Assembly: GCF_014205215.1 (NCBI RefSeq) | Contig: NZ_JACHNC010000001.1 | Coordinates: 9,792,501 to 9,856,500, forward strand | Length of the DNA stretch: 64,000 bases | From: Actinoplanes lobatus | GTDB taxonomy: Bacteria; Actinomycetota; Actinomycetes; Mycobacteriales; Micromonosporaceae | Direction of reading: 5' to 3' | Part shown: piece after piece, positions 1 through 64,000 of the stretch | Layout of the letters: every line of letters begins with the position of its first letter | How positions within the stretch are numbered: the first letter of the stretch is position 1 | Program-made: the position numbers and the translations under genes | The notes under the pieces: generated by a model | The model's database searches: none | The model's input: the letters and a program-made list of their open reading frames with translations, nothing else | What the model was told of the DNA's origin: nothing

Positions 1-741
1 CGAGCTGGTGGCGCCGGCCTCGATGAACGCGGCCCGGCGGCTGCGCAGCGCGTTCAGGAAGCCGGGGTAGGTGCCGACGTCGAGGCCGGTCAGCTCGCCG
101 AGCTGGGCCACCCGCTCGGCCCAGCCGGGCCAGTCCGGGTCGACCAGGTTGTCGGGGCGGAACGTGGTGATCACCCGGCCGCCCGGGCCGCCCCAGCCGT
201 CGGCGGCCAGTTTCGCGTGCGCGTGCAGTTCGTCGAGAGGGCTCTCGGTGGTGGCCAGCACCTCGATGTTGAACCGGGTGAACAGCGCCCGCGGCCGGAA
301 CTCGGGCTCGGCGAGCCGGGCGGACAGCTCGTCGTAGATCTCGTCGGCGTTCTGGCCGTTCAGCGGCTTGGTGAGGCCGAAGACGTCGGAGAGCACCTTC
401 TCCGTCCAGAGCCGGGACGGGGTCCCGCGGAACAGCTTCCAGTTCTCCGCGAGCAGCCGCCAGATCGCCCGCCCGTCGGTCTCGACCGCCGACCCGTCGA
501 CGCTGGGCACGCCGAGCCGGGCCGGTGGAATGCCCTGGCTGGCCAGCATCCGGGTGACGTAGTGGTCGGGGACCACGAACAGCCGGGCCGGATCGGGAAA
601 GGGCTGGTCGTCGGCGAGCAGCACCGGGTCGACATGCCCGTGCGGGCTGATCAGGGGCAGATCCTTGGCGTGCCGGTACAGCTCGCGGGCGATCTGCCGC
701 TGGGTCGGCTCGGCGGGGAAGAGATGGTTCTCGTCGATCAC
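1..741 (-). CDS. uxaC: Uronate (glucuronate) isomerase, C-terminal part outside window
   Basis: Isomerises glucuronate or galacturonate to the ketouronate, the first step of cytoplasmic hexuronate catabolism. Translation from GTG at 741 gives 247 residues in one open frame to the window edge. Near residue 33 is the family signature ISPHGHVDP, the metal-binding His pair of the amidohydrolase fold, followed by the usual helical region with motifs such as NWKLFRGTP. The usual family length is about 465 residues, so roughly the first half is present. The GTG overlaps the TGA of the upstream oxidoreductase (GTGA), so the two are translationally coupled. An ATG start further upstream would lie inside the oxidoreductase. 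Identification is firm; the exact substrate (glucuronate or galacturonate) is not decided by sequence. Confidence 0.9.
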   Translation of the reverse strand, partial: MIDENHLFPAEPTQRQIARELYRHAKDLPLISPHGHVDPVLLADDQPFPDPARLFVVPDHYVTRMLASQGIPPARLGVPSVDGSAVETDGRAIWRLLAENWKLFRGTPSRLWTEKVLSDVFGLTKPLNGQNADEIYDELSARLAEPEFRPRALFTRFNIEVLATTESPLDELHAHAKLAADGWGGPGGRVITTFRPDNLVDPDWPGWAERVAQLGELTGLDVGTYPGFLNALRSRRAAFIEAGATSS

Positions 742-2057
742 TCGTTGTCCTCAAGATCTAGGAGGTCTTGCACGCGTATGGCCTGCCCCTGGGCCAGGGA
801 CTCGTTGGCGGCCAGGCCGGTGAGCAGGGCGCGGGCGCCGTCGACGGCGCCGGCCGTCCGCCCGAGCGGGTCCGCCGGCGCGTCCGGCCGGATCAGGTCG
901 GCGAGCATCCGCACGTCCGCGCCGCCGTGCCCGTGCCGGGACAGCCCGTCCACCACGACCTCCCGGGGCGGCGCCCAGAACGGCCGGACCAGCAGCCGCT
1001 TGAAGCCCTTCTCGGCGGACGACTCGGCGCCCGGCTCGCCCTTGACGCCGGCCGCGGCCCCGGGTGAGACGTGGTCGCTCTCCACGACCTCCAGCTCCAG
1101 GCGGCCCCGGCTGCCGTTGAACATCACCCGGTAACCCTCCCAGGGCGCGTACGCCGTGAGGTGGTAGCTCATCGACGCGCCGCGGGTGTAGCGGACCAGC
1201 ACGGCCATGTCGTCCTCGATGGTCACCCCGGGCGCGAAGACGTTGCGGTCCCGGATGTAGCCGTCGTTGCCCTCGGCTTCGAGGTAGAGCTCGCGCATGG
1301 TCGGCTCGTCGGCCATCCGCAGCGCGAACGGGTCCCCGGCGGCGGTCGCCGCGCCGTGCGCCCGGTCGTAGTCCCGGGCGTACCCGTGGCGGCGTCCCTG
1401 CTCGCCGTAGAAGAACAGCCGGCCGGCCGCGAAGACCTGCTCGGGCCCGTCGTCGAGCCACCAGTTGACCAGGTCGAAGTGGTGGCCGGCCTTGTGCACC
1501 AACAGGCCGCCGGAGTTGGCCTTGTCGCGGTGCCAGCGGCGGAAGTAGTCGGCGCCGTGCCGGACGTCGAGCAACCACTCGAAGTGGACCGAGCCGACCT
1601 CGCCGATCTCGCCGGACGAGATCACCCGCTTCACCGCCTCGTGCAGCGGGTTGTAGCGGTAGTTGAAGGTGACCCGGACGTCGCGCCCGGTGCGCCGCTG
1701 GGCGTCCAGGATGCGACGGCAACCGGCGACGTCGACGGTCATCGGCTTCTCGGTGATCGCGTCGCAGCCGGCGTCGAGCGCCGCCGCGACGTAGTGGTCG
1801 TGGTAGCGGTCCACGGTCGCGACCAGCACGACGTCGACGCGCTCACGCTTGAGCATCTCGGTGAAGTCCGCCGCGTCGTACACCGGGACGGGCTCGGCGA
1901 GCCGCTTGTTGTGGGCGGCCATCCGCGCCCGGTTGGTGTCGGCCATCGCGACCAGCTCGGCCACGTCCGCGTGGTCGCCGGTGATCGCGCGGAGGAACAT
2001 TCCGGCCCGGGAGCCGGCGCCCACGAGGGCGTACCGGCGGCGGGAAGAGAGGGGCAT
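738..2057 (-). CDS. Gfo/Idh/MocA-family NAD(P)-dependent sugar oxidoreductase
   Basis: A 439-residue cytoplasmic dehydrogenase of sugars, inositols or sugar acids. The N-terminus YALVGAGSRAG is the Rossmann dinucleotide-binding loop, and EKPMTVDVAGCR near residue 105 is the family's conserved EKP motif. The C-terminal alpha/beta domain follows, with the conserved GLLVHKAGHHFDLVNWW segment. ATG at 2057 is preceded by GGAGG; longer reading frames start upstream but would read through the operator at 2075-2086. It is the first gene of a leftward operon with uxaC, suggesting oxidation of a uronate or related aldose. The precise substrate cannot be read from the sequence. Confidence 0.88.
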   Translation of the reverse strand: MPLSSRRRYALVGAGSRAGMFLRAITGDHADVAELVAMADTNRARMAAHNKRLAEPVPVYDAADFTEMLKRERVDVVLVATVDRYHDHYVAAALDAGCDAITEKPMTVDVAGCRRILDAQRRTGRDVRVTFNYRYNPLHEAVKRVISSGEIGEVGSVHFEWLLDVRHGADYFRRWHRDKANSGGLLVHKAGHHFDLVNWWLDDGPEQVFAAGRLFFYGEQGRRHGYARDYDRAHGAATAAGDPFALRMADEPTMRELYLEAEGNDGYIRDRNVFAPGVTIEDDMAVLVRYTRGASMSYHLTAYAPWEGYRVMFNGSRGRLELEVVESDHVSPGAAAGVKGEPGAESSAEKGFKRLLVRPFWAPPREVVVDGLSRHGHGGADVRMLADLIRPDAPADPLGRTAGAVDGARALLTGLAANESLAQGQAIRVQDLLDLEDNE

Positions 2058-2074
2058 TCCGTCGCCTCCATTCG

Positions 2075-2086
2075 GCAAACGTTTGC
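2075..2086. promoter_or_regulatory. LacI-type operator 1 (perfect palindrome)
   Basis: GCAAACGTTTGC is a perfect 12-bp palindrome with the central CG typical of LacI-family operators. It lies just upstream of the oxidoreductase start and downstream of a possible leftward -35 (TTGACT, 2120-2115), where a bound repressor would block leftward transcription. A second copy is at 2205-2216. The divergent LacI gene at 2276 is the obvious binder (inferred). Confidence 0.7.
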
Positions 2087-2193
2087 AACAGCTTAGGGAA
2101 CAGACCACGACCAAAGTCAATGCATGGCCAGCATTTGTCCATATATGACCTGACTGAGCCATGGCCCGGCAACAAGATCGACATCGAAGGGCG

Positions 2194-2222
2194 TTGACAT
2201 GACAGCAACCGTTTGCATTAAT
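2194..2222 (+). promoter_or_regulatory. Rightward promoter with LacI-type operator 2
   Basis: TTGACA at 2194-2199 is a perfect -35. With a 17-bp spacer the -10 would be ATTAAT at 2217-2222, a weaker match. GCAACCGTTTGC at 2205-2216 sits in the spacer and differs from operator 1 by one base in one half. A repressor bound here would occlude RNA polymerase and control the LacI-importer operon, giving autoregulation. Elements are seen directly; their use is inferred. Confidence 0.6.
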
Positions 2223-2275
2223 GGCTGTCACCTAGAGACCCGGGTCACATCCGGGCCGTCATCAAGGGAGGCACC

Positions 2276-3301
2276 GTGGCTGTGACGATCCGGGACGTCG
2301 CAAGGGCGTCCGGCGTGCACATCTCCACGGTGTCGCGCACGTTCTCCGCACCGCACCTGGTCAATCCCGAGACCCGTTCCCGGGTCCTGGCCACCGCGGA
2401 GCAGCTCGGCTACCGCCCCAACCGGGCGGCCCGGGCACTGATCACCGGACGTACCCACAACATCGGCCTGATCGTGGCCGATATCGCGAACCCGTTCTTC
2501 CCGCCTCTGATCAAGGCGGCCGAGACCCACGCCCGGCGGCGGGACTACCACGTCTTCGTCGCCGACACCGACGAGGATCCGATCGTCGAGTCCGACCTGG
2601 TGCAGGCACTGGCCAAGCAGGTCGACGGGATCCTGCTGTGCAGTCCCCGGATGAGCGACGACCAGATAGAACAGTTGCGCCGCGAGGTGCCCCTGGTCGT
2701 CGTCAACCGCATGATCACCGGCTTGCCCGCGGTGGTCATGGACGTGGGACAGGGCGCCCGGGAAGCCGTGCGCCACCTGCTCGGCCTGGGCCACCGCCAC
2801 CTGGTCTATCTGGCCGGGCCGCGGGGCTCGTGGACCAACCGGGAGATCCGCCGGGCCGCCGGGGCCACCACCCGTTCGGCCGGCGCGGACCTCACCGTCC
2901 TCGGCCCGAACCAGCCGGTCGAGGAGGCCGGGGCGGCCGCCGCCGAGGCGGTGCTCGCCACCGGCGCCACCGCGGTGCTGGCCTACAACGACCTGATGGC
3001 GATCGGCCTGCTCCAGGCGTTGCAGGACCGCGGTGTGGACGTCCCCGGGCAGGTCAGCATCGTCGGGATCGACGACATCGCGTACAGCGGGCTGGTGCGA
3101 CCACGGCTCACCACCGTGGCCAACCCGACCGCCGCCGCCGGCCGCACCGCCGTCGACATGCTGCTCCAGCAGGGCGACGACGGGGCGACCGGGCAGGTCA
3201 CCCTCCGGACCGACTTGATCATTCGCAACTCCACCGGCCCGGGGCCGTACGCCCCGGCCGTCGCGATCGCCGCTGAGGTTGCCGCACACGTCAAGGAGTG
3301 A
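2276..3301 (+). CDS. LacI-family transcriptional repressor of the sugar-acid locus
   Basis: A 341-residue regulator. Residues 3-50 form the LacI helix-turn-helix and hinge (TIRDVARASGVHISTVSR, then YRPNRAARAL), followed by a periplasmic-binding-protein-like effector domain starting IGLIVADIANPFF and ending in the family's DDIAYSGLVRPRLTTV segment. The GTG start follows AGGGAGG. It lies between the two operators' promoter region and the importer genes, so it probably represses both the leftward uxaC operon and its own operon until a uronate or oligouronide binds. The effector is inferred from context. Confidence 0.92.
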   Translation: MAVTIRDVARASGVHISTVSRTFSAPHLVNPETRSRVLATAEQLGYRPNRAARALITGRTHNIGLIVADIANPFFPPLIKAAETHARRRDYHVFVADTDEDPIVESDLVQALAKQVDGILLCSPRMSDDQIEQLRREVPLVVVNRMITGLPAVVMDVGQGAREAVRHLLGLGHRHLVYLAGPRGSWTNREIRRAAGATTRSAGADLTVLGPNQPVEEAGAAAAEAVLATGATAVLAYNDLMAIGLLQALQDRGVDVPGQVSIVGIDDIAYSGLVRPRLTTVANPTAAAGRTAVDMLLQQGDDGATGQVTLRTDLIIRNSTGPGPYAPAVAIAAEVAAHVKE

Positions 3302-3310
3302 CGAACCCCC

Positions 3311-4606
3311 ATGACCGCATCCCACCCCCTTCCCCGGCGCCGCCTGCTCCGCGGCCTGGTCGCCGGCATGCTGGCCCTTCCCCTCGCCCTCGGCGCCTGT
3401 GGCGGCGAGGAGTCCAGCGACGACGGCAAGGTCGAGCTGAGCTTCTTCTGGTGGGGCGCCGAGGCCCGCGCCCAGCTCACCGAGCAGGCCCTCGCCCTCT
3501 ACACGACCAAACACCCCGAGGTCACGTTCAAGAAGACCTGGCAGGCCAACCAGGGCTACTTCGACAAGCTGGCCACGCTCACCGCCGGCAACGACGCGCC
3601 GGACATCTTCCAGATCGACGACAACTACCTGGCCGAGTACGCGACCCGCAACGTCACGCAGGACCTCACCGAGTACCAGAAGTCCGGGAAGATCGACACC
3701 TCGAAGTTCCCGCAGGGTCTCGTCACGTACGCCACCGTGGACGGCAAGCTGGCCGGCCTGCCGATCGGTGAGAACACCCAGGGCCTGGTCTTCAACAAGA
3801 CCAAGCTGGAGGCCGCCAAGGTGCCGCTGCCCACCACCGGGCAGACCTGGGAGGAGCACATCGCCTGGGCCAAGGACGCCGCCGCGAAGACCGGTGTCGC
3901 CGGCACCCAGGACCCGAGCGCCGACTACAAGGCGTTCTGGGTGTGGCTGCGCCAGAACGGCAAGGAGTTCTACAACGGCAGCCAGCTCGGCTTCACCCAG
4001 GCCGACGTGCAGGCCTGGTTCGAGCTGTGGAAGGGCGCCCGGGACGCCAAGGCCACCCCGACGCCGGACGTGATCCACGAGGGCAACGCCACCGACGTCA
4101 GCAAGCAGCTGGTCGTCACCGGCAAGGCGCTCACCTCCTGGGTGTGGGCCAACCAGATGCCCGAGCTCCAGAAGAACACCAAGGACGCGCTGGAGGTCAT
4201 CGCGTACCCGGGTGACGCCAGCAAGCAGTGGCCGCGCGCCTCGATGTACTTCTCCGTCTACAAGGGCAGCGAGCACAAGGACGTCGCCGCCGACGTGCTG
4301 AACTTCCTGGCCAACGACCCGGAGGCCGGCAAGATCCTCGGCACCGACCGCGGCATCCCGGCGAACACCGAGATCCGCGCCCAGGTCGCCGCGACGACCG
4401 AGAACCCGTCGATGAAGCAGACCATCGCGGTCGTTCAGGAGCTGGCGAAGAACTTCGGCCCGGCGCCCGCCGTGCCGCCGAAGGGCCACAGCACGGTCCG
4501 CTCCGAGCTGATCAAGGCCGCGGAGGAGGCCCAGTACGGGCGCGCCACCCCGGCCAAGGCCGCCGAGCAGTTCTTCGCCGCCGCCCAGGCCGCGATCAGC
4601 CGGTGA
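3311..4606 (+). CDS. CUT1 sugar ABC importer, lipoprotein solute-binding subunit
   Basis: A 431-residue extracellular sugar-binding lipoprotein. The N-terminus has an Arg-rich start, a hydrophobic stretch and lipobox LGAC with the lipidated Cys at residue 30. The mature part is a type 1 solute-binding protein (for example TAGNDAPDIFQIDDNYLAEY and GRATPAKAAEQFFAAAQ). It starts 9 bases after the lacI stop and ends 5 bases before the first permease, so it is in the same operon. With uxaC next door the ligand is probably an oligouronide or uronic acid (inference). Confidence 0.92.
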   Translation: MTASHPLPRRRLLRGLVAGMLALPLALGACGGEESSDDGKVELSFFWWGAEARAQLTEQALALYTTKHPEVTFKKTWQANQGYFDKLATLTAGNDAPDIFQIDDNYLAEYATRNVTQDLTEYQKSGKIDTSKFPQGLVTYATVDGKLAGLPIGENTQGLVFNKTKLEAAKVPLPTTGQTWEEHIAWAKDAAAKTGVAGTQDPSADYKAFWVWLRQNGKEFYNGSQLGFTQADVQAWFELWKGARDAKATPTPDVIHEGNATDVSKQLVVTGKALTSWVWANQMPELQKNTKDALEVIAYPGDASKQWPRASMYFSVYKGSEHKDVAADVLNFLANDPEAGKILGTDRGIPANTEIRAQVAATTENPSMKQTIAVVQELAKNFGPAPAVPPKGHSTVRSELIKAAEEAQYGRATPAKAAEQFFAAAQAAISR

Positions 4607-4611
4607 GTCCC

Positions 4612-5586
4612 ATGGCAACAACGGCACGGCCCTCGCCGACCGCGCCGACGACCGGTCCCGCCGCTTCCCAGCGGCGGGGCCGGCCCGCCAAGCGCAGGAA
4701 CGACGGCGTCGCCGGCTACGTCTTCCTCTCCCCCTGGCTGCTCGGGCTGCTCACCATCACGGCCGTCCCGATGCTGATGTCGCTCTACCTCAGCTTCACC
4801 AACTACGACGTCCTCTCCGACTGGGAGTCGATGAAGTGGGTGGGGCTGGACAACTACCGCACCATGTTCACCGAGGACCCGTCCTTCTGGCACGCGGTCC
4901 GGGTCACCCTGGTCTTCGCGCTGGTGGCCACCCCGCTCAAACTGGCCGCCGCGCTCGGTGTGGCGATGCTGCTGAACAAGTCGTTCAAGGGCGCCGGCCT
5001 GTTCCGTGGCCTGTTCTACCTGCCCTCCCTGCTGGGCGGCAGCGTGGCGCTGGCCATCGTCTGGGTCAACATGTTCAACCGGGACGGCGCGTTCAACTCC
5101 TTCCTCGGCTGGTTCGGCATCGAGGGCAAGGCGTGGGTGAACGACCCGGACTTCGCGCTCGGCACGCTGATCCTGCTGGCCGTGTGGCAGTTCGGCGCCC
5201 CGATGGTGATCTTCCTGGCCGGTCTCAAGCAGGTCCCCGTCGAGCTGTACGAGGCGGCCTCGGTGGACGGCGCCAACCCGTGGCGCAAGTTCCTCAGCAT
5301 CACGCTCCCGATGCTGTCACCGGTGATCTTCTTCAACCTGGTGCTCGAGACGATCAACGGCTTCCAGGGCTTCACCTCGGCGTTCGTGCTCAGCAACGGC
5401 ACCGGCGGCCCGGTCGACTCGACCCTCATGTACACGCTGCACCTCTACATCAAGGGCTGGAACGAATACCAGATGGGCTACGCCTCGGCGATGGCCTGGG
5501 TCTTCCTGCTCGCGATCGGCCTGGTCACCGCCCTCGTCTTCCGGACCGGCAGGTTCTGGGTGCACTACTCGGACGGAGAAGACTGA
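4612..5586 (+). CDS. CUT1 sugar ABC importer permease, MalF-like
   Basis: A 324-residue inner-membrane permease with six predicted transmembrane helices after a basic, Ala/Thr/Pro-rich N-terminus. The EAA loop that contacts the ATPase is EAASVDGANPWRKF in the C-terminal third. ATG at 4612 follows the binding-protein stop by 5 bases; longer frames reach back into that gene and are rejected. Its stop overlaps the next start (TGATG). No ATPase gene is present nearby. Actinomycete CUT1 systems commonly share a single MsiK-type ATPase encoded elsewhere, and that is the likely arrangement here. Confidence 0.93.
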   Translation: MATTARPSPTAPTTGPAASQRRGRPAKRRNDGVAGYVFLSPWLLGLLTITAVPMLMSLYLSFTNYDVLSDWESMKWVGLDNYRTMFTEDPSFWHAVRVTLVFALVATPLKLAAALGVAMLLNKSFKGAGLFRGLFYLPSLLGGSVALAIVWVNMFNRDGAFNSFLGWFGIEGKAWVNDPDFALGTLILLAVWQFGAPMVIFLAGLKQVPVELYEAASVDGANPWRKFLSITLPMLSPVIFFNLVLETINGFQGFTSAFVLSNGTGGPVDSTLMYTLHLYIKGWNEYQMGYASAMAWVFLLAIGLVTALVFRTGRFWVHYSDGED

Positions 5587-6422
5587 TGACCCTCCAGCGC
5601 CTGGCCCGGCCGTTGACGCTGGTCCTGCTCTCGGCGGTGGTGCTCTACCCGCTGGTGTGGATGCTCGGCAGCTCGTTCAAGAGCCCGTCCGAGGTCCTGA
5701 ACAACGTGGCGGTGCTGCCCGAGGAGTGGACGCCGAGCAACTACACCGACGGCTGGAGCAACTTCGACGTCAGCTTCGGGCGGTTCTTCCTCAACAGCGC
5801 GCTCGTGGCGGGCCTCACGGTGGTCGCCAACTGCATCTCGTGCCTGCTGGCGGCGTACGCCTTCGCCCGTTTGAAGTTCCGGCTGCGCGGCTTCTGGTTC
5901 GCCATCATGATCGGGACGCTGCTGCTGCCCGGCCACGTGCTGATCGTGCCGCAGTTCGTCATGTTCAAGACGTTCGGCTGGGTGGGCGGCGACTGGCCGT
6001 ACGCGCCGCTGATCGTCCCGCAGCTGCTGGCCACCGAGGCGTTCTTCGTCTTCCTGATGGTCCAGTTCATGCGGGGTGTGCCCCGTGACCTGGACGAGGC
6101 CGCCACGATCGACGGCTGCTCCCCGTACGGTGTCTTCCGGCACGTGATCCTGCCGCTGTCCCGGCCGGCCCTGGTGTCCACCGCGATCTTCTCGTTCATC
6201 TGGACGTGGAACGACTTCTTCCGCCAGCTGGTCTACCTGTCCGACCTGGAGAAGTACACCGCCCCGGTGGCGCTGACCCTGTTCATCGACTCCAGCGGCC
6301 AGTCCTCGGTCGGCCCGATGTTCGCCATGTCGGTGCTGTCGCTGGCCCCCGTCTTCCTGTTCTTCGTGGCCTTCCAGCGGATGCTCGTCGAGGGCATCAA
6401 CACGTCAGGCCTCAAGGGATGA
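5586..6422 (+). CDS. CUT1 sugar ABC importer permease, MalG-like
   Basis: A 278-residue second permease with six transmembrane helices and EAA loop DEAATIDGCSPYGVF near residue 170. It starts at the ATG overlapping the preceding TGA and ends overlapping the ATG of the DUF624-like gene (ATGA), so binding protein, both permeases and the next membrane protein are one translationally coupled unit. It forms the transmembrane heterodimer with the MalF-like subunit. Confidence 0.93.
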   Translation: MTLQRLARPLTLVLLSAVVLYPLVWMLGSSFKSPSEVLNNVAVLPEEWTPSNYTDGWSNFDVSFGRFFLNSALVAGLTVVANCISCLLAAYAFARLKFRLRGFWFAIMIGTLLLPGHVLIVPQFVMFKTFGWVGGDWPYAPLIVPQLLATEAFFVFLMVQFMRGVPRDLDEAATIDGCSPYGVFRHVILPLSRPALVSTAIFSFIWTWNDFFRQLVYLSDLEKYTAPVALTLFIDSSGQSSVGPMFAMSVLSLAPVFLFFVAFQRMLVEGINTSGLKG

Positions 6423-7270
6423 CGACGCCCGCCGCCACCGGCCCGCTCGCCTCTCCGGCGGGCGGGCCGGGCGCCCCGCTCCCCACCACGACCGGTGAAC
6501 CCAGCGCCCCGCTCCCCACCACGACCGGTGAACCCAGCGCCCCGCTCCCCACCACGACCGGTGAACCCAGCGCCCCGCTCCCCACCACGACCGGTGAACC
6601 CAGCGCCCCGCTCCCCACCACGACCGGTGAACCCAGCGCCCCGCTCGCCATGACGGCCGGTGGGCCGGGCGGCCCGAACTGGCCGCAGGAGGACGAGCCG
6701 GAGATCCGTCCGGACTGGCGCGAACGGTTCGCGCTCGGCGCCGATCTCGCGCTGATCGGCATCGGGGTGACGGTCGCGGCACTGCCGGTCCTGACCCTGC
6801 CGGCGGCGCTGGCGGCCGGTTCGACGGCGGTCCGGCACCGCTACCACGCCGGTTCGCTGCCGGCGTTCCGGCCGTTGCTGCGACAGTTCCGCCGCACCCT
6901 GCTGCCCGGTGTCCCGGTCGTACTGGTGGCCGCGCTGCTGCTGGTCGACCTGGTGGCGCTGAGCCGCGGCTGGGTACCCGGCGGCACCCCGATGCTGGTG
7001 ATCACCGCGGCCGTCGTCAGCTGGCTGGCCGGGGTCGCCACGCTCACCCTGGTGGCCGGCGGCCGTGATCCGTCTCAGTCGTGGAAGGCCGCGATCGGCT
7101 GGGCGTGGGGGCAGGCGGTGAGCCGGCCGTGGTCGGCGCTCGCCCCGGCGCTGGCCGGCGTGCTCGCCTTCTTCCTGGCCCTCTCGGTCCCGGCGACGAT
7201 CCCGCTGGTGGTGGGCTTCCACCTGTTCGCCGCCCACGTCCTGAGCGACCGCCTGGCCCCCGCGGAGTAA
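6419..7270 (+). CDS. DUF624/YesL-like membrane protein with repetitive N-terminal tail
   Basis: A 283-residue protein. Residues 1-100 are a low-complexity, Pro/Thr/Gly-rich tail containing five identical 11-residue repeats (TTTGEPSAPLP), encoded by a perfect 33-bp DNA repeat. Residues 100-283 have about five hydrophobic helices, beginning LALIGIGVTVAALPVLTLP and ending in a conserved-looking VVGFHLFAAHVLSDRL segment. The pattern and its place at the end of a CUT1 operon resemble the DUF624 (YesL) proteins that accompany uronide and pectin-oligomer importers. Function is unknown; an accessory role in transport is inferred. The tail is unlikely to be conserved. Confidence 0.75.
   Translation: MTTPAATGPLASPAGGPGAPLPTTTGEPSAPLPTTTGEPSAPLPTTTGEPSAPLPTTTGEPSAPLPTTTGEPSAPLAMTAGGPGGPNWPQEDEPEIRPDWRERFALGADLALIGIGVTVAALPVLTLPAALAAGSTAVRHRYHAGSLPAFRPLLRQFRRTLLPGVPVVLVAALLLVDLVALSRGWVPGGTPMLVITAAVVSWLAGVATLTLVAGGRDPSQSWKAAIGWAWGQAVSRPWSALAPALAGVLAFFLALSVPATIPLVVGFHLFAAHVLSDRLAPAE
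6471..6645 (+). repeat. 33-bp coding minisatellite, five units plus a partial
   Basis: The 10-mer GCGCCCCGCT recurs at 6471, 6504, 6537, 6570, 6603 and 6636, exactly 33 bp apart, and the bases between the first five are identical. Each unit codes 11 residues, so copy-number change keeps the frame. There are no unique spacers, so this is not CRISPR. Confidence 0.95.
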
Positions 7271-7299
7271 TACCGCCGCACCAGCGACGATCACTCACC

Positions 7300-8020
7300 G
7301 CATCCCGCGCCCACACCCCCGCAATCTTGGACGCCTTACGACCGCCGACGGCGGCAAAGCGTCCAAGATCAACGAAGGTCAGCGCGCGCAGCACCACCCC
7401 ACCCACGCCTCCACGATCTTGGACGACCGCTCACCGCCCCACCCAGACCCTCGCAATCTTGAACGACCGCTCACCGCCCAGCCCAGACCTCCGCGATCTT
7501 GAACGCCTTACGACCGCTGTCGGTGGCAAAACGTCCAACAACGCGGAAGGTCAGCGCACGAAGCACCGCCCTCATCCACGCCTCCGCAATCCTGGACGCC
7601 TGACGACCGCCGGCGGCGGCAAAACGTCCAAGAACGCGGAAGGTCAGCGCACGAAGCACCGCCCTCATCCACGCCTCCGCAATCTTGGACGCCTGACGAC
7701 CGCCGGCGGTGGCAAAACGTCCAAGAACGCGGAAGGTCAGCGCACGAAGCACCGCCCTCATCCACGCCTCCGCAATCCTGGACGCCTGACGACCGCCGGC
7801 GGTGGCAAAACGTCCAAGAACGCGGAAGGTCAGCGCACGAAGCACCGCCCTCATCCGCGCCTCCGCAATCCTGGACGCCTTACGACCGCCGGCGGTGGCA
7901 AAACGTCCAAGAACGCGGAAGGTTGGCGCACGAAGCACCGCCCTCATCCGCGCCTCCGCAATCCTGGACGCCTTACGACCGCCGGCGGTGGCAAAACGTC
8001 CAAGAACGCGGAAGGTTGGC
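7300..8020. repeat. Tandem array of hairpin-forming 93-bp repeats (REP-like)
   Basis: From about 7500 the same unit repeats every 93 bp (CGCAAT landmarks at 7588, 7681, 7774, 7867 and 7960). Each unit carries an inverted repeat of the form CTTGGACG ... CGTCCAAG with an inner GC-rich palindrome (CCGCCGGCGG), making an imperfect stem about 42 nt long. An upstream solo hairpin with perfect 10-bp arms is at 7324-7369, and degenerate half-units lie at 7410-7500. Because 93 is divisible by 3, long repetitive ORFs appear on both strands; I do not regard them as genes. A related solo hairpin lies at 56815-56866. No conventional gene is supported between 7271 and about 7970. Confidence 0.9.
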
Positions 8021-8250
8021 GCGTGGCGCGCGTGGCGCGCCACGCGCGTGGGTCAGCGCGGTGGGGGGCCATAGGCGGGTGGCCAGATGCCAGGCGCCGA
8101 GGAACAGGAGCACCAGCAGGCCGGTGAGCACGACCGTGACCGGCCCGCGGAGCGGCCGGGCTGGCCGGACACGATCTGGCTGGAGCGACGGCCAGCCCGG
8201 TAACGGCCGAAGCGCTCCGGTCCGGTCCAGAGCCACGGCGGCGCGGTCAT
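7973..8250 (-). pseudogene. Small single-pass membrane protein, probably frameshifted and running into the repeat array
   Basis: From ATG 8250 the frame begins MTAPPWLWTGPERFGRYR with good actinomycete codon use. Around 8195 the codon-quality signal moves to the neighbouring frame, which reads PGWPSLQPDRVRPARP and then a clear transmembrane helix (VTVVLTGLLVLLFLGAWHL) before running into the repeats. The second frame alone also has a GTG at 8236. This looks like one small membrane protein broken by a one-base shift, with its C-terminus replaced by repeat sequence. Alternatives are a sequencing error or the short GTG frame as the real gene. Function unknown. Confidence 0.4.
8027..8048. repeat. 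Perfect 22-bp GC palindrome at the end of the hairpin array
   Basis: CGCGCGTGGCG is followed directly by its reverse complement CGCCACGCGCG with no loop, immediately downstream of the last 93-bp unit. Role unknown; it may be a remnant unit end or a transcription stop. Confidence 0.8.
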
Positions 8251-8291
8251 GACGGGAGCGGCAGCGCGAGCAGGAGGAAGCCGCGGCGCGG

Positions 8292-8774
8292 TCAGGAGCC
8301 GCGGCGGTGTTCGAAGATCAGGTAGGTCTCGGTGCCGGCGACCAGGCGGGTGCCGCTGAGCCGCTCGGTGATGATCGAGCGGAGGTCGTCGACGTCGGCG
8401 CAGGCGACGTGCAGCAGGAAGTCGTACGACCCGGAGACGAAGTAGACGTCGCGGACCGCCGGGATGCCGGCCAGCGACTCGGCGAAGCGGCCGATCTCCT
8501 CGCGGGCGTCGGATCGGATCCGCACGGCGATCATGGCCTGGATCGGGCGGCCGATCCAGGCGGGGTCGACGTCGGCGTGGAAGCCGCGGACCGCGCCGAT
8601 CTCGCGCAGCCGGCGGATCCGGGTGAGGCAGGTCGACGGGGCGATGCCGACCCGTTCGGCGAGCGCGTTGTTGGGCATCCGGCCGTCGGACTCCAGGAGG
8701 CTCAGCAACTCCAGGTCGATGTGATCGAGGCCTCGAACATCCTTCGGCAGATCGGTCACCCGAGACCGCCGCAT
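8292..8774 (-). CDS. Lrp/AsnC-family regulator, probable alanine dehydrogenase regulator
   Basis: A 160-residue regulator from ATG 8774. The N-terminal winged helix is DLELLSLLESDGRMPNNALA followed by VGIAPSTCLTRIRRLREIG, and the C-terminal ligand-binding ACT-like (RAM) domain contains VYFVSGSYDFLLHVACADVD. An in-frame ATG at 8861 would add 29 residues without family character; neither start has a strong ribosome site, so the start is uncertain. It is divergent from the alanine dehydrogenase gene 113 bp away. This is the classic arrangement in which an Lrp paralogue activates ald in response to alanine, which I infer here. Confidence 0.88.
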   Translation of the reverse strand: MRRSRVTDLPKDVRGLDHIDLELLSLLESDGRMPNNALAERVGIAPSTCLTRIRRLREIGAVRGFHADVDPAWIGRPIQAMIAVRIRSDAREEIGRFAESLAGIPAVRDVYFVSGSYDFLLHVACADVDDLRSIITERLSGTRLVAGTETYLIFEHRRGS

Positions 8775-8887
8775 CGAAGGATCTGCCCATGGACGTAAGC
8801 GTTCAGAATCTTCTTCGCTCGTGTTGCCCCCGGGCTGCACATCGTTCCACTCTATCGCCATCGGGAGTTGATGGCGGAAGGAACCCC

Positions 8888-10003
<1,116 letters not shown>

Positions 10004-10125
10004 CCGGGCGGCTAGCGCCGCACGGTCCGGCCCGGGCGGCTAGCGCCGCACGGTCCGGCCCGGGCGGCTGGCGCCGCACGGGCCACTGTGGGCACGGTTT
10101 GGTTTGGGCGGCTGGCGCCGCACGG
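10004..10125. repeat. 28-bp tandem repeat downstream of ald
   Basis: The unit beginning CCGGGCGGCTAGCGCCGCA occurs at 10004, 10032 and 10060, 28 bp apart, with a degenerate fourth copy near 10106. Each unit holds a short hairpin (GCGGC TAGC GCCGC), so the array could end ald transcription. The remainder up to about 10258 holds a dispersed repeat and no supported gene. Confidence 0.85.
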
Positions 10126-10130
10126 GCCAC

Positions 10131-10180
10131 CGGGTTCGGCGGGTGACCACCCACTCACGCCCGGCGGGCGCGGCACGGTC
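10131..10180 (-). repeat. Dispersed intergenic repeat, copy 1
   Basis: On the minus strand this begins GACCGTGCCGCGCCCGCCGG and is identical for 27 bases to the plus strand at 56360-56386; the following roughly 24 bases remain similar (for example GTCACCC and CCGAA). The two copies lie 46 kb apart in opposite orientation, both downstream of a gene. Confidence 0.75.
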
Positions 10181-10258
10181 TGGACCGGTGATCAGCTCGC
10201 GGGGAGCGGCGGGGGCTTTTGGTAGGCGTACCGGACAAAGGTTTGAAGCTCTGTTGCC

Positions 10259-10423
10259 TCAGGCGGCCGTGTGCAGGGCGCGCTCGTGTTCGGGGTCGAG
10301 TGCGGTGGCCGGCCGGCCCTCCGGGCGGCGGATGTCGACCAGCTCGACGTGGTCCTCGGGCCGGATCCGGGCGGGCAGTTCGCCGAAGCGCCGGCGCCGT
10401 TCGGTGGCGGTCTCCTCGGTCAT
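10259..10423 (-). CDS. Small 54-residue hydrophilic protein of unknown function
   Basis: ATG 10423 to TGA 10259 gives a charged peptide starting MTEETATERRRRFGELPARI and ending in EHERALHTAA. Codons have consistently G/C third positions (for example GAG GAC CAC GTC GAG CTG GTC GAC ATC CGC), which supports translation despite the short length. It has no membrane segment, signal peptide or cysteines. It stands alone between alanine dehydrogenase and the oxygenase gene, divergent from the latter. I do not recognise the family. Confidence 0.6.
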   Translation of the reverse strand: MTEETATERRRRFGELPARIRPEDHVELVDIRRPEGRPATALDPEHERALHTAA

Positions 10424-10470
10424 GCCCCGATCATGCGCCGTCGTGTGCGGATCGCGCCATCCCGCTTTTA

Positions 10471-10495
10471 ATTTAGGAAACCTTACTTTATATTT
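10471..10495 (+). promoter_or_regulatory. AT-rich promoter region of the chitin oxygenase gene
   Basis: In a locally AT-rich stretch lies TTTAGGAAACCTTAC, with AGG/CCT arms, followed by a possible -10 TATATT near 10489. The inverted-repeat character suggests a regulator site controlling the secreted oxygenase. I cannot name the regulator, and no consensus DasR site was seen. Confidence 0.4.
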
Positions 10496-10538
10496 CTGTC
10501 ACATCCATCAATCGACATCCGTCATTGGAGGGAGTGGC

Positions 10539-11228
10539 ATGCGCAAGTTTCTGGCCCTGCTCGCCGTCGCCGCCCTGGGGACCGCGGGCTCGATACTGGT
10601 CGCCTCACCGGCGGCCGCGCACGGATATGTCTCGTCACCGCCCAGCCGGCAGGCCCTCTGCGCGCAGGGGCGGGTCTCCTGCGGGCAGATCAAGTACGAG
10701 CCGCAGAGCGTCGAGGGCCCCAAGGGCCTACGGAACTGTCACGGCAACAACGCCGTCTTCGCCGAGCTCAACGACGACAGCAAGGGCTGGCCGGCCACCA
10801 ACGTCGGCACCTCGCAGACGTTCACCTGGATCAACACGGCCCGGCACGCGACGACGAGCTGGGAGTACTTCATCGGCGGCACGCGGGTCGGGTACTTCGC
10901 CGGCAACAGCCAACAGCCGCCGGCGACGCTGTCGCACACCGTCAACCTGAGCGGGTTCTCGGGACGGCAGAAGGTCCTCGCCGTCTGGACGATCGCCGAC
11001 ACCGCCAACGCGTTCTACTCGTGCATCGACGTCAACATCGGCGGCACCGGCGGGGGCGGCACCACTCCCCCGCCGACCGGATGCTCGGCGGCGGCGTGGA
11101 GCAGCAGCGCGGTCTACGTGGGCGGCAACCTGGTGTCGCACAACGGGCGTACCTGGCGGGCCAAGTGGTGGACGCAGGGCGAGACGCCCGGATCCGCCGA
11201 CGTGTGGGCGGACCAGGGCGCCTGCTGA
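10539..11228 (+). CDS. Secreted AA10 lytic polysaccharide monooxygenase with C-terminal CBM5/12
   Basis: A copper enzyme that oxidatively cleaves crystalline chitin or cellulose outside the cell. The 229 residues start with a signal peptide cut after AAA, leaving His28 as the mature N-terminus (HGYVSSPPSRQ), which is obligatory for the copper histidine brace; the second brace His is probably His103 in TARHATTSW. A Gly/Thr/Pro linker at about 172-187 leads to a carbohydrate-binding module (AAWSSSAVYVGGNLV and WRAKWWTQGETPG) of the CBM5/12 type common on chitinases. GGAGGGAG precedes ATG 10539. Chitin is the most likely substrate, judged from the module. Confidence 0.95.
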   Translation: MRKFLALLAVAALGTAGSILVASPAAAHGYVSSPPSRQALCAQGRVSCGQIKYEPQSVEGPKGLRNCHGNNAVFAELNDDSKGWPATNVGTSQTFTWINTARHATTSWEYFIGGTRVGYFAGNSQQPPATLSHTVNLSGFSGRQKVLAVWTIADTANAFYSCIDVNIGGTGGGGTTPPPTGCSAAAWSSSAVYVGGNLVSHNGRTWRAKWWTQGETPGSADVWADQGAC

Positions 11229-11232
11229 GGGT

Positions 11233-11260
11233 TTCGGGGAGCCGCACGCGGCTCCCCGAA
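11233..11260. terminator. Bidirectional terminator between the oxygenase gene and metQ
   Basis: TTCGGGGAGCCGC, a 2-nt loop and GCGGCTCCCCGAA form a perfect 13-bp stem between two convergent stops (11228 and 11263). It probably serves both genes. Confidence 0.85.
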
Positions 11261-11262
11261 GA

Positions 11263-12084
11263 TCAGAACGCGGCCAGCACCGAACCCTGGTACTTGTCCT
11301 CGATGAACTTCTTCACCTCGGCGGAGTGCAGCAGCTTCTCCAGCTTCACGACCCGCGCGTCGGTCTCGTCACCGGCGCGGACCACGACCAGGTTGGCGTA
11401 CGGGTTGTCGTCGCCGGCCTCCAGCACGAGCGCGTCGGTGGCCGGCTTGAGCCCGGTCTCGATCGCGTAGTTGCCGTTGATCACCGAGATCGCGGTGTCC
11501 TCCAGGCTGCGCGGCAGCTGCGCGGCCTCGAGCGCCTTGAACTGGAGGTTCTTCGGGTTGGCGGTGATGTCCTTCTCGGTCGCCTTGACGCCGACGCCGT
11601 CCTTCAGGGTGATCAGGCCGTTCTTGGCGAGCAGGGCGAGGGCGCGGCCCGAGTTCGACGGGTCGTTCGGGATGCCCACGACGCCGCCGGAGGGCACCTC
11701 GGCCAGGGTCTTCACGGTCTTGGAGTAGACGCCGAGCGGCTCGATGTGCACCGGCTTGAGCGCGGTGAACTTGTAGCCCTTCGACGCGACCTCCTCCTCC
11801 AGGTACGGGATGTGCTGGAAGTAGTTGGCGTCCAGCTGCTTCTCGCTGAGCGCCACGTTGGGCTGGATGTAGTCGTTGAACTCGACGATCTCGATCTTCA
11901 GGCCCTCGGCGGCGGCCAGGTTCTCGGAGACGTACTTGAGGATCTCGCCGTGCGGGACCGGGCTGACGCCGACCTTGAGGGTGTCCTTGTCCGCGCTGTC
12001 GGAGGAGTCGGACGAGCCGCACGCGGCCAGGCCCAGGGTGAGGGTGGCGGCGGCCAGGACGGCGGCGAAGGAGCGGCGGCGCAT
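11263..12084 (-). CDS. metQ: Methionine ABC importer lipoprotein (NlpA/MetQ family)
   Basis: The surface-anchored binding protein of a D/L-methionine importer. The 273 residues have lipobox LAAC with Cys22 and the family pattern DTLKVGVSPVPHGEIL, DANYFQHIPYL, GIPNDPSNSGRAL and NGNYAIETGL. ATG 12084 has AAGG upstream; a longer frame adds 36 non-family residues. It is the last gene of the leftward metN-metI-metQ operon. A GC hairpin lies in the gap before it (12129-12152). Confidence 0.93.
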   Translation of the reverse strand: MRRRSFAAVLAAATLTLGLAACGSSDSSDSADKDTLKVGVSPVPHGEILKYVSENLAAAEGLKIEIVEFNDYIQPNVALSEKQLDANYFQHIPYLEEEVASKGYKFTALKPVHIEPLGVYSKTVKTLAEVPSGGVVGIPNDPSNSGRALALLAKNGLITLKDGVGVKATEKDITANPKNLQFKALEAAQLPRSLEDTAISVINGNYAIETGLKPATDALVLEAGDDNPYANLVVVRAGDETDARVVKLEKLLHSAEVKKFIEDKYQGSVLAAF

Positions 12085-12128
12085 GATGAGCCTTTCATTT
12101 CGATGGGCGTTGAAGGAATTGAGACGGA

Positions 12129-12152
12129 CCCCGGCCCGGGTCACGGCCGGGG
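12129..12152. other. Hairpin between metI and metQ
   Basis: CCCCGGCC and GGCCGGGG, 8-bp arms with an 8-nt loop, in the 73-bp gap between metI and metQ. It may act as an mRNA stability or partial-termination element that sets the relative dose of the binding protein. Inference only. Confidence 0.45.
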
Positions 12153-12157
12153 GGTGT

Positions 12158-12814
12158 TCAGCGGTGTGACAGCCTGCGGACGAGCAGGTCACCGAGCATC
12201 TGGACGAGCTGGACGAGGATCACCAGGGCCACCACGGTCGCGATCATCACTTCGGTCTCGAAGCGCTGGTAGCCGTACCGGATGGCGAGGTCGCCGAGAC
12301 CGCCGCCGCCGACCACCCCGGCCATCGCCGAGTAGCCGACCAGCGCGATCACCGTGATGGTCAGGCCCGCGACCAGGGCCGGAAGGGCCTCGCGGAGCAG
12401 CACCTTGCCGACGATCTGGGTGCGGGTGGCGCCCATCGCGGTGGCCGCGGCGACCACGTCCGGCGGCACCTCGCGCAGCGCCGACTCGACGATCCGGGCG
12501 AAGAACGGGATGGCGCCGATGGTCAGCGGGACGATCGCCGCGTCGGTGCCGATCGTGGTGCCGACGACCATGCGGGTGAACGGGATGACCGCGACCAGCA
12601 GGATGATGAACGGCAGCGACCGGCCGACGTTCACGATCAGGCCGAGGACGGCGTTGAGCGGCCGCATCGGCAGCAGGCCGCCGGGGCCGGTGAGCACCAG
12701 CAGCACCCCGACGAGCAGACCGCCGACGGCGGTGAGCAGCGCCGACACGCCGACCATCCAGGCCGTCTCGCGCACCCCGACGTCGAGCAGCTCGTAGATC
12801 TCCGACCAGGTCAT
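12158..12814 (-). CDS. metI: Methionine ABC importer permease
   Basis: A 218-residue inner-membrane subunit with five to six helices and the MetI pattern TAWMVGVSALLTAVGG, NVGRSLPFIILLVAVIPF, IVESALREVPPDVVAAA (the ATPase-contact EAA-like loop) and AGVVGGGGLGDLAIRYGYQRF. The ATG at 12814 overlaps the stop of the 26-codon micro-ORF (ATGA) and its ribosome site GGAGG lies inside that micro-ORF, so its translation should depend on the micro-ORF being read. Confidence 0.94.
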   Translation of the reverse strand: MTWSEIYELLDVGVRETAWMVGVSALLTAVGGLLVGVLLVLTGPGGLLPMRPLNAVLGLIVNVGRSLPFIILLVAVIPFTRMVVGTTIGTDAAIVPLTIGAIPFFARIVESALREVPPDVVAAATAMGATRTQIVGKVLLREALPALVAGLTITVIALVGYSAMAGVVGGGGLGDLAIRYGYQRFETEVMIATVVALVILVQLVQMLGDLLVRRLSHR

Positions 12815-12891
12815 GCCGCCACCTCCGCTTCGCTCCGGCGTCGCCACGACCTCAGCACTGAGCCCGATGATTCGCTCGCAAGCTCGCTCAT
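12811..12891 (-). CDS. 26-residue coupling micro-ORF, copy A
   Basis: ATG at 12891 overlaps the TGA of metN (ATGA) and the ORF's own TGA overlaps the ATG of metI (ATGA). The peptide begins [12 protein letters not shown], has [10 protein letters not shown] in its second half and is Ser/Glu/Arg-rich with no membrane segment. Codons such as CTT, GAA, TCA, AGG and CGA are unusual for this genome. A second copy (32461-32541) has 73 of 81 identical bases in exactly the same place between another ATPase and permease pair. It supplies the upstream stop, the downstream ribosome site (GGAGG) and both overlaps. Whether the peptide or only its translation matters is unknown. Confidence 0.65.
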   Translation of the reverse strand: MSELASESSGSVLRSWRRRSEAEVAA

Positions 12892-13859
12892 GCCGCCACA
12901 CCCCGTTTGCGCAGGTAGTCGAGGGCCTCGCGGTTGTCGTCGGGGGCGCCCGGCAGGGCGAGACGCCAGCGCCCGGCGCGCGTCGCGGCGAGCGTTTCCA
13001 CGGAACCACCCAGGATGCGTACGTCGAGAGCGAACCGCCGGGCCAGTTCCGCGATGATCGGCTCGTCGGCCTCGGCACCGCTCACCGTGATGTCGACGAT
13101 CGTCTCCCCGGCCGTGCCGGTCACCGGCTCCAGCGGGAACAGGTCGCGGGCCAGCTCCGACTCCGGCCGCCGCAGCAGGTCGGTGATGGCGCCGGATTCG
13201 GTGAACCGCCCGTCCCGCATCACCGCGGCCGACGTGCAGATCCGCTTCACCACGGTCATCTCGTGGGTGATCAGCAGGATGGTGAGGCCGAGCCGGCGGT
13301 TCAGGTCGAGCAGCAGCCGCAGGATCGAGTCGGTGGTCTCCGGGTCGAGCGCCGAGGTGGCCTCGTCGGAGAGCAGCACCCGGGGCCGCGCGGCGAGCGC
13401 GCGGGCGATGCCGACCCGCTGTTTCTGGCCACCGGACAGCTGGGCCGGGTACGCGTCCGCGCGCTCGCTGAGACCGACCAGTTCGAGCAGCTCGGCGACC
13501 CGGGCCTTGCGCTCGGCCCGCGGGGTGCCGGTCACCTCCAGGGCGAACGCGACGTTACCGGCCACGGTGCGTGAGGAGAGCAGCGCGAAGTGCTGGTGGA
13601 TCATCCCGATCCCGTGGCGGGCGGTCCGCAGCCGCTTGCCGCGCAGACCGGTCAGCTCGACGCCGTCGACCGTGACCGTGCCGGCGTCCGGCCGCTCCAG
13701 CATGTTGACGCAGCGCAGCAGGGTGCTCTTGCCCGCGCCGCTGCGACCCAGGACACCGAAGACCTCGCCCTCACCGACAGTGAGGTCAACCCCGTCGACA
13801 GCCCGCACCGAGCCATTCCTGGAGCGGTACGTCTTACGAAGACCGCCGATTTCGATCAC
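12888..13859 (-). CDS. metN: Methionine ABC importer ATPase
   Basis: A 323-residue cytoplasmic ATPase. Walker A is GRSGAGKST, the signature is LSGGQKQRVGIARAL, Walker B is RVLLSDEATSALD and the switch His is in LLITHEM. About 90 C-terminal residues after position 240 form the ACT-like NIL domain by which methionine inhibits MetN transporters. GTG 13859 (VIEIGGLRKTY, a typical MetN start) is preceded by AGGGTG; an upstream ATG at 13898 is the alternative. It is the first gene of the metNIQ operon; the end overlaps the micro-ORF. Confidence 0.93.
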   Translation of the reverse strand: MIEIGGLRKTYRSRNGSVRAVDGVDLTVGEGEVFGVLGRSGAGKSTLLRCVNMLERPDAGTVTVDGVELTGLRGKRLRTARHGIGMIHQHFALLSSRTVAGNVAFALEVTGTPRAERKARVAELLELVGLSERADAYPAQLSGGQKQRVGIARALAARPRVLLSDEATSALDPETTDSILRLLLDLNRRLGLTILLITHEMTVVKRICTSAAVMRDGRFTESGAITDLLRRPESELARDLFPLEPVTGTAGETIVDITVSGAEADEPIIAELARRFALDVRILGGSVETLAATRAGRWRLALPGAPDDNREALDYLRKRGVAA

Positions 13860-13900
13860 GTTGAACACCCTGCTCAGCAGTTGTGACGAGCGTCGCAATG

Positions 13901-13933
13901 CCTACTGAACAAGTAGGTCTTTGCGTCCGTCAA
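13901..13933 (-). promoter_or_regulatory. metNIQ promoter region with inverted repeat
   Basis: A -35-like TTGACG (minus strand, 13933-13928) is followed by the inverted repeat CCTACT tgttc AGTAGG at 13917-13901, placed where a repressor would meet polymerase. I saw no SAM riboswitch-like structure in the short leader. Assignment as operator is inferred. Confidence 0.4.
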
Positions 13934-13989
13934 AGCTAGCCGGAGTCACCGCCGGAAACCACCTCCTGTAACGACCCTCACGAGAGATG

Positions 13990-14661
13990 TCACTTTCCGG
14001 CGCGGGACTCGTGGACCAGGATCGCCACCTGCACCCGGTTCGCGCAGCCGAGCTTGTCGAGCAGCCGGGAGACGTACGCCTTCACGGTCGGCACGCTCAT
14101 GTGCAGCTCCGCGCCGATCTCCGCGTTGGAGCGCCCGGTCGCCACCGCGTCGGCCACCTCCCGCTCCCGCTCGGTGAGCCGGTCGAGCACCGCCGACGCC
14201 CGGCTGCCGCGGCCGCCGTCGCTCTCCGGGTCACGGGCCACCGCGTACCCGATCAGGCGCGGCACCACCGACGGCGCCAGGATCGACTCACCGGCGGCCG
14301 CCCGCCGCACCGCGTCCAGGATCTCGGTCGGCGCGATGTCCTTCAGCAGGAAGCCGTTGGCCCCCAGGCGCAGCGCCCCGAGCAGGTTCTCGTCGGTGTC
14401 GAAGGTGGTCAGCACCACGATCGCCGGGGCCGGGCCGTACCGGCGCAGCTCGGCGGTCGCGGCCAGGCCGTCCGTCCGGGGCATCCGCACGTCCATCAGC
14501 ACCACGTCCGGCCGCAGGCGCCGGGCCAGCTCGACCGCCTCGGCGCCGTCGCCCGCCTCACCGACGATCTGGATCTCCGGCGCCGCGCCCAGCACCAGCG
14601 ACAGGCCCACCCGCACCAGCGGGTCGTCATCGGCGATCAGCACCCGGATCAGCTCGGCCAC
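13990..14661 (-). CDS. NarL/LuxR-family response regulator
   Basis: A 223-residue DNA-binding regulator. The receiver domain has acidic pocket ADDD near the N-terminus, phospho-acceptor Asp in PDVVLMDVRMP, Thr in LTTFDT and Lys in LKDIAP. The C-terminal LuxR helix-turn-helix is LTEREREVADAVATGRSNAE followed by VPTVKAYVSRLLDKLG. The start overlaps the kinase stop; GTG 14661 is preferred because GGAGG lies 10 bases before it, whereas GTG 14670 is too close. Pairs with the kinase encoded just upstream. Targets unknown. Confidence 0.92.
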   Translation of the reverse strand: MAELIRVLIADDDPLVRVGLSLVLGAAPEIQIVGEAGDGAEAVELARRLRPDVVLMDVRMPRTDGLAATAELRRYGPAPAIVVLTTFDTDENLLGALRLGANGFLLKDIAPTEILDAVRRAAAGESILAPSVVPRLIGYAVARDPESDGGRGSRASAVLDRLTEREREVADAVATGRSNAEIGAELHMSVPTVKAYVSRLLDKLGCANRVQVAILVHESRAGK

Positions 14662-15824
14662 GGCAACCACGCCTCCAGATCGAAACTCAGGCCCGCGCCC
14701 GGGTGGGTGCGGACACCGTGCGACAGCCGCCCGTGCAGCAGCTCCACCCGTTCGGCCAGCCCGACCAGCCCGGCGCCCGCCCCCGGAACCACGCTGCGCG
14801 CGATGCCCGGCAACGGGTTGGAGATCAACAGATGCAGCTCACCCTCACCGGTGCTCTCCAACAGCAGGCGTACGGACGTGCCGGGCGCGTGCTTGCCCGC
14901 GTTCGTGAGGCCCTCCTGGATCAGCCGGTACAGGGTCCGCCCCAGTGAGGCGCTGATCGGCAGTCCGTCCAGGTGGTTGACGGTGCTCACCCGTACCCCC
15001 GCCCGGTCGGCGTCGGCGAGGAGATCGCCCAGGTCTCGCAGGTCGGGTTGCGGCCGGAGGCCGTCGCCGTCGCCGTCGCCGGCCCGCAGCACGCCGAGGA
15101 TCTCGCGCAGGTCCTCGAGGGCCTGGTGGGCGCTGTCCCGGATGGTGGCGGCCGCCTTCGCCACCTCCTCCGGGGTCAGGTCGGGACGGATCTGGAGGGC
15201 ACCCGCGTGCAGGCTGACCATCGAGATCCGGTGGGCGAGCGCGTCGTGCATCTCCCGGGCGATCCGTTCCCGTTCCAGCGAACGCAGGCGGTCGGCCCGC
15301 AGCCGCGTCTCCTCCTCGGCGCGGGCCGCCCGCTCCCGCAGCGACGCGATCAGCTCCCGCCGCGCCCGCGCCGCCAGCCCGATCGCGACCGTGGCGGCGG
15401 TGATCGCGACAGTGAGCGCGACGGCGACCACCGCCGGCACGGCCGGGTCCGGATTGAGCCACGTGAAGAGCAGCCCGGTCACCAGGCTGAGCGCGGTGAC
15501 CAGCACCGTCGGCCGCCCGCGCCGCAACGTGACGACCGTGAAGAGGGCGATCAACGAGGCCACGCCGGCGCCTTCGGCGACCACCGAGACGAGGTTGAGG
15601 AAGACCGCCACCGCCACCGGCCACCGGTGCCGCCACCAGAGCGCCTGGGCGAGGACGCACCCGGCCACCAGATGCAGGAACACCTGCTCGTCGGTCAACC
15701 CGCGGCTGGCCTGGGCCTCGCCGAGCACGAACGCCGCACCGAGATAGGCGGACAGCACGGCCGCCACGTCCCAGACGCGCTGCCTGTTCCGCTCCTTCCG
15801 CTCCGCCTCGGTCGCGGGTGTCAT
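14649..15824 (-). CDS. NarL-type sensor histidine kinase
   Basis: A 391-residue membrane kinase. Residues 15-155 hold about six hydrophobic helices with little extracellular sequence, so it probably senses within or near the membrane. A short coiled coil leads to the HisKA_3 dimerisation region with the phospho-accepting His in REMHDALAHRISMVSLHAG, and a C-terminal ATPase domain (EGLTNAGKHAPG, then GAGLVGLAERV). It overlaps the YqeB-like gene upstream and its response regulator downstream, so all three are probably one transcript. Confidence 0.92.
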   Translation of the reverse strand: MTPATEAERKERNRQRVWDVAAVLSAYLGAAFVLGEAQASRGLTDEQVFLHLVAGCVLAQALWWRHRWPVAVAVFLNLVSVVAEGAGVASLIALFTVVTLRRGRPTVLVTALSLVTGLLFTWLNPDPAVPAVVAVALTVAITAATVAIGLAARARRELIASLRERAARAEEETRLRADRLRSLERERIAREMHDALAHRISMVSLHAGALQIRPDLTPEEVAKAAATIRDSAHQALEDLREILGVLRAGDGDGDGLRPQPDLRDLGDLLADADRAGVRVSTVNHLDGLPISASLGRTLYRLIQEGLTNAGKHAPGTSVRLLLESTGEGELHLLISNPLPGIARSVVPGAGAGLVGLAERVELLHGRLSHGVRTHPGAGLSFDLEAWLPWPS

Positions 15825-16522
15825 GAGCGCACCAGCGGGCGCCAGAGCTGGTGGGCGCCGTCGTCACGGACCGCGTAACCCAGCTTCTCCAATGAGCCGC
15901 GCAGCTCGGCGGCCTCCTTCGCGGCCTTCTTGCGCAGCGCGACGGAACGGGCCGACAGCACCGCCTCGACGGCCACCGGCAGCTGACCGCTCTCCGGAAC
16001 CCACCGCTGGTAGAGGCCGGCGAACGGGTCCTCGGCCCGCCAGGGGTAGCCGTGCTCGCGGAAGACCCGCTCCAGCACGTCCTGTTCGGCCTGCGGGTCG
16101 CCGTGGAACACCCGCCGCGACTCCCGGTCCAGGATCACCAGGGCGGCGTCGTCCACGAACAGGGCCCCGATCTCCGAACGGGCGACGACGGCCTCGCTCT
16201 CCCCGGTCCGCAGCCGCACCTCCTCGGCGCCGACCGTGACCCGGACGGTGCCGCGCACCAGCTCCACGCTGGCCAGCGCGCCCACCACCGCGAAGATCGC
16301 GGCCTGCACGACGGCCTTCCACCAGGTGTCGACCGAGGCGGCCACCCGCCACACCACACCGAGGACCGGGAAGCCCACGTCGACCAGCCATCGGGCGGCC
16401 ACCGGCAGCGCGAACCCGATCAGCACGCCGAGCGTGGCCGGCCCGAACACCACCAGGACGCGGGCCACCGGCGAGAACGTCAGCACCGTCCCGTCCTGCC
16501 GTGACGCATCGCCGCCGCTCAT
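15821..16522 (-). CDS. YqeB-like conserved membrane protein
   Basis: A 233-residue protein with two hydrophobic segments (about residues 20-45 and 70-95), a PH-like cytoplasmic domain (VRGTVRVTVGAEEVRLR, IGALFVDDAALVILDRESRR) and a charged helical C-terminus. This is the general pattern of the actinobacterial YqeB family, recognised by appearance only. ATG 16522 is chosen over a GTG four codons earlier. The stop overlaps the kinase start, so it may modulate or be transcribed with the two-component system. Function unknown. Confidence 0.7.
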   Translation of the reverse strand: MSGGDASRQDGTVLTFSPVARVLVVFGPATLGVLIGFALPVAARWLVDVGFPVLGVVWRVAASVDTWWKAVVQAAIFAVVGALASVELVRGTVRVTVGAEEVRLRTGESEAVVARSEIGALFVDDAALVILDRESRRVFHGDPQAEQDVLERVFREHGYPWRAEDPFAGLYQRWVPESGQLPVAVEAVLSARSVALRKKAAKEAAELRGSLEKLGYAVRDDGAHQLWRPLVRS

Positions 16523-16636
16523 GTCCCCGACCACCCGGTTCCCCTGCCCGGCCTTGCGGTGACCACGCTATTTCGGGCCGTCCAGGCGAACCAGTCGTCC
16601 GAAGTCGGCCGGTTCTGACTTTGGTATATCCGCCGT

Positions 16637-17821
16637 TCACTCCGGAATGGCGAGGGCGATGGTCAGGGCCAGGACCCACCGCGGGTCGCGGAGGCGGTCG
16701 CCGTACAGCTCGCGGAGCCGGGCCATCCGGTAGCGGACCGTCTGCGGGTGCACGAACAGTTCAGCGGCCACGTCCTCGCGGCGGCCGTGGTGCAGCAGCC
16801 AGCTGCGCAGCGTCTCGACCAGCTTGGCGGCGGCCGCGCCGCGCTCGCCGGCCAGCGGGGTCAGCGCCCAGGCCCGCAGATCCGCCAGCGCGCCCGGGTC
16901 GGCGGTCACCACCACCGCGGCCAGGTGGTCCTCGGTGTCGACGACCTCGCCGCCGGCCGGTGCGGTCAGCCGGTGCACCCGGATCGCCCGGTCCAGCGAG
17001 CTCTTCGCCTCCAGCCATGGGCGGGCCGGGCCCATCACGACGTTGTGGCCGGTCAGCAACCGGGTCATGGTCGGGCGGGAGCTGCCCTGCGGGTCCGGTA
17101 CCAGCAGCACGGTCAGGCCGGGATGCTCGGGTACGGCGTCGGCGAGCTGCAGCGTACGCGGATCGAGCAGGTCGATCACCCAGCGTGCCGCGCGTTCCGG
17201 CAGCAGCAGCGCGGTGAGGGTCTGCGGGGCCGCCCACTCGGCCTGCTCGGCGGCGGCCTGGAGCACGTGCGCGGGTTCCCCGGCGACCAGCGCCTGCGCC
17301 AGCTCCTGGAGGTGGCGCATCCGGATCCGGCCGGAGGCGGCCAGTTCGTCGGCGTGCCCGGCCACGCTGGCCGCGGACAGCTCGTCGATGTAGGCGAAGA
17401 CCAGTTCGGCGAAGTCGGCGATGGTGGCGGCGGGCTGCCCGGCGGCGACACTGATCGCGGCCAGCTCACGCCACGCCACCCGGGCGCCCACCCGGTAGGC
17501 GGCGAGCAGCGCGTCCAGGCTGCGGCCGGAGCGGGCCTCGCCGCGGCCCAGCGCGTACGCCGCCTCGATCGCCGACGCCATCGGGGTGCCCGGGTCGGCG
17601 CCCGGACGGGACACCAGGTTCAGGAAGGTGGCGAGTGCGGCCCGCACCGCCCTCGCGATCTTGTGCCCGAGCTCGCCGGCGAACGGTTCGGCGTACGCCG
17701 GGACCTCCCGGATGATCGCCTTGATCGTCTGTGAGGAGACTCCGGACAAACCCTGCCGGAGTGGGTCGACGACCTCTGGCGGCAGGCGATAGGACCGTAC
17801 GTCGCGCAGCGGCTGTTTCAC
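16637..17821 (-). CDS. PucR-family transcriptional regulator
   Basis: A 394-residue regulator. The N-terminal two thirds is an all-helical RsbRD-like sensor followed by a GGDEF-like fold (LLTGHNVVMGPARPW). The C-terminal PucR helix-turn-helix is LLHHGRREDVAAELFVHPQT followed by VRYRMARLRELYG. GTG 17821 is preceded by GAGGGAG. It is divergent from the ferredoxin-reductase/desaturase operon (109-bp gap), where such regulators often control membrane-lipid desaturation genes, so it probably regulates that operon (inference). Confidence 0.88.
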   Translation of the reverse strand: MKQPLRDVRSYRLPPEVVDPLRQGLSGVSSQTIKAIIREVPAYAEPFAGELGHKIARAVRAALATFLNLVSRPGADPGTPMASAIEAAYALGRGEARSGRSLDALLAAYRVGARVAWRELAAISVAAGQPAATIADFAELVFAYIDELSAASVAGHADELAASGRIRMRHLQELAQALVAGEPAHVLQAAAEQAEWAAPQTLTALLLPERAARWVIDLLDPRTLQLADAVPEHPGLTVLLVPDPQGSSRPTMTRLLTGHNVVMGPARPWLEAKSSLDRAIRVHRLTAPAGGEVVDTEDHLAAVVVTADPGALADLRAWALTPLAGERGAAAAKLVETLRSWLLHHGRREDVAAELFVHPQTVRYRMARLRELYGDRLRDPRWVLALTIALAIPE

Positions 17822-17930
17822 GCGGCTCCCTCACATTCCGTCCGTCCTTGTCCCCGCCGAACAATTATGCGGCCCCGGATTCACTTTCCCAGGTCAGGAC
17901 TTTGCCTTTGCGAGCGACCAGTCTTGGTAG

Positions 17931-19025
17931 GTGCCTGTAAATCAGACATCGCTGTTCACCCGGCGACTCAGGAACGGCGCGTGGCGCGTGGTCGAGCTGA
18001 TCACCACTCCGGTGGTGCCGGCCGACTATCTCGACGTCATCGCGCCCCTGCGCAACCCCACCGTCCTGCGCGCCCGGATCGAAGCGGTGCGCCCCGAGAC
18101 CGCCGACGCGGTCACCCTGGAGCTGCGCCCGGGTCGTGGCTGGGAGCCACACCAGCCCGGACAGTACGTCCGGCTCGGCGTGGACGTCGACGGTGTCCGG
18201 CTGTGGCGTGCCTACTCGGTGACCAGCGCGGCCGGCCGTCGCGACGGCAGGTTCACCGTCACCGTGAACGCCGTCCGGGACGGCGTGGTCAGCGGTCACC
18301 TGCTGCGGCACGCCCGCAAGGGCATGCTGGTCCACCTCGACGTGCCGGCCGGCGACTTCGTGCTGACCTCGCCCCGGCCGGCCAGGACGCTGTTCGTCAC
18401 GGCGGGCAGCGGCATCACCCCGGTGATGGGCATGCTGCGCAGCGCCCTTCCCGAGCTGGGCGACGTGGTCGTCGTGCACTCGGCCAGGACCCCGGAGGGC
18501 GTCGTCTTCGGCGCCGAGCTGCGTGAGCTCGCCGCCCAGGGCCGGATCCGGCTGATCGAGCGGCACACCCGCGCCGACGGGCGGCTCAAGCCGGCCGCGC
18601 TGGCCGACCTGGTGCCCGACCTGTTCGAGCGGGAGACCTGGGCGTGCGGCCCCGGCGACATGCTCGACGACCTCCAGGAGCACTGGGCCGACGCGGGCGC
18701 CGCCGAGCGGCTGCACGTCGAACGCTTCCGTCCCACGGTGCTGGTCGCCGGCGACGGCGGCACGGTCACCTTCGAGAAGTCCGGCCTGGTCGTCGACGTC
18801 GCCGCCGGCGCCACGGTGCTCGACGCGGCCGAGGCGGCCGGCCAGTTGATGAGATCCGGCTGCCGGATGGGCATCTGCTTCAAGTGCGTGCTGCCCATGC
18901 GCGAGGGCATCGTCCGCGACGTCCGCGACGGCAAGCTCACCACCGCGACCGAGGTGGACGGCGACAACGTCCTGATCCAGACATGCATCTCCACGGCCGC
19001 CGGCCCGTGCCGGCTGGACGCCTGA
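17931..19025 (+). CDS. Flavin/NADPH reductase with C-terminal 2Fe-2S ferredoxin domain
   Basis: A 364-residue electron-transfer protein moving electrons from NAD(P)H through FAD to a plant-type 2Fe-2S cluster. The FAD-binding motif is RAYSVTSA, the NAD-binding motif is VTAGSGITPVMGML, the C-terminal Cys-Gly-Pro motif is WACGPGDML, and the cluster cysteines are CRMGICFKC with a fourth in QTCIS. GTG 17931 has no clear ribosome site, so the message may be nearly leaderless. It precedes an acyl desaturase by 128 bp in the same direction, an arrangement known for mycobacterial stearoyl-CoA desaturase and its reductase. Its role as the desaturase's electron donor is therefore well supported by context. 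Confidence 0.93.
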   Translation: MPVNQTSLFTRRLRNGAWRVVELITTPVVPADYLDVIAPLRNPTVLRARIEAVRPETADAVTLELRPGRGWEPHQPGQYVRLGVDVDGVRLWRAYSVTSAAGRRDGRFTVTVNAVRDGVVSGHLLRHARKGMLVHLDVPAGDFVLTSPRPARTLFVTAGSGITPVMGMLRSALPELGDVVVVHSARTPEGVVFGAELRELAAQGRIRLIERHTRADGRLKPAALADLVPDLFERETWACGPGDMLDDLQEHWADAGAAERLHVERFRPTVLVAGDGGTVTFEKSGLVVDVAAGATVLDAAEAAGQLMRSGCRMGICFKCVLPMREGIVRDVRDGKLTTATEVDGDNVLIQTCISTAAGPCRLDA

Positions 19026-19043
19026 CTTTCTTGAGAACGGCTT

Positions 19044-19067
19044 CCTCCGAGCCCGCAACCTCGGAGG
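19044..19067. other. Hairpin between reductase and desaturase
   Basis: CCTCCGAG and CTCGGAGG arms (8 bp) with an 8-nt loop, followed by further CTCCGAG half copies to about 19100. Possibly an mRNA processing or partial termination point allowing different levels of the two proteins. Confidence 0.4.
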
Positions 19068-19153
19068 CGCCACCTCCGAGCCCCGCCGCCTCGGAGCCCC
19101 GCCCGCGAGCCGGCTCCCCGCCGAACCGGCTCCCGAAAGAACGAGGAAGTTCT

Positions 19154-20332
19154 GTGACGACGCTCCAGCGCAAGGAAGTCAACCCGATCGCCCATCTCTC
19201 CCCGGAGGACATCGAGCAGCTCGGCCGGGAGCTCGACGCCATCCGCGACGAGATCCTCGCCGTCCGCGGCGAGCAGGACGCCCGGCACATCCGGCGGATG
19301 ATCGCCGTGCAGCGGCGCCTCGAACTCGGCAGCCGCGCCGTCCTGCTCTTCTCGGTCTTCCCCCCGGCCTGGGTCCTCGGCACGATCGGCCTGTCGATCT
19401 CCAAGATCCTGGAGAACATGGAGATCGGCCACAACATCCTCCACGGCCAGTACGACTTCATGCGCGACCCGAAGATCCACTCGACCACCTGGGAGTGGGA
19501 CTCGGCGTCGCCGGCCGAGCAGTGGAAGCACTCGCACAACGAGCTGCACCACAAGTACACCAACGTGGTCGGCCGGGACAACGACCTCGGCTACGGCATC
19601 ATGCGCGTCGACGAGCAGCAGAGGTGGGCGCCCGCGCACCTCGGGCAGCCGCTCTACAACTTCGTCAACGCGTGCTTCTTCGAATACGGCATCGCCGCCT
19701 ACGACCTGGAGCTGGGCCGCAACCTGCGGACCAAGAAGCGCCGCAACAACCCCGAGTTCCGTGCCCGCGCCCGCCAGGTCCTCCACAAGATCCGCCGGCA
19801 GGTCACCCGTGACTACGTCGTGCACCCGGCCCTCGCCCTCCCGGTCGGTTTCGCCGTCGGCAACCCGCTCGGCGCCCTCTTCGGCACCATGGCCGCCAAC
19901 TTCGTGGCCAACCTGGCCCGGAACCTGTGGACCCACTCGGTGATCATGTGCGGTCACTTCCCGAACGGCGTCGAGACCTTCGAGCGCACGTCGATCACCG
20001 GCGAGACCCGGGGTGAGTGGTACCTCCGGCAGATGCTCGGCTCGGCCAACATCTCCGGCAGCAAGCTGATGCACATCATGACCGGCAACCTCTCCCACCA
20101 GATCGAGCACCACCTCTTCCCCGACCTGCCGGCCAGCCGTTACGCCGAGGTCGCGCCGAAGGTGCGGGCGCTCTTCGAGCGTTACCAGCTCAACTACGTG
20201 ACCGGGCCGCTGGTCTTCCAGGTGGCGTCGGCGTGGGCCAAGGTCTTCCGCCTGGCCCTGCCCAACCGCAAGCCGGCCCGCGAGATCGACCACTCGATCC
20301 CGCCGCGCCACCCCGCCGAGGTCGCGGCCTGA
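19154..20332 (+). CDS. Membrane acyl-lipid/acyl-CoA desaturase
   Basis: A 392-residue diiron integral membrane desaturase introducing a double bond into fatty acyl chains. The histidine boxes are present: HNILHGQYD, WKHSHNELHHKYTN and HQIEHHLFPDLP, with hydrophobic segments between them. GTG 19154 follows GAGGAAG at good spacing; longer frames run back into the reductase gene and are rejected. The HQIEHH form of the third box is typical of front-end/omega-type desaturases. It works with the upstream flavin/2Fe-2S reductase and is likely controlled by the divergent PucR protein. Confidence 0.94.
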   Translation: MTTLQRKEVNPIAHLSPEDIEQLGRELDAIRDEILAVRGEQDARHIRRMIAVQRRLELGSRAVLLFSVFPPAWVLGTIGLSISKILENMEIGHNILHGQYDFMRDPKIHSTTWEWDSASPAEQWKHSHNELHHKYTNVVGRDNDLGYGIMRVDEQQRWAPAHLGQPLYNFVNACFFEYGIAAYDLELGRNLRTKKRRNNPEFRARARQVLHKIRRQVTRDYVVHPALALPVGFAVGNPLGALFGTMAANFVANLARNLWTHSVIMCGHFPNGVETFERTSITGETRGEWYLRQMLGSANISGSKLMHIMTGNLSHQIEHHLFPDLPASRYAEVAPKVRALFERYQLNYVTGPLVFQVASAWAKVFRLALPNRKPAREIDHSIPPRHPAEVAA

Positions 20333-20342
20333 CCGCACGAAA

Positions 20343-20377
20343 CGCCGGGGCCGGGCGACACACGCCCGGCCCCGGCG
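20343..20377. terminator. Bidirectional terminator, desaturase and ABM gene
   Basis: CGCCGGGGCCGGGCG, loop ACACA, and CGCCCGGCCCCGGCG form a perfect 15-bp stem between convergent stops at 20332 and 20381. Confidence 0.88.
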
Positions 20378-20380
20378 CCG

Positions 20381-20689
20381 TCACTCGGGTGGGACGCCCA
20401 GGCCGCCCAGCACGGTTGTCTCCTGACTGGTGAACTCGCCGGTCAGCAGCGGCATCGCCGCCGCGATCGCGGCCCGGGTCGCGGGCAGTTGCAGGGAGGC
20501 GTCGTGATGCTCCTTGCTCTCCCACACCTCGTTGACCCAGATGGTCTGATCGTCGTCGTCCGACACGCCGACGACGTAGACGTGGCAACCGGCGGAGCGC
20601 AGCCCGTCGGCGCCGCTGAGCAGGATGGACACGACCTCCTCCCGGTGGCCGGGCCGGGTCCTCATCGTGCCGAAGTAGCCATACCTCAT
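20381..20689 (-). CDS. ABM-domain (antibiotic biosynthesis monooxygenase-like) small protein
   Basis: A 102-residue protein with a dimeric ferredoxin-like alpha/beta fold: MRYGYFGTMRTRPGHREEV starts strand 1 and helix 1, and VNEVWESKEHHDASLQLP is the conserved middle. Such proteins are small cofactor-free oxygenases or stress and haem-related proteins; the actual substrate cannot be predicted. ATG 20689 follows AAAGGGGG. A much longer frame upstream overlaps the GH4 gene antisense and is not real. It lies downstream of the GH4 gene in the same direction. Confidence 0.85.
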   Translation of the reverse strand: MRYGYFGTMRTRPGHREEVVSILLSGADGLRSAGCHVYVVGVSDDDDQTIWVNEVWESKEHHDASLQLPATRAAIAAAMPLLTGEFTSQETTVLGGLGVPPE

Positions 20690-20742
20690 CTCGTGCCCCC
20701 TTTCACCGGTCACCCTGCCAGGCGGGTACGACAGTTTTCGGC

Positions 20743-22215
20743 TCACCCGGCCCGCAGGTAGGCGAGTTCGGGGAACTCGGCCCGGTAGGCGTCGATCAGA
20801 CGGGCCGCGACGGGTTCCGATCCGACCAGGGGATGCTCGGCCATCGCCCGTACCGCTGCGGCCTTCGATCCTGAATCGACCGCTTGCAGGACCCACCTCT
20901 CGGCCGTCTTGACCGCCTGGATCAGCCCCGTGCCGTGCGCCGGAAGCGGCGAGATCCGCTGGGGCGAAGCCCCGCGGGCGTCCACCGTGCACGGCACCTC
21001 GACCACCGCGCCGTCGTCGAGAGCGGCGACGGCGCCCCGGTTGCGCACGTTCAGGATGAGGGTGGTGGGCTCGTCGTGGGCCAGGGCGCGCATCACCGCG
21101 AGCGCGACACCCTCGTAACCGGCCGGCCGGGACTCGTCGTGCTCCCGCTCGCCGGCGCCGGTGAGCTCCCGGTTCTCGGCCATGTAGGTGGCCTCCCGCT
21201 CCCGCCACGCACCCAGCCAGGCGCCGAGCGGATCACGGACGAGGATCTCGGCATAACAGCGCCGCTGCTGCCCGAGCAGGAACTCACCCCGGGTCTGCGC
21301 CGCCTGCCGCACCGCGGCCAGCGTGCCGGCCGGATCGTAGTAGTAGTGCAGATACTCGTTGGGGATCGCGCCCAGGTCACGAAGACGGTCGGCGCCGAAG
21401 AGGCGGCCCTCCTCGAAGGATTCCAGCCGCGGGCGGTCGGCCAGGAGGCGCGCCAGGAGATTCCCGTCGCCGTCAGCGCCGGGCCCGGCCGGCCCGGGCG
21501 CCCCGGTCCCGCGAGCCGATCCCGGAACACCCGGCAGACCCGCCCCGGTACGCCGAGCGCCCGCCCCGAGCGGGACCGCGGCACGCGGGTCGGCCGCGTC
21601 GAGGAGGTGGACGCCGTAGAGCCAGCCCAGGTGGTTGAGCCCGGCGTAGTCGACGCGGACCGTGCCGGGGTCGGCGCCGAGGGCCTTCAGCACGCGGTCG
21701 ACCAGTCCGGACGGGGAGTCGCAGATGCCGATGACCCGGTCGCCGAGGTGGGTGGCCATGGCCTCGGTGACCAGACCGGCGGGGTTGGTGAAGTTGATCG
21801 TCCAGGCGGCGGGGGCGAGGCGCGCGATGCGGGCGGCGATACGGCGGGCCTCGGGGACGGTGCGCAGGCCGTAGGAGATGCCACCGGCGCCGACCGTCTC
21901 CTGGCCGAGGACGCCCGCTTCGAGTGCCACCCTCTCGTCGGTGACCCGCCCGCGCAGGCCGCCCACCCGGACCGCGCAGAACACGAAGTCCGCGCGGGTG
22001 ACCGCGGTGTCCAGGTCGGTGGTGGTGATCAGCCGCGGGGCTCCGGGCACGCCACGCGCCTGGGCGGTGAGCACCCGGCCGATCGCGTCGAGGCGCCCGG
22101 CGTCGACGTCGTGCAGGACCAGCTCGGTGATGCCGGTCTGCTCGCGGTCGGCGAGCAGCGCCCGGTGCACCAGCGGCACACGGAAACCCCCGCCGCCGAG
22201 AATCGTCAGTCGCAT
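20743..22215 (-). CDS. GH4-family NAD-dependent 6-phospho-glycosidase
   Basis: A 490-residue enzyme of glycoside hydrolase family 4, which cleaves phosphorylated disaccharides by a redox-elimination mechanism needing NAD and a divalent metal. The NAD loop is ILGGGGFRVPLVHRAL; the metal-site Cys lies in GICDSPSG and the metal-site His in GLNHLGWLYG. An unusual Gly/Ala/Pro-rich insert (about residues 220-250, around GVPGSARGTGAPGPAG) breaks the middle and accounts for the extra length over the usual roughly 440. It is downstream of a PfkB kinase in the same direction, which could make the phosphorylated substrate or use its product. 6-phospho-beta-glucosidase is the best guess. Confidence 0.9.
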   Translation of the reverse strand: MRLTILGGGGFRVPLVHRALLADREQTGITELVLHDVDAGRLDAIGRVLTAQARGVPGAPRLITTTDLDTAVTRADFVFCAVRVGGLRGRVTDERVALEAGVLGQETVGAGGISYGLRTVPEARRIAARIARLAPAAWTINFTNPAGLVTEAMATHLGDRVIGICDSPSGLVDRVLKALGADPGTVRVDYAGLNHLGWLYGVHLLDAADPRAAVPLGAGARRTGAGLPGVPGSARGTGAPGPAGPGADGDGNLLARLLADRPRLESFEEGRLFGADRLRDLGAIPNEYLHYYYDPAGTLAAVRQAAQTRGEFLLGQQRRCYAEILVRDPLGAWLGAWREREATYMAENRELTGAGEREHDESRPAGYEGVALAVMRALAHDEPTTLILNVRNRGAVAALDDGAVVEVPCTVDARGASPQRISPLPAHGTGLIQAVKTAERWVLQAVDSGSKAAAVRAMAEHPLVGSEPVAARLIDAYRAEFPELAYLRAG

Positions 22216-22356
22216 GCGATCTCCATGGCTCGGTTACCGATCATCGTTCTCCGCCGCCCTGACCCACGGGCGACGGCCGGGCAGAAGGCGCCGGGCCGTG
22301 ACATGAACGCCGGCGGACGCCGGACACGAACGGCCGGGGAAGGGCATTCACCCGGG

Positions 22357-23421
22357 TCAGTGGCCGGGGCTGACGTCGGAGAGGCGGGCGATCGTGGCCG
22401 TGGCGCGGTGGACCGCGTTGCGGCTGCCCGGTGGGATCACGTCGTCGAGGAAGCCGAACCGCCGGGCCAGGACCGCCTCGCTGGAGTCGCCGTGGTGGCG
22501 GGCGGCGCCGGCGCGGGTGGCGGTCCACCAGTCGGCGATGTCGCCCCAGCCGGGGGCCGACAGGGAGCCGCCGAAATGCTGCACCGACAGGGCGCCCACG
22601 AGCGTGGCGAAGGCCACCCGCTCGGCGAGCGGCCAGCCGCCGAGCGTGCCGGTGACGAATCCCGCGGTGAAGACGTCGCCGGCGCCGGTCGGGTCGAGGG
22701 CCTCCACCGGTACGCCGGGGACGGACGCGACCTCCCCGGTGCTCCCGTCGACGGCGAGCGCCCCGTCGCCGCCGCAGGTCACCACCACCACGGGTACGAG
22801 ACCGGACAGTTTCTCCAGGGCCTGGCGCGGCTCGTCGGTACGGGTGTAGCGCATGGCCTCGACCGCATTGGGCAGGAAGGCGTGACAGTCGGCGAGCACT
22901 CCGAGCACCTCGCACGACCACTGGTCGGTGTCGTCCCATCCGGCGTCGGCGAAGACGAGTGTCCCGGCGGCGCGGGCGCGGCGCACCCAGCCGGTGCCCT
23001 CCGGCGCCAGGCTCACGGCGGCGCTGCGGGCCGCGGGGAGGCCGTTGACCAGCCCGTCGGCGTCGGTGGGCAGGGGATGGCCGTGGGTGATCATGCTGCG
23101 GTCCCGGTCGTACGCCACCGACACGGTCACCGGCGAGTGCCAGTCGTCGAGGCGGCGTGAGGCGGAGAGGTCGATCCCCTCCTGACGGCTGAGCACCTGG
23201 TGGCAGAACTCACCGTAGGCGTCCGAGCTCAGCGCCGTGCCGAGCCCCGTGTGCAGGCCGAGCCGGCTGGCGGCCACCGCCAGGTTGGCGACGCCGCCGG
23301 GGCACGAGCCCATGCCGGGCGCCCAGACCTCGGTGCCGGGCTCGGGCAGCTCACGGAGGCCGGTGAAGATCACATCGAGGTAGACGATTCCCGGGACGAA
23401 TAGGTCGAGCTGTCGAGCCAT
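22357..23421 (-). CDS. PfkB-family carbohydrate kinase
   Basis: A 354-residue ATP-dependent sugar kinase. The N-terminal PfkB signature is around GSCPGGVANLAVAASRLG, and the C-terminal signature DPTGAGDVFTAGF holds the catalytic Asp base and anion hole. It sits 141 bp upstream of the GH4 gene in the same direction. GH4 enzymes need a 6-phosphorylated sugar, yet no PTS is visible here, so this kinase may provide it. Specific sugar unknown. Confidence 0.9.
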   Translation of the reverse strand: MARQLDLFVPGIVYLDVIFTGLRELPEPGTEVWAPGMGSCPGGVANLAVAASRLGLHTGLGTALSSDAYGEFCHQVLSRQEGIDLSASRRLDDWHSPVTVSVAYDRDRSMITHGHPLPTDADGLVNGLPAARSAAVSLAPEGTGWVRRARAAGTLVFADAGWDDTDQWSCEVLGVLADCHAFLPNAVEAMRYTRTDEPRQALEKLSGLVPVVVVTCGGDGALAVDGSTGEVASVPGVPVEALDPTGAGDVFTAGFVTGTLGGWPLAERVAFATLVGALSVQHFGGSLSAPGWGDIADWWTATRAGAARHHGDSSEAVLARRFGFLDDVIPPGSRNAVHRATATIARLSDVSPGH

Positions 23422-23464
23422 TGTCCGATCTTAGCGCCGCTCCTATCGGCGAAGTGGCCTTTGA

Positions 23465-23872
23465 TCAGCGAGCCTTCCGAAGGTCTACATGGGCGGCACG
23501 CAGGGTGTCCACAGTCCGGTCGGTGCCCGGCGGCCGTATTTCATCGAGAAGCCTCCATGCCTCATCCAAGGCTTGGGACAGGTCACCGATGCGTTGCGCG
23601 TGCTGGCGACGGACGTCCTCCCGCACCTTCTCGATACGGCGCATCCACCCCTCAGCCGCAGCCGAGGGCGCCGCCGGAGGTGGCGGCGGAGGTGGCGGCG
23701 GGTCGAGCACCTGCGAGGCCGGCACGATGGCGGCGATCGGCCGCCCGCCGTCGACCACGACGGTCACCTGCCCGGTCACCCCGGTGACGCGGACGAGTTG
23801 CTGGAACCGCAGGCGAGCCTCAGCGACGGTGAGCTCAATCCGGCGGCGAATCGGCGTTGCTGGTTCTCCCAT
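23465..23872 (-). CDS. Orphan Phd/YefM-like protein with polyproline hinge
   Basis: A 135-residue protein. Residues 12-55 resemble the N-terminal DNA-binding fold of Phd/YefM antitoxins (VAEARLRFQQLVRVTG then GGRPIAAIVPASQV). A run of nine prolines follows, then a charged, probably coiled-coil helix of about 60 residues (RRIEKVREDVRRQHAQRIG). No RelE, YoeB or PIN toxin lies next to it, and it is 43 bp upstream of the PfkB kinase in the same direction. It may be a solitary regulator derived from an antitoxin. Function uncertain. Confidence 0.6.
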   Translation of the reverse strand: MGEPATPIRRRIELTVAEARLRFQQLVRVTGVTGQVTVVVDGGRPIAAIVPASQVLDPPPPPPPPPAAPSAAAEGWMRRIEKVREDVRRQHAQRIGDLSQALDEAWRLLDEIRPPGTDRTVDTLRAAHVDLRKAR

Positions 23873-23942
23873 ACCGCGATGATGCGCCTGGGGTACGACA
23901 AATTCCGTGGCCGCTCGTCACCCGTGGGGATAAATTGCCGCG

Positions 23943-24596
23943 ATGACTGAGAACTCCATCGGTGCGCGGGATGTCCGCGAGGCGGTTGACCTGGCCATCG
24001 CCACCCTGCGGACCGCGACGGACCGGGATTGGCACACCCCGGCCGCCGGCCTGATCTGGTCCTGCTGGGAAACGATCGAGCACATGGCCGACGATCTGTT
24101 CGCCTATGCCACCCAATTGACGCCGAGGAATCCGCCACGGGCCACCTACGTCCCCTTCGGATGGCGGCACCACCGGGACGGCGGGCCGGCGCTGACCGTC
24201 TACGCCGAGGACGGCGCGAGCCGGGAGGGCCTGATCCAGGTGCTGGACTCGGCGGCCGGCCTGCTGGTGGCGGTGGTCGAGGTGGTTCCGGCGGACCGGG
24301 TGGCCTACCACCCGTACGGTGCTTCGGATCCGTCCGGTTTCGCCGCCATGGGCGTTGTGGAGACGCTGGCCCACATGCACGACGTCGCACGGGCCCTCGA
24401 TCTGGAGTGGGCCCCGCCGGAGGACCTGTGCGACCGTGCGCTGCGCCGCCTGTTCCGCGACGCGCCCACGGACACCGGCCGCTGGCCGACACTGCTCTGG
24501 GCGACCGGCCGCGGCGACCTGCCCGGACGGGACCGCCGGCCGTCCGACTGGCGCTGGGACGGCGCGCCCCTGAGCAAGGACGAAGCCGCTACCTGA
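23943..24596 (+). CDS. DinB / mycothiol-dependent maleylpyruvate isomerase-like protein
   Basis: A 217-residue four-helix-bundle protein. The N-terminal half (VREAVDLAIATL ... LIWSCWETIEHMADDLFAYA) and later ETLAHMHDVARAL carry the spaced His residues (EHMADD and HMHD) expected to bind one metal ion in this superfamily. Members are thiol-dependent isomerases or transferases; the substrate is unknown. It is divergent from the Phd-like gene, and its stop overlaps the stop of the convergent GAF gene by 8 bp. Confidence 0.75.
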   Translation: MTENSIGARDVREAVDLAIATLRTATDRDWHTPAAGLIWSCWETIEHMADDLFAYATQLTPRNPPRATYVPFGWRHHRDGGPALTVYAEDGASREGLIQVLDSAAGLLVAVVEVVPADRVAYHPYGASDPSGFAAMGVVETLAHMHDVARALDLEWAPPEDLCDRALRRLFRDAPTDTGRWPTLLWATGRGDLPGRDRRPSDWRWDGAPLSKDEAAT

Positions 24597-25095
24597 GCCG
24601 GTACGCGTCGAGCAGCCGCATCACCTTCTCCGCCCCGTCGGCCAGCACCGCCCGGTCGACGTCGGTGAAGATCCGTGGCCGCGCGTCGATCACGCAGTGC
24701 GCCCCGAGCGCGTGCCCACCGCCGATCAGCGGCACCCCGAGATAGCTGCGCATCCCGGTCATCCGCAGGAACGGGTTGTCGGCGTGCCGGGGATCCTGCG
24801 TCCCGTCGACGACGCAGTAGGGCTCCCCGGCGAGCACGGTGTGCGTGCACATGGCCCATTCCGCCGGCGTGCCCTCCGCGTCGGCCACCCATCCGGACAG
24901 CCCGTACGAGCCGATGATGAACTGTGAGGTGTCGAGGATCATCGACACCATCGAGATCGGCGCCTCGAGGAGCCCGGCGCTGCGTTTCGCGATGGCGTCG
25001 AGGCTGGTCCGCAGGTCCTCGTCGAAGAGGTCGTACCCGGCGATCTCCCGGATCCGCTCCGGGACGCCGAGCCGGTCGAAGAGGTCGGTGTTCAC
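24589..25095 (-). CDS. Stand-alone GAF-domain sensor protein
   Basis: A 168-residue soluble protein consisting of one GAF domain, with the typical end YLGVPLIGGGHALGAHCVID and a preceding conserved block around EWAMCTHTVLAGEP, where the Cys-X-His resembles the pattern of many bacterial GAF proteins preceding light or redox sensors. No output domain is attached. It lies in a leftward group with a small helical protein and a chemoreceptor, so it may feed signals into that system (inference). Confidence 0.8.
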   Translation of the reverse strand: MNTDLFDRLGVPERIREIAGYDLFDEDLRTSLDAIAKRSAGLLEAPISMVSMILDTSQFIIGSYGLSGWVADAEGTPAEWAMCTHTVLAGEPYCVVDGTQDPRHADNPFLRMTGMRSYLGVPLIGGGHALGAHCVIDARPRIFTDVDRAVLADGAEKVMRLLDAYRLR

Positions 25096-25103
25096 GGTGA
25101 CTC

Positions 25104-25382
25104 CTACAGGATGCTGTGCGCGGCGGCGAGCTGGGTGTATGCGGTGACCCGGATCTTGACGGCGACGGCGCAGAGCCGGGTGGACGGGTCGGCGTCGTGC
25201 ATGACGGCGAGCATCCGGTCCAGGCCGGCGGGCTCGTTTCCGGTGAGCCCGGCGGTGCGGAGCAGGTCGTTCCAGATCCGGGCGCCGTCCCCGGCGTGGA
25301 CCCGGAGCACCGCGGCCCGGGCGTCGTCCAGGGTGGGCCGGCTGAGCCCGTAGGGCGCACTGGTCACGATCTCTCCCGTCAC
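25104..25382 (-). CDS. Small helical protein of unknown function
   Basis: A 92-residue, mostly helical soluble protein (TLDDARAAVLRVHAGDGARI, GLDRMLAVMHDADPSTRL). Codon use is typical of neighbouring genes. It sits 8 bases upstream of the GAF gene and 13 bases downstream of the chemoreceptor, all leftward, so the three are very likely one operon. No known domain recognised. Confidence 0.65.
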   Translation of the reverse strand: MTGEIVTSAPYGLSRPTLDDARAAVLRVHAGDGARIWNDLLRTAGLTGNEPAGLDRMLAVMHDADPSTRLCAVAVKIRVTAYTQLAAAHSIL

Positions 25383-25395
25383 GAGGGTCCAGGGT

Positions 25396-27024
25396 TCAGT
25401 GGCGGAACCCGCCGACCAGGTTGGTCAGGTCCCCGGCGAGCCGGGTGAGGTCTGCCGCCGCCTGCTGTGTGGCCTCGGCGCCCTCGGCGGTGGCAGCCGC
25501 GACCTCGGCGACCCCGGAGACGGTCCGGGCGACGTCGCCGCTGCTGGTGGCGGCGTCCGACACCGACCGGCTCATCTCGCCGGTGGTGGCGGTCTGCTCC
25601 TCCACGGCGGACGCGATGGTCGTGGTGTAGTCGCCGATGCGCTGGATGACCTGGGTGATCTCGTCGATCGCGGTGGCCGCCGAGCCGCTGGACTCCTGGA
25701 TGGCGGCGATCCGCTCGATGATCTCCTCGGTCGCCTTCGCGGTCTGCTGGGCGAGCTCCTTGACCTCACCGGCCACCACGGCGAAACCCTTGCCCAGCTC
25801 ACCGGCGCGGGCGGCCTCGATGGTGGCGTTGAGGGCCAGCAGGTTGGTCTGCTCGGCGATGACGGTGATCAGCCGGACCACGTCGCCGATCTCCGCGCTG
25901 GCGGCGCCGAGTTCGGCGACCTGGTTGGTGGTGCGCTCGGCGACGGCCATGCCCTCGTGGGCGACCCGGGCCGCGTCGGCCGCGTTGGAGGCGATCTCGG
26001 TGATCGAGGCGCTCATCTCCTCGGCGCCGGCGGCGACCGACTGGATGCCGATGTTGACCGACTCGCTGGCCGAGCTGGCGGCGCCGGCCTTGTCGGCGAC
26101 GTCTGCGGCCCCGCTCTGCAACTGGGCGCTGACCGTGGACAGCTCCTCGGAGGCACTGGCCAGCGTGATCGCGGACCCGCCGATGGTGCCGACGGTGTCC
26201 CGGAGCCGGGTGATGGCGAGGTCCAGGGCGCGGCCCATGCGCCCGGGCTCGTCGCGGCTGGTGAGCCCGGTCTGCCGGGTCAGGTCGCCGTCGGCCAGGC
26301 CTTCACAGACCGCGGTGACCCGGTCCAGCGAGCGGACGATGCCCCGCGCCACCAGGACGCCGAGTCCGAGTGCCACGACGACGCCGACGACGAGCAGCAG
26401 GATCGACTGGAGGCGGCTGCTCTCGTGCCGGGAGCGGGCGTTCTCGGCCGCCTGTGCCGCCGCGCCCTGCTCGATCTGGACCATCTCGGCGAGGTGTCCG
26501 TTGACCTCGGTGGTCAGTTCCTGGAGCGGGCCGTTGCGGATCGCCACCCAGGCGTCCATGTCGTTGCTCTGGGCGGCGGGGACCAGTTTCTCGTTCGCGG
26601 TCTGCACGAACTTCTGCCAGTCGGCTTTCACGTCGTCGACCATGGCCGGATCGGGGACCGGGTCGGTGGCCTCGTAGGCGGCCCAGGCCTTCTGCACGGC
26701 GTCGAAGTCGTCGGAGATCTGCTCCTCGTACTGCCCTTCGGCGTCGGTGCCCGCGTTGAGCATGTGGTCGGAGAGGGCGAGCTGGGTCTGGGTCATCCCG
26801 TTCTGCACCGCTCCCAGCGCCGCCACGCCCAGCACGTTGCTCCGGTAGATCGACTGCGCCGCGTCACTGGCCGAGGCGGCCGCCCGTAGTCCCAGCACAC
26901 CGATCAGCAGCGCGACCACCACGGCGATCACGATCGCCGCAATGATCTTGAGGCTGACGCTGAGATCGGCCCAGAACCGCCGTCCTCCGGCGCTCGGGTC
27001 CGCCTCCCCGGTCACTTCGGTCAT
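25396..27024 (-). CDS. Methyl-accepting chemotaxis protein
   Basis: A 542-residue transmembrane chemoreceptor. Transmembrane helix 1 is at about residues 23-45, then an extracytoplasmic four-helix-bundle sensor (about 46-190, ending HESSRLQ), helix 2 ([19 protein letters not shown]), a HAMP domain ([18 protein letters not shown]) and a long signalling coiled coil whose tip reads [22 protein letters not shown] 27024 follows GGGGGA. No cheA, cheW or flagellar gene lies in the window, so it signals to a partner encoded elsewhere. Confidence 0.95.
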
Positions 27025-27121
27025 CTCGTGTCCCCCTGGCCCGGCCGCCCCCAACCGGCCGCCCGTACTACTCACGTCGGCACCGTCCGGCAACCTCTGA
27101 GCAACCCGGGCCAGATAGAGG

Positions 27122-27598
27122 TCAGGCGACCCGGTCCCCGACCGGTCCGGGCCGCCGGACCCGGCGCGGCGGCACCGTCCGCTCGCGAGCCCGGTAGCGG
27201 ACCGGTGGGGTGATCCGCAGCCGCCGCAGGAACGGCGCGAACGGGTCGCCGAAGGTGCGGGCCGCCGTGTTGAGCAGGAGCGCGGCGGCCACCATGCCGA
27301 CCGCCGGCATGCCCAGCAGCAGGGCGATCACCGACCCGGTCAGCCCGCCCCACACCATCACCCGCAGGCCGACGTCGGCGACCGGGATGCCGCTGGGCCG
27401 CTGCCTGGTCCAGATCGGCAGGAACGACGAGGCCAGCGCGAGCGCCACCGCACCGAGCACGGCGGCCGCCGTCAGGAACGCCTGCGGCCAGTCGTAGTGC
27501 CGGCCGAGCGCGTAGCCGCCGGAGAGCACCACACCGAACCAGACCTTGGCGAGCGCCCAGCGCCCGACCCGGACCAGGGGATCGTCGGAATCCGTCAT
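27122..27598 (-). CDS. Membrane protein of unknown function
   Basis: A 158-residue protein with three to four hydrophobic helices ([58 protein letters not shown]) and a basic, Arg/Pro-rich tail of about 30 residues likely in the cytoplasm. It is upstream of the chemoreceptor with a 97-bp gap, same direction. No family recognised. Confidence 0.65.
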
Positions 27599-27639
27599 GA
27601 CGCTCCAGCCGGGCTGCGACGGCGGACAGGCGGTAGCGA

Positions 27640-28461
27640 CTACCCTACCGTCCGCGGACCCGCGCCGGCGGGAAGCGCGAAGGCCGCCCGGAACTCGTCA
27701 CGGACCGTCTCCCGCCGGTCCATGATCGCGAAGACCACCCGGTCGAACCACGGCCCGTCGCGCAGCGCCGCGGCGAAGACCCGCGCCACCTCGCCCGGGT
27801 CGTTGCCGAAGACGCCGCAGCCCCAGGCCCCGAGGACCAGCTCGCGGACACCGTGGGCGGCGGCCACCCGCAACACCCGCGCCGCCCTCCGGGCGAGCGC
27901 GCCGGAGACCTCCGCGAGCAGGTCCGGCTCGTTCCGGGTGATCGCCGCGCGGTTGGGGGCGGCCGAGGTCAGAATCGAGACGGGGTACGGGTGAGCCAGC
28001 AGCCGGCCACGGTCGTCGCGGAAGACCGGAACCGCCGGGGACCAGATGATCCGGTCCGTGTAGAGCAGTCCCCGGTCGGCCCGGTGGAAGGCGTAGAAGT
28101 CACCGGCGGCCAGCAGCGCGGGATAGATCGCCGAGCCACGGGCGATGCTCTCCTCCTGCGCCTGGGCCCCGTTGAGGAAGCCGCCGCCCGGGTTGCGGGC
28201 CGACGCGAAGTTGAGGCAGGCCACCCCGGCGCCGACCCGGCGCGCGGCGGCCAGAGTGGACTCCGCGGTCACCTCGATCACGGGTGGGCCGGCTGCCGCC
28301 ACGGGCTCCGGAAGTGGATCATCAGGCAGGTGCAGGCGGGTCCCCTCGACCGCGGCGGCCACCGTGGCGGCGATGTCCACGACCCCGTCCGGACCCTCAT
28401 ACCACCCCTGCTCGGTGATCGCGACCGTCTCCCGCGCGATCCCGCGCAACCTGGCACTCAT
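27640..28461 (-). CDS. Bacterial-type poly(ADP-ribose) glycohydrolase / TIGR02452-like macrodomain
   Basis: A 273-residue cytoplasmic hydrolase. The catalytic loop of bacterial-type PARG is visible: NPGGGFLNGAQAQEES, with the Gln-Glu-Glu that cleaves the ribose-ribose bond. Later macrodomain strands include YPVSILTSAAPN and ELVLGAWGCGVFGNDP. Enzymes of this type remove poly(ADP-ribose); bacterial roles include DNA-damage recovery and reversal of toxin ADP-ribosylation. No ADP-ribosyltransferase is adjacent. It stands alone between the membrane protein and the divergent sulfonate importer. Confidence 0.9.
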   Translation of the reverse strand: MSARLRGIARETVAITEQGWYEGPDGVVDIAATVAAAVEGTRLHLPDDPLPEPVAAAGPPVIEVTAESTLAAARRVGAGVACLNFASARNPGGGFLNGAQAQEESIARGSAIYPALLAAGDFYAFHRADRGLLYTDRIIWSPAVPVFRDDRGRLLAHPYPVSILTSAAPNRAAITRNEPDLLAEVSGALARRAARVLRVAAAHGVRELVLGAWGCGVFGNDPGEVARVFAAALRDGPWFDRVVFAIMDRRETVRDEFRAAFALPAGAGPRTVG

Positions 28462-28544
28462 GCCCTCGATGATCGCCGTGTCCGGCGGATCGCACCAGAC
28501 ATTTACCGCCCGCGGCGGGGCCGTGACCGCGAATCGACACCCTA

Positions 28545-28579
28545 GTTAACCGGTAGGAATAGTCGGTATAGTGCGCGGC
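28545..28579 (+). promoter_or_regulatory. Promoter of sulfonate importer, leaderless, with direct repeat
   Basis: TATAGT at 28567-28572 is a good -10 and lies 7 bp before ATG 28580, which implies a leaderless message. Overlapping it, CGGTAGGAATAG and CGGTATAGT form a direct repeat that could bind a sulfur-responsive regulator. No strong -35 is visible (GTTAAC), so an activator may be needed. The regulator is not identified. Confidence 0.5.
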
Positions 28580-29476
28580 ATGAGCGCCGTACCCCTGCAC
28601 ATCTCCGGCGTCGGCAAGGAGTTCACCGCGAGCGGCCGTCGCCGCGCGATCCTCGCGGACGTCGACCTCGACGTGGCCGCCGGCGAGGTGGTCGCCCTGC
28701 TCGGGCCGTCCGGCTGCGGCAAGTCGACCCTGCTGCGGCTGGCCGGCGGCCTGGACACCCCGACCACGGGCAGTGTGCTGGTGGACGGACAGCCGGTGCG
28801 CGGCTTCGAGCCCCGCTGCGCCGTCGTCTTCCAGGAACCGCGGCTGCTGCCCTGGCGGAACCTGGAGCGCAACGTGGCGTTCGGGCTGCCCCGCGACGTC
28901 ACCGGCGACCGCGCCCGCGCGGAGGTCGCACATTGGCTCTCCGTCGTGGGGCTCGCCGGCTTCGCGAAACACCGGCCCCGGCAGGTGTCCGGCGGCATGG
29001 CGCAGCGGGCCGCACTGGCCCGCGCCCTGGCCCGGCGCCCCGGCGTGCTGCTGCTCGACGAGCCGTTCGCCGCACTTGACGCGCTGACCCGGCTGCGCAT
29101 GCAGGACCTGCTCGCCGACGTCCAGCGGGAGGCCGGCACCACGGTCCTGCTGGTCACCCACGACGTCGACGAGGCGCTGCACCTGGCCGACCGGATCGTG
29201 CTGCTGGGCGCCGGGCCGTCCGCGCGCAAAACCGCCCCCACCGTCGGCCCGCCCTCCCAGGGGGAGCCCCCACAGGACAGTGTGGCGGAAAGCGGATCCC
29301 GCCGCCGGACCGCCTGTGGACAACCCGGCGATGTGGACGACGCCGCCTCGATCCGGCTCGTGCTCGACGTGCCGGGCGCCCGCCCACGGGACCGCGGCGA
29401 CTCCGGGCTCGCCGCACTCCGCTCCTCGCTGCTGGCCGAGCTCGGCGTCCGTACCCCCGCTGCCGTCGCCTCCTGA
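28580..29476 (+). CDS. ssuB: Sulfonate/nitrate/taurine-type ABC importer ATPase
   Basis: A 298-residue ATPase of the SsuB/TauB/NrtD group. Walker A is GPSGCGKST, the Q-loop is VVFQEPRLLPWRN (the LLPW form typical of this group), the signature is VSGGMAQRAALARAL, Walker B is VLLLDEPFAALD and the switch His is in LLVTHDVDEAL. About 60 C-terminal residues are low-complexity. ATG 28580 fits a leaderless start; a GTG three codons earlier lies inside the -10. First gene of ssuB-A-C. Aliphatic sulfonates are the likely cargo, but taurine or nitrate cannot be excluded. Confidence 0.88.
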   Translation: MSAVPLHISGVGKEFTASGRRRAILADVDLDVAAGEVVALLGPSGCGKSTLLRLAGGLDTPTTGSVLVDGQPVRGFEPRCAVVFQEPRLLPWRNLERNVAFGLPRDVTGDRARAEVAHWLSVVGLAGFAKHRPRQVSGGMAQRAALARALARRPGVLLLDEPFAALDALTRLRMQDLLADVQREAGTTVLLVTHDVDEALHLADRIVLLGAGPSARKTAPTVGPPSQGEPPQDSVAESGSRRRTACGQPGDVDDAASIRLVLDVPGARPRDRGDSGLAALRSSLLAELGVRTPAAVAS

Positions 29477-29518
29477 ACCACCGCACAACCGCAACAGACC
29501 CCCCTGGAAGGACCCGAC

Positions 29519-30523
29519 ATGAAGATCTTGCGTGCCGTTTTCGCGGCGGCCGCCGCGACCGCGCTGCTGGCCGGCTGCGTGCAGGGCGAGGACGCCCCGG
29601 CGAAGAGCGCGGACGGCAAGGAGTCCGTCGCGCTGCGGCTGGACTACGCCTACTACAACCCGGCCAGCCTGGTGCTACGCGAGCAGAAGTGGCTGGAGAC
29701 CGAGCTGGCCGGCAAGGGCGTCACGGTGAGCTGGCAGCTGTCGGCGGGCAGCAACAAGGCGAACGAGGCGCTGCGAGCGGAGGCCGTCGACGTCGGCTCG
29801 ACGGCCGGGGCGGCGGCGCTGGTGGCCCGGGCGAACGGATCACCGATCAAGACCATCGACGTGTTCAGCCAGCCGGAGTGGGCGGCCATCGTGGTGCCGA
29901 AGGACTCGGCGGTGACCTCGGTGGCGCAGCTCAAGGGCAAGAAGATCGCGGCGACCAAGGGTACGGACCCGTACTTCTTCCTTCTCCAGGCGCTGGACGA
30001 GGCGGGCCTGAAGCCGGCCGACGTGACCGTGACCAACCTCCAGCACGCCGACGGGAAGACCGCCCTGGAGCGTGGCGACGTCGACGCGTGGGCCGGTCTC
30101 GACCCGCTGATGGCGACGTCCGAGGTGGACGCCGGCTCCAAGCTGATCTACCGGAACGTGGCCTTCAACTCCTACGGCGTGCTCAACGCCCGGGAGGGCT
30201 TCCTCACCGAGCACCCGGATCTGGCCCAGTCGGTGGTGAACGCCTACGAGAAGGCCCGCCAGTGGATCAAGGACAACCCGGATCAGGCGGTCGCCCTCTA
30301 CGCCCGGGAGGCCAAGATCTCCGAGCCGGTCGCGAAGGCGGTGCTCACCGAGCGCACCAAGCTGGACATCGACCCGGTCCCGGGCGCCGCGCAGAAGGCG
30401 GTCTTCGAAAAGATCCTGCCGGTGCTGGTGGCGGACGCCAACGTGAAGAGCGAGGCGGACGCCCGCGCCGCGATCGACACCCTGTTCGAGCCGAAGTACG
30501 CGACCGCGCGGAGCGTTTCGTGA
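29519..30523 (+). CDS. ssuA: Sulfonate-type ABC importer lipoprotein binding subunit
   Basis: A 334-residue lipoprotein, lipobox LAGC with Cys20, and an SsuA/THI5-like binding fold (LRLDYAYYNPASLVLREQKW, LRAEAVDVGSTAGAAAL, KIAATKGTDPYFFLLQAL, GDVDAWAGLDP). The segment VDVGSTAG and the overall layout match aliphatic sulfonate binding proteins. It sits 42 bp after the ATPase, and its stop overlaps the permease start (GTGA). Confidence 0.9.
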   Translation: MKILRAVFAAAAATALLAGCVQGEDAPAKSADGKESVALRLDYAYYNPASLVLREQKWLETELAGKGVTVSWQLSAGSNKANEALRAEAVDVGSTAGAAALVARANGSPIKTIDVFSQPEWAAIVVPKDSAVTSVAQLKGKKIAATKGTDPYFFLLQALDEAGLKPADVTVTNLQHADGKTALERGDVDAWAGLDPLMATSEVDAGSKLIYRNVAFNSYGVLNAREGFLTEHPDLAQSVVNAYEKARQWIKDNPDQAVALYAREAKISEPVAKAVLTERTKLDIDPVPGAAQKAVFEKILPVLVADANVKSEADARAAIDTLFEPKYATARSVS

Positions 30524-31269
30524 CCCGACGGGCCCTCAAGCCCGCGATCGGTGTCATCCTGCCGGTGCTCCTGCTGGTGGGATGGCACCTGGTCGCGTCC
30601 GCCGGGATCTACTCGGCCGCGCAGCTGCCCCCGCCCGGCGAGGTGGTGACCGCGCTCGGCGAACTGTTGCGGCGCGGTGAGCTGTGGCACCACCTGGCGA
30701 TCAGCACGCAGCGGGTGCTGATCGGGTTCGCCGCCGGGTCGTTGCTCGGGCTGGCGCTCGGCGGCCTGGTCGGGCTGTCGCGCACGGCGAACGCGGCCAT
30801 CTCCCCCACGGTGCAGGCGATCCGGGCCGTGCCGTCGCTGGCCTGGGTGCCGCTGCTGCTGCTCTGGCTGGGCATCGGCGAGACGCCGAAGATCGTGCTG
30901 GTGGCGATCGGCGCGTTCTTCCCGGTCTACACCACGGTGTCGGCGGCGCTCGCGCACATCGATCCGCACCTGGTCGAGGTGGGCCGGGCGTACGGGCGCC
31001 GCGGGCTCCCCCTGCTCGGCACCGTCCTGTTCCCGGCGGCCACCCCGGCCATCCTGTCCGGCCTGCGGCTGGGGCTGGCCCAGGGCTGGCTGTTCCTGGT
31101 CGCGGCGGAGCTGATCGCCTCGTCGATGGGCCTCGGCTTCCTGCTCATCGACAGTCAGAACACCGGCCGTACCGATGTGATGCTGCTGGCCATCATCCTG
31201 CTGGCCGTGCTCGGCAAGCTGAGCGACACGCTGCTCGGGTTCGTCTCGCAGCGCGCCGCCCAGGTGTGA
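30520..31269 (+). CDS. ssuC: Sulfonate-type ABC importer permease
   Basis: A 249-residue membrane subunit with about six helices. The ATPase-contact loop is VEVGRAYGRRGLPLLGTVLF, preceded by the family's RAVPSLAWVPLLLLWLGIGE. GTG 30520 overlaps the ssuA stop. The longer frame reaching back to 29689 is an antiphase reading of ssuA and is rejected. It ends one base before the stop of the convergent MacB-like permease. Confidence 0.92.
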   Translation: MTRRALKPAIGVILPVLLLVGWHLVASAGIYSAAQLPPPGEVVTALGELLRRGELWHHLAISTQRVLIGFAAGSLLGLALGGLVGLSRTANAAISPTVQAIRAVPSLAWVPLLLLWLGIGETPKIVLVAIGAFFPVYTTVSAALAHIDPHLVEVGRAYGRRGLPLLGTVLFPAATPAILSGLRLGLAQGWLFLVAAELIASSMGLGFLLIDSQNTGRTDVMLLAIILLAVLGKLSDTLLGFVSQRAAQV

Positions 31270-31270
31270 G

Positions 31271-32464
31271 TCACGCCGTCCGGAGGGCCTCGGTCGGGGC
31301 CATCCGGGCGGCCCGCAGTGCCGGGTAGAGGCCGGCGATCGTGCCGACCAGGATCGCGGCGGCCAGACCGCCGCTCGCGGCCTCCGGTGGGATGAGCGGC
31401 TGCCAGCCCCTGTTGACCGCCAGTGCCACCGTGACGCCGGCGCCCAGCAGTACGCCCACCCCGCCCCCGACCGCGCCGAGCAGCACCGACTCGACCACGA
31501 ACTGTGCCGCCACGTGCCGCCGCGCCGCGCCCAGTGCCCGGCGCAGACCGACCTCGCCCCGGCGTTCCAGCACCGAGATCACCATGACGTTGGCGATGCC
31601 GATGCCGCCGACCAGCAGCGCCACCGCACCCAGCCCGAGGAACAGCGAGGTGCTCGCGTCGTCGACCGCCTGCCGGGCGGTGAGCACGTCGGACGGCTGG
31701 CTGACCGAGGTGCGGCCGGGGTTCTCCGGGTTGGCGGCGCGCGGCAGCATGTTCTCCACCTGCTCGGTCAGCGCGGTGTCGGTCCGTACGTAGATCCGGC
31801 TCGGATTCCCCTGGTAGCCGAACTCGCTCTTCGCCACCGCGAACCCGATCAGCGCGGCCCGGTCGATCTCCGGTGCCAGGTCCACCTGCCGCAGGATGCC
31901 GACCACGGTGAACCACCGGTCGCCCAGCCAGACCCGCTCGTACCCGGTCACCTCGGCGATGCCGAGCACGGTCGCCGCCTGGTAGCCGAGGACGACCACC
32001 GGGTAGTCCGCGGTGGCCGCGTCCAGGAACACCCCGTCGAGCAGGGCGCCGTCCAGGGTGGACAGCAGCTCGGTGTCGGTGGCCCGGACGTCGAGCCCGC
32101 CGTGCCGGTTCGCCGGCATCCGGTCGTTGCGCAGCACGTGCACGTCCGGGATCTGCGCGGTGCCGGACGCCGATGTCACCCCCTCGGTACGCCGGATCGA
32201 CGCGGCCGCGGCGGCCGGCAGTTGCTCCTCGGGCGCGCCCTTGGGCTGGCTGCTGGCCACCGTGAGCAGGTTGGTGCCGAGCCGGTCGAGCTGGGCGATC
32301 ACCTGGGCCTGGCTGGACCGGGTGACGCCGAGGACGGCGACCATGGCGGCGATGCCGATGGCCACGCCGAGCACCGACAGGGCGGCCCGGCCCGGCCGGG
32401 TGCGCAGCCCGATGGTGGCAACGGGCAGCAGGTCGGCCAGGCGCAACCGGGACAGCGGGCTCAT
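31271..32464 (-). CDS. MacB/FtsX-family ABC export permease
   Basis: A 397-residue permease with one N-terminal helix (GRAALSVLGVAIGIAAMVAV), an extracytoplasmic MacB-type periplasmic-core domain of about 230 residues and three C-terminal helices (LGLGAVALLVGGIGIANVMV, VVESVLLGAVGGGVGVLLG, LAAAILVGTIAGLYPALRAA) ending PTEALRTA, typical of the family. ATG 32464 overlaps the stop of the second 26-codon micro-ORF, whose GGAGG provides the ribosome site. Works with the ATPase and adaptor upstream to export a peptide or lipid substrate (unknown). Confidence 0.92.
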   Translation of the reverse strand: MSPLSRLRLADLLPVATIGLRTRPGRAALSVLGVAIGIAAMVAVLGVTRSSQAQVIAQLDRLGTNLLTVASSQPKGAPEEQLPAAAAASIRRTEGVTSASGTAQIPDVHVLRNDRMPANRHGGLDVRATDTELLSTLDGALLDGVFLDAATADYPVVVLGYQAATVLGIAEVTGYERVWLGDRWFTVVGILRQVDLAPEIDRAALIGFAVAKSEFGYQGNPSRIYVRTDTALTEQVENMLPRAANPENPGRTSVSQPSDVLTARQAVDDASTSLFLGLGAVALLVGGIGIANVMVISVLERRGEVGLRRALGAARRHVAAQFVVESVLLGAVGGGVGVLLGAGVTVALAVNRGWQPLIPPEAASGGLAAAILVGTIAGLYPALRAARMAPTEALRTA

Positions 32465-32541
32465 GTCGTCACCTCCGCTTCGCTCCGGCGCCGCCATGAG
32501 TTCAAAACTGAGCCCGATGATTCGCTCGCAAGCTCGCTCAT
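32461..32541 (-). CDS. 26-residue coupling micro-ORF, copy B
   Basis: Same architecture as the copy at 12811-12891: its ATG overlaps the ATPase stop and its stop overlaps the permease start. The peptide begins [12 protein letters not shown] and ends SEAEVTT. Against copy A seven codons differ: four synonymously (V, L, S, R) and three not (Arg/Asn in the middle and the last two residues, which form the downstream start context). The 32 bases at its 5' end are identical between copies. Confidence 0.65.
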
Positions 32542-33206
32542 GGCGCCACCCGCCCGTCCAGGATGGTGACCTGCCGCTGGGCGGCGGCTGCCACGTGGGC
32601 GTCGTGGGTGATCACCACGATGGTGGCGCCCTCGGCGTTGAGTTCCCGTAGCAGCGCCAGGATCCCGTCGCCGTTGGCCGAGTCGAGGTTGCCGGTCGGC
32701 TCGTCGGCGAAGAGGACCGCGGGCCGGCCGATCAGCGCCCGGGCGATCGCCACCCGCTGCCGTTCCCCGCCGGAGAGCAGCCGGGCCCGGTGGTTCATCC
32801 GGTGGCCGAGGCCGACCCGTTCCAGGGCCTCTTCGGCGGCCGCCCGCCGGCGCCGGGCCGGGACGCCCCGGTAGAGCAGGCCGGTCGCCACGTTGTCCCG
32901 GGCGTCGGCGTGGTCGAGCAGGAAGAACTGCTGGAAGACCACGCCGAGCCGGTGCGCCCGCAGTCCGGCGAGCCGGCGTTCGCTCAGCTCCTCCAGGGCC
33001 TCCCCGGCGATGCGTACCGAGCCGGAGGTGGGCCGGTCCAGTCCGGCGGCCAGGTTGAGCAGGGTGCTCTTGCCGGATCCGGACGGGCCGACCACGGCGA
33101 CCATCTCACCACTGTGCACGGTGAGGTCGACGCCGCGGACCGACTCGACCGGCGGGCTGCCCGGGTACGTCTTGGACACGCCGACGAGTTCCAGTGCGGC
33201 GGTCAT
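32538..33206 (-). CDS. MacB/LolD-type ABC export ATPase
   Basis: A 222-residue ATPase. Walker A is GPSGSGKST, the Q-loop is [17 protein letters not shown], the signature is [15 protein letters not shown], Walker B is [14 protein letters not shown], and the switch His is in [19 protein letters not shown] is diagnostic for the LolD/MacB group. ATG 33206 overlaps the adaptor stop, and its own stop overlaps the micro-ORF. Confidence 0.94.
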
Positions 33207-34276
33207 GTCGCCGGCACCTCCACCCGGTCGCCCTCACTGATGTTCCCGGTCACCTCGACCAGGCCGGAGGCGTCGTCGTACAGGCCGGGCTTCACGTCGG
33301 CGTACGCCCCGGAGGCCAGCCGCACCCGGTAGCCGGCCCCGGGGGCGGCCAGCAGCGCCGACATCGGGACGACCAGGACGTCCTCGTGCTTCGCGGTGGC
33401 GAGATTGATCTGCACCGACGCCTGGTCCAGGGTGGCGCCGCCTTTCGGGCGGCCGATCCGCATGACCACCCGGACGGTGGCCGCCTGCTGGTTGCCGTTG
33501 TCGTCGGTGGCGCTCGTGGCCACCTTCCCGACCTCCAGCACCTGGCCGTCGACCGTCCCGGCACCCGGCACGGTGACCGACACCTCGTCGCCGGCCCTGA
33601 TCTGGTTCTGCCGTTCGGCGGCCAGGTCGGCGGTGACCACCCGTCTCGTGGTGGTGCCGGTCAGCACCGGCTGGTCCGGGCCGGCCGACGCGCCGACCCC
33701 GATCTTCGCCTCGGTGACCCGGACCTCGCCGGCCAGGAACGCGACCGTCCCGAAGGTCAGCCGGCCCGTCTGCGTCACCTTCCACTTCTTCTGGAGGCGT
33801 TTCACCGCGGCGGCGGTCGCCGCGGTGAAGTCCCGGTCGACGGTCATCTCGCCGTCCGGGTCCATGCCGAGCGCCTTCAGGTTGCGCTCCAGCTGGCGGA
33901 CGTCGTCGCCGTCGGTGACGCTGGAATCCAGGTCCCGGTACGCGGGGACGTTGCCGTAGAGCAGCCGGACCGGCGCGCCGTCGACCCGGTAGAGGACGCC
34001 CCCGCGGCGGACCGTCGACCCGGCCGCGGCGGCCCCGGTCAGGATCCCGGCGGCCCCCCGGTGGATGACCGTGTAGGAGCCGTCGAACCCGTACGTCCCG
34101 GAGATCCGGAACCGCTGGGTGACGGTGCCCTTCTCGACCGCCACGGTGTTCGTGGGCACGTCGCCGGCGCTCGCCGCCGCCTCCGGTTCCGCGGTGACGG
34201 TCCAGCCGGTGACCAGGGCGCCGGCGGCGACCACCACGCCGGTCAGCGACACCGCGACCGTCCGCCGGGCGCTCAC
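33203..34276 (-). CDS. Membrane-fusion/adaptor protein with peptidoglycan-binding domain
   Basis: A 357-residue exported adaptor with one N-terminal transmembrane anchor ([19 protein letters not shown]). Around residues 110-165 lies a PG_binding_1-like domain ([20 protein letters not shown] then [19 protein letters not shown]). The C-terminal half is beta-barrel and hairpin adaptor domains ([18 protein letters not shown]). GTG 34276 overlaps the lipoprotein stop (GTGA). It links the ATPase/permease pair to the cell wall. This adaptor layout is common in actinobacterial MacB-type exporters. Confidence 0.88.
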
Positions 34277-34839
34277 GAGATGCCGATCGGGCCGGACCAG
34301 ATCTGCTCGCACGCCTTGCGGGCGGTGTCCAGGCGGTTGCCCGGTTCCGGCTTCTCGCCCTCCAGGGACGTGCCCTTGATCGGGAACCGGCCCTGGGCGT
34401 CCGGGTCCGGCCACTCCGGCACGCCGTTGTCCCGGTAGCACTGCGCCAGCTTGCGCAGCGCCTCGACGTCCTCGGGGCCGGGCGGTTCCGGATCGCTGCC
34501 CTCCTCCTTGGCGAGGGCGCCCTCCGGGATCTTCCCGATGGTCTCCCGGCAGGCCTCCTCGGCGGCGTTCCAGGTCTGCTCGCCGGCCTTCTCCTCGGCC
34601 GCGTCCATCTCGTCGTCGGGCACCTTGAGGCGGTTGTCCTCGACGTACGGGTCCGGCATGTCGGCCACGCCGTTCTCCCGCAGGCACTGCACGGCCGCCT
34701 TACCCAGGGTGAGCAGTTCCGCGTCGGAGATCGTCGGAACGTACGACGAGGGATCCGTGGCCGGTGAGCCGTTGACGCCGGAACATCCGGCCAGGGCGAC
34801 CATCAGGGCCGCCGCTACGCAACTCGTCACGATTCTCAT
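34273..34839 (-). CDS. Lipoprotein with duplicated Cys/Asp-Pro motif
   Basis: A 188-residue lipoprotein, lipobox LAGC with Cys19. Two related segments, AVQCLRENGVADMPDP and LAQCYRDNGVPEWPDP, show an internal duplication of a small module with a conserved Cys and N-G-V-x-x-x-P-D-P. It is the first gene of the export operon and is coupled to the adaptor. It is probably an accessory binding lipoprotein for the exporter; the ligand is unknown. ATG 34839 is chosen because the signal peptide begins there. Confidence 0.75.
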   Translation of the reverse strand: MRIVTSCVAAALMVALAGCSGVNGSPATDPSSYVPTISDAELLTLGKAAVQCLRENGVADMPDPYVEDNRLKVPDDEMDAAEEKAGEQTWNAAEEACRETIGKIPEGALAKEEGSDPEPPGPEDVEALRKLAQCYRDNGVPEWPDPDAQGRFPIKGTSLEGEKPEPGNRLDTARKACEQIWSGPIGIS

Positions 34840-34969
34840 GGGAGCCAGGTTGGCGGTCCGGCATGCGGCCGGTCGTCCGCGAGCGGTCGGATTCTTTCCG
34901 GTACGCGTATGCCCGCGGTCGTACACCGAAGTCCGACCGTGGACGGACGGCCGCTGCGCCCGGCGTCTC

Positions 34970-34981
34970 TAGACTGGGCGA
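34970..34981 (+). promoter_or_regulatory. -10 element giving a leaderless kinase message
   Basis: TAGACT at 34970-34975 lies 6 bp before ATG 34982, and there is no ribosome site upstream of the ATG, so transcription and translation probably begin at nearly the same base. Confidence 0.5.
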
Positions 34982-36211
34982 ATGTCCAGGTTAACCGGCC
35001 TCCGATGGGTCGCCGTCGACGTCTGCGGCGCGGCCGTGCTGGCCATCGCGTCGGCGGAGGACGCCCACGAGACCGACCTGTGGGGTCTGTACGCCACGGT
35101 CATGGTGGCGAGCCTGCTGCTGGCCCGGCACCGGCCGCTGCTCGCGCTGGCGCTGAGCGTCGCCGGCACCGCGCTGCTGCACCTGCCCGAGGCGACCGGC
35201 ATCGACCCGCTCGACCTGGCCGTCCCGGTGGCGCTCTTCGCGCTGGCCGCCGCGGAACGGCCCCGGCGGGCCGGTGCGATCGCCTGCGGGCTGCTGCTCA
35301 CCGGGATCGGCCTGGCCAGCCTGGCCCAGCCGGTCGCCCGCGCCGACGCCGTCCAGCCTCCGGACACGCACGCCGTCGCCATCCGTGTCGAGAAACCGGC
35401 CCGGCCGGTCGTCGTGGAGACCGTCGAGCCGGCCTGGTCGGAGCGGCTGTGGCAGAGCAGCGGGCTGATGCTCGCTTTGGCCGCCGCCTACCTGCTGGGC
35501 GACAATCTGCGCGGCCGGCGGCTGCACCTGCGCACCGTGGAGCGGCGGGCCGCCGACCTGGAGCGCGAGCAGCGGCAGCGGGTGGCGCTGGCGACCGCGG
35601 CCGAGCGCGCCCGGATCACCCGCGAGCTGCACGACGTGGTGGCGCACGGCCTGTCGGTGATGGTGGTCCAGGCACAGGGGGCGGCGGCGGCTTTGAAACG
35701 CCACCCCGATCGTACGGAGCACGCGCTCGGTGACATCGTCACCACCGGCCGGTCCTCGCTGGCCGAGATGCGGCGCCTGCTGGCCATCGTCCGGGAGGAG
35801 CCGGAGCTGGCGCCGCAGCCCGGGGTGCAGGCGCTGCCCGAGCTGATCGACCGGATCCGGGCCGCCGGGACCACTGTCACGTTCACGGTCGAGGGCGAGC
35901 CTGCGCCGCTGCCGGCCGGAGTGGACCTGTCGGCGTACCGGATCGCCCAGGAGGCGCTGACGAACACGCTGAAGCACGCCGGTCCGGGGGCGGGCGCGGC
36001 CGTCCGCCTGGGTTTTCACGCGGAGTCCCTGGAGATCGAGGTGTGCAACGACGGCCGGCCGCCGTCCGGGCCGGTCGATGTGACCGGCAGCGGTCTGCGG
36101 GGGATCGCCGAGCGGGTGCGGCTGCTCGACGGTGAGCTGGAGGCCGGGGTCGGTGACGGCGGCGGTTTCCGGGTGCTGGCCCGGCTGCCGCTGCGGCCGG
36201 TGGGCGCCTGA
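34982..36211 (+). CDS. NarL-type sensor histidine kinase, exporter-linked
   Basis: A 409-residue membrane kinase. Four to five N-terminal helices (residues 5-125), a short extracytoplasmic loop around VEKPARPVVVETVEPAW, a further helix (GLMLALAAAYLLG), then HisKA_3 with the phospho-His in RELHDVVAHGLSVMVVQAQG and an ATPase domain (AQEALTNTLKHAGPG, GSGLRGIAERV). It is divergent from the MacB-like exporter, a frequent pairing for systems sensing cell-envelope stress or antimicrobial peptides, which is the inferred role. Stop and next start touch (36211). Confidence 0.92.
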   Translation: MSRLTGLRWVAVDVCGAAVLAIASAEDAHETDLWGLYATVMVASLLLARHRPLLALALSVAGTALLHLPEATGIDPLDLAVPVALFALAAAERPRRAGAIACGLLLTGIGLASLAQPVARADAVQPPDTHAVAIRVEKPARPVVVETVEPAWSERLWQSSGLMLALAAAYLLGDNLRGRRLHLRTVERRAADLEREQRQRVALATAAERARITRELHDVVAHGLSVMVVQAQGAAAALKRHPDRTEHALGDIVTTGRSSLAEMRRLLAIVREEPELAPQPGVQALPELIDRIRAAGTTVTFTVEGEPAPLPAGVDLSAYRIAQEALTNTLKHAGPGAGAAVRLGFHAESLEIEVCNDGRPPSGPVDVTGSGLRGIAERVRLLDGELEAGVGDGGGFRVLARLPLRPVGA

Positions 36212-36867
36212 TGGCCATCCGGGTGGTGCTGGTCGACGACCAGGTGCTGGTGCGGACCGGCTTCCGCATGATCCTCGACGAGACCGAGGGCATCGAGGTG
36301 GTCGGCGAGGCCGGGGACGGCGCCGCCGCCGTGGAGGTGTCCGCCCGGACCAGGCCGGACGTGGTCCTGATGGACGTGCGGATGCCCGGCGTCGACGGCA
36401 TCACCGCGACCGAGCGGATCCGGGCGCTCTCCCCCGCCCCTCGGGTGATCATCCTGACCACCTTCGACCTGGACGACTACCTGTTCGCCGGGCTGCGTGC
36501 CGGGGCCAGCGGCTTCCTGCTGAAGGACACCCTGGCCGACGACCTGATCGCCGCGGTCCGGGTGGTGGCGTCCGGTGAGGCGGTGACCGCGCCGACCGCC
36601 ACCCGCCGGCTGATCGCCCACTACGTCGCCGCCCCGGCGGCCGGCCCGGCCCGCGCGGACCACCGGCTGGATCCGCTCACCGCCCGGGAGCGGGAGGTGC
36701 TCACCCTGATCGCCCGCGGCCTGTCGAACGCGGAGATCGCCGAGTCGCTGCGTGTCTCGGAGGGCACCGTGAAGACCCACATCGGACGGATCCTGGCGAA
36801 ACTCGGGCTGCGCGACCGCATCCAGGCCGTCATCCTCGGCTACGAGTGCGGCCTGGTCACCCCGTAG
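36211..36867 (+). CDS. NarL/LuxR-family response regulator, exporter-linked
   Basis: A 218-residue regulator. The receiver has DDQ near the N-terminus, phospho-Asp in PDVVLMDVRMPGVDG, Thr in LTTFDLDDYLF and Lys in LLKDTLADD. The LuxR helix-turn-helix is LTAREREVLTLIARGLSNAE then VSEGTVKTHIGRILAKLG. Coupled to the kinase upstream; probably activates the divergent export operon. Confidence 0.93.
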   Translation: MAIRVVLVDDQVLVRTGFRMILDETEGIEVVGEAGDGAAAVEVSARTRPDVVLMDVRMPGVDGITATERIRALSPAPRVIILTTFDLDDYLFAGLRAGASGFLLKDTLADDLIAAVRVVASGEAVTAPTATRRLIAHYVAAPAAGPARADHRLDPLTAREREVLTLIARGLSNAEIAESLRVSEGTVKTHIGRILAKLGLRDRIQAVILGYECGLVTP

Positions 36868-36876
36868 GGCCGTCGG

Positions 36877-38178
36877 CTAGCCCGCGAGGCGGAACAGCTC
36901 GGCGTGGATCTGGCGGGACGGGACCTTGAGGCGGCGCAGGCCGGCCAGGACCGCCTCGGTCAGGGCGGCCGGGCCGCACACGTACACGTCGCGGTCGGTG
37001 ATGTCGGGGACCATGGCCCGCAGCCGGTCCGGGTCAAAGGGCTGGTTGCCGGGCCCGGTCCGGCCGGTCAGCAGGTGCAGCCGGGCGCCCCGGGCGGCGG
37101 CCAGGTTGCGCAGTTCGCCGAGCAGGACCGCGTCGGAGCCGCCGCGGACCCGGTAGAGGACGATCACGTCGTCGCCGATCCGCGGGTCCTCCAGCAGGGA
37201 CCGGATCGGGGTGACGCCGATGCCGCCGGCGATCAGGAGGGTGGCGGTGCGGGCCCGCCGGTCCAGGGTGAACGCCCCGTACGGCCCTTCGGCGAACACC
37301 CGCGCCCCGACCGGAAGGTCCCGCAGCCCGGCCGTGGTACCGCCGACCGCCTTGGCGGTGAGCCGCAGCGACCGCCCGTTCGGCGCGGCCGACAGCGAGA
37401 ACGGGTTGACCTGCCACCAGCGGTTGTGGCCGGGGAACCGCCACAGGAAGAACTGCCCGGCCCGGGCGCCCAGCTTCTCCAGGTCGCGGCCGGTCACGTG
37501 GACCGACACCACGTCGTCGGACTCGGGCACCACGGCGGCCACCCGCAGCCGGTGCCGGGAGTTGCGGACCAGCGGCACGATCACCCGGTTGGCCAGCAGC
37601 GCGCCGAGCACGAACGCCCACAGCCCCCACCAGTACAGCCGGGTCGCCAGGTTGGTGGTGAAGGCGGTGCCCTCGACGTACTGGTGGATGAGGCCGAGCA
37701 CCAGCACCGCGTAGAGCAGCAGGTGGACGGCGTGCCAGGCCTCGTAGGAGAGGCGGCGGCGGGCGGCCCGGATGGACAGCGCCACGACCAGCACGATGAG
37801 GGCGACCGCGATCATGCCGAGCAGCACCGGCCACTGTTTGGCCAGGGTGAGCGCGGTGGCCGGGACCGGGTCGCGGCCGGCCCGGGCGAACCCCACGATC
37901 ACCCAGGCCGGGTGCAGCAGGGCCAGCCAGAACACGGTGAGCCCGGCGCGCCGGTGCCAGCGGGTCAGCCGGTCCATGCCGAACGACCGGTCCAGCAGCG
38001 GCAATCGGGAGATCAACAGCACCTGTACGGCCAGGGCGAACGCCAGGTACAACCCGAGGAGGCGGCCGGCCGCGCCGATCAGGTTGTAGGCGGGCGGCCG
38101 GCCGAGCAGGAACAGGACGTGGACGGCGGCCAGATTGACCACGAGGAACGCCGCGACCGCGGCACGCGCGAGGATCAT
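36877..38178 (-). CDS. Ferric-reductase-like transmembrane haem protein with FAD/NAD domain
   Basis: A 433-residue membrane oxidoreductase. Six helices contain paired haem-ligand candidates: HRRAGLTVFWLALLHPAW and WHAVHLLLYAVLVLGLIH. The C-terminal cytoplasmic half is a ferredoxin-NADP reductase module: FAD motif NPFSLSAAPN, NAD motif LLIAGGIGVTPIRSLL and Cys-Gly-Pro in VYVCGPAALTEAVL. ATG 38178 follows GGGGGA. It resembles ferric reductase/NOX-type proteins passing electrons across the membrane; the acceptor is unknown. It lies downstream of tRNA-Cys with no clear terminator between them, so the two may share transcripts. Confidence 0.9.
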   Translation of the reverse strand: MILARAAVAAFLVVNLAAVHVLFLLGRPPAYNLIGAAGRLLGLYLAFALAVQVLLISRLPLLDRSFGMDRLTRWHRRAGLTVFWLALLHPAWVIVGFARAGRDPVPATALTLAKQWPVLLGMIAVALIVLVVALSIRAARRRLSYEAWHAVHLLLYAVLVLGLIHQYVEGTAFTTNLATRLYWWGLWAFVLGALLANRVIVPLVRNSRHRLRVAAVVPESDDVVSVHVTGRDLEKLGARAGQFFLWRFPGHNRWWQVNPFSLSAAPNGRSLRLTAKAVGGTTAGLRDLPVGARVFAEGPYGAFTLDRRARTATLLIAGGIGVTPIRSLLEDPRIGDDVIVLYRVRGGSDAVLLGELRNLAAARGARLHLLTGRTGPGNQPFDPDRLRAMVPDITDRDVYVCGPAALTEAVLAGLRRLKVPSRQIHAELFRLAG

Positions 38179-38269
38179 CCGGTCTCCCCCTGCCTGGACC
38201 TCCATCATGGGGGGTGTACCGCGGTCGGCGCCGTCTAGTTCAAGACAGTCCGGAATTGTTTTTCAAGAA

Positions 38270-38343
38270 TGGAGACCGCAACCGGATTCGAACCGGTGTG
38301 GATCGTTTTGCAGACGATTCCCTAACCACTCGGGCATGCGGTC
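38270..38343 (-). tRNA. tRNA-Cys (anticodon GCA)
   Basis: 74 nt including an encoded CCA. Acceptor stem GACCGCA/TGCGGTC, anticodon stem ATCGT/ACGAT around loop CTGCAAA (anticodon GCA), T arm CCGG TTCGAAT CCGG, short D stem with GG in the loop, and discriminator T73, a known cysteine identity base. The space upstream (38344-38378) is too short and lacks promoter motifs, so transcription most likely comes from the promoter at 38540-38512 through the attenuator-like leader. Confidence 0.95.
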
Positions 38344-38370
38344 GTGAAATGGTGCGCGCATTCGGGCGCC

Positions 38371-38410
38371 AAAAGAAACGCCACCCGCCCCCAGCAGGGG
38401 ACGGGTGGCG
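38371..38410 (-). terminator. Terminator/attenuator between the Cys-rich leader and tRNA-Cys
   Basis: On the minus strand the stem CGCCACCCG ... CGGGTGGCG encloses an inner CCCC/GGGG pairing and is followed directly by TTTCTTTT: a complete intrinsic terminator, rare in form for this GC-rich genome. It ends about 27 nt before tRNA-Cys. Its 5' arm overlaps the sequence able to pair with the end of the peptide ORF (38435-38445). Confidence 0.85.
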
Positions 38411-38422
38411 CGGCAAGCATCG

Positions 38423-38499
38423 CGAACGGCTCTAGCCGCACCACCGGTCCGGGGTACAACAGACGCGACACATAGCCGATCTCCTTCTAGAGCCGTTCG
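38423..38499 (-). promoter_or_regulatory. Leader RNA: 13-bp stem enclosing the Cys-rich ORF, with candidate antiterminator
   Basis: CGAACGGCTCTAG (38499-38487) and CTAGAGCCGTTCG (38435-38423) are perfect 13-bp arms enclosing the ribosome site and nearly all of the ORF; the stop codon lies in the right arm. In addition GGTGGTGCGGC (38445-38435, the Trp-Cys-Gly codons) can pair over 11 bp, with one G-U, with GCCGCGCCACC (38414-38404), which contains the 5' arm of the terminator. The pairings are seen in sequence; mutual exclusion and regulation are inferred. Confidence 0.7.
38432..38473 (-). CDS. 13-residue cysteine-rich leader peptide
   Basis: MCRVCCTPDRWCG, with Cys at 2, 5, 6 and 12. A perfect AAGGAG lies 7 bases before the ATG. 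Three of the four Cys codons are TGT, the rarer codon in a GC-rich genome, which would sharpen stalling when charged tRNA-Cys is scarce. It is too small for a signal peptide or enzyme. The location before an intrinsic terminator and tRNA-Cys points to a ribosome-mediated attenuator. A cysteine-rich bioactive peptide is a less likely alternative, since no modification or export gene is adjacent. Confidence 0.75.
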   Translation of the reverse strand: MCRVCCTPDRWCG

Positions 38500-38511
38500 A
38501 AGCTGTGGCCC

Positions 38512-38540
38512 ACATTAATCGAGGCTCGGGGAATGCGCAA
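38512..38540 (-). promoter_or_regulatory. Promoter for the leader-tRNA-Cys transcript
   Basis: TTGCGC (38540-38535), 17-bp spacer, TAATGT (38517-38512) on the minus strand, in an AT-richer pocket immediately after the stop of the preceding gene (38541). Predicted start near 38505, about 30 nt before the leader ATG. Confidence 0.6.
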
Positions 38541-39440
38541 CTATTTAAATCCGTCCCCGGCGGCGAACTCCACCAATTGGTCGACGGTGAACGGCAGCGA
38601 CTTCAGCGGCCGCACGCCCTCGCCACCGGTGGACAGGCCCTGCGCCACGAAGACGACGGTGTCGTCCGGGTGCTGGAAGGCGACCCACTGGTCGACCCCG
38701 TCGCGCGTGCTCGGCCCGGCCACGATGCCGGCCTCCTCCCCCGGGCGGACGGCACGCTTCTCGCAGGAGCCACCGATCCCCCAGAACGACTGGGCCAGTT
38801 CGCAGGGGTCGGCCGGCTGGTCGTTGTTCGGCTCGTGGACCTCGACGATGATCCGCCCGGTCCCGCCGTCCTTGACCAGCGGCACCGACACCAGGTAGGA
38901 CCAGTGGTCGCCCTCGATGGCGGCCTGGTGGTAGCGGAACGGGATGTCGTCCGGGCTGTTCCCGGTCGGCACCGTGTAGCCGGCCGGCGCCACCTCGATC
39001 AGCTTCTCGAGCAGCGCCACGCCCTTCTGGTAGTGCACGCCGGAGTCCGCGGTGGCGTCGCCGCTCGCCTCGGCCGGCCAGGACGGCTTGGTGTTCTCCC
39101 CCGACGGCACCTGCCCGGACGGGAAGGCCGTGGGAAACGGCTCCCCCGACGGCACGGCCCCCGACGGGTAGACCGTGGGAAACGGCTCCACCGGCGCGGA
39201 CGGTGCGGACGGTGCGGCGGCCGGTGCCCAGCCCGTACCCCCGCCGGGGTTGCCCTGACCGGGCAGGGCCGCGAGGGTGACGCCCAGGACGACCACCGCG
39301 GTGCCGGCACAGGCCATGATGTTGCGCCGCCGGGCGGCGCGGCGGGCCGTGACGAGCGCCGTCCGGGACTCCATCGGTGGTGGCTCGGAGTGCTGCGTGA
39401 TGGTGGCGCGCATGGCGTCGCGAAGCTCGTTCTCGTCCAT
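38541..39440 (-). CDS. Membrane-anchored partner of the SigE-family sigma factor
   Basis: A 299-residue protein: a cytoplasmic N-terminus of about 40 residues (MDENELRDAMRATITQHSE), one transmembrane helix (IMACAGTAVVVLGVTLAAL), then a Pro/Ser-rich stalk with a duplicated FPTxxPSGxVPSGE segment (residues 85-118) and an extracytoplasmic globular domain of about 180 residues with Cys pair (DPCELAQSF, GGSCEKR). It lacks a zinc-finger anti-sigma motif. Position 11 bp after the sigma gene suggests it tethers or senses for that sigma factor. Function inferred from context only. Confidence 0.75.
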   Translation of the reverse strand: MDENELRDAMRATITQHSEPPPMESRTALVTARRAARRRNIMACAGTAVVVLGVTLAALPGQGNPGGGTGWAPAAAPSAPSAPVEPFPTVYPSGAVPSGEPFPTAFPSGQVPSGENTKPSWPAEASGDATADSGVHYQKGVALLEKLIEVAPAGYTVPTGNSPDDIPFRYHQAAIEGDHWSYLVSVPLVKDGGTGRIIVEVHEPNNDQPADPCELAQSFWGIGGSCEKRAVRPGEEAGIVAGPSTRDGVDQWVAFQHPDDTVVFVAQGLSTGGEGVRPLKSLPFTVDQLVEFAAGDGFK

Positions 39441-39451
39441 GGGAGGTCCCC

Positions 39452-39946
39452 TCAGTCGGCGTTCACGGGATGGGCGACCAGCGTGCGCAGCGTGTCGAGG
39501 CCGCGTGCCGCTTGACTCTTGACGGTTCCCGCGGAGCAGCCGAGTGCCGCCGCGGTCTCCTCCACGGACAGGTCCTGCCAGTAGCGCAGCACCAGCACGG
39601 CCCGCTGCCGGGCCGGCACCCGGGCGAGCGCGCCGAGCAGGGTCACCCGGTCGTCGGACGGCTCGGGCGCCGCGGCCCGATCGATCCGGGTCTCCTGCGG
39701 CCGCTCCCGCCGCCACCAGCCCCACCGCCCCTCGTCGATGAAGGTCGAGATCAGAACCCGGCGGGCGTACGGGTCGAGCGACTCGTGCCGCTGGACCCGG
39801 TTCCACCGCAGGTAGAGCTTGGTGAAGGTCTGCTGAACCAGGTCCTCCGCACGGTGCCAGTCACCACAGAGCAGGAACGCCGTCGCCCGCAGGGCGGACG
39901 ATCTGGCCGCGAAGTACTCGGCGAACGCCTCGTCGCGGTCGGTCAT
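39452..39946 (-). CDS. SigE-family ECF RNA polymerase sigma factor
   Basis: A 164-residue sigma factor with region 2 (FAEYFAARSSALRATAFLL, AEDLVQQTFTKLYLRWNRV, PYARRVLISTFIDEGRW) and region 4 (VPARQRAVLVLRYWQDLSV, ALGCSAGTVKSQAARGLDTL). The region 2.2 form AEDLVQQTF and short length match the actinobacterial SigE family. Followed by its probable membrane partner. No matching target promoter could be assigned by eye. Confidence 0.93.
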   Translation of the reverse strand: MTDRDEAFAEYFAARSSALRATAFLLCGDWHRAEDLVQQTFTKLYLRWNRVQRHESLDPYARRVLISTFIDEGRWGWWRRERPQETRIDRAAAPEPSDDRVTLLGALARVPARQRAVLVLRYWQDLSVEETAAALGCSAGTVKSQAARGLDTLRTLVAHPVNAD

Positions 39947-40015
39947 GAGGTCTCCATCCCGTCGGTCCCGCTAATCACGAGGCGAGCACCGGGGAGGGTT
40001 GCACACATCCGGTCG

Positions 40016-41017
40016 TTATTTCGGGGCGCCCAGGTCGTCGAGGGCCTTGGTGGCGCCGCGGTGGAGGGTCACCGGGGTGGTCTGGCGGGCCGTCTCCAGC
40101 GTGATCTCCTTGGCCGCCGCGTTGGCCTGCTCGAGCTGGGCCTTGCGGTCGAAAAGCGTGCGAGTGAGCACGCAGGCCACATTCGGGTCCAGGTCCTCGC
40201 GGACCAGCAGGACGTTCGGCACCACGATGGTCTTCACGTCCGCCGGGGTCCGGTAGGTGGCGGCCGGGATGACGCCCTCCCGGTAGACCTCGTTGATCCT
40301 CCGCATCTCCGGCAGCAGCGGGGTGATGTCCAGGAACTCGACCTGGTCGGCGCCGGTGGTGAGCAGATCGGTGATGCCCGGGGTGGGCAGGCCGCCGGAC
40401 CAGAACAGGGCGTCGATGGTGCCGTCCTTCATCCCGTCGACGGTCTTGGTGAGGTCCAGCTTCTGCGCCTGCACGTCGGTGTCCGGCTGGAGCCCGGCCG
40501 CGGTCAGCAGCCGGTTGGCGATCACCTCGGTGCCGGACTTCGGGGAGCCGGTCGAGACGCGTTTGCCCTTCATCCCGGCGACGTCGGAGATCCCGGCCGC
40601 CTTGCGGACGATCACCTGCGTGTAGTTGCTGTGGATCCGGGACAGCGCGGCGACCTTCTGCTTCTCGGTGAAGCTGCCGGTGCCGTTGACCGCGTCGGCC
40701 GCCGTGTCGGCCAGGGAGAAGGCGACGTCGTACGTGCCGGCCACCAGCTGCTGGATGTTCTGCACGGACGCGCCGGTCTCGGCCGCGGTGGCCTGCAGAT
40801 TGCCGCCCACGGCGTTGATCTGTTCGGCGTACGCGTTGCCGAGGGCGAAGTAGACACCCGTGGCGTTGCCCGTCGCGATGCCGATCCGGGTCGCGCCGGC
40901 CACCTCGCAGGTGACCGCCCCGCCGGTGTCGGTGCTCGCCGTGTCCTGCCGGCCGCCGCACGCCGCGGTGGCGACCGCCAGCATGCCGACCAGCGCTGAT
41001 CCCAGTATTCGTCTCAT
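40016..41017 (-). CDS. TAXI-family TRAP transporter solute-binding lipoprotein
   Basis: A 333-residue binding protein. Lipobox TAAC with Cys20; the TAXI fold is recognisable from IGIATGNATGVYFALGNAYA and VSTGSPKSGTEVIANRLL, and the late hydrophobic pocket residues around WSGGLPTPGI. TAXI proteins bind dicarboxylates, glutamate or related acids; the ligand is unknown. ATG 41017 follows GGAGGAG and overlaps the permease stop. Gene order permease then binding protein is unusual but coupled. Confidence 0.92.
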   Translation of the reverse strand: MRRILGSALVGMLAVATAACGGRQDTASTDTGGAVTCEVAGATRIGIATGNATGVYFALGNAYAEQINAVGGNLQATAAETGASVQNIQQLVAGTYDVAFSLADTAADAVNGTGSFTEKQKVAALSRIHSNYTQVIVRKAAGISDVAGMKGKRVSTGSPKSGTEVIANRLLTAAGLQPDTDVQAQKLDLTKTVDGMKDGTIDALFWSGGLPTPGITDLLTTGADQVEFLDITPLLPEMRRINEVYREGVIPAATYRTPADVKTIVVPNVLLVREDLDPNVACVLTRTLFDRKAQLEQANAAAKEITLETARQTTPVTLHRGATKALDDLGAPK

Positions 41018-43026
41018 GCGTCTCCTCCGGGTGGGGTGGTGGGGCAAGGGCGAATCTCCACAGGGGGCCGGTGCCGGCGCTTCTCCAGGGCCGCGACTCC
41101 GGCGGCGGCCAGCAGCGCCGCCAGCCCGGCCACGATCGCCACCGGGTCCAGGTAGAGCAGCAGCAGCCCGGCGGCCGCGGCCAGCACCCGGGTCGCCGGG
41201 CCGGCCGGGCCGACGCCGGGCAGCCACGCGCCGGTCGCGACGGCCAGCCCGAACACGGCCAGCCCGGCCACCACCGTGGTCCAGAGGATGCCCAGGAACG
41301 GCCCGCGGGCCAGCAGGTACTCGCCGTTGGCGGTGAGCACGAAGGCGATCGGCGCGAGGAACGCCGGCAGCGCGTACTTCAGCGCCTGCCACATGGTCGC
41401 GACGGCGCGGCCGCCGGTGATCGCGCTCGCCCCCACGGCGGCGAGTGCGGTCGGTGGGGTCACCTCGGACAGCACCGAGTAGTAGAAGACGAACATGGCC
41501 GCCGCCGGGGCCGGTACGCCGAGACCGAGCAGCGCCGGGCCGATGATCACCCAGCCGATGATGAAGCTGGCCGTCACCGGCACCGCGAGGCCCAGCAGGG
41601 CGAGCGCGAACGCGGCCAGCACCACGGTCAGCGCGAGCACCGCCCGCGGTTCGTCGGTGATCGCCCGGGCGCCGTTGACCAGCAGCGACGCCAGCTGTGC
41701 GCCGAGGCCGGTCTTGGTGGTGGTCGCGGTGATCACCCCGGCCGCGGCGCAGACCGCGACCACCGGCAGGACGCCGCGTACGCCCGCGGACAGCGCCGTG
41801 AAGATCCGGGGCGGGGTCAGCCGGTGCCGCCGGTCCAGAAAGGACAGCGCGCCGGCCAGGATCGTCGCGTACACCACCGAGCGGGTGGCGCTCGTGCCCA
41901 GGGCCAGCAGCACCACGATGACGATCAGGGAGGAGAAGTGGTAGCCGAACCGGGTGAGCAGCCGCCAGGCACTGGTGGGCGGGGCGTCGACGGCGCGGAC
42001 CCCGTACCGGCGGACGTCGATCTCGACGGCGAGCAGGATGCCCAGGTAGTAGAGGACGGTCGGGATCATCGCCCAGCCGAGGACGGTCAGGTAGGAGACG
42101 TTCAGGTACTCGGCCACGATGAACGCGGCCGCGCCCAGCGTCGGCGGCGACAGGATGGCGCCCACCCCGGCGGCCGCCAGCATCCCGCCGGCCTGCTCCG
42201 GTGGGTAGCCGGCGCGGCGCAGCATCGGCCAGGTGACGGCGCCGACGCTGACCGCGGTGGCCGTACCGGATCCGGAGACCGTGCCGAGCAGGAAGCCGGC
42301 GGCGACCGCGGTGCGCCCGGCAGCGGAGCGTGACCTGCGGAAGGCCGCGACCGACAGGTCGACGAAGAACCGGCTCGCCCCGGACAGGTCCAGCACCGCG
42401 CCGTAGATGGTGAACAGCACGATGTAGGTGGCCGCCACGTCCAGCGGGGTGCCGTAGAAGCCGCTGCCCGAGTTGTAGAGGGCGTCGACGATCTGTGCGA
42501 AGTCGAGTCCGGCGTGTGCGATCGGCCAGGTCTGCGGCAGCAGGCCGCCGTAGTAGCCGTACGCCAGGAAGGCCAGGCAGACCACCGGCAGCGCCCACCC
42601 GGTGGTGCGGCGGCAGGCCTCGATCACCAGGACCAGCAGGACCGCGCCGAAGACGACGTCGACCGGTTCGAGCAGCCCCTGCCGGTTCAGGAAGTCGTCG
42701 TAGCCGCCGGCGATCGGATACAGACAGACCACCAGCGCGGCGCCGGCCAGGATCCAGTCGGTCACCCCGGGCGTCTCCCGGCCCTTTCCCAGACCCGATT
42801 TGTACGCGAGGAAGACGAGCGGCAGGGTCCCGGCCAGAAAGATGATCAGGTAGTACTGGCTGCCCTGGGCGAGCGGGCGGAACACCTGCCAGAGGACGAG
42901 CAGCGCGACGGCGAACGCGACGACCGAGACGAACACCCCGACACGGCCGGGCAGCTTCCGGGCGGGCCGCTCCTCCTCGTCGTAGTGCACCGCGGGCGGA
43001 TCCACCGGATATCGATCGTCGCCCAT
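41014..43026 (-). CDS. TRAP transporter permease, fused DctQM type
   Basis: A 670-residue fused small-plus-large TRAP permease with about 16 hydrophobic helices. The large-subunit signature is GFLLGTVSGSGTATAVSVGA, then AGGMLAAAGVGAILSPPTLG, and later VLSEVTPPTALAAVGASAI. The last 30 residues are a basic, cytoplasmic tail. ATG 43026 has a weak ribosome site, so the start could lie nearby. With the TAXI lipoprotein it forms an ion-driven uptake system for an organic acid. Confidence 0.92.
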   Translation of the reverse strand: MGDDRYPVDPPAVHYDEEERPARKLPGRVGVFVSVVAFAVALLVLWQVFRPLAQGSQYYLIIFLAGTLPLVFLAYKSGLGKGRETPGVTDWILAGAALVVCLYPIAGGYDDFLNRQGLLEPVDVVFGAVLLVLVIEACRRTTGWALPVVCLAFLAYGYYGGLLPQTWPIAHAGLDFAQIVDALYNSGSGFYGTPLDVAATYIVLFTIYGAVLDLSGASRFFVDLSVAAFRRSRSAAGRTAVAAGFLLGTVSGSGTATAVSVGAVTWPMLRRAGYPPEQAGGMLAAAGVGAILSPPTLGAAAFIVAEYLNVSYLTVLGWAMIPTVLYYLGILLAVEIDVRRYGVRAVDAPPTSAWRLLTRFGYHFSSLIVIVVLLALGTSATRSVVYATILAGALSFLDRRHRLTPPRIFTALSAGVRGVLPVVAVCAAAGVITATTTKTGLGAQLASLLVNGARAITDEPRAVLALTVVLAAFALALLGLAVPVTASFIIGWVIIGPALLGLGVPAPAAAMFVFYYSVLSEVTPPTALAAVGASAITGGRAVATMWQALKYALPAFLAPIAFVLTANGEYLLARGPFLGILWTTVVAGLAVFGLAVATGAWLPGVGPAGPATRVLAAAAGLLLLYLDPVAIVAGLAALLAAAGVAALEKRRHRPPVEIRPCPTTPPGGDA

Positions 43027-43150
43027 GAAACGGACAGTACTAGGTAGCATCCCTTCCTGTAACGATCGTCGCCCCAGGCCGGTTCCTACCGAAAGATCGC
43101 GAATCCGTGGACCGGGCAGGCCCCTCATCTCCCTGAGGCGCCTCCATCAC

Positions 43151-46100
43151 TCAAACTTCACCGAGCCACTCGGCGATCCGCCTGGTCAGCTTGTCTCGCC
43201 CGCCGGCCCGATCGGCCAGCACGCGGATGGTCACATCGATCGCCTCATGGAAGAACGGCATCAACGACGACGTCTCCAGTTCCTGGACCAGAGCTCCGGC
43301 AAATCCCACCGGGAGATCTACGTCCGCTCGCACCGCCGCCAGCAATTGCGTGACGTAGGCGCCGTAAGCCGTGGCGTCCCACGACCGGAAATCTTCTGGC
43401 GAAAGAAAGGCGCATTCCTCGTAGGCAGCCTGCCTCTCCTCGTCATCCAGTCTGGAAAGCGGCAGAAGCCAAACCCGGAACAGTCCTTGGACAATCGATG
43501 ACGAGTCGCCGGAAGAATGACCTGAGAAGAGCTGCATCGCCGGGGCCAGCGATGACTCCAGCACAGGCTGGAGCGCATGCAGCAGAAGCGAATCCATGGA
43601 GCACGACTGGAAACGGATATGCCGCACCATCGCCTCGGAGGTGAAGCTCGAACCGAAAGGGCGGCCGTACTCCCGATCACCGTCGCGGCCGAAGAGCCAC
43701 AGCTCGTCGGTCCGCGAGACGGCGGTGCCGTCGGCGACGAACCGCAGTCTGAGATCCCGCTCGCCGTCGGGATCACGGCACTGGTCAGCGGCGAGAGTAA
43801 GAGTGATCGCGTCCCACGCGTCTCCGCCACCGAGCTGGGAGTGCCAGAGCAGGCTCTGGTCGTGCCACTGTTTGCGGGCGCTGGCCTCCTCGGGCTCGGC
43901 GATATCACGGAAGTCCAGCTCGCCGCCGGCGACGAGCACCGCCAGCACCACGAGATTCGCGGTGTAGGCCGCATATCGAAGCGGCATGCGAACCGTCACC
44001 GGACGGTATTCGCCGGACTGGCTTCCCCAGGTCAAATACTGACTACGCCGGTACATCCCGATCACGGCGGCGAGCCACTCGGCACTCTGCTTCTCGGTCA
44101 GCCCAGCAGAGAACTCGGCGAGAAAGCGAAGAATCAGGGACCGGATGGCGAGCGGGACGAAGGACAGCAGGCGGGAGAAGAGACCGTCATCGGCATTCCA
44201 GGTCGGCGAAACCGCGACGGACAGCCGTGACACCGCCTCTTGAAGCAGCTGCCAGGTGAAGCGCGCGACGAGGTATTCGCCGAAACTCCCGTGCAGAAAC
44301 TCGTAGGTCGCCAGCGTCCGGGAGGCACGAACCGCCTGAGCCCGATGCACGAAGAAGAACCGTCCCAGGAGCAGTCCGGCGGCGTCGATACCGCCGTTGG
44401 CGGAGCCGGGCATCGTGCCGAAGACCGCCATGAGGTCACGTTCCAACTCGGGCTCGGTGATCCACTGGGCGGAACGGTTGAGCATCCCGAACGCGACGAC
44501 CGACAGCCGCCGCAGCTCCCGTTCGGCCTCGGCGTCGCATTGTGCGGCGGACAGGTTTGGGCTGCCCTTGCGTACCTCCCGGCGGGCGAAGCTGGTGAGC
44601 AGGCGCTCGTAGAGGTCGCTGGGCGACAGCTCGCCGGTGTGCTGGAGTGCGTTATCGCCGGCGTCGTAGAGGGCGAGCAGCAGCAGGAGCAGCGGTTGCC
44701 CGGCAAGTTCCGGAAAGCGCATGGCTACCTCTGCGGGCAGCGGATGGAGTCCGCGTGCCGCCAGCCGCTGACTGTTCGCGGCGTGCCACACGTCGAGCCA
44801 CGCGGACACACGCTGGGCGTCGAACGGCTCCAGCCGCAGCAGGAGCGTGTCCGGCGGCGGGACGGCCCGGTCGGCCACGCTGGTCCGGGTGGTCACCACA
44901 ACCGCGACAGCCCGCCCCTGATCCTGCTCACGCTGCTGGAAATCGGCGACACGATCCAGATAGTCGCTCTGGCTCGTCGCGGTCGCCTGGAGCAACTCGT
45001 CAAAGCCGTCGAGTAACACGACCGGGAGGCGCCTGTCCGCCGTTTCGGCCAGCCGTGGCCAGGCGATCGCCTCACCGGTGGCGTCCAGTACCGCCTGCTC
45101 GATCTGGCGCTGTAGTCCGAGTGCGGTATCCACCTCCCGCAGCGACACCCGAACCGGGACAAATCCACCCTCGGCCAGTTCCGCGGCGAGCACCTTGGTG
45201 AGAACCGATTTGCCGGCGCCCGGCTGGCCGAGCACGACGAGCGGCGCCGTCTGTGCCCGTGGGGACGTGAGATAGCCGGTGAGGTACTTATGCAGGTCGC
45301 CGCGAACGGGCACGTCCGCCCAGAATCGCTCGTCACTGGCCGGCTGGTCGGGCACCGCCTCCATAGCCCGGAACAGGGAGGGCAGATAGGCACGGCGCAA
45401 TGTGGGCATGTCGACGTCAGCGGTCCGCTCGCCCGTGCCAACGACCGGCCGGTCCAACAAGCCGGCATAGGCGCGGGCCAGCGCCCGCGGCACCTCAGCC
45501 GCGGTAGCCGGGCCGGCGACGCTCCGCATCAACTGGTGGATGTCACGCACCGACTCCAGAAGGGCGCCGGTGTCCCAATCGCGGACCCAGAGATCCGCCT
45601 CCGGGCAGTCGGCCCGGAGGTCGAGGAGCATCCGTTCATAACGGACGAGGGCCCGGTCCGGGATGTCCGCCAATTCCCGATCCACGCGCTCCTCCTCACC
45701 CGGACTGAGTTCGTCCCAGACCGCGAGGCCGCGCAGGAAGCCGTTCACCGTGCCGGCGAGACGCTGGTAAGTGGACCGAAGCCGGGCGCGGTGATTCTGG
45801 CGCGGTCCGTGTGGTTCCGGCAGGTGAACCCCTGTCTGTAGGACGGCTCCGGCCAGATCGCGACCCCGAACCACCGCCGGGCCGAGAAGCCTACGGTCCT
45901 TCGCCCCTGCATCGGTGAGCCGAAGTTGATCGTCAGCGGTGATTCCCAGCGCCGAGGTGTCGAACGGCAGGTCCGCGCCGTTGAGGGCATCGAACCAGGC
46001 GGCGATCACGATAACCGTGTGGGCGGCGGCGATCCGCTCAGTCCGGTCGAGCCGGTGAGCGCCCACGAGGCGCTGCCCCACCGTACCGGCGAGTTGCTGT

Positions 46101-46273
46101 GACAGCCGGGCGAACACCGCATAGGCATCGAACCACTGGAGCACCGTCGCCGTCGTCACCGATGCGCCGAGCAGCGCTCCCCCGGTCAAATCGTTGAGGC
46201 GCCGCATCGACTCGGCACCGGACCCCTTGCCGAGGATCCGCACCGCCTGCGCATAGCTGAGAGCTTTGGGCAC
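43151..46273 (-). CDS. NACHT-family STAND NTPase with N-terminal helical domain
   Basis: A 1040-residue protein. N-terminal about 190 residues are an all-helical domain starting PKALSYAQAVRILGKGS, of the kind found in front of actinobacterial NACHT proteins. The NTPase follows with Walker A VVLGQPGAGKS near residue 345, Walker B LPVVLLDGFDELL near 420 with the extra acidic residues typical of NACHT, and sensor-like VVVTTRTSV. C-terminal about 450 residues are helical with no recognised domain. GTG 46273 is chosen because the conserved N-terminus begins there. Bacterial NACHT proteins include antiphage defence effectors; that role is inferred here. Divergent from a toxin-antitoxin pair. Confidence 0.85.
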   Translation of the reverse strand: MPKALSYAQAVRILGKGSGAESMRRLNDLTGGALLGASVTTATVLQWFDAYAVFARLSQQLAGTVGQRLVGAHRLDRTERIAAAHTVIVIAAWFDALNGADLPFDTSALGITADDQLRLTDAGAKDRRLLGPAVVRGRDLAGAVLQTGVHLPEPHGPRQNHRARLRSTYQRLAGTVNGFLRGLAVWDELSPGEEERVDRELADIPDRALVRYERMLLDLRADCPEADLWVRDWDTGALLESVRDIHQLMRSVAGPATAAEVPRALARAYAGLLDRPVVGTGERTADVDMPTLRRAYLPSLFRAMEAVPDQPASDERFWADVPVRGDLHKYLTGYLTSPRAQTAPLVVLGQPGAGKSVLTKVLAAELAEGGFVPVRVSLREVDTALGLQRQIEQAVLDATGEAIAWPRLAETADRRLPVVLLDGFDELLQATATSQSDYLDRVADFQQREQDQGRAVAVVVTTRTSVADRAVPPPDTLLLRLEPFDAQRVSAWLDVWHAANSQRLAARGLHPLPAEVAMRFPELAGQPLLLLLLALYDAGDNALQHTGELSPSDLYERLLTSFARREVRKGSPNLSAAQCDAEAERELRRLSVVAFGMLNRSAQWITEPELERDLMAVFGTMPGSANGGIDAAGLLLGRFFFVHRAQAVRASRTLATYEFLHGSFGEYLVARFTWQLLQEAVSRLSVAVSPTWNADDGLFSRLLSFVPLAIRSLILRFLAEFSAGLTEKQSAEWLAAVIGMYRRSQYLTWGSQSGEYRPVTVRMPLRYAAYTANLVVLAVLVAGGELDFRDIAEPEEASARKQWHDQSLLWHSQLGGGDAWDAITLTLAADQCRDPDGERDLRLRFVADGTAVSRTDELWLFGRDGDREYGRPFGSSFTSEAMVRHIRFQSCSMDSLLLHALQPVLESSLAPAMQLFSGHSSGDSSSIVQGLFRVWLLPLSRLDDEERQAAYEECAFLSPEDFRSWDATAYGAYVTQLLAAVRADVDLPVGFAGALVQELETSSLMPFFHEAIDVTIRVLADRAGGRDKLTRRIAEWLGEV

Positions 46274-46338
46274 TGTTCCATCCTGTCGATGACCGACCGT
46301 CCCCGCCACTCCGAACTCCCCGTCGCGGCCTCTTGCGA

Positions 46339-46370
46339 AGTACGCTAGGTCGTACGTCAGGAGGTACAAG
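46339..46370 (+). promoter_or_regulatory. Toxin-antitoxin promoter/operator region
   Basis: Three GTAC words (in AAGTACGCTAGGTC, TCGTACGTC and GGAGGTACAAG) are spaced in the 40 bp before the antitoxin ATG; such repeated GTAC cores are typical of YefM-type operators. The last overlaps the ribosome site GGAGG. Autoregulation is inferred. Confidence 0.45.
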
Positions 46371-46371
46371 A

Positions 46372-46671
46372 ATGAAGGTGATGACGGTCAGCGAGGTTCG
46401 GAAGAATTTCGCCGCCGTGCTCGACGCGGTGATCGACGATGCCGAGGAGACGGTGATTCCGCGCGGTGGCGGCCGGGCGGTGGTCATCGTCTCGCTGAAC
46501 GAGTGGAACGCGATGCGGGAGACCTTGCACCTGCTCAACAACCTCGGCAACGCCCGGAGATTGCTGGAGAGCATCGCCCAGGCCGAAGCCGGCCTCTCGC
46601 ACGAGCGCCAACTCGTCGACCCCGACACCTTGGAGGCCGAGGCGGGCGGCGACGCCAAGGCTGTTGCGTGA
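46372..46671 (+). CDS. yefM: Antitoxin of the YefM/Phd family
   Basis: A 99-residue antitoxin. The N-terminal DNA-binding fold is MTVSEVRKNFAAVLDAVID followed by VVIVSLNEWNAMRETLHLL, closely resembling YefM (MRTISYSEARQNLSAVMM-type proteins); the acidic C-terminal tail wraps the toxin. ATG 46372 follows CAGGAGG. The stop overlaps the toxin GTG start (GTGA), normal for this module. Confidence 0.92.
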   Translation: MKVMTVSEVRKNFAAVLDAVIDDAEETVIPRGGGRAVVIVSLNEWNAMRETLHLLNNLGNARRLLESIAQAEAGLSHERQLVDPDTLEAEAGGDAKAVA

Positions 46672-46934
46672 GGCTGAGCGTCAAGTTCACCCCACACGCC
46701 TGGGAGGACTACACCTCTTGGCGGGATCCCAAGGTCATCCGTCGAATCAATCGGCTCATCGCCGACATTCAGCGGGACCCGGACGGCACCGGGCTCGGTA
46801 AGCCGGAGCATCTGCGTGGCGCCCTGGCCGGCTGGGCGTCACGGCGCATCGATGAGGAGCACCGGCTCGTCTATCGGGTACGCGGCGATGTGCTGGAGAT
46901 CGCCGCCTGCGCTGGGCACTACGAGGAGAAGTGA
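46668..46934 (+). CDS. yoeB: Toxin of the YoeB family (ribosome-dependent mRNA interferase)
   Basis: An 88-residue RelE-fold ribonuclease that cuts mRNA in the ribosomal A site. Visible family pattern: FTPHAWEDYTSWRDPKVIRR, LRGALAGWASRRIDEEHRLV and C-terminal CAGHYEEK, which contain the Glu, Arg and His-Tyr of the YoeB active site. Full length and apparently intact. Starts at GTG overlapping the antitoxin stop. Confidence 0.94.
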   Translation: MRLSVKFTPHAWEDYTSWRDPKVIRRINRLIADIQRDPDGTGLGKPEHLRGALAGWASRRIDEEHRLVYRVRGDVLEIAACAGHYEEK

Positions 46935-46938
46935 CGCA

Positions 46939-46970
46939 GGGAGCGCGGCCCCGGGTGGGGCCGCGCTCCC
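46939..46970. terminator. Bidirectional terminator, yoeB and beta-galactosidase
   Basis: GGGAGCGCGGCCCC, loop GGGT, GGGGCCGCGCTCCC: a perfect 14-bp stem between convergent stops at 46934 and 46985. Confidence 0.88.
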
Positions 46971-46984
46971 TCCCCCCGTTCGGG

Positions 46985-49243
46985 TCAGAGGGTCACGGTG
47001 GAGATCGTGCGGGCCGTCACCTCGACCGTGTCGATGGCCAGCAGCTGGGTGTCGGTGGCGGCCAGCCGGGTGCGGGCCTCCTGCGGGACCGAGACCGGGG
47101 AGCCGGCGGCCAGGGGCAGCAGGTGCAGGGTGAGCTGGGCGCCGGCGCGGTAGCCGATGTCGGTGAGGTTGACCGTCCAGCCGGAGCCGTCCCAGTAGCG
47201 GTCGGTGACGGTCCGGCCGTCGACCCGCAGTTCGCCCACGTCGCCGGCCCAGATGACGCGCAGCAGCGGGTCGCGGGTGGGGTCGGCGGCGTAATCGGGC
47301 AGGCGCAGGCGGTAGACGGCGGCCAGTTCGTCGAAGACGTCGGCGGACGGGGCGGACGGGCGGCCCTCGTGCTTGCCGTAGCTGACCGGGACCGTGGGGG
47401 CGGCCGGGCGCAGCCGCTCGACGGTGACGTCCTCGGTCACCGGGGCGCTGTCCTGGGTCACCTCGACCGGGCGGAAGGCACGGAGCGCCGGGTCGTACAC
47501 CCGTACGTCCGCGGTCTTGGCGGCCTTGACCGTCACCGTGCCGGAGGCGTCCCACTGGAGCTCGTCGTCGCTCAGCAGCAGGCGGCGGCCGCCGTCCTCG
47601 GGCGCCCAGACCGATCCGGCGACCTCGGCCGGGAGGACGAGGACGTCCGCGCCGTCGAGCCGGACCGGCTCGAAGCCGGGCGTGATGTCGTGAACGGTGC
47701 CGGCCACGGCGATCTGGGGTTCGATGCCCGGGGCGGCGATGAGGACGAGGGTGGGCACGTCGCCGGGCAGCAGGGTGAGCGCCGAGGCGGTGGCCCAGGT
47801 GATCGTGGTGCCGCCGAGGGTGAGGTTCAGCGGCCAGCGGGCCAGGGTGCCGGGCGGGATGTCGATCGGCCGCGCCGGGAAGTCGATCACGTGGTCGTCG
47901 GCGAGCGTGACCTGGAAGCGGGCGCCCCGGTAGGCGGGGAGCGGGAAGTGCGGCTGGTGCCGGGAGAGGAACAGGAAGCCGCTCTGCCCGTCGCCGCGCA
48001 GCGCCCACCGCAGGGTGTCGGAGTCCTCGACGTCGGCGGGCCGTACGTCCGGAAGGCTGGACGGCATCTCCGCGAGCACATGACCGAACGCGGACAGGAA
48101 GGCGTGCTGGCGGCGTAGTTCGGCGTGGCTCGGGGCGAGCGTGCCGGCCTCCCCGATCGGGGCGTGGAAGTCGTAGCCGAGGCGGGCGATGTCGTTGGGG
48201 TAGCCGCTGGCGTGCGACTCGTGCATGTCCGGGCCGGGGTTGGTGCCGCCGGCGTACATGTAGTAGCCCTGCCAGGCCGAGCCGTTGCCGATCTTGCAGT
48301 GGGCGATGGCCGCCACGTCGAGCGCCTCGGGCCGCGGCCGCCGGTGGTACGCGGTGGCCATGCCGCCGCCGAGCTCGCAGGTGGCGGGCGGGAACTCGTC
48401 GGACGGGGTGCGCGGGCCCCCGGAGGCGGCCGCGATCGCCTGGGCCCGGCGCACGTCGGCGCCGATGCCCGCGTCGTCCCAGACGTGGGAGAAGAAGTAG
48501 TGGTCGCGGAACGTCGGGTCCCACGGCGCGCCGGCGTCGACCCAGAAGCCGTCGCCGTAGCCGCCGTAGAGGGGCAGCACCTCGGAGGCGGGCAGGTCGG
48601 CGCCGCCCCACGCGGTGGCGGTCCAGAGCGGAGCGGACATCCCGGCCGCACGGGCCAGGCGCTTGAGCGTGACGAGGTGCCCGGGCTGGTCGTAGAGCTC
48701 GTTCTCCAGCTGAATGCCGATGATCTTGTCGAAGCGGGAGCCGACGGCGGCCGCGATGGACGCGAACCAGGGTGCGACCAGGTCGAGGTACGCCGGGTCG
48801 TCGGTGCGGTGCCGGACCGGGGCCTGCTGCACCCAGTCGGGGAAGCCGCCGTTGCGCGTCTCGCCGTGGCACCAGGGTCCGATCCGCAGGACCACGTCGA
48901 GGCCGATCTCGACAGCCAGGTCGACGAACGCGCCGACGTCCAGGTCGCCGTCGAAGCGGGTCTCCCCGGGCGTGGGCGCGTGGTGCAGCCAGAAGACGTA
49001 GCTGGCCACCACGGTCACGCCGCCGGCCTTCATCTGGCGCAGCCGCTCGGCCCAGCGCGCCCGCGGGACCCGGCTGTAGTGCAGCTCGCCGGAGACCGGG
49101 ATGACCGGCACCCCGTGACGGCTCAGATAGCGGTTGGTCAGCGAGATGCCGTCCCGTACGTCTTCGGAGTTGCTCATCCGCGGCCGGCGCAGCGGCGTCG
49201 CCCAGGGTTGGTGGCGAACGGTGAGCGGCTCGAGCCACGACAT
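46985..49243 (-). CDS. GH35 beta-galactosidase
   Basis: A 752-residue cytoplasmic enzyme (no signal peptide) of glycoside hydrolase family 35. The catalytic barrel opens with VPVIPVSGELHYSRVPRARW and VFWLHHAPTPGE; the acid/base Glu lies in IGIQLENELYDQP and the nucleophile is probably the Glu in TCELGGGMATAYHRR. C-terminal about 300 residues are beta-sandwich modules. ATG 49243 follows AAGGAG. It is divergent from the galactan importer across a region with two identical operators and would split imported galacto-oligosaccharides to galactose. Confidence 0.9.
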   Translation of the reverse strand: MSWLEPLTVRHQPWATPLRRPRMSNSEDVRDGISLTNRYLSRHGVPVIPVSGELHYSRVPRARWAERLRQMKAGGVTVVASYVFWLHHAPTPGETRFDGDLDVGAFVDLAVEIGLDVVLRIGPWCHGETRNGGFPDWVQQAPVRHRTDDPAYLDLVAPWFASIAAAVGSRFDKIIGIQLENELYDQPGHLVTLKRLARAAGMSAPLWTATAWGGADLPASEVLPLYGGYGDGFWVDAGAPWDPTFRDHYFFSHVWDDAGIGADVRRAQAIAAASGGPRTPSDEFPPATCELGGGMATAYHRRPRPEALDVAAIAHCKIGNGSAWQGYYMYAGGTNPGPDMHESHASGYPNDIARLGYDFHAPIGEAGTLAPSHAELRRQHAFLSAFGHVLAEMPSSLPDVRPADVEDSDTLRWALRGDGQSGFLFLSRHQPHFPLPAYRGARFQVTLADDHVIDFPARPIDIPPGTLARWPLNLTLGGTTITWATASALTLLPGDVPTLVLIAAPGIEPQIAVAGTVHDITPGFEPVRLDGADVLVLPAEVAGSVWAPEDGGRRLLLSDDELQWDASGTVTVKAAKTADVRVYDPALRAFRPVEVTQDSAPVTEDVTVERLRPAAPTVPVSYGKHEGRPSAPSADVFDELAAVYRLRLPDYAADPTRDPLLRVIWAGDVGELRVDGRTVTDRYWDGSGWTVNLTDIGYRAGAQLTLHLLPLAAGSPVSVPQEARTRLAATDTQLLAIDTVEVTARTISTVTL

Positions 49244-49267
49244 GGGATCAGCTCCTTGCGGGTTTGA

Positions 49268-49283
49268 CTGTAACCGGTCACAG
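49268..49283. promoter_or_regulatory. LacI-type operator near the GH35 gene
   Basis: CTGTAACCGGTCACAG, a near-perfect 16-bp palindrome with central CG, 25 bp upstream of the GH35 start codon. Identical to the site at 49358-49373, 90 bp away, allowing DNA looping. The LacI protein at 52646 is the probable binder. Confidence 0.75.
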
Positions 49284-49332
49284 GCCGGCAAGCCCGCACG
49301 ATACACAGGCGTAACGGGTGGGACGCAAGGGC

Positions 49333-49373
49333 TTGACACAACGCCGTAACAGCAGCACTGTAACCGGTCACAG
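49333..49373 (+). promoter_or_regulatory. Promoter and second operator of the galactan importer operon
   Basis: TTGACA at 49333-49338 is a consensus -35. The expected -10 falls within or at the edge of CTGTAACCGGTCACAG (49358-49373), so a bound repressor would overlap the promoter. A possible leftward promoter (TTGCGT, 17 bp, TGTATC) for GH35 lies between the two operators. Use is inferred. Confidence 0.65.
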
Positions 49374-49452
49374 GGGCCGCACCGAGCGACACGCTTCCGG
49401 CGCGGCGCCGTCCCCGGCTTTCCGCTCCGGCCAAGCCGATCAAGGAGGATCA

Positions 49453-50766
49453 ATGAAGACGAAATACGCCCCGCTCATGGCGGCCCTCACCGCCGCGGCT
49501 CTGTTTACCGGCACCGCCTGCTCCAGCTCCGACTCCTCGTCCGAGACGACCACCGACCCGAACGAGAAGGTCTCGCTGACCTACTGGACCTGGGCTCCGA
49601 ACATGGACAAGGTCGCCGCGGCGTGGAACGCCAAGAACCCGAACATCCAGGTCACGGTCAACAAGCAGGACGGCGGCGACCCGGCCGTCACCAAGCTGCT
49701 GACCGCGATCAAGGCGGGCTCCGGCGCGCCGGACGTCATGCAGGCCGAGTACCAGAAGATCCCCACGCTGGTCTCCGCCGACGCGCTCGCCGACATCTCC
49801 GCCGACGCCGGCTCGCTCAAGGACAAGTTCCCGGCCGGCGCCTGGAACGGCGTGACCCTCGGCTCGGACGCGGTCTACGGCGTGCCGCAGGACACCGGCC
49901 CGCTGATGTTCTTCTACCGTTCCGACGTCTTCGAGAAGAACGGCCTCGCGGCCCCGAAGACCTGGGACGAGTACGCGACCGCCGCCGAGAAGATCCACAA
50001 GGCGAACCCGAAGCAGTACCTGGGCACCTTCTCGGCCACCGACGCGGGCCTGTTCACCGGTCTCGCTCAGCAGGCCGGCGCCTCGTGGTGGGGCGTGCAG
50101 GGTGACGCCTGGTCGGTGAAGATCGACGAGCCCGCCACCCAGAAGGTCGCCTCCTACTGGGGTGGCCTCGTGGAGAAGGGCGTCATCGACAACAAACCGA
50201 TGTACACCCCGGAGTGGAACGCCGCCCTGAACGACGGCACCCAGGTCGGCTGGGTCAGCGCCGTGTGGGCGCCGGGCGTCCTGGAGGGCTCGGCCAAGGA
50301 CACCAAGGGCAAGTGGAAGGCCGCCGCGATGCCGCAGTGGGACGCCGCTGCCCCGGCGACCGGCGCGTGGGGCGGTTCGGCCACCAGCGTGACCACCCAG
50401 TCCAAGCACAAGAAGCAGGCCGCCCAGTTCGTGTCCTGGCTGAACAGCGACCCCGAGGCCGTGAAGCTGCTCGCCACCGAGGCCAGCGTCTACCCGGCCG
50501 CGAACGAGGCCACCAGCGTGCTGACCAGCCCGCCGGCCTTCTTCGCCGACCAGGCCGACTACTACACCATCGCCGGTGAGGCGTCGAAGCAGCTCGCGCC
50601 GTTCACCTACGGCCCGAACGTGAACGTCGCCTACAGCGCCTTCAACGACGCCTTCGGCAAGGCCGCCGAGTCCAAGAAGGCGTCCGCCTTCACCGAGTCG
50701 CTGACGACCATGCAGAAGACGACGGTCGACGACCTGAAGAACGCCGGGTTCAACGTCGCCGGATGA
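49453..50766 (+). CDS. CUT1 ABC importer binding lipoprotein, probable galacto-oligosaccharide
   Basis: A 437-residue lipoprotein, lipobox GTAC with Cys23, then a Ser/Thr-rich spacer and a family 1 binding fold (VSLTYWTWAPNMDKVAAAW, TAIKAGSGAPDVMQAEYQ, PQDTGPLMFFYRSDVFEKNG). ATG 49453 follows AAGGAGG. First gene of the rightward operon controlled by the duplicated operator. Ligand inferred from GH35 and GH53 neighbours. Confidence 0.9.
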   Translation: MKTKYAPLMAALTAAALFTGTACSSSDSSSETTTDPNEKVSLTYWTWAPNMDKVAAAWNAKNPNIQVTVNKQDGGDPAVTKLLTAIKAGSGAPDVMQAEYQKIPTLVSADALADISADAGSLKDKFPAGAWNGVTLGSDAVYGVPQDTGPLMFFYRSDVFEKNGLAAPKTWDEYATAAEKIHKANPKQYLGTFSATDAGLFTGLAQQAGASWWGVQGDAWSVKIDEPATQKVASYWGGLVEKGVIDNKPMYTPEWNAALNDGTQVGWVSAVWAPGVLEGSAKDTKGKWKAAAMPQWDAAAPATGAWGGSATSVTTQSKHKKQAAQFVSWLNSDPEAVKLLATEASVYPAANEATSVLTSPPAFFADQADYYTIAGEASKQLAPFTYGPNVNVAYSAFNDAFGKAAESKKASAFTESLTTMQKTTVDDLKNAGFNVAG

Positions 50767-50772
50767 GATCGT

Positions 50773-50799
50773 CTCCGGGCGGGCACGGCCCGCCCGGAG
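50773..50799 (+). other. Hairpin between binding protein and first permease
   Basis: CTCCGGGCGGGC, loop ACG, GCCCGCCCGGAG (12-bp stem) in the 58-bp gap. Such hairpins commonly stabilise or partly terminate the message so that more binding protein than permease is made. Confidence 0.6.
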
Positions 50800-50824
50800 C
50801 GCTCCTTCGAAAGGAGAGTCGGCG

Positions 50825-51796
50825 ATGTCGCTGATCACCACAGCCGCGCCCCGCACCACCGCCACCCCCGCGGCCACGGCACGCCGCCGGCCCGCCCGGA
50901 GCGCGGGCACCCCGTACGCCTTCCTCGCCCCCGCCATGATCCTGTTCGCCGCGTTCCTGGCCGCGCCGATCGTCTACGCGGCCTACCTGAGCCTGCGCAA
51001 GGTCAAGGTGAGCGGTCTCGGGCTGGGCGCGAAGTCGCGGACCGAGATCTGGGCCGGGCTGGACAACTACGCCCGGTCCCTGAGCGACCCCGACTTCCTG
51101 CCGAGCGTCGGGCGGATCGGCCTGTACGGCCTGATCGTGGTGCCCACCATGCTCGGCCTGGCCCTGCTCTTCGCGCTGCTGCTGGACGCGAACCGGACAC
51201 GCCGGTCGGTCGGCAAGTTCGCCCGGATCTCGATCTTCCTGCCGTACGCGGTCCCCGCCGTCGTCGGCTCGCTGCTCTGGGGCTTCCTCTACCTGCCCCG
51301 GGTCAGCCCGATCACCGACGCGTTCGAGGCGGTCGGCATCACCGCCCCCGAGCTGCTCTCCCGGGACCTGACGCTCTGGGCGGTCGCCAACATCGCGGTC
51401 TGGGGCGGCACCGGCTTCAACATGATCGTCATCTACACCGCGCTGCGGGCCGTCCCGCTCAGCCTGTACGAGTCGGCCCGGATCGACGGCGCCTCCGAGG
51501 TCGCGATCGCCTGGCGCATCAAGATCCCGATCGTGACGCCGTCGCTGATCATGACGTTCGTCTTCTCGCTCATCGCCACGTTGCAGGTCTTCGCCGAGCC
51601 GATGACGCTGCGGCCCCTGGCCAACACGATCTCGACGACGTGGACGCCGCTGATGAAGGTCTACCGGGACGCGTTCACCCGCAACGACCTCTACGCGGCC
51701 GCCGCCACCTCGGTGATCATCGCGCTCGCCACGTTCATCCTGTCCTTCGGCTTCCTGAAGCTCGTCGGGCGCCGGGCCTTCAACCAGGAGGACTGA
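50825..51796 (+). CDS. CUT1 ABC importer permease, MalF-like (galactan locus)
   Basis: A 323-residue permease with six helices after a basic Ala/Thr/Arg-rich N-terminus. The EAA loop is YESARIDGASEVAIAWRIKIP near residue 225. ATG 50825 follows AAGGAGAG. One base separates its stop from the next ATG region (51796/51798). Like the 3-7 kb importer it has no linked ATPase, so a shared MsiK-type ATPase is expected. Confidence 0.93.
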   Translation: MSLITTAAPRTTATPAATARRRPARSAGTPYAFLAPAMILFAAFLAAPIVYAAYLSLRKVKVSGLGLGAKSRTEIWAGLDNYARSLSDPDFLPSVGRIGLYGLIVVPTMLGLALLFALLLDANRTRRSVGKFARISIFLPYAVPAVVGSLLWGFLYLPRVSPITDAFEAVGITAPELLSRDLTLWAVANIAVWGGTGFNMIVIYTALRAVPLSLYESARIDGASEVAIAWRIKIPIVTPSLIMTFVFSLIATLQVFAEPMTLRPLANTISTTWTPLMKVYRDAFTRNDLYAAAATSVIIALATFILSFGFLKLVGRRAFNQED

Positions 51797-51797
51797 G

Positions 51798-52643
51798 ATG
51801 TCGGTCATTTCGGCAAGAAGGCGCAGTCCACTCGCCACCACGATCCTTCTGCTGGGCGCCGCGTACTGCCTGCTCCCCGTGCTCTGGGTGCTGATCGCCT
51901 CGTCGAAGAGCTCCGGGGAACTGTTCTCCACGTTCACCCTCGCCCCGAGCACCCACCTGTTCGACAACCTCGCCGACCTCAGCGGCTACCGCGACGGCCT
52001 CTACTGGCGGTGGATGGCCAACACCGCCCTGTACGCCGGAGTCGGCGCCGCCGCCTCCACCCTGATCTCGGCGATGGCCGGGTACGCGCTCGCCAAGTTC
52101 GACTTCCCCGGCAAGAGCACGGTCTTCAACGTGATCCTGGCCGGCGTCCTGGTGCCCGGCGTCCTCCTCGCCATCCCGCAGTACCTGCTGCTGGCCAAGG
52201 TGGGGATGACCAACACCTACTGGGCGGTGCTGCTGCCCAGTTTCATCAGCCCGTACGGCATCTACCTGGCCCGGATCTTCGCGGCCGCGTCGGTGCCGAC
52301 CGAGATCCTGGAGGCGTCCCGGATCGACGGCGCCGGCGACTGGCGTACCTTCTTCACGGTGGTGCTGCCGATGATGCGGACCGGCCTGGTGACCGTCTTC
52401 CTCTTCCAGTTCGTGGCGGTCTGGAACAACTTCATGCTGCCGTACATCATGCTCGGCGACGACCGGCTCTACCCGATCACCGTGGGCCTGAACGGTCTGC
52501 TCAACCAGGGCGCCAACCAGCCCGCCATGTACACCGCCGTGGTGACCGGGGCGCTCGTCTCGATCGTCCCGCTGATCGCCATGTTCCTCACGTTGCAGCG
52601 CTACTGGCAGGTCGACCTGGCCGCCGGCGGCGTGAAGGCCTAG
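51798..52643 (+). CDS. CUT1 ABC importer permease, MalG-like (galactan locus)
   Basis: A 281-residue permease. Six helices, EAA loop EILEASRIDGAGDWRTFF around residue 165-180. It forms the membrane pore with the MalF-like subunit. Followed immediately by the LacI gene, so transporter and repressor are co-transcribed. Confidence 0.93.
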   Translation: MSVISARRRSPLATTILLLGAAYCLLPVLWVLIASSKSSGELFSTFTLAPSTHLFDNLADLSGYRDGLYWRWMANTALYAGVGAAASTLISAMAGYALAKFDFPGKSTVFNVILAGVLVPGVLLAIPQYLLLAKVGMTNTYWAVLLPSFISPYGIYLARIFAAASVPTEILEASRIDGAGDWRTFFTVVLPMMRTGLVTVFLFQFVAVWNNFMLPYIMLGDDRLYPITVGLNGLLNQGANQPAMYTAVVTGALVSIVPLIAMFLTLQRYWQVDLAAGGVKA

Positions 52644-52645
52644 CT

Positions 52646-53674
52646 ATGATCCCGAAGGTGTCGCGCAAACGCCCCACCATCCGCGACGTCGCGGCTGAGG
52701 CAGGGGTGTCCTACGCGACGGTCTCCCGGGTGCTCAACGGCCGGGACTGGGTCAGCCCCGAGGCCGTCCGCGCGGTCCGCGACGCCATCTCCCGTACCGG
52801 GTACACCGCCAACCCGCACGCCCGGTCGCTGGCGACCGGGAAGTCCGGCTCGATCGCGTTCCTGCTCACCGAGCCGCAGCATCTGCTCTTCGAGGACCCG
52901 AACTTCTCGGTGCTGCTGCGCGGGGTGGCCCAGGCGCTCTCCGACCGGGAGCTGACGCTGATCCTGATGATCGCGTCGACCCCGGTGGAGCGCAGCCGGG
53001 CCATCGCCTACCTCTCCGGCGGCCACGTCGACGGGGTGCTGCTGGTGTCGCCGCACTCCGGCGACCCGCTGCTGCGGCAGCTCGTCGAGGCCGAGGTGCC
53101 GATCGTGGCCTGCGGTCAGGTGCTCGGCTTCGAGGACCGGATCAGCTCGGTGTCGGCGGACGACTGGGGCGGCGGCCGGTCGGCCGTCGAGCACCTGCTC
53201 GCCCAGGGCTGCCGGCGGATCGCCACGATCACCGGGCCGCAGGACACCTTCGGCGGCGTGTTCCGGCTGCGCGGCTACACCGACGCGCTGACGGCGGCCG
53301 GCATCACGGTCGACCCGGCGTACATCGTGCACGGCGACTGGAGCCGGGAGAGCGGCGCGGCCGGCATGCGGGCGCTGCTCGACCGGGTGCCCGAGGTGGA
53401 CGCGGTGTTCGCCGCCTCGGACGCGATGGCCGCGGCCGCCCTGCCGGTGCTGCGGGAGGCCGGGCGCGAGGTGCCCGGCGACGTGCGGGTGGTCGGGTTC
53501 GACGACTCCGGGCTGGCGGCCACCACCGAGCCGCCGCTCACCACCGTCCGGCATCCGCTGGAACGGATCAGCGAAGAGATGGTCCGGCTGCTCACCGACG
53601 TGATCGCCGGGCGCACCCCGCTCTCCATCACCGTGCCCACCAGCCTGGTCGTGCGGGGCAGCTCTCCCGCCTGA
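52646..53674 (+). CDS. LacI-family repressor of the galactan locus
   Basis: A 342-residue regulator. Helix-turn-helix PTIRDVAAEAGVSYATVSR with hinge YTANPHARSLATG, then an effector domain (IAFLLTEPQHLLF ... VDAVFAASDAMAAAAL ... VGFDDSGLAATTEPPLTTV). ATG 52646 is 2 bases after the permease stop with no strong ribosome site, so translation is probably coupled. Likely binds CTGTAACCGGTCACAG sites at 49268 and 49358 and is released by galactose or a galacto-oligosaccharide (inference). Confidence 0.92.
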   Translation: MIPKVSRKRPTIRDVAAEAGVSYATVSRVLNGRDWVSPEAVRAVRDAISRTGYTANPHARSLATGKSGSIAFLLTEPQHLLFEDPNFSVLLRGVAQALSDRELTLILMIASTPVERSRAIAYLSGGHVDGVLLVSPHSGDPLLRQLVEAEVPIVACGQVLGFEDRISSVSADDWGGGRSAVEHLLAQGCRRIATITGPQDTFGGVFRLRGYTDALTAAGITVDPAYIVHGDWSRESGAAGMRALLDRVPEVDAVFAASDAMAAAALPVLREAGREVPGDVRVVGFDDSGLAATTEPPLTTVRHPLERISEEMVRLLTDVIAGRTPLSITVPTSLVVRGSSPA

Positions 53675-53680
53675 GACCGG

Positions 53681-53713
53681 CCGGCCTCGATACACCCCCT
53701 TGATCGAGGCCGG
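53681..53713 (+). terminator. Terminator after the galactan importer operon
   Basis: CCGGCCTCGAT, an 11-nt loop and ATCGAGGCCGG form an 11-bp stem 7 bp after the repressor stop. The two GH53 genes downstream therefore probably have their own promoter in the AT-richer 53715-53760 stretch. Confidence 0.75.
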
Positions 53714-53763
53714 TCTTGCACAAATACAGCCCCTTTTGTCATGGAAGACCATAAAGGAGCGTC

Positions 53764-54861
53764 ATGAAACCATCCCTCACGGTCGCCGCCTTCCTCGCGG
53801 TGGCTCTCATCCCCGCACCCGCCGTCGCGCACGACAGTGACGCGTGGCGCATGCGCGGCGCGGACGTGTCGACACTCCAGCGCTCGCTGGAGCTCGGCCA
53901 GCGGTTCTACGACGTACGGGGGCGCCGCGACAACCCGTACGACATCCTCAAGCAGGCCGGCGCCAACTACGTCCGGCTGCGCATCTGGAACGACCCGACC
54001 AGCGGCTACTCCAACAAGGCGAAGGTGCTCGAGCAGGCCCGGGCGGCGAAGGCCCGCGGCATGAAGCTGCTCATCGACTTCCACTACTCGGACACCTGGG
54101 CCGACCCGGGCAAGCAGTACACCCCCGCGGCATGGGAGGGGCACGACCTCGCGCAGCTCCAGAAGGACGTCTACGACTACACGTACGACGTCTGCACCAG
54201 CCTGAAGAGGCAGGGCACCACCCCGGACAGCGTGCAGATCGGCAACGAGATCAACGTCGGCATGCTGTGGCCGGTCGGCTACGTGAACAACAGCGACTTC
54301 GGGCCGCTCGCCAAGCTGCTGAACGCCGGCTACGACGCCACCAAGGCGTGCAGCAAACGCACCGAGGTCATGGTGCACACCGCGCTGGCCGGCAACATCG
54401 GCGCGGCGCACTGGTTCTACGACGGCATCACGGCGGCCGGCGCCAGGTGGGACGTCACGGCACTGTCCTACTACTGCATGTGGCACGGGACGCTGGACAA
54501 CCTGACCACGGTCATCGGCGACGTCACCGACCGATACGGCAAGCCCGTGGTGATCGCGGAGACGGCGTACCCGTACACCACCGAGAACTACGACCACCTC
54601 GAGAACATCATGCTCTCGGCCGCACCCTGCGACGGCATCCCCGCGACGCCCCAGGGCCAGGCACAGGAGTTCGCCGCGGTGCAGAACACCGCCCGGGCGG
54701 CCGGCGCGATCGGCGTCTTCTACTGGGAACCCACCTGGACCGCCATCGACGGCAACGGCTGGGACACCGAGGACATCGAGAACTCCGGCAACGCCTGGGA
54801 GAACATGGCCACCTTCGACGACAACGGGAAGATCAACCCGTACGTCCGCTGGCTCCGTTGA
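53764..54861 (+). CDS. Secreted GH53 endo-beta-1,4-galactanase, first paralogue
   Basis: A 365-residue arabinogalactan endo-galactanase. Signal peptide of about 22 residues ending AVAHD. GH53 barrel motifs: MRGADVSTLQRSLELG, YVRLRIWNDP, LLIDFHYSDTWADPGKQ, acid/base Glu in SVQIGNEINVGMLWP, nucleophile Glu in VIAETAYPYT, and GVFYWEPTW. GGAGCG precedes the ATG. It cuts pectic galactan side chains outside the cell, and the products feed the importer and GH35 upstream. Adjacent to a diverged tandem copy. Confidence 0.95.
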   Translation: MKPSLTVAAFLAVALIPAPAVAHDSDAWRMRGADVSTLQRSLELGQRFYDVRGRRDNPYDILKQAGANYVRLRIWNDPTSGYSNKAKVLEQARAAKARGMKLLIDFHYSDTWADPGKQYTPAAWEGHDLAQLQKDVYDYTYDVCTSLKRQGTTPDSVQIGNEINVGMLWPVGYVNNSDFGPLAKLLNAGYDATKACSKRTEVMVHTALAGNIGAAHWFYDGITAAGARWDVTALSYYCMWHGTLDNLTTVIGDVTDRYGKPVVIAETAYPYTTENYDHLENIMLSAAPCDGIPATPQGQAQEFAAVQNTARAAGAIGVFYWEPTWTAIDGNGWDTEDIENSGNAWENMATFDDNGKINPYVRWLR

Positions 54862-54868
54862 TCTTGAT

Positions 54869-54895
54869 CGTGGCCCGGGCTCGCACCGGGCCACG
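54869..54895 (+). terminator. Hairpin between the two GH53 genes
   Basis: CGTGGCCCGG and CCGGGCCACG, a 10-bp stem with a 7-nt loop, 8 bp after the first GH53 stop. It could terminate or attenuate transcription before the second copy. Confidence 0.6.
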
Positions 54896-54955
54896 AGGCA
54901 AGCCGGCGTCCATCCCCGGCGCCGGAGATCCGTTCCTCGTCACTGAAGGAGCGCA

Positions 54956-56059
54956 ATGAAACCGTCCCTACGAGCCGCCTTCTCGGCCGCGGTCCTCGCG
55001 GTCACGCTGGTGGCAGCCCCCGCCCCCGCACAGGCCGCCTCCCTCACCATGCTCGGCGCCGACGTGTCGTCGCTGCAGCGCACGCTCGACCTCGGCGGCA
55101 AGTACTACAACTCCTCGGGTGTCGCGGCGAACCCCTACGACATCCTCAAGACGGCCGGCGTCAACTACGCCCGGCTGCGCGTCTGGAACAACCCGGCCAG
55201 CGGTTACAACAACAAGGCCAAGGTGCTCCAGCAGGCCGCGGCGATCAAGGCCAAGGGCCTGAAGCTGATGGTCGACTTCCACTACTCCGACACGTGGGCC
55301 GACCCGGGCAAGCAGTACCCCCCTGCCGCCTGGGCGTCCTACTCGCTCACCCAGTTGCAGACGGCCGTCTACAACTACACCTACGACGTCTGCACCAGCC
55401 TCAAGTCGGCCGGGCTCACCCCGGACAGCGTGCAGATCGGCAACGAGATCAACGTCGGCATGCTGTGGCCCAAGGGCCAGGTCGTGAGCAGCAACTTCGC
55501 CCCGCTGGCGTCGCTGCTGAAGCAGGGCTACAACGCGACGAAGGCCTGCAACAGCGGCACACAGGTGATCATCCACACCGCGGACGCGGACAGCATGACC
55601 AACATGCGCTGGTTCTACGACGGCATCAAGGCGGCCGGCGTGACCTGGGACATCACCGGCCTGTCGTACTACTGCATGTGGCACGGCACGCTCGCCAACC
55701 TGTACAACGTGATCGTCGACGCCCGGACCCGTTACAGCAAGCCGGTAGTGATCGTCGAGACGGCGTACCAGTTCACCACGGCCGACGCCGACAGCGAGGC
55801 GAACTCCATCCCCGGAACCGTGCTCTGCGACAGCATCCCGGCCACCTCGGCCGGACAGGCCCAGCAGTTCACCTGGGTGCAGAACACGGCCCGCAACGCC
55901 GGCGCCATCGGTGTCTTCTACTGGGAACCCACCTGGTACGCCATCAAGGGCAACGGCTGGGACCCGGCGAACATCAACGGCACCGGCGACGGCTGGGACA
56001 ACATGGCCACGTTCGACTGGTCCGGCAAGGTGAACCCGTACATCAAGTGGACCGCCTGA
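54956..56059 (+). CDS. Secreted GH53 endo-beta-1,4-galactanase, second paralogue
   Basis: A 367-residue paralogue aligned end to end with the first: signal peptide (to about residue 25, PAQAAS), MLGADVSSLQRTLDLGGKY, LMVDFHYSDTWADPGKQ, acid/base Glu in SVQIGNEINVGML, nucleophile Glu in VIVETAYQFTT, and GVFYWEPTWYAIKGNGWD. Catalytic residues are kept in both, so both should be active. Differences cluster in surface loops (for example KTAGVNYARLRVW against KQAGANYVRLRIW). Tandem duplication with divergence; different chain-length or branch preference is possible. Confidence 0.95.
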   Translation: MKPSLRAAFSAAVLAVTLVAAPAPAQAASLTMLGADVSSLQRTLDLGGKYYNSSGVAANPYDILKTAGVNYARLRVWNNPASGYNNKAKVLQQAAAIKAKGLKLMVDFHYSDTWADPGKQYPPAAWASYSLTQLQTAVYNYTYDVCTSLKSAGLTPDSVQIGNEINVGMLWPKGQVVSSNFAPLASLLKQGYNATKACNSGTQVIIHTADADSMTNMRWFYDGIKAAGVTWDITGLSYYCMWHGTLANLYNVIVDARTRYSKPVVIVETAYQFTTADADSEANSIPGTVLCDSIPATSAGQAQQFTWVQNTARNAGAIGVFYWEPTWYAIKGNGWDPANINGTGDGWDNMATFDWSGKVNPYIKWTA

Positions 56060-56065
56060 CGTCCC

Positions 56066-56290
56066 CCTCCGCGGCCAGGTCCGGATCCCCGCCGAACCAC
56101 TGACGGCCGCACCCCACGCGACCAGGTCCGGCTTTTGCCGGCCCCCTGACGGTCGCACCCCACGCGACCCGGTCCGGCTCCCCGCCGAACCACTGACGGT
56201 CGCACCCCACGCGACCCGGTCCGGCTCCCCGCCGAACCACTGACGGTCGCACCCACGGCGACCCGGTCCGGCTTCCTGCCGGGCCGGGCT
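56066..56290. repeat. About 47-bp tandem repeat downstream of the GH53 genes
   Basis: The landmark TGACGGTCGCACCCCACGCG and its variants recur at 56101, 56147, 56194 and 56241 (46-47 bp apart), alternating with GGTCCGGCTCCCCGCCGAAC. Four copies plus a leading half copy. Short internal inverted repeats make a transcription-stop role possible. Confidence 0.85.
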
Positions 56291-56359
56291 CGCTGCCTTT
56301 CCCCGGTACGGGCTTCCCGAACCCGCCGTACCAGACCCGCGAGCCGGGTGGGTGGCCCG

Positions 56360-56410
56360 GACCGTGCCGCGCCCGCCGGGCGTGAGCGGTGTGTCACCCA
56401 CCGAAACCCG
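56360..56410 (+). repeat. Dispersed intergenic repeat, copy 2
   Basis: Same element as 10131-10180 on the opposite strand. The first 27 bases are identical and the rest is similar. Confidence 0.75.
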
Positions 56411-57150
56411 GTCCCACCCTCTGCCGGGAACCGCAGGCTTGCCCCGGGCGGCCCGTATTCCGTCGCTGAGCCACATCTCAACCGCACGAGCCGCACCAAG
56501 CTCACTCACCGTAATCAAAGCGATGAGTGCGTGGAGGATCGTGGTTGCTCCTGAGCCTGTTTCCCGGCCGTGAGTGGCCGCGATGTCAAGTTGCGCATTC
56601 GAATGGCTGCGGCGTCATCCCGACTCGCCGGCGATCTTGGGTGATGGTGGCTGTCGGGCCGATCTTGGTTCCCGGTTGCCGCCCGGCGATCAATCATCGC
56701 CCATGATCCACTTCCGCTGGAAGACCTTGGGTTATCGGATACATCCGGGAGTCTTCTTCTTGGTCGCCCACGGCCGGATCCGCAATCCCTCGACAGCAGG
56801 ACGCGTCACCCGGAGCGATCTTGAACGATTCACCACCCGAGGCGGTGGTAAATCGTTCAAGATCGCACAACAGCGGCACGTAAAGCGGGCGAAACGGGCA
56901 CCCGTTTCCGGCGAAAGCCCCATTTCCGCCTAGCGCGGCGGACGGCGCCCCCATTTGGCGGTTCGCCCGACCGGGCGCTTGACAACCGGGAAAGAGACTC
57001 CCTGGCTACCCCTGCGCACCCACCCTCACGAAAGCGCGACCACCCGCACCGGGCGACCGGCGCAACGGCCGGGAGCAGGCAACCCCATGCCTGGCCGGCA
57101 AGACGGTGACCAACGGCCGAGCGTCACCGGCGGCAGGAACGGGGGCGAGG
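56411..57150. other. Intergenic stretch without a supported gene
   Basis: Lower GC than the surroundings from 56450 to 56880, without convincing codon bias in any frame. Apart from the hairpin at 56815-56866, nothing functional is recognised. A 119-codon open frame at 56574-56933 runs through the hairpin and is not accepted. Confidence 0.6.
56815..56866. repeat. Solo REP-like hairpin
   Basis: GCGATCTTGAACGATT and AATCGTTCAAGATCGC are perfect 16-bp arms around an inner ACCACC/GGTGGT stem: a 52-nt hairpin. It has the same design as the array units at 7.3-8.0 kb (ATCTTG-GACG arms with CC-rich inner stem), so it is a single dispersed member of that family. Confidence 0.85.
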
Positions 57151-57375
57151 CCAGACTCCTAGGAGCGGCAGCGGGAGCGAAGCCAGACTCCTAGGAGCGG
57201 CAGCGGGAGCGAAGCCAGACTCCTAGGAGCGGCAGCGGGAGCGAAGCCAGACTCCTAGGAGCGGCAGCGGGAGCGAAGCCAGACTCCTAGGAGCGGCAGC
57301 GGGAGCGAAGCCAGACTCCTAGGAGCGGCAGCGGGAGCGAAGCCAGACTCCTGGGAGTGGCAGCGGGAGCGAGGG
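57145..57375. repeat. 32-bp tandem repeat, seven copies
   Basis: CCAGACTCCTAGGAGCGGCA recurs at 57151, 57183, 57215, 57247, 57279, 57311 and, with a changed base, 57343: an exact 32-bp period. Each unit contains the 10-bp palindrome CTCCTAGGAG. No spacers. Confidence 0.95.
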
Positions 57376-57428
57376 CAGAGCGACGCGCAAACGCAGGACG
57401 GGAACGCGGACCGGCCGTCGCCCTCCGG

Positions 57429-57520
57429 GCGACGGCCGGAGGGCGACGGCCGGAGAGCGACGGCCGGAGAGCGACGGCCGGAGAGCGACGGCCGGAGAGC
57501 GACGGCCGGAGGGCGGCGGC
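57429..57520. repeat. 15-bp tandem repeat, about six copies
   Basis: GCGACGGCCGGAGAG and variants repeat every 15 bp between the 32-bp array and the stop of the MMPL gene. Contains CGGCCG palindromes. Confidence 0.9.
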
Positions 57521-57537
57521 CGGTCGTACCGGAGCGG

Positions 57538-59724
57538 TCAGGCGGAGGTCACGGCCGGCTCGGACGGGAGCGGGTCGACCGACGGTGGGTGGCGCTCCAA
57601 CGCGGCGCCCTCCACGTCCAGTTCCGGCAGCCAGCGCAGCCAGGCCGGGAGCCACCAGGCGGAGCTGCCGAGCAGGGCGAGCGCCGCCGGGACGGCGATC
57701 ATGCGGACGATGAAGGCGTCGAAGGCGATGCCCACGGCCAGGGCGAAGGCGATCGGCTTGATGGTGTCGTTGCCTTCGGGGACGAAGGCGGCGAAGACCG
57801 CGAACATGATGGTCGCGGCGGCGATCACGACCGGGGCGGCCTGGCGGAAGCCGGTCACGATGGCCTCGCGGGGCGCCGCGCCGTGGGCGTGGGCCTCGTG
57901 CATGCGGGAGACCAGGAAGACCTGGTAGTCCATGGCCAGGCCGAACAGGATGCCCACGATGATGATGGGGGCGAGGCTCAGGATCGGGCCGGTGGAGCCG
58001 GCGTTGACGGCGTCGGCGGCCCAGCCCCACTGGAAGACCGCGACCGTCGCGCCGAAGGCGGCGCCGATGGTGAGCAGGAAGCCGAGCACGCCGACGACCG
58101 GCACGAGCAGCGAGCGGAAGACCAGCACCAGCAGCACGAACGCCAGGCCGACGACGAGCCCCAGGTAGACGGGCAGGGCGTCGTTGAGCTTCTGCGACAC
58201 GTCGATGCTGACCGCCGTGTTGCCGGTCACGTAGACCACGGAGCCCTCGCCGCCCTCGACCGAGTCACGGATCGCGTGCACCACGGCGACGGTCCGGTCG
58301 TCCTCCGGGCCGGTGACCGGGATGATCGTGACGAGGGCGGCCGAGCCGTCCTGGTTGGGCTGCGGGGGCAGCACCAGGGTGCCCTTCGGCAGCACCTCGG
58401 TGAGGTGTTTCTGCACCCGGGGCGCGAACCGCACCGAGTCGGGGCCGTCGATCAGCACCAGCAAGGGGCTGCTGACGCCGGGGCCGAACCGGGTGTCGAT
58501 GATCGCCTGGGCGCGGGCCTGGGTGGTGCCCTCGGCGGCGCGCTGGGCCAGGGTGGTCTTCATCGAGAAGAACGGGACGGCGACGACGGCGAGGGCGGCG
58601 ACGGCCACGATCAGGCTGAGCCAGCTGTGCCGGGTGACCAGGTTCGCCCAGCCCCGGATGAAGCCGCGGCCGTCGGAGACGTCGGACGTGGCCGGGACTC
58701 CGCGCAGCTTCCGGGGCAGCGCCCGTACGCCGATGAAGCCGAGGATGGCCGGGACCAGGGTGATCGCGACCAGCACGGCGATCACGATGGTGGCGGCCGC
58801 GGCGATGCCCATCTCGGAGAGGAACGGGATGCCGACGACGGAGAGGCCGACCAGGGCGATGACCACGGTGAGGCCGGCGGTGACGACGGCCGCGCCCGCG
58901 GTGCCGACGGCCATCGCGGCGGCGGCTTCCACGGACAGGCCGCGGCGCAGTTCGTGCCGGAACCGGGTGATGATGAACAGCGCGTAGTCGATGCCGACGG
59001 CGAGGCCGAGCATGACGGCCAGGATCGGGGTGGTCGACTGCAACTCGGTGAACCCGGTGAGGGTGACGAGGCCGGCCGCGCCGATGCCGACGCCGACGAT
59101 CGCGGTCAGCAGGTTCATGCCGGCGGCGACCAGCGAGCGGTAGGTGAGGGCCAGTACGAGGAGGGCCACCACGACGCCGAGGATCTCCGAGGCGCCGCCG
59201 ATGTCGGCCGGGTTGCTGAGTGCCTCGCCGCGGGCTTCGACGGTGAGCCCGCCGGTCCGGGCCTGCTCGATCGCGGCGGTGACGGCTTCCCGCTGCTCGT
59301 CGGTGACCTCGGAGGGCTGCACCGGGTAGCGGATCGAGCTGTACGCGGCGGTCTGGTCCCGGGAGACGGCCGGCGCCTCGGGGTCGAGCGGGTTGGACGC
59401 GCCCGCCGCGCCGGGCAGTTTGCCGAGGACGGCGACGATCCGGGTCACCTCGGTGGCGTTCGCCGGGTCGGTGATCTTCTGGCCGGGCGGGGCCGCCATC
59501 ACCACCTGGACCACTGCGCCGGCCGATGCCTCGCCGAACCTCTCCTTCATCAGCGCGAGCGCGGTGGTCGACTCCTGGCCGGGAATGCTGAACGTGTTGG
59601 CCGTGGCGCCGGAGAGCGTGCCGGCTCCCACGCCGACGGCGACCAGCGCCACGAGCCAGGCGACGGTGACGAGTATCCGGTGCCGTACTGACGCCAGCCC
59701 GAGCCGGTGCAGCAGCGTTGCCAT
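57538..59724 (-). CDS. MMPL/RND-family exporter
   Basis: A 728-residue transporter with twelve predicted helices in two repeats of six, each preceded by a large extracytoplasmic domain (residues 40-190 and 400-520). Conserved parts include TPILAVMLGLAVGIDYALF in repeat 1, and the matching segment IIVGILFGLAMDYQVFLVSRM in repeat 2, where the Asp-Tyr pairs relay protons. ATG 59724 follows AAAAGGAA. The regulator gene immediately upstream suggests induction by its export substrate, a lipid or hydrophobic small molecule (inference). Confidence 0.94.
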   Translation of the reverse strand: MATLLHRLGLASVRHRILVTVAWLVALVAVGVGAGTLSGATANTFSIPGQESTTALALMKERFGEASAGAVVQVVMAAPPGQKITDPANATEVTRIVAVLGKLPGAAGASNPLDPEAPAVSRDQTAAYSSIRYPVQPSEVTDEQREAVTAAIEQARTGGLTVEARGEALSNPADIGGASEILGVVVALLVLALTYRSLVAAGMNLLTAIVGVGIGAAGLVTLTGFTELQSTTPILAVMLGLAVGIDYALFIITRFRHELRRGLSVEAAAAMAVGTAGAAVVTAGLTVVIALVGLSVVGIPFLSEMGIAAAATIVIAVLVAITLVPAILGFIGVRALPRKLRGVPATSDVSDGRGFIRGWANLVTRHSWLSLIVAVAALAVVAVPFFSMKTTLAQRAAEGTTQARAQAIIDTRFGPGVSSPLLVLIDGPDSVRFAPRVQKHLTEVLPKGTLVLPPQPNQDGSAALVTIIPVTGPEDDRTVAVVHAIRDSVEGGEGSVVYVTGNTAVSIDVSQKLNDALPVYLGLVVGLAFVLLVLVFRSLLVPVVGVLGFLLTIGAAFGATVAVFQWGWAADAVNAGSTGPILSLAPIIIVGILFGLAMDYQVFLVSRMHEAHAHGAAPREAIVTGFRQAAPVVIAAATIMFAVFAAFVPEGNDTIKPIAFALAVGIAFDAFIVRMIAVPAALALLGSSAWWLPAWLRWLPELDVEGAALERHPPSVDPLPSEPAVTSA

Positions 59725-59752
59725 GAGGGGTTCCTTTTTTCCGTGTGGGGCT

Positions 59753-60301
59753 TCAGTGACCGAGGGCGTCGAAGCCGACCTCGGCGAGGCGGGTCGCGGC
59801 GCCGGGATGGAGCTGGCCGCAGAGGGCGATGCTGGCCACCGCGACCGCGCCGAGCGCTCCGGTGACCCGCAGCGCCCGCTCGGTGTCGGCGTGCGGCTCG
59901 TCGCCGAACGCGCCGGCGATGGCTTCACCGATCACCGCGAGGGCCTCGCCGATCTCGCTCTCCGGCTCGGCGAGCAGGGAGGAGAGCAGCAGGGCGACCG
60001 TGCCGGGCTGGGCCACCGCGAGCTCGGCCAGCCCGGTGAGCACGGCCCGGTCCCGCTGCGGGCCGGGCGGGAGGTCCGCCACACCGGAGGCGGTGTCGTG
60101 GATCTGCTCGACGCAGCGCCCGATCACCGCGGTCTGCAACGCCTCCTTGGTCGGGAAGCGGTGCAGCAGGCCGGTCTTGGAGTAGCCGACCGTGTCCGCG
60201 ATCCGCTGGACCGAGGTCTCCTTGAGCCCGTGCCGGGCGAAGAGGTGCGCCGCGGCCTCGAGGATCTCGTCGTCGATCTGCTGCTTGGTGGGGCGGGGCA
60301 T
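59753..60301 (-). CDS. TetR-family repressor of the MMPL exporter
   Basis: A 182-residue repressor. Helix-turn-helix EILEAAAHLFARHGLKETSV then RIADTVGYSKTGLLHRFPTK, followed by a variable helical ligand domain. ATG 60301 is chosen since the TetR N-terminus (PRPTKQQIDDEILEAA) starts there; the longer frame runs through the probable operator. It is 28 bp upstream of the exporter and co-transcribed with it, so it likely represses both. Confidence 0.92.
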   Translation of the reverse strand: MPRPTKQQIDDEILEAAAHLFARHGLKETSVQRIADTVGYSKTGLLHRFPTKEALQTAVIGRCVEQIHDTASGVADLPPGPQRDRAVLTGLAELAVAQPGTVALLLSSLLAEPESEIGEALAVIGEAIAGAFGDEPHADTERALRVTGALGAVAVASIALCGQLHPGAATRLAEVGFDALGH

Positions 60302-60323
60302 GGGACCACCGTAGACCGTAATG

Positions 60324-60336
60324 GACCAACCTGGTC
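60324..60336. promoter_or_regulatory. Candidate TetR operator
   Basis: GACCA ACC TGGTC is an inverted repeat 22 bp upstream of the tetR start, in the position expected for an autoregulatory operator. Confidence 0.55.
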
Positions 60337-60368
60337 TGGGAGGGACCGTGTCGGTCCCCACACTCCTG

Positions 60369-61109
60369 TCAGTCCGCTTCTGATTGCCCACGGTGGCGGT
60401 CGTAAACATCACGGAGGTACGGGTCCGGCCCGTCCACCGCCCAGCCGAACACCAGCGGCTCGTCCTCGCACTCGACCGCGTAGACCGGCAGCCACACCGG
60501 GCGCGGGACGGCCGCGGTCACCTCGACGGGCACCGCCGGCCCGGTGAAGTCGGCGGCGTCCGGCCTGCTCAGCAACAGTTCGATGGCATCCGGGGGCAGC
60601 GGGTGGGCGGGGCCTACCGGGTCGAAGACGGTGCCGTCGGGCAGGGTCAGCGCGGGCTCGCCGAGCCACACCGAGTGGGTGGCGTGCGCGTACGGCACCG
60701 GCTCTCCCCCGCAGCCGTCGAACCGGAGGGTGATCCGGCGGCCCGGCGTGAGCACGTGGCGGCGCCCGTCGGCGACGGACAGGTGCCCGAGTTCGGTCAG
60801 CGCGAGGTTGTCCCCGTCGTACCGCAGGTGCCCGATCCCCACCAGGAACCGCACGGCCCGGGTGACCAGTGCCGGCTCCACCCCGAAGAACGCGGCCAGC
60901 TCGGCGGGGCGCCGCAGGCCGGTCTCGGCGACCGCCCGGCTCAGGTAGCGGTCGAAGACGTCGTACGAGTGCGCCTCCCGGACCTCCGCCACCACGTCCA
61001 CGGCCCACATCGGCAGCAGCAGCGGCACGAACCGCCGCGGCCGCACGCCCGGCAGCGCCCCGGCCCGGCGGACCACCTCCCGCATCGGCAGGTGGGCCGC
61101 CTCAGCCAC
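60369..61109 (-). CDS. Protein of unknown function, partner of helicase-like protein
   Basis: A 246-residue soluble protein. Residues 45-110 look like a winged-helix (YDVFDRYLSRAVAETGLRRP, LAAFFGVEPALVTRAVRFLV, LTELGHLSVADGR); the rest is beta-rich with no recognised motif (WLPVYAVECEDEPLVFGWAV). GTG 61109 overlaps the stop of the upstream helicase-like gene by 8 bp, so the two are co-translated and probably act together. ATG 61085 is an alternative start. Family not recognised. Confidence 0.7.
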   Translation of the reverse strand: MAEAAHLPMREVVRRAGALPGVRPRRFVPLLLPMWAVDVVAEVREAHSYDVFDRYLSRAVAETGLRRPAELAAFFGVEPALVTRAVRFLVGIGHLRYDGDNLALTELGHLSVADGRRHVLTPGRRITLRFDGCGGEPVPYAHATHSVWLGEPALTLPDGTVFDPVGPAHPLPPDAIELLLSRPDAADFTGPAVPVEVTAAVPRPVWLPVYAVECEDEPLVFGWAVDGPDPYLRDVYDRHRGQSEAD

Positions 61110-62673
61110 CCGGCCGCCCGGTGGCCGGCCCGGGGTCGCCGGGACCCGGCCCGGCCGGGTTCGCCGCCGGCGCGCACGCCGCGACCCGGTCGAACACGCT
61201 CCCGGTGAGCAGGCCGGTCAGCTCCTCGGCGTCCACCCCGGCCGGGCACCGGGCGGCCACCCAGGCCCGGGCCACCGCGACGTCACGCAGCGGCGGCCGC
61301 CCGGTCTCGCCGACCAGCACCGCCCGGCGGGCCCGGACCAGCGGCACCAGCGCGGCCGGCACCGCGACCCGGCCCGCGTCCTCCACGACGACCAGGTCGT
61401 ACTCCAGGTCGGCGTGCTCCGGACGGCCGGCGCCCAGGCAGGTGGTGGCGACGACGTCGGCGTACCGGAGCAGCTCGGCGTGCAGCTGCCGGCTGGGCCG
61501 GGTGGCCCGCTGCCGCCACTCGCGCAGCAGCCCGGCCCGGCCGCGCAGGGTCGGCTCCAGCTCGCGGCAGCGCTCGGCGAAGCCGGTGAGCCCGGCCTGA
61601 TCGGCGGTCCACTCGGGGCGTGCGGTGACGCCGTCGAGCATCCGGGTGAGCTGGTGGGCGGAGCGCTCGGCGGATTCCAGCGCGCGCCGCGCGGCCAGGT
61701 CGGCGAACGCGGCCCGTTCGGCGGCGGCCCGCACCACACTGTCGTTGCCGACCACGATGTCGTGGTCGCGAGCGCTTTCCGCGTACCCCGCATCGATCTT
61801 GTGAAAGGCCGACCGGGCAGCGGCCGCGTGCCGGACCGCGTGGCTCAGCGACGTCCGCAGCCGCCCGGCCTGCCACCGGCGCAGCCGGGAGGTCTCGGCG
61901 CGGCGCAACGCGGTGGTGAGCCGCTCCACCTCCCGGGCGGTCGCCGCGGCGGCCCGCTCGGCCGTCGCCCGCTCGCGCGCGATCCCGGCCAGCGGCGCGC
62001 CGAGCCGGTCCCGGGCGGCCCGCACGGTCGCCTCATGGTGCGCGGCGGCCCGCACGGCGCGTTCCCGTGCCTCGGCCGCCTCGGTGAGCGCGTTGTCCAG
62101 CCGGCGCAGCCAGGCGTGCGCCGGGGCGGGATCGCCGAGCCAGGGCTCCAGGGAGCGGGCGGCGACCTGCGAGCGGGCGAGGATGCGCTGCTGGACCGCG
62201 GCCGAGGCCGCGTCGATGCTGCCCGGCCCGGACCCGGTCTGGTCGGTGCGGATCACGGTGGCGCCGTCGGGCAGGCAGGCGATGACGGCGTCGACCGACG
62301 GCGGCACGGGCGCGGTGAGCAGCACCCGCTCGCCGCGTTCCGCGGCCTCGCGCACGATGTCCAGGACGGTCCGGGCGCGTGCCGTGCCGGGCGCCACGAC
62401 CAGGCAGACCAGATCCGGTACGCCCGCCGCGAGCCGCCCCTCGGCCAGCAGCCGCAGCAGGCCCGGGTTGACCGCGGTGCCGGAGCGCAGCCGCCGGATC
62501 GCCTCCCGCTGGACGCGCTCGTCGAGGCCGGCGTCCCGGGACGCGCGCGGAGCGGGCACCCGGTCGGCGCCGGAGTCCAGCTCGCGGGCGGCCGCGAGGG
62601 CCAGCTCCAGGACGGCGCAGAAACCCTCGTTCCGGTACGGCGGTTGATCTAGATCGACAAGGGTCGACGCCAT
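61102..62673 (-). CDS. SF1 helicase-like protein with degenerate ATPase motifs
   Basis: A 523-residue protein resembling the first half of AAA_11/12 (DNA2/UPF1-like) superfamily 1 helicases. Near residue 92, VVAPGTARARTVLDIVREAA aligns by eye with a GPPGTGKT-type Walker A, but the catalytic Lys-Thr is replaced by Arg-Ala. A long Arg/Ala-rich helical insert (200-330) follows. Near 424, YDLVVVEDAGRVAVPAAL aligns with motif II (DEA form), here Glu-Asp-Ala, and RAVLVGETGRPPL with motif III. Motifs IV-VI of the second RecA domain are absent. Either a pseudo-ATPase or a decayed gene; codon use is normal and there are no internal stops, favouring a functional non-hydrolysing protein. Confidence 0.7.
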   Translation of the reverse strand: MASTLVDLDQPPYRNEGFCAVLELALAAARELDSGADRVPAPRASRDAGLDERVQREAIRRLRSGTAVNPGLLRLLAEGRLAAGVPDLVCLVVAPGTARARTVLDIVREAAERGERVLLTAPVPPSVDAVIACLPDGATVIRTDQTGSGPGSIDAASAAVQQRILARSQVAARSLEPWLGDPAPAHAWLRRLDNALTEAAEARERAVRAAAHHEATVRAARDRLGAPLAGIARERATAERAAAATAREVERLTTALRRAETSRLRRWQAGRLRTSLSHAVRHAAAARSAFHKIDAGYAESARDHDIVVGNDSVVRAAAERAAFADLAARRALESAERSAHQLTRMLDGVTARPEWTADQAGLTGFAERCRELEPTLRGRAGLLREWRQRATRPSRQLHAELLRYADVVATTCLGAGRPEHADLEYDLVVVEDAGRVAVPAALVPLVRARRAVLVGETGRPPLRDVAVARAWVAARCPAGVDAEELTGLLTGSVFDRVAACAPAANPAGPGPGDPGPATGRPGG

Positions 62674-62764
62674 CCGCTCACCTTAGTTGTGCCGCATGCG
62701 GAGCATCAAACACCGCACGATTGAATGGGGCGTCGCCCGTCGCCGCACAGATCGGAATCGCCTG

Positions 62765-64000
62765 ATGTCCCGTGACCACGCAGACCTGATCTTCGCCGGC
62801 GGGCCGGTGTTCTCCGCGGGCGCCGGGCCGGCCACCTCGGTGGCGGTCCGGAGCGGCCGGATCCTCGCGGTCGGCGACGACCTGAGCGGGCTGCGCGGCC
62901 CGGCGACCGAGGTGGTGGACCTGGCCGGGCGCCTGCTGCTGCCCGGCTTCCAGGACGCGCACGTGCACGCCGTGATGGGTGGCGTCGAGCTGAACCAGTG
63001 CGACCTGACCGAGACCACCGATCCGGACGAGTACCTGCGCCGGGTCGCGGTGTACGCGGCCGCCCACCCGGAGCTGGAGTGGATCTCCGGTGGCGGCTGG
63101 TCGATGGAGTCCTTCCCCGGCGGGGTGCCCGCCCGGGAGCTGCTCGACCGGGTGGTGCCGGACCGGCCGGTGTACCTGATCAACCGGGACCACCACGGCG
63201 CGTGGGTGAACAGCCGGGCGCTGGAGCTGGCCGGGATCACCGCGGACACCCCGGACCCGGCGCACGGCCGGATCGACCGGAACCCGGACGGCTCACCGGC
63301 CGGTGGCCTCCAGGAGGGCGCCATGGAGCTGGTCGGCGACCTGCTTCCGGAGGTGACCACGGCGGACCGGATCGCCGGGCTGCGCCGGGCGCAGGCGCTG
63401 CTGCACTCGCTCGGTGTCACCGCCTGGCAGGACGCCATGGTGTGCGCCACCAACGGCTACCCGGACGTGGCCGACGCCTACCTGGCGGCCGCGACCGAGG
63501 GCTGGCTGACCGCGACCGTGGTCGGCGCGCTGTGGTGGGACCGGGAGCGGGGCGCCGAGCAGATCCCGGAGCTGCTGGCGAAGCGGGAGCGGTTCAGCGT
63601 GGGCCGGCTGCGCTGCGACAGCGTGAAGCTGATGCTGGACGGGGTGGCGGAGAACTTCACGGCCGCGATGACCGAGCCGTACCGGGACGCGTGCGGCTGC
63701 GCCACCACCAACCGGGGACTCTCGTTCATCGACCCGGTATCTCTGCCCGGCTTCGTCACCGAGCTGGACGGGCACGGCTTCCAGGTGCACTTCCACGCGC
63801 TCGGCGACCGGGCGGTGCGCGACGGGCTGGACGCGGTGGCCGCGGCCCGGGCGGCGAACGGGTTCCGGGACACCCGGCCGCACCTGGCCCATCTCCAGGT
63901 GGTGCACCCGGACGACGTGCCGCGGTTCCGGGCGCTGGGCGCGACGGCCAACCTCCAGGCGCTGTGGGCGTCGCACGAGCCGCAGATGGACGACCTGACC
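62765..64000 (+). CDS. YtcJ-like metal-dependent amidohydrolase, C-terminus outside window
   Basis: 412 residues from ATG 62765 to the right edge in an uninterrupted frame. Amidohydrolase family 3 (YtcJ-like) pattern: N-terminal VRSGRILAVGDDLSG and LLLPGFQDAHVHAVMGG with the metal-binding His-X-His, INRDHHGAWVNSRALELAG, SVKLMLDGVAENFTAAM, and VHFHALGDRAVRDGLDAV with further metal His. The usual length is about 530, so roughly three quarters is visible. Divergent from the helicase-like gene by 91 bp. Hydrolyses an unknown amide or cyclic imide in the cytoplasm; no signal peptide. Confidence 0.88.
   Translation, partial: MSRDHADLIFAGGPVFSAGAGPATSVAVRSGRILAVGDDLSGLRGPATEVVDLAGRLLLPGFQDAHVHAVMGGVELNQCDLTETTDPDEYLRRVAVYAAAHPELEWISGGGWSMESFPGGVPARELLDRVVPDRPVYLINRDHHGAWVNSRALELAGITADTPDPAHGRIDRNPDGSPAGGLQEGAMELVGDLLPEVTTADRIAGLRRAQALLHSLGVTAWQDAMVCATNGYPDVADAYLAAATEGWLTATVVGALWWDRERGAEQIPELLAKRERFSVGRLRCDSVKLMLDGVAENFTAAMTEPYRDACGCATTNRGLSFIDPVSLPGFVTELDGHGFQVHFHALGDRAVRDGLDAVAAARAANGFRDTRPHLAHLQVVHPDDVPRFRALGATANLQALWASHEPQMDDLT

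Follow-up and report, generated by a model that had tools for sequence, protein, structure and literature searches.

A putative translated-leader attenuator before an accessory tRNA-Cys gene of Actinoplanes lobatus, and a class of leaders whose codons match the tRNA genes behind them

The leaders of the trp, his and leu operons are ribosome-mediated transcription attenuators of amino-acid operons. The element described here resembles them in having a short translated leader with regulatory codons, a terminator, and an alternative pairing between the ORF end and a terminator arm, but differs in that the genes it would regulate are tRNA genes, sometimes RNA-repair genes, and in that some leaders would respond to many amino acids and name the very tRNAs under their control. 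In mycobacteria, Cys-codon-rich upstream ORFs reportedly attenuate sulfur-metabolism genes; our leader is likewise a Cys-rich short upstream ORF (four Cys), yet a tRNA-Cys gene lies behind its terminator and its class extends to other amino acids. Examples of actinobacterial attenuators of amino-acid operons are given in one article (PMC1262725).

For accessory tRNAs, the report on the Anabaena trn operon describes a silent tRNA array that is turned on by translational stress (PMC10272220). Our loci are also accessory tRNA arrays, presumably silent; the regulator there is a DNA-binding repressor, TrcR, whereas each of our arrays stands behind a translated leader of its own with codons to match. 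In the Salmonella RtcBA operon, RtcB is reported to be induced in response to tRNA damage, and the sensor is RtcR, a CARF protein binding tRNA fragments (PMC7790460). At a few of our loci the same RNA-repair gene may be tied to such a response, but the sensor would be a translated leader and the spare tRNAs belong to the unit. Dense accessory arrays similar to ours occur in actinobacteria as the mycobacterial tRNA array units, where the role of the redundant tRNAs is called not clearly understood; the main text is free of the words leader and promoter (PMC5966550). Among titles and abstract starts of the open-access literature we found no description of leader peptides before tRNA arrays. The attenuator principle is known, while the apparent tRNA targets and inventory principle are new to us and absent from the open-access literature searched.

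The locus lies in a 64,000-nt stretch of the Actinoplanes lobatus genome (contig NZ_JACHNC010000001.1), which we call the window and whose positions are used throughout. Its features, all on the minus strand, are as follows:

38512..38540, minus strand: promoter-like site TTGCGC-N17-TAATGT of the leader transcript (TTGCGC at 38540-38535, a 17-nt spacer, TAATGT at 38517-38512), by sequence
38487..38499, minus strand: 5′ arm CGAACGGCTCTAG of a 13-bp stem around the leader ORF, by sequence and fold
38481..38486, minus strand: Shine-Dalgarno AAGGAG of the leader ORF, by sequence
38432..38473, minus strand: leader ORF MCRVCCTPDRWCG with its stop, Cys codons 2, 5, 6 and 12, by sequence and homologous leaders in relatives
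38435..38445, minus strand: 5′ strand GGTGGTGCGGC of the putative antiterminator, within the last ORF codons, by its 11-bp pairing with 38414-38404
38423..38435, minus strand: 3′ arm CTAGAGCCGTTCG of the same 13-bp stem around the ORF, overlapping the stop codon, by sequence and fold
38404..38414, minus strand: 3′ strand GCCGCGCCACC of the putative antiterminator, overlapping the terminator 5′ arm, by sequence and pairing
38371..38411, minus strand: intrinsic terminator with a 15-pair stem (38411-38378) and tail TTTCTTTT (T-run to 38371), by scan and conserved in family-element alignments
38270..38343, minus strand: accessory tRNA-Cys (GCA), CCA encoded, by ARAGORN and Rfam

The leader ORF, the 13-bp stem, the terminator and a tRNA-Cys(GCA) starting 27 nt past it (ARAGORN) are all present as first described in an earlier note on this DNA, and so is the 11-bp pairing proposed there between the last ORF codons and the terminator 5′ arm (38445-38435 with 38414-38404). 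The promoter named in that note fared less evenly: the string TTGCGC-N17-TAATGT is there, but a strict sigma-70 scan missed it (0 found). A looser form, TTGN3-N16-19-TAN3T, lies 5′ of 72 of 89 family leaders against 1.8 expected, and in none of the 42 terminator-to-tRNA gaps that are 40 nt or longer, where 1.2 would be expected. The tRNA-Cys matches Rfam RF00005 with 59.1 bits (E 3.2e-10), and the 162-nt leader folds at -85.8 kcal/mol compared with -64.6 (sd 3.8) for shuffles, giving a z of -5.5. By itself the window terminator is no more than chance would give (1 found vs 0.8 expected in the scan); the locus stands above chance because the element recurs, in 64 of 67 genus genomes and before tRNA genes in 111 of 114 hits read. 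A T-box riboswitch was rejected as the device, since the window, scanned against Rfam at gathering scores, gave only the tRNA. The next gene downstream (36877-38208, minus strand) encodes a ferric-reductase-like membrane protein; upstream (39452-39946, minus strand) lie an ECF-type sigma factor and a protein that matches nothing in Pfam.

ARAGORN, run on the regions surrounding the 79 tRNA matches that Rfam has in this genome, gave 81 tRNA predictions, one without identity, and called tRNA-Cys four times. Two identical housekeeping tRNA-Cys genes both lie in Gly-Cys-Val clusters and differ in sequence from that of the window, which is a spare (accessory) tRNA-Cys and not the sole one of the cell. 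The fourth, divergent call (L092, G000:C1:10287735-10287810) is not preceded, within 400 nt and by the rule applied here, by an ORF resembling a leader. The genome holds three further arrays, each with a leader ORF and terminator element in front: Trp-Phe-Glu-Gln-Thr-Asp-Ile-Val-Glu-Asn behind leader MNRWQTDTISVAVVIEAFDEQVNNFESQPGRRC, Arg-Leu-Ser-Pro-Ser behind MSAEQMLLLSRPLGRWRG, and Gly-Ala-Lys-Met-Val-Val-Tyr behind MSTQPTCVTARAWAKRYGYAVPVVAARLPRRGHGPGWWSG.

Recurrence was assessed with a covariance model of the ORF end and terminator (R1), trained on 25 segments from tRNA loci; as seven of these extend 1-18 nt into a tRNA, a trimmed model with no tRNA base (R2) was built. In the genus, R1 matches 64 of 67 genomes at E 0.01; in the family, genus included, it matches 134 of 250 at E 1e-4, spread over 22 of 44 genera. 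R2 likewise matches 64 of the 67 genus genomes and re-finds all 59 loci given to it, 55 from other genera and four RtcB loci. The R1 hits that were read are the best by E-value, to about 1.7e-5 in the genus and 4.9e-6 in other genera, and number 169 after three duplicates (L124-L126) were left out. tRNA genes stand behind 159 of them (134/144 without training loci). On the same strand they follow 111 of 114 hits in the genus, 86 of 89 once the 25 training loci are removed, and 48 of 55 in other family genera; the order of leader ORF, terminator and tRNA is thus conserved in relatives, which favours the reading of the earlier note. A leader ORF with a Shine-Dalgarno sequence is found at 109 of 114 genus hits and at all 55 of the other genera. 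The 156 loci with both leader and tRNA carry arrays of 1 to 30 tRNA genes and leaders starting with ATG (133) or GTG (23), and an intrinsic terminator separates leader and genes in the window and in family alignments, the model itself including the terminator. A 450-nt gap rule set the array limits, and some arrays run up to the edge of the DNA examined; the contents given are therefore minima.

The remaining hits are of several kinds. Four from other genera have RtcB (L251, L268), RlaP (L234) or HNH (L230) rather than tRNA behind them, and three (L227, L228, L235) lack tRNA by the rule, with tRNAs further downstream. Two genus hits (L213, L217) have neither tRNA nor leader, and in L151, L170 and L200, also of the genus, tRNAs are present and the leader is absent by the rule. 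In the genus locus L144, leader and terminator are followed by a PHP-domain protein, with one tRNA-Val about 1 kb on. The HNH gene of L230, a small endonuclease behind leader and terminator, belongs to a type also reported in mycobacterial tRNA arrays (PMC5966550). In L226, L227 and L264 the leader is followed by a second short ORF with a sequence like ..ARPGWP.. and no array; a tRNA with anticodon CAT lies further on and may be housekeeping.

To look beyond the family, we ran R1 with strict filters on 397 genomes of the order (E 1e-5); 32 genomes matched, five of them outside the family. Four of these belong to one family of the same order (f13) and gave seven hits, of which the four looked at (L280, L282, L283, L286) each have leader and tRNA; the match in the fifth (L303) is a false hit. 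At class level (394 genomes) three matched, and the sole match outside the family (L309) is without leader or tRNA and was rejected; distant forms may escape R1 at these levels. The class is found in Micromonosporaceae, by the names of the relatives, and in one other family of the same order. Those names come from an exact-pattern search that gave 23 loci in Actinoplanes, Paractinoplanes and Winogradskya, 20 with array and leader and three with neither; many of the 20 are loci of the genus set and therefore supply names, not new evidence. In viral contigs, at least 120 stretches had the exact pattern, and none of the 80 scored with R1 matched. A degenerate DNA pattern was discarded as too noisy in the genus, hitting 67 of 67 genomes at up to three mismatches with a reversed control about equal.

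Leaders were then compared with their arrays, for which the start Met and the last five leader residues were omitted. From the 156 loci one was dropped (L171, one-residue leader), and the 155 remaining pairs were clustered to 89 with leaders below 50% identity. Leader codons follow the downstream tRNAs, again in favour of the earlier note: mean recall (array amino acids with a codon in the leader body) was 0.958 compared with 0.649 (sd 0.023) in permuted pairs, and precision 0.525 compared with 0.329, both unmatched in 5000 permutations. The match holds likewise within leader-length strata. Recall was 0.957 versus 0.658 in the 84 pairs without training loci and 0.946 versus 0.776 in the 29 pairs of other genera alone (0/5000 each), and 0.929 versus 0.738 in 17 small arrays of other genera (4/5000). 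Every array amino acid is covered in 73 of the 89 pairs, where permutation gives 26.4 and at most 37 (129 of 155 with redundancy included), and a cognate codon stands in the leader body for 528 of 584 array tRNAs versus 327 permuted. For example, an array of Trp-Gln-Tyr follows leader MRRWQYPYLVLTGRRS, Asp-Ile-Glu-Asn follows MNAINEDIIRWRR, Lys-Met follows MTMKVKMKRPGPGRRRG and, in another genus, Pro-Thr-Ile-Arg-Pro-Val-His follows MITTRRVTVVPTPRPHTIPVIRPTGRWRG.

For some amino acids, codon choice also tracks the isoacceptor. Among the 12 amino acids tested (P values uncorrected; Ile excluded as having one isoacceptor only), the observed match was reached in none of 2000 permutations for Leu, Ser and Arg, in one for Lys and in nine for Thr; arrays with Lys-CUU only have AAG at 21 of 21 leader codons, and those with Lys-UUU only have AAA at 3 of 3. 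The match was slight for Gly (23), Gln (36) and Glu (85 of 2000) and absent for Ala, Val and Pro, with 1813, 1522 and 577 of 2000 permutations reaching it. Ten leaders, counted with start Met and tail, contain each of the 20 amino acids within 40-62 residues, which makes their match generic; some identical or near-identical ones precede differing arrays. They are L229, L242, L247, L256, L257, L259, L260, L266, L273 and L278.

As for the switch itself, the ORF end GGUGGCG is complementary to the terminator 5′ arm CGCCGCC, and the seven-pair core of the putative antiterminator is formed in 90.1% of cells across 87 family sequences. Ten pairs form at 78.6% in register versus 36-62% in slid registers and 78.3% with shuffled columns. 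The covariation that the earlier note called for in this stem did not appear, compensatory change in the 87 sequences being not above column shuffles; as shuffled columns do equally well, covariation is no proof of the antiterminator. Duplexes of an ORF end with its own arm average -17.8 versus -16.9 kcal/mol for swapped ones (0/10000), a small gain in which the median own duplex lies at the 35th percentile of swapped, and in 73 of 87 cases the own duplex is better than with shuffled ORF ends. A consensus fold of 14 sequences has 7 of 26 predicted pairs, from the terminator and others, changed on both sides (raw count). As judged from complementarity, the ability of the ORF end to pair with the terminator 5′ arm is conserved.

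We then folded the transcript up to the terminator arm, with the stalled ribosome placed at the last array-cognate codon. In the window, the predicted fraction of the arm paired upstream is 0.67 with the ribosome stalled, 0.19 with the ribosome at the stop and 0.05 with no ribosome; the means of 85 family members are 0.50, 0.19 and 0.76, and stalled exceeds at-stop in 63 of them, equals it in 16 and is lower in six. Stall-on, finish-off is therefore the predicted logic, as the earlier note had supposed. The untranslated state is predicted to be off in the window and on for the family average: the 13-bp stem around the ORF, nearly complete in the closest relative (G019), is not general, and the average member without a ribosome is predicted to form the antiterminator.

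In the mechanism we propose, a ribosome supplied with plenty of the sensed charged tRNAs would reach the stop codon and cover the ORF end; the terminator would then form and the spares would stay silent. If one sensed charged tRNA is scarce, the ribosome would stall on its codon, leaving the ORF end to pair with the terminator arm, and transcription would read through into the replacement tRNAs. The natural trigger, of which we are less sure, may be loss of tRNA to anticodon nucleases, toxins, or phage or competitor attack, which new tRNA would make good. Judged on sequence evidence, the best explanation of the window locus, to which we give a probability of about 0.8, is a ribosome-mediated attenuator of the spare tRNA-Cys that belongs to a class whose leader codons match the downstream accessory tRNAs. 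The sequence itself shows the leader ORF with its ribosome site, the terminator, the tRNA array and the match in composition of leader and array. The spares are probably made only when the tRNAs read by the leader codons run short. The attenuator proposed in the earlier note thus gains from conservation and codon match; a device for Cys only does not stand beside a multi-amino-acid class, and the tRNA controlled would be an accessory copy.

RNA-repair genes occasionally lie behind the predicted element or within arrays. RtcB follows it in L251 and L268 (Pfam E 1e-125 and 3e-121) and, by motif, in L279, where it sits between tRNA-Glu and tRNA-Arg; RlaP follows it in L234 (Pfam, 2e-17). Of 111 family genomes, 99 have RtcB above the cut-off; among 30 RtcB loci picked by score from this set, the element was found at four (L339, L348, L349, L356) and not at the other 26. 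An array of 17 tRNAs encloses RtcB in L348, L356 also has one tRNA-Glu, and in L339 the leader is absent by the rule; L341 has tRNAs on both sides of its RtcB match, with the element undetected.

These loci bear on the most serious alternative, in which the leaders sense amino-acid starvation: low cysteine, or Leu, Tyr and so on, would be read as by the trp and his leaders, the tRNA genes being a mere output. The anatomy equals that of amino-acid biosynthetic attenuators, and a stalled ribosome cannot tell an uncharged tRNA from a missing one. Yet extra tRNA should give no relief of an amino-acid shortage, many leaders would sense several amino acids together (ten of them all 20), a few loci hold RtcB or RlaP, and no biosynthetic or aminoacyl-tRNA synthetase gene was noticed in 14 neighbourhoods, where selected proteins were searched by family. 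We put starvation sensing at perhaps one chance among several. The likelier purpose is a response to tRNA depletion or damage, with replacement of the tRNA lost, and not one to cysteine supply: starvation would persist however much tRNA was made, and at a few loci the element stands before RtcB or RlaP. The earlier note's reading of sensing through the Cys codons is supported.

Slightly less favoured is a general translation-stress switch, in which any slowing of ribosomes, by antibiotics or low ribosome supply, would induce the arrays and the codon match would be a secondary bias. It would accommodate the untranslated leader, predicted on average to form the antiterminator (0.76), and the existence of all-20 leaders, and antibiotics that target translation are reported to switch on the Anabaena trn array (PMC10272220). 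The 14 neighbourhoods, with selected proteins searched by family, gave no single conserved protein partner of the arrays. EF-G-like GTPase genes with a similar start lie within a few kb of four of the 14 arrays (L313, L316, L317, L318), the one checked by Pfam (L316) being EF-G-like, and may mark a translation-stress island. Such a switch gives no reason to expect codons specific to the array, let alone to the isoacceptor, nor leader differences that track the array between homologous loci. These differences are seen in 33 independent homologous pairs with differing arrays: an amino acid confined to one array is more frequent in the leader of that array in 57 cases, less frequent in 19 and equal in 52 (P 1.5e-5, nominal because one pair can contribute several amino acids). 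Leaders of the form MLC.. (MLCTYLYLAPDRWRG-like) precede the Leu-Tyr-Cys arrays, and MLYARLYLAPDRWRG precedes the Leu-Tyr array L148. Two Tyr-only loci keep Cys codons, L046 with leader MFCCYRVPDRWCG and L030 with leader MFCRYRIPDR and a degenerate tRNA-Cys, and leaders with all 20 amino acids hardly vary with the array.

The closest relative raises a further doubt. G019 is 93% identical to the window on both sides of a tRNA-Tyr present only in G019, which has Tyr and Cys, and so the window copy, with a single tRNA left, may be a remnant that no longer works. We think this improbable: the locus retains an intact ORF, ribosome site, terminator and tRNA as well as both pairings, and the window leader MCRVCCTPDRWCG has a Cys codon where that of G019 (MCRVCYAPDRWCG) has Tyr, as expected of upkeep after the loss, if that was the direction of change. 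It is very unlikely that the leader/array match lacks regulatory meaning and only reflects common ancestry or base composition, for although leaders and arrays are co-inherited and related pairs are therefore not independent, the match survives clustering below 50% identity, length strata, restriction to other genera and removal of training loci, and is also seen in homologous pairs with differing arrays.

Returning to the attenuator of spare tRNAs, we lean towards a broader picture in which Micromonosporaceae have a decentralised response to tRNA damage: the leaders would be inventories, and the loss of any listed tRNA would stall a ribosome there and free replacements, at some loci together with the ligase RtcB or the repair protein RlaP. 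If this is true, the leaders span single-tRNA sensors, as in the window, to pan-sensors holding all 20 amino acids in as few as 40 residues. The class would offer natural single- and multi-tRNA sensors, link tRNA replacement with RNA repair and, if its members are attenuators, show attenuation acting on tRNA genes themselves. To the question why bacteria keep large redundant tRNA arrays, the leaders offer an answer that can be read from sequence, each array being apparently silent until a listed tRNA is missing. The idea is therefore directly testable: the inventories predict, from sequence alone, which tRNA loss would induce which array.
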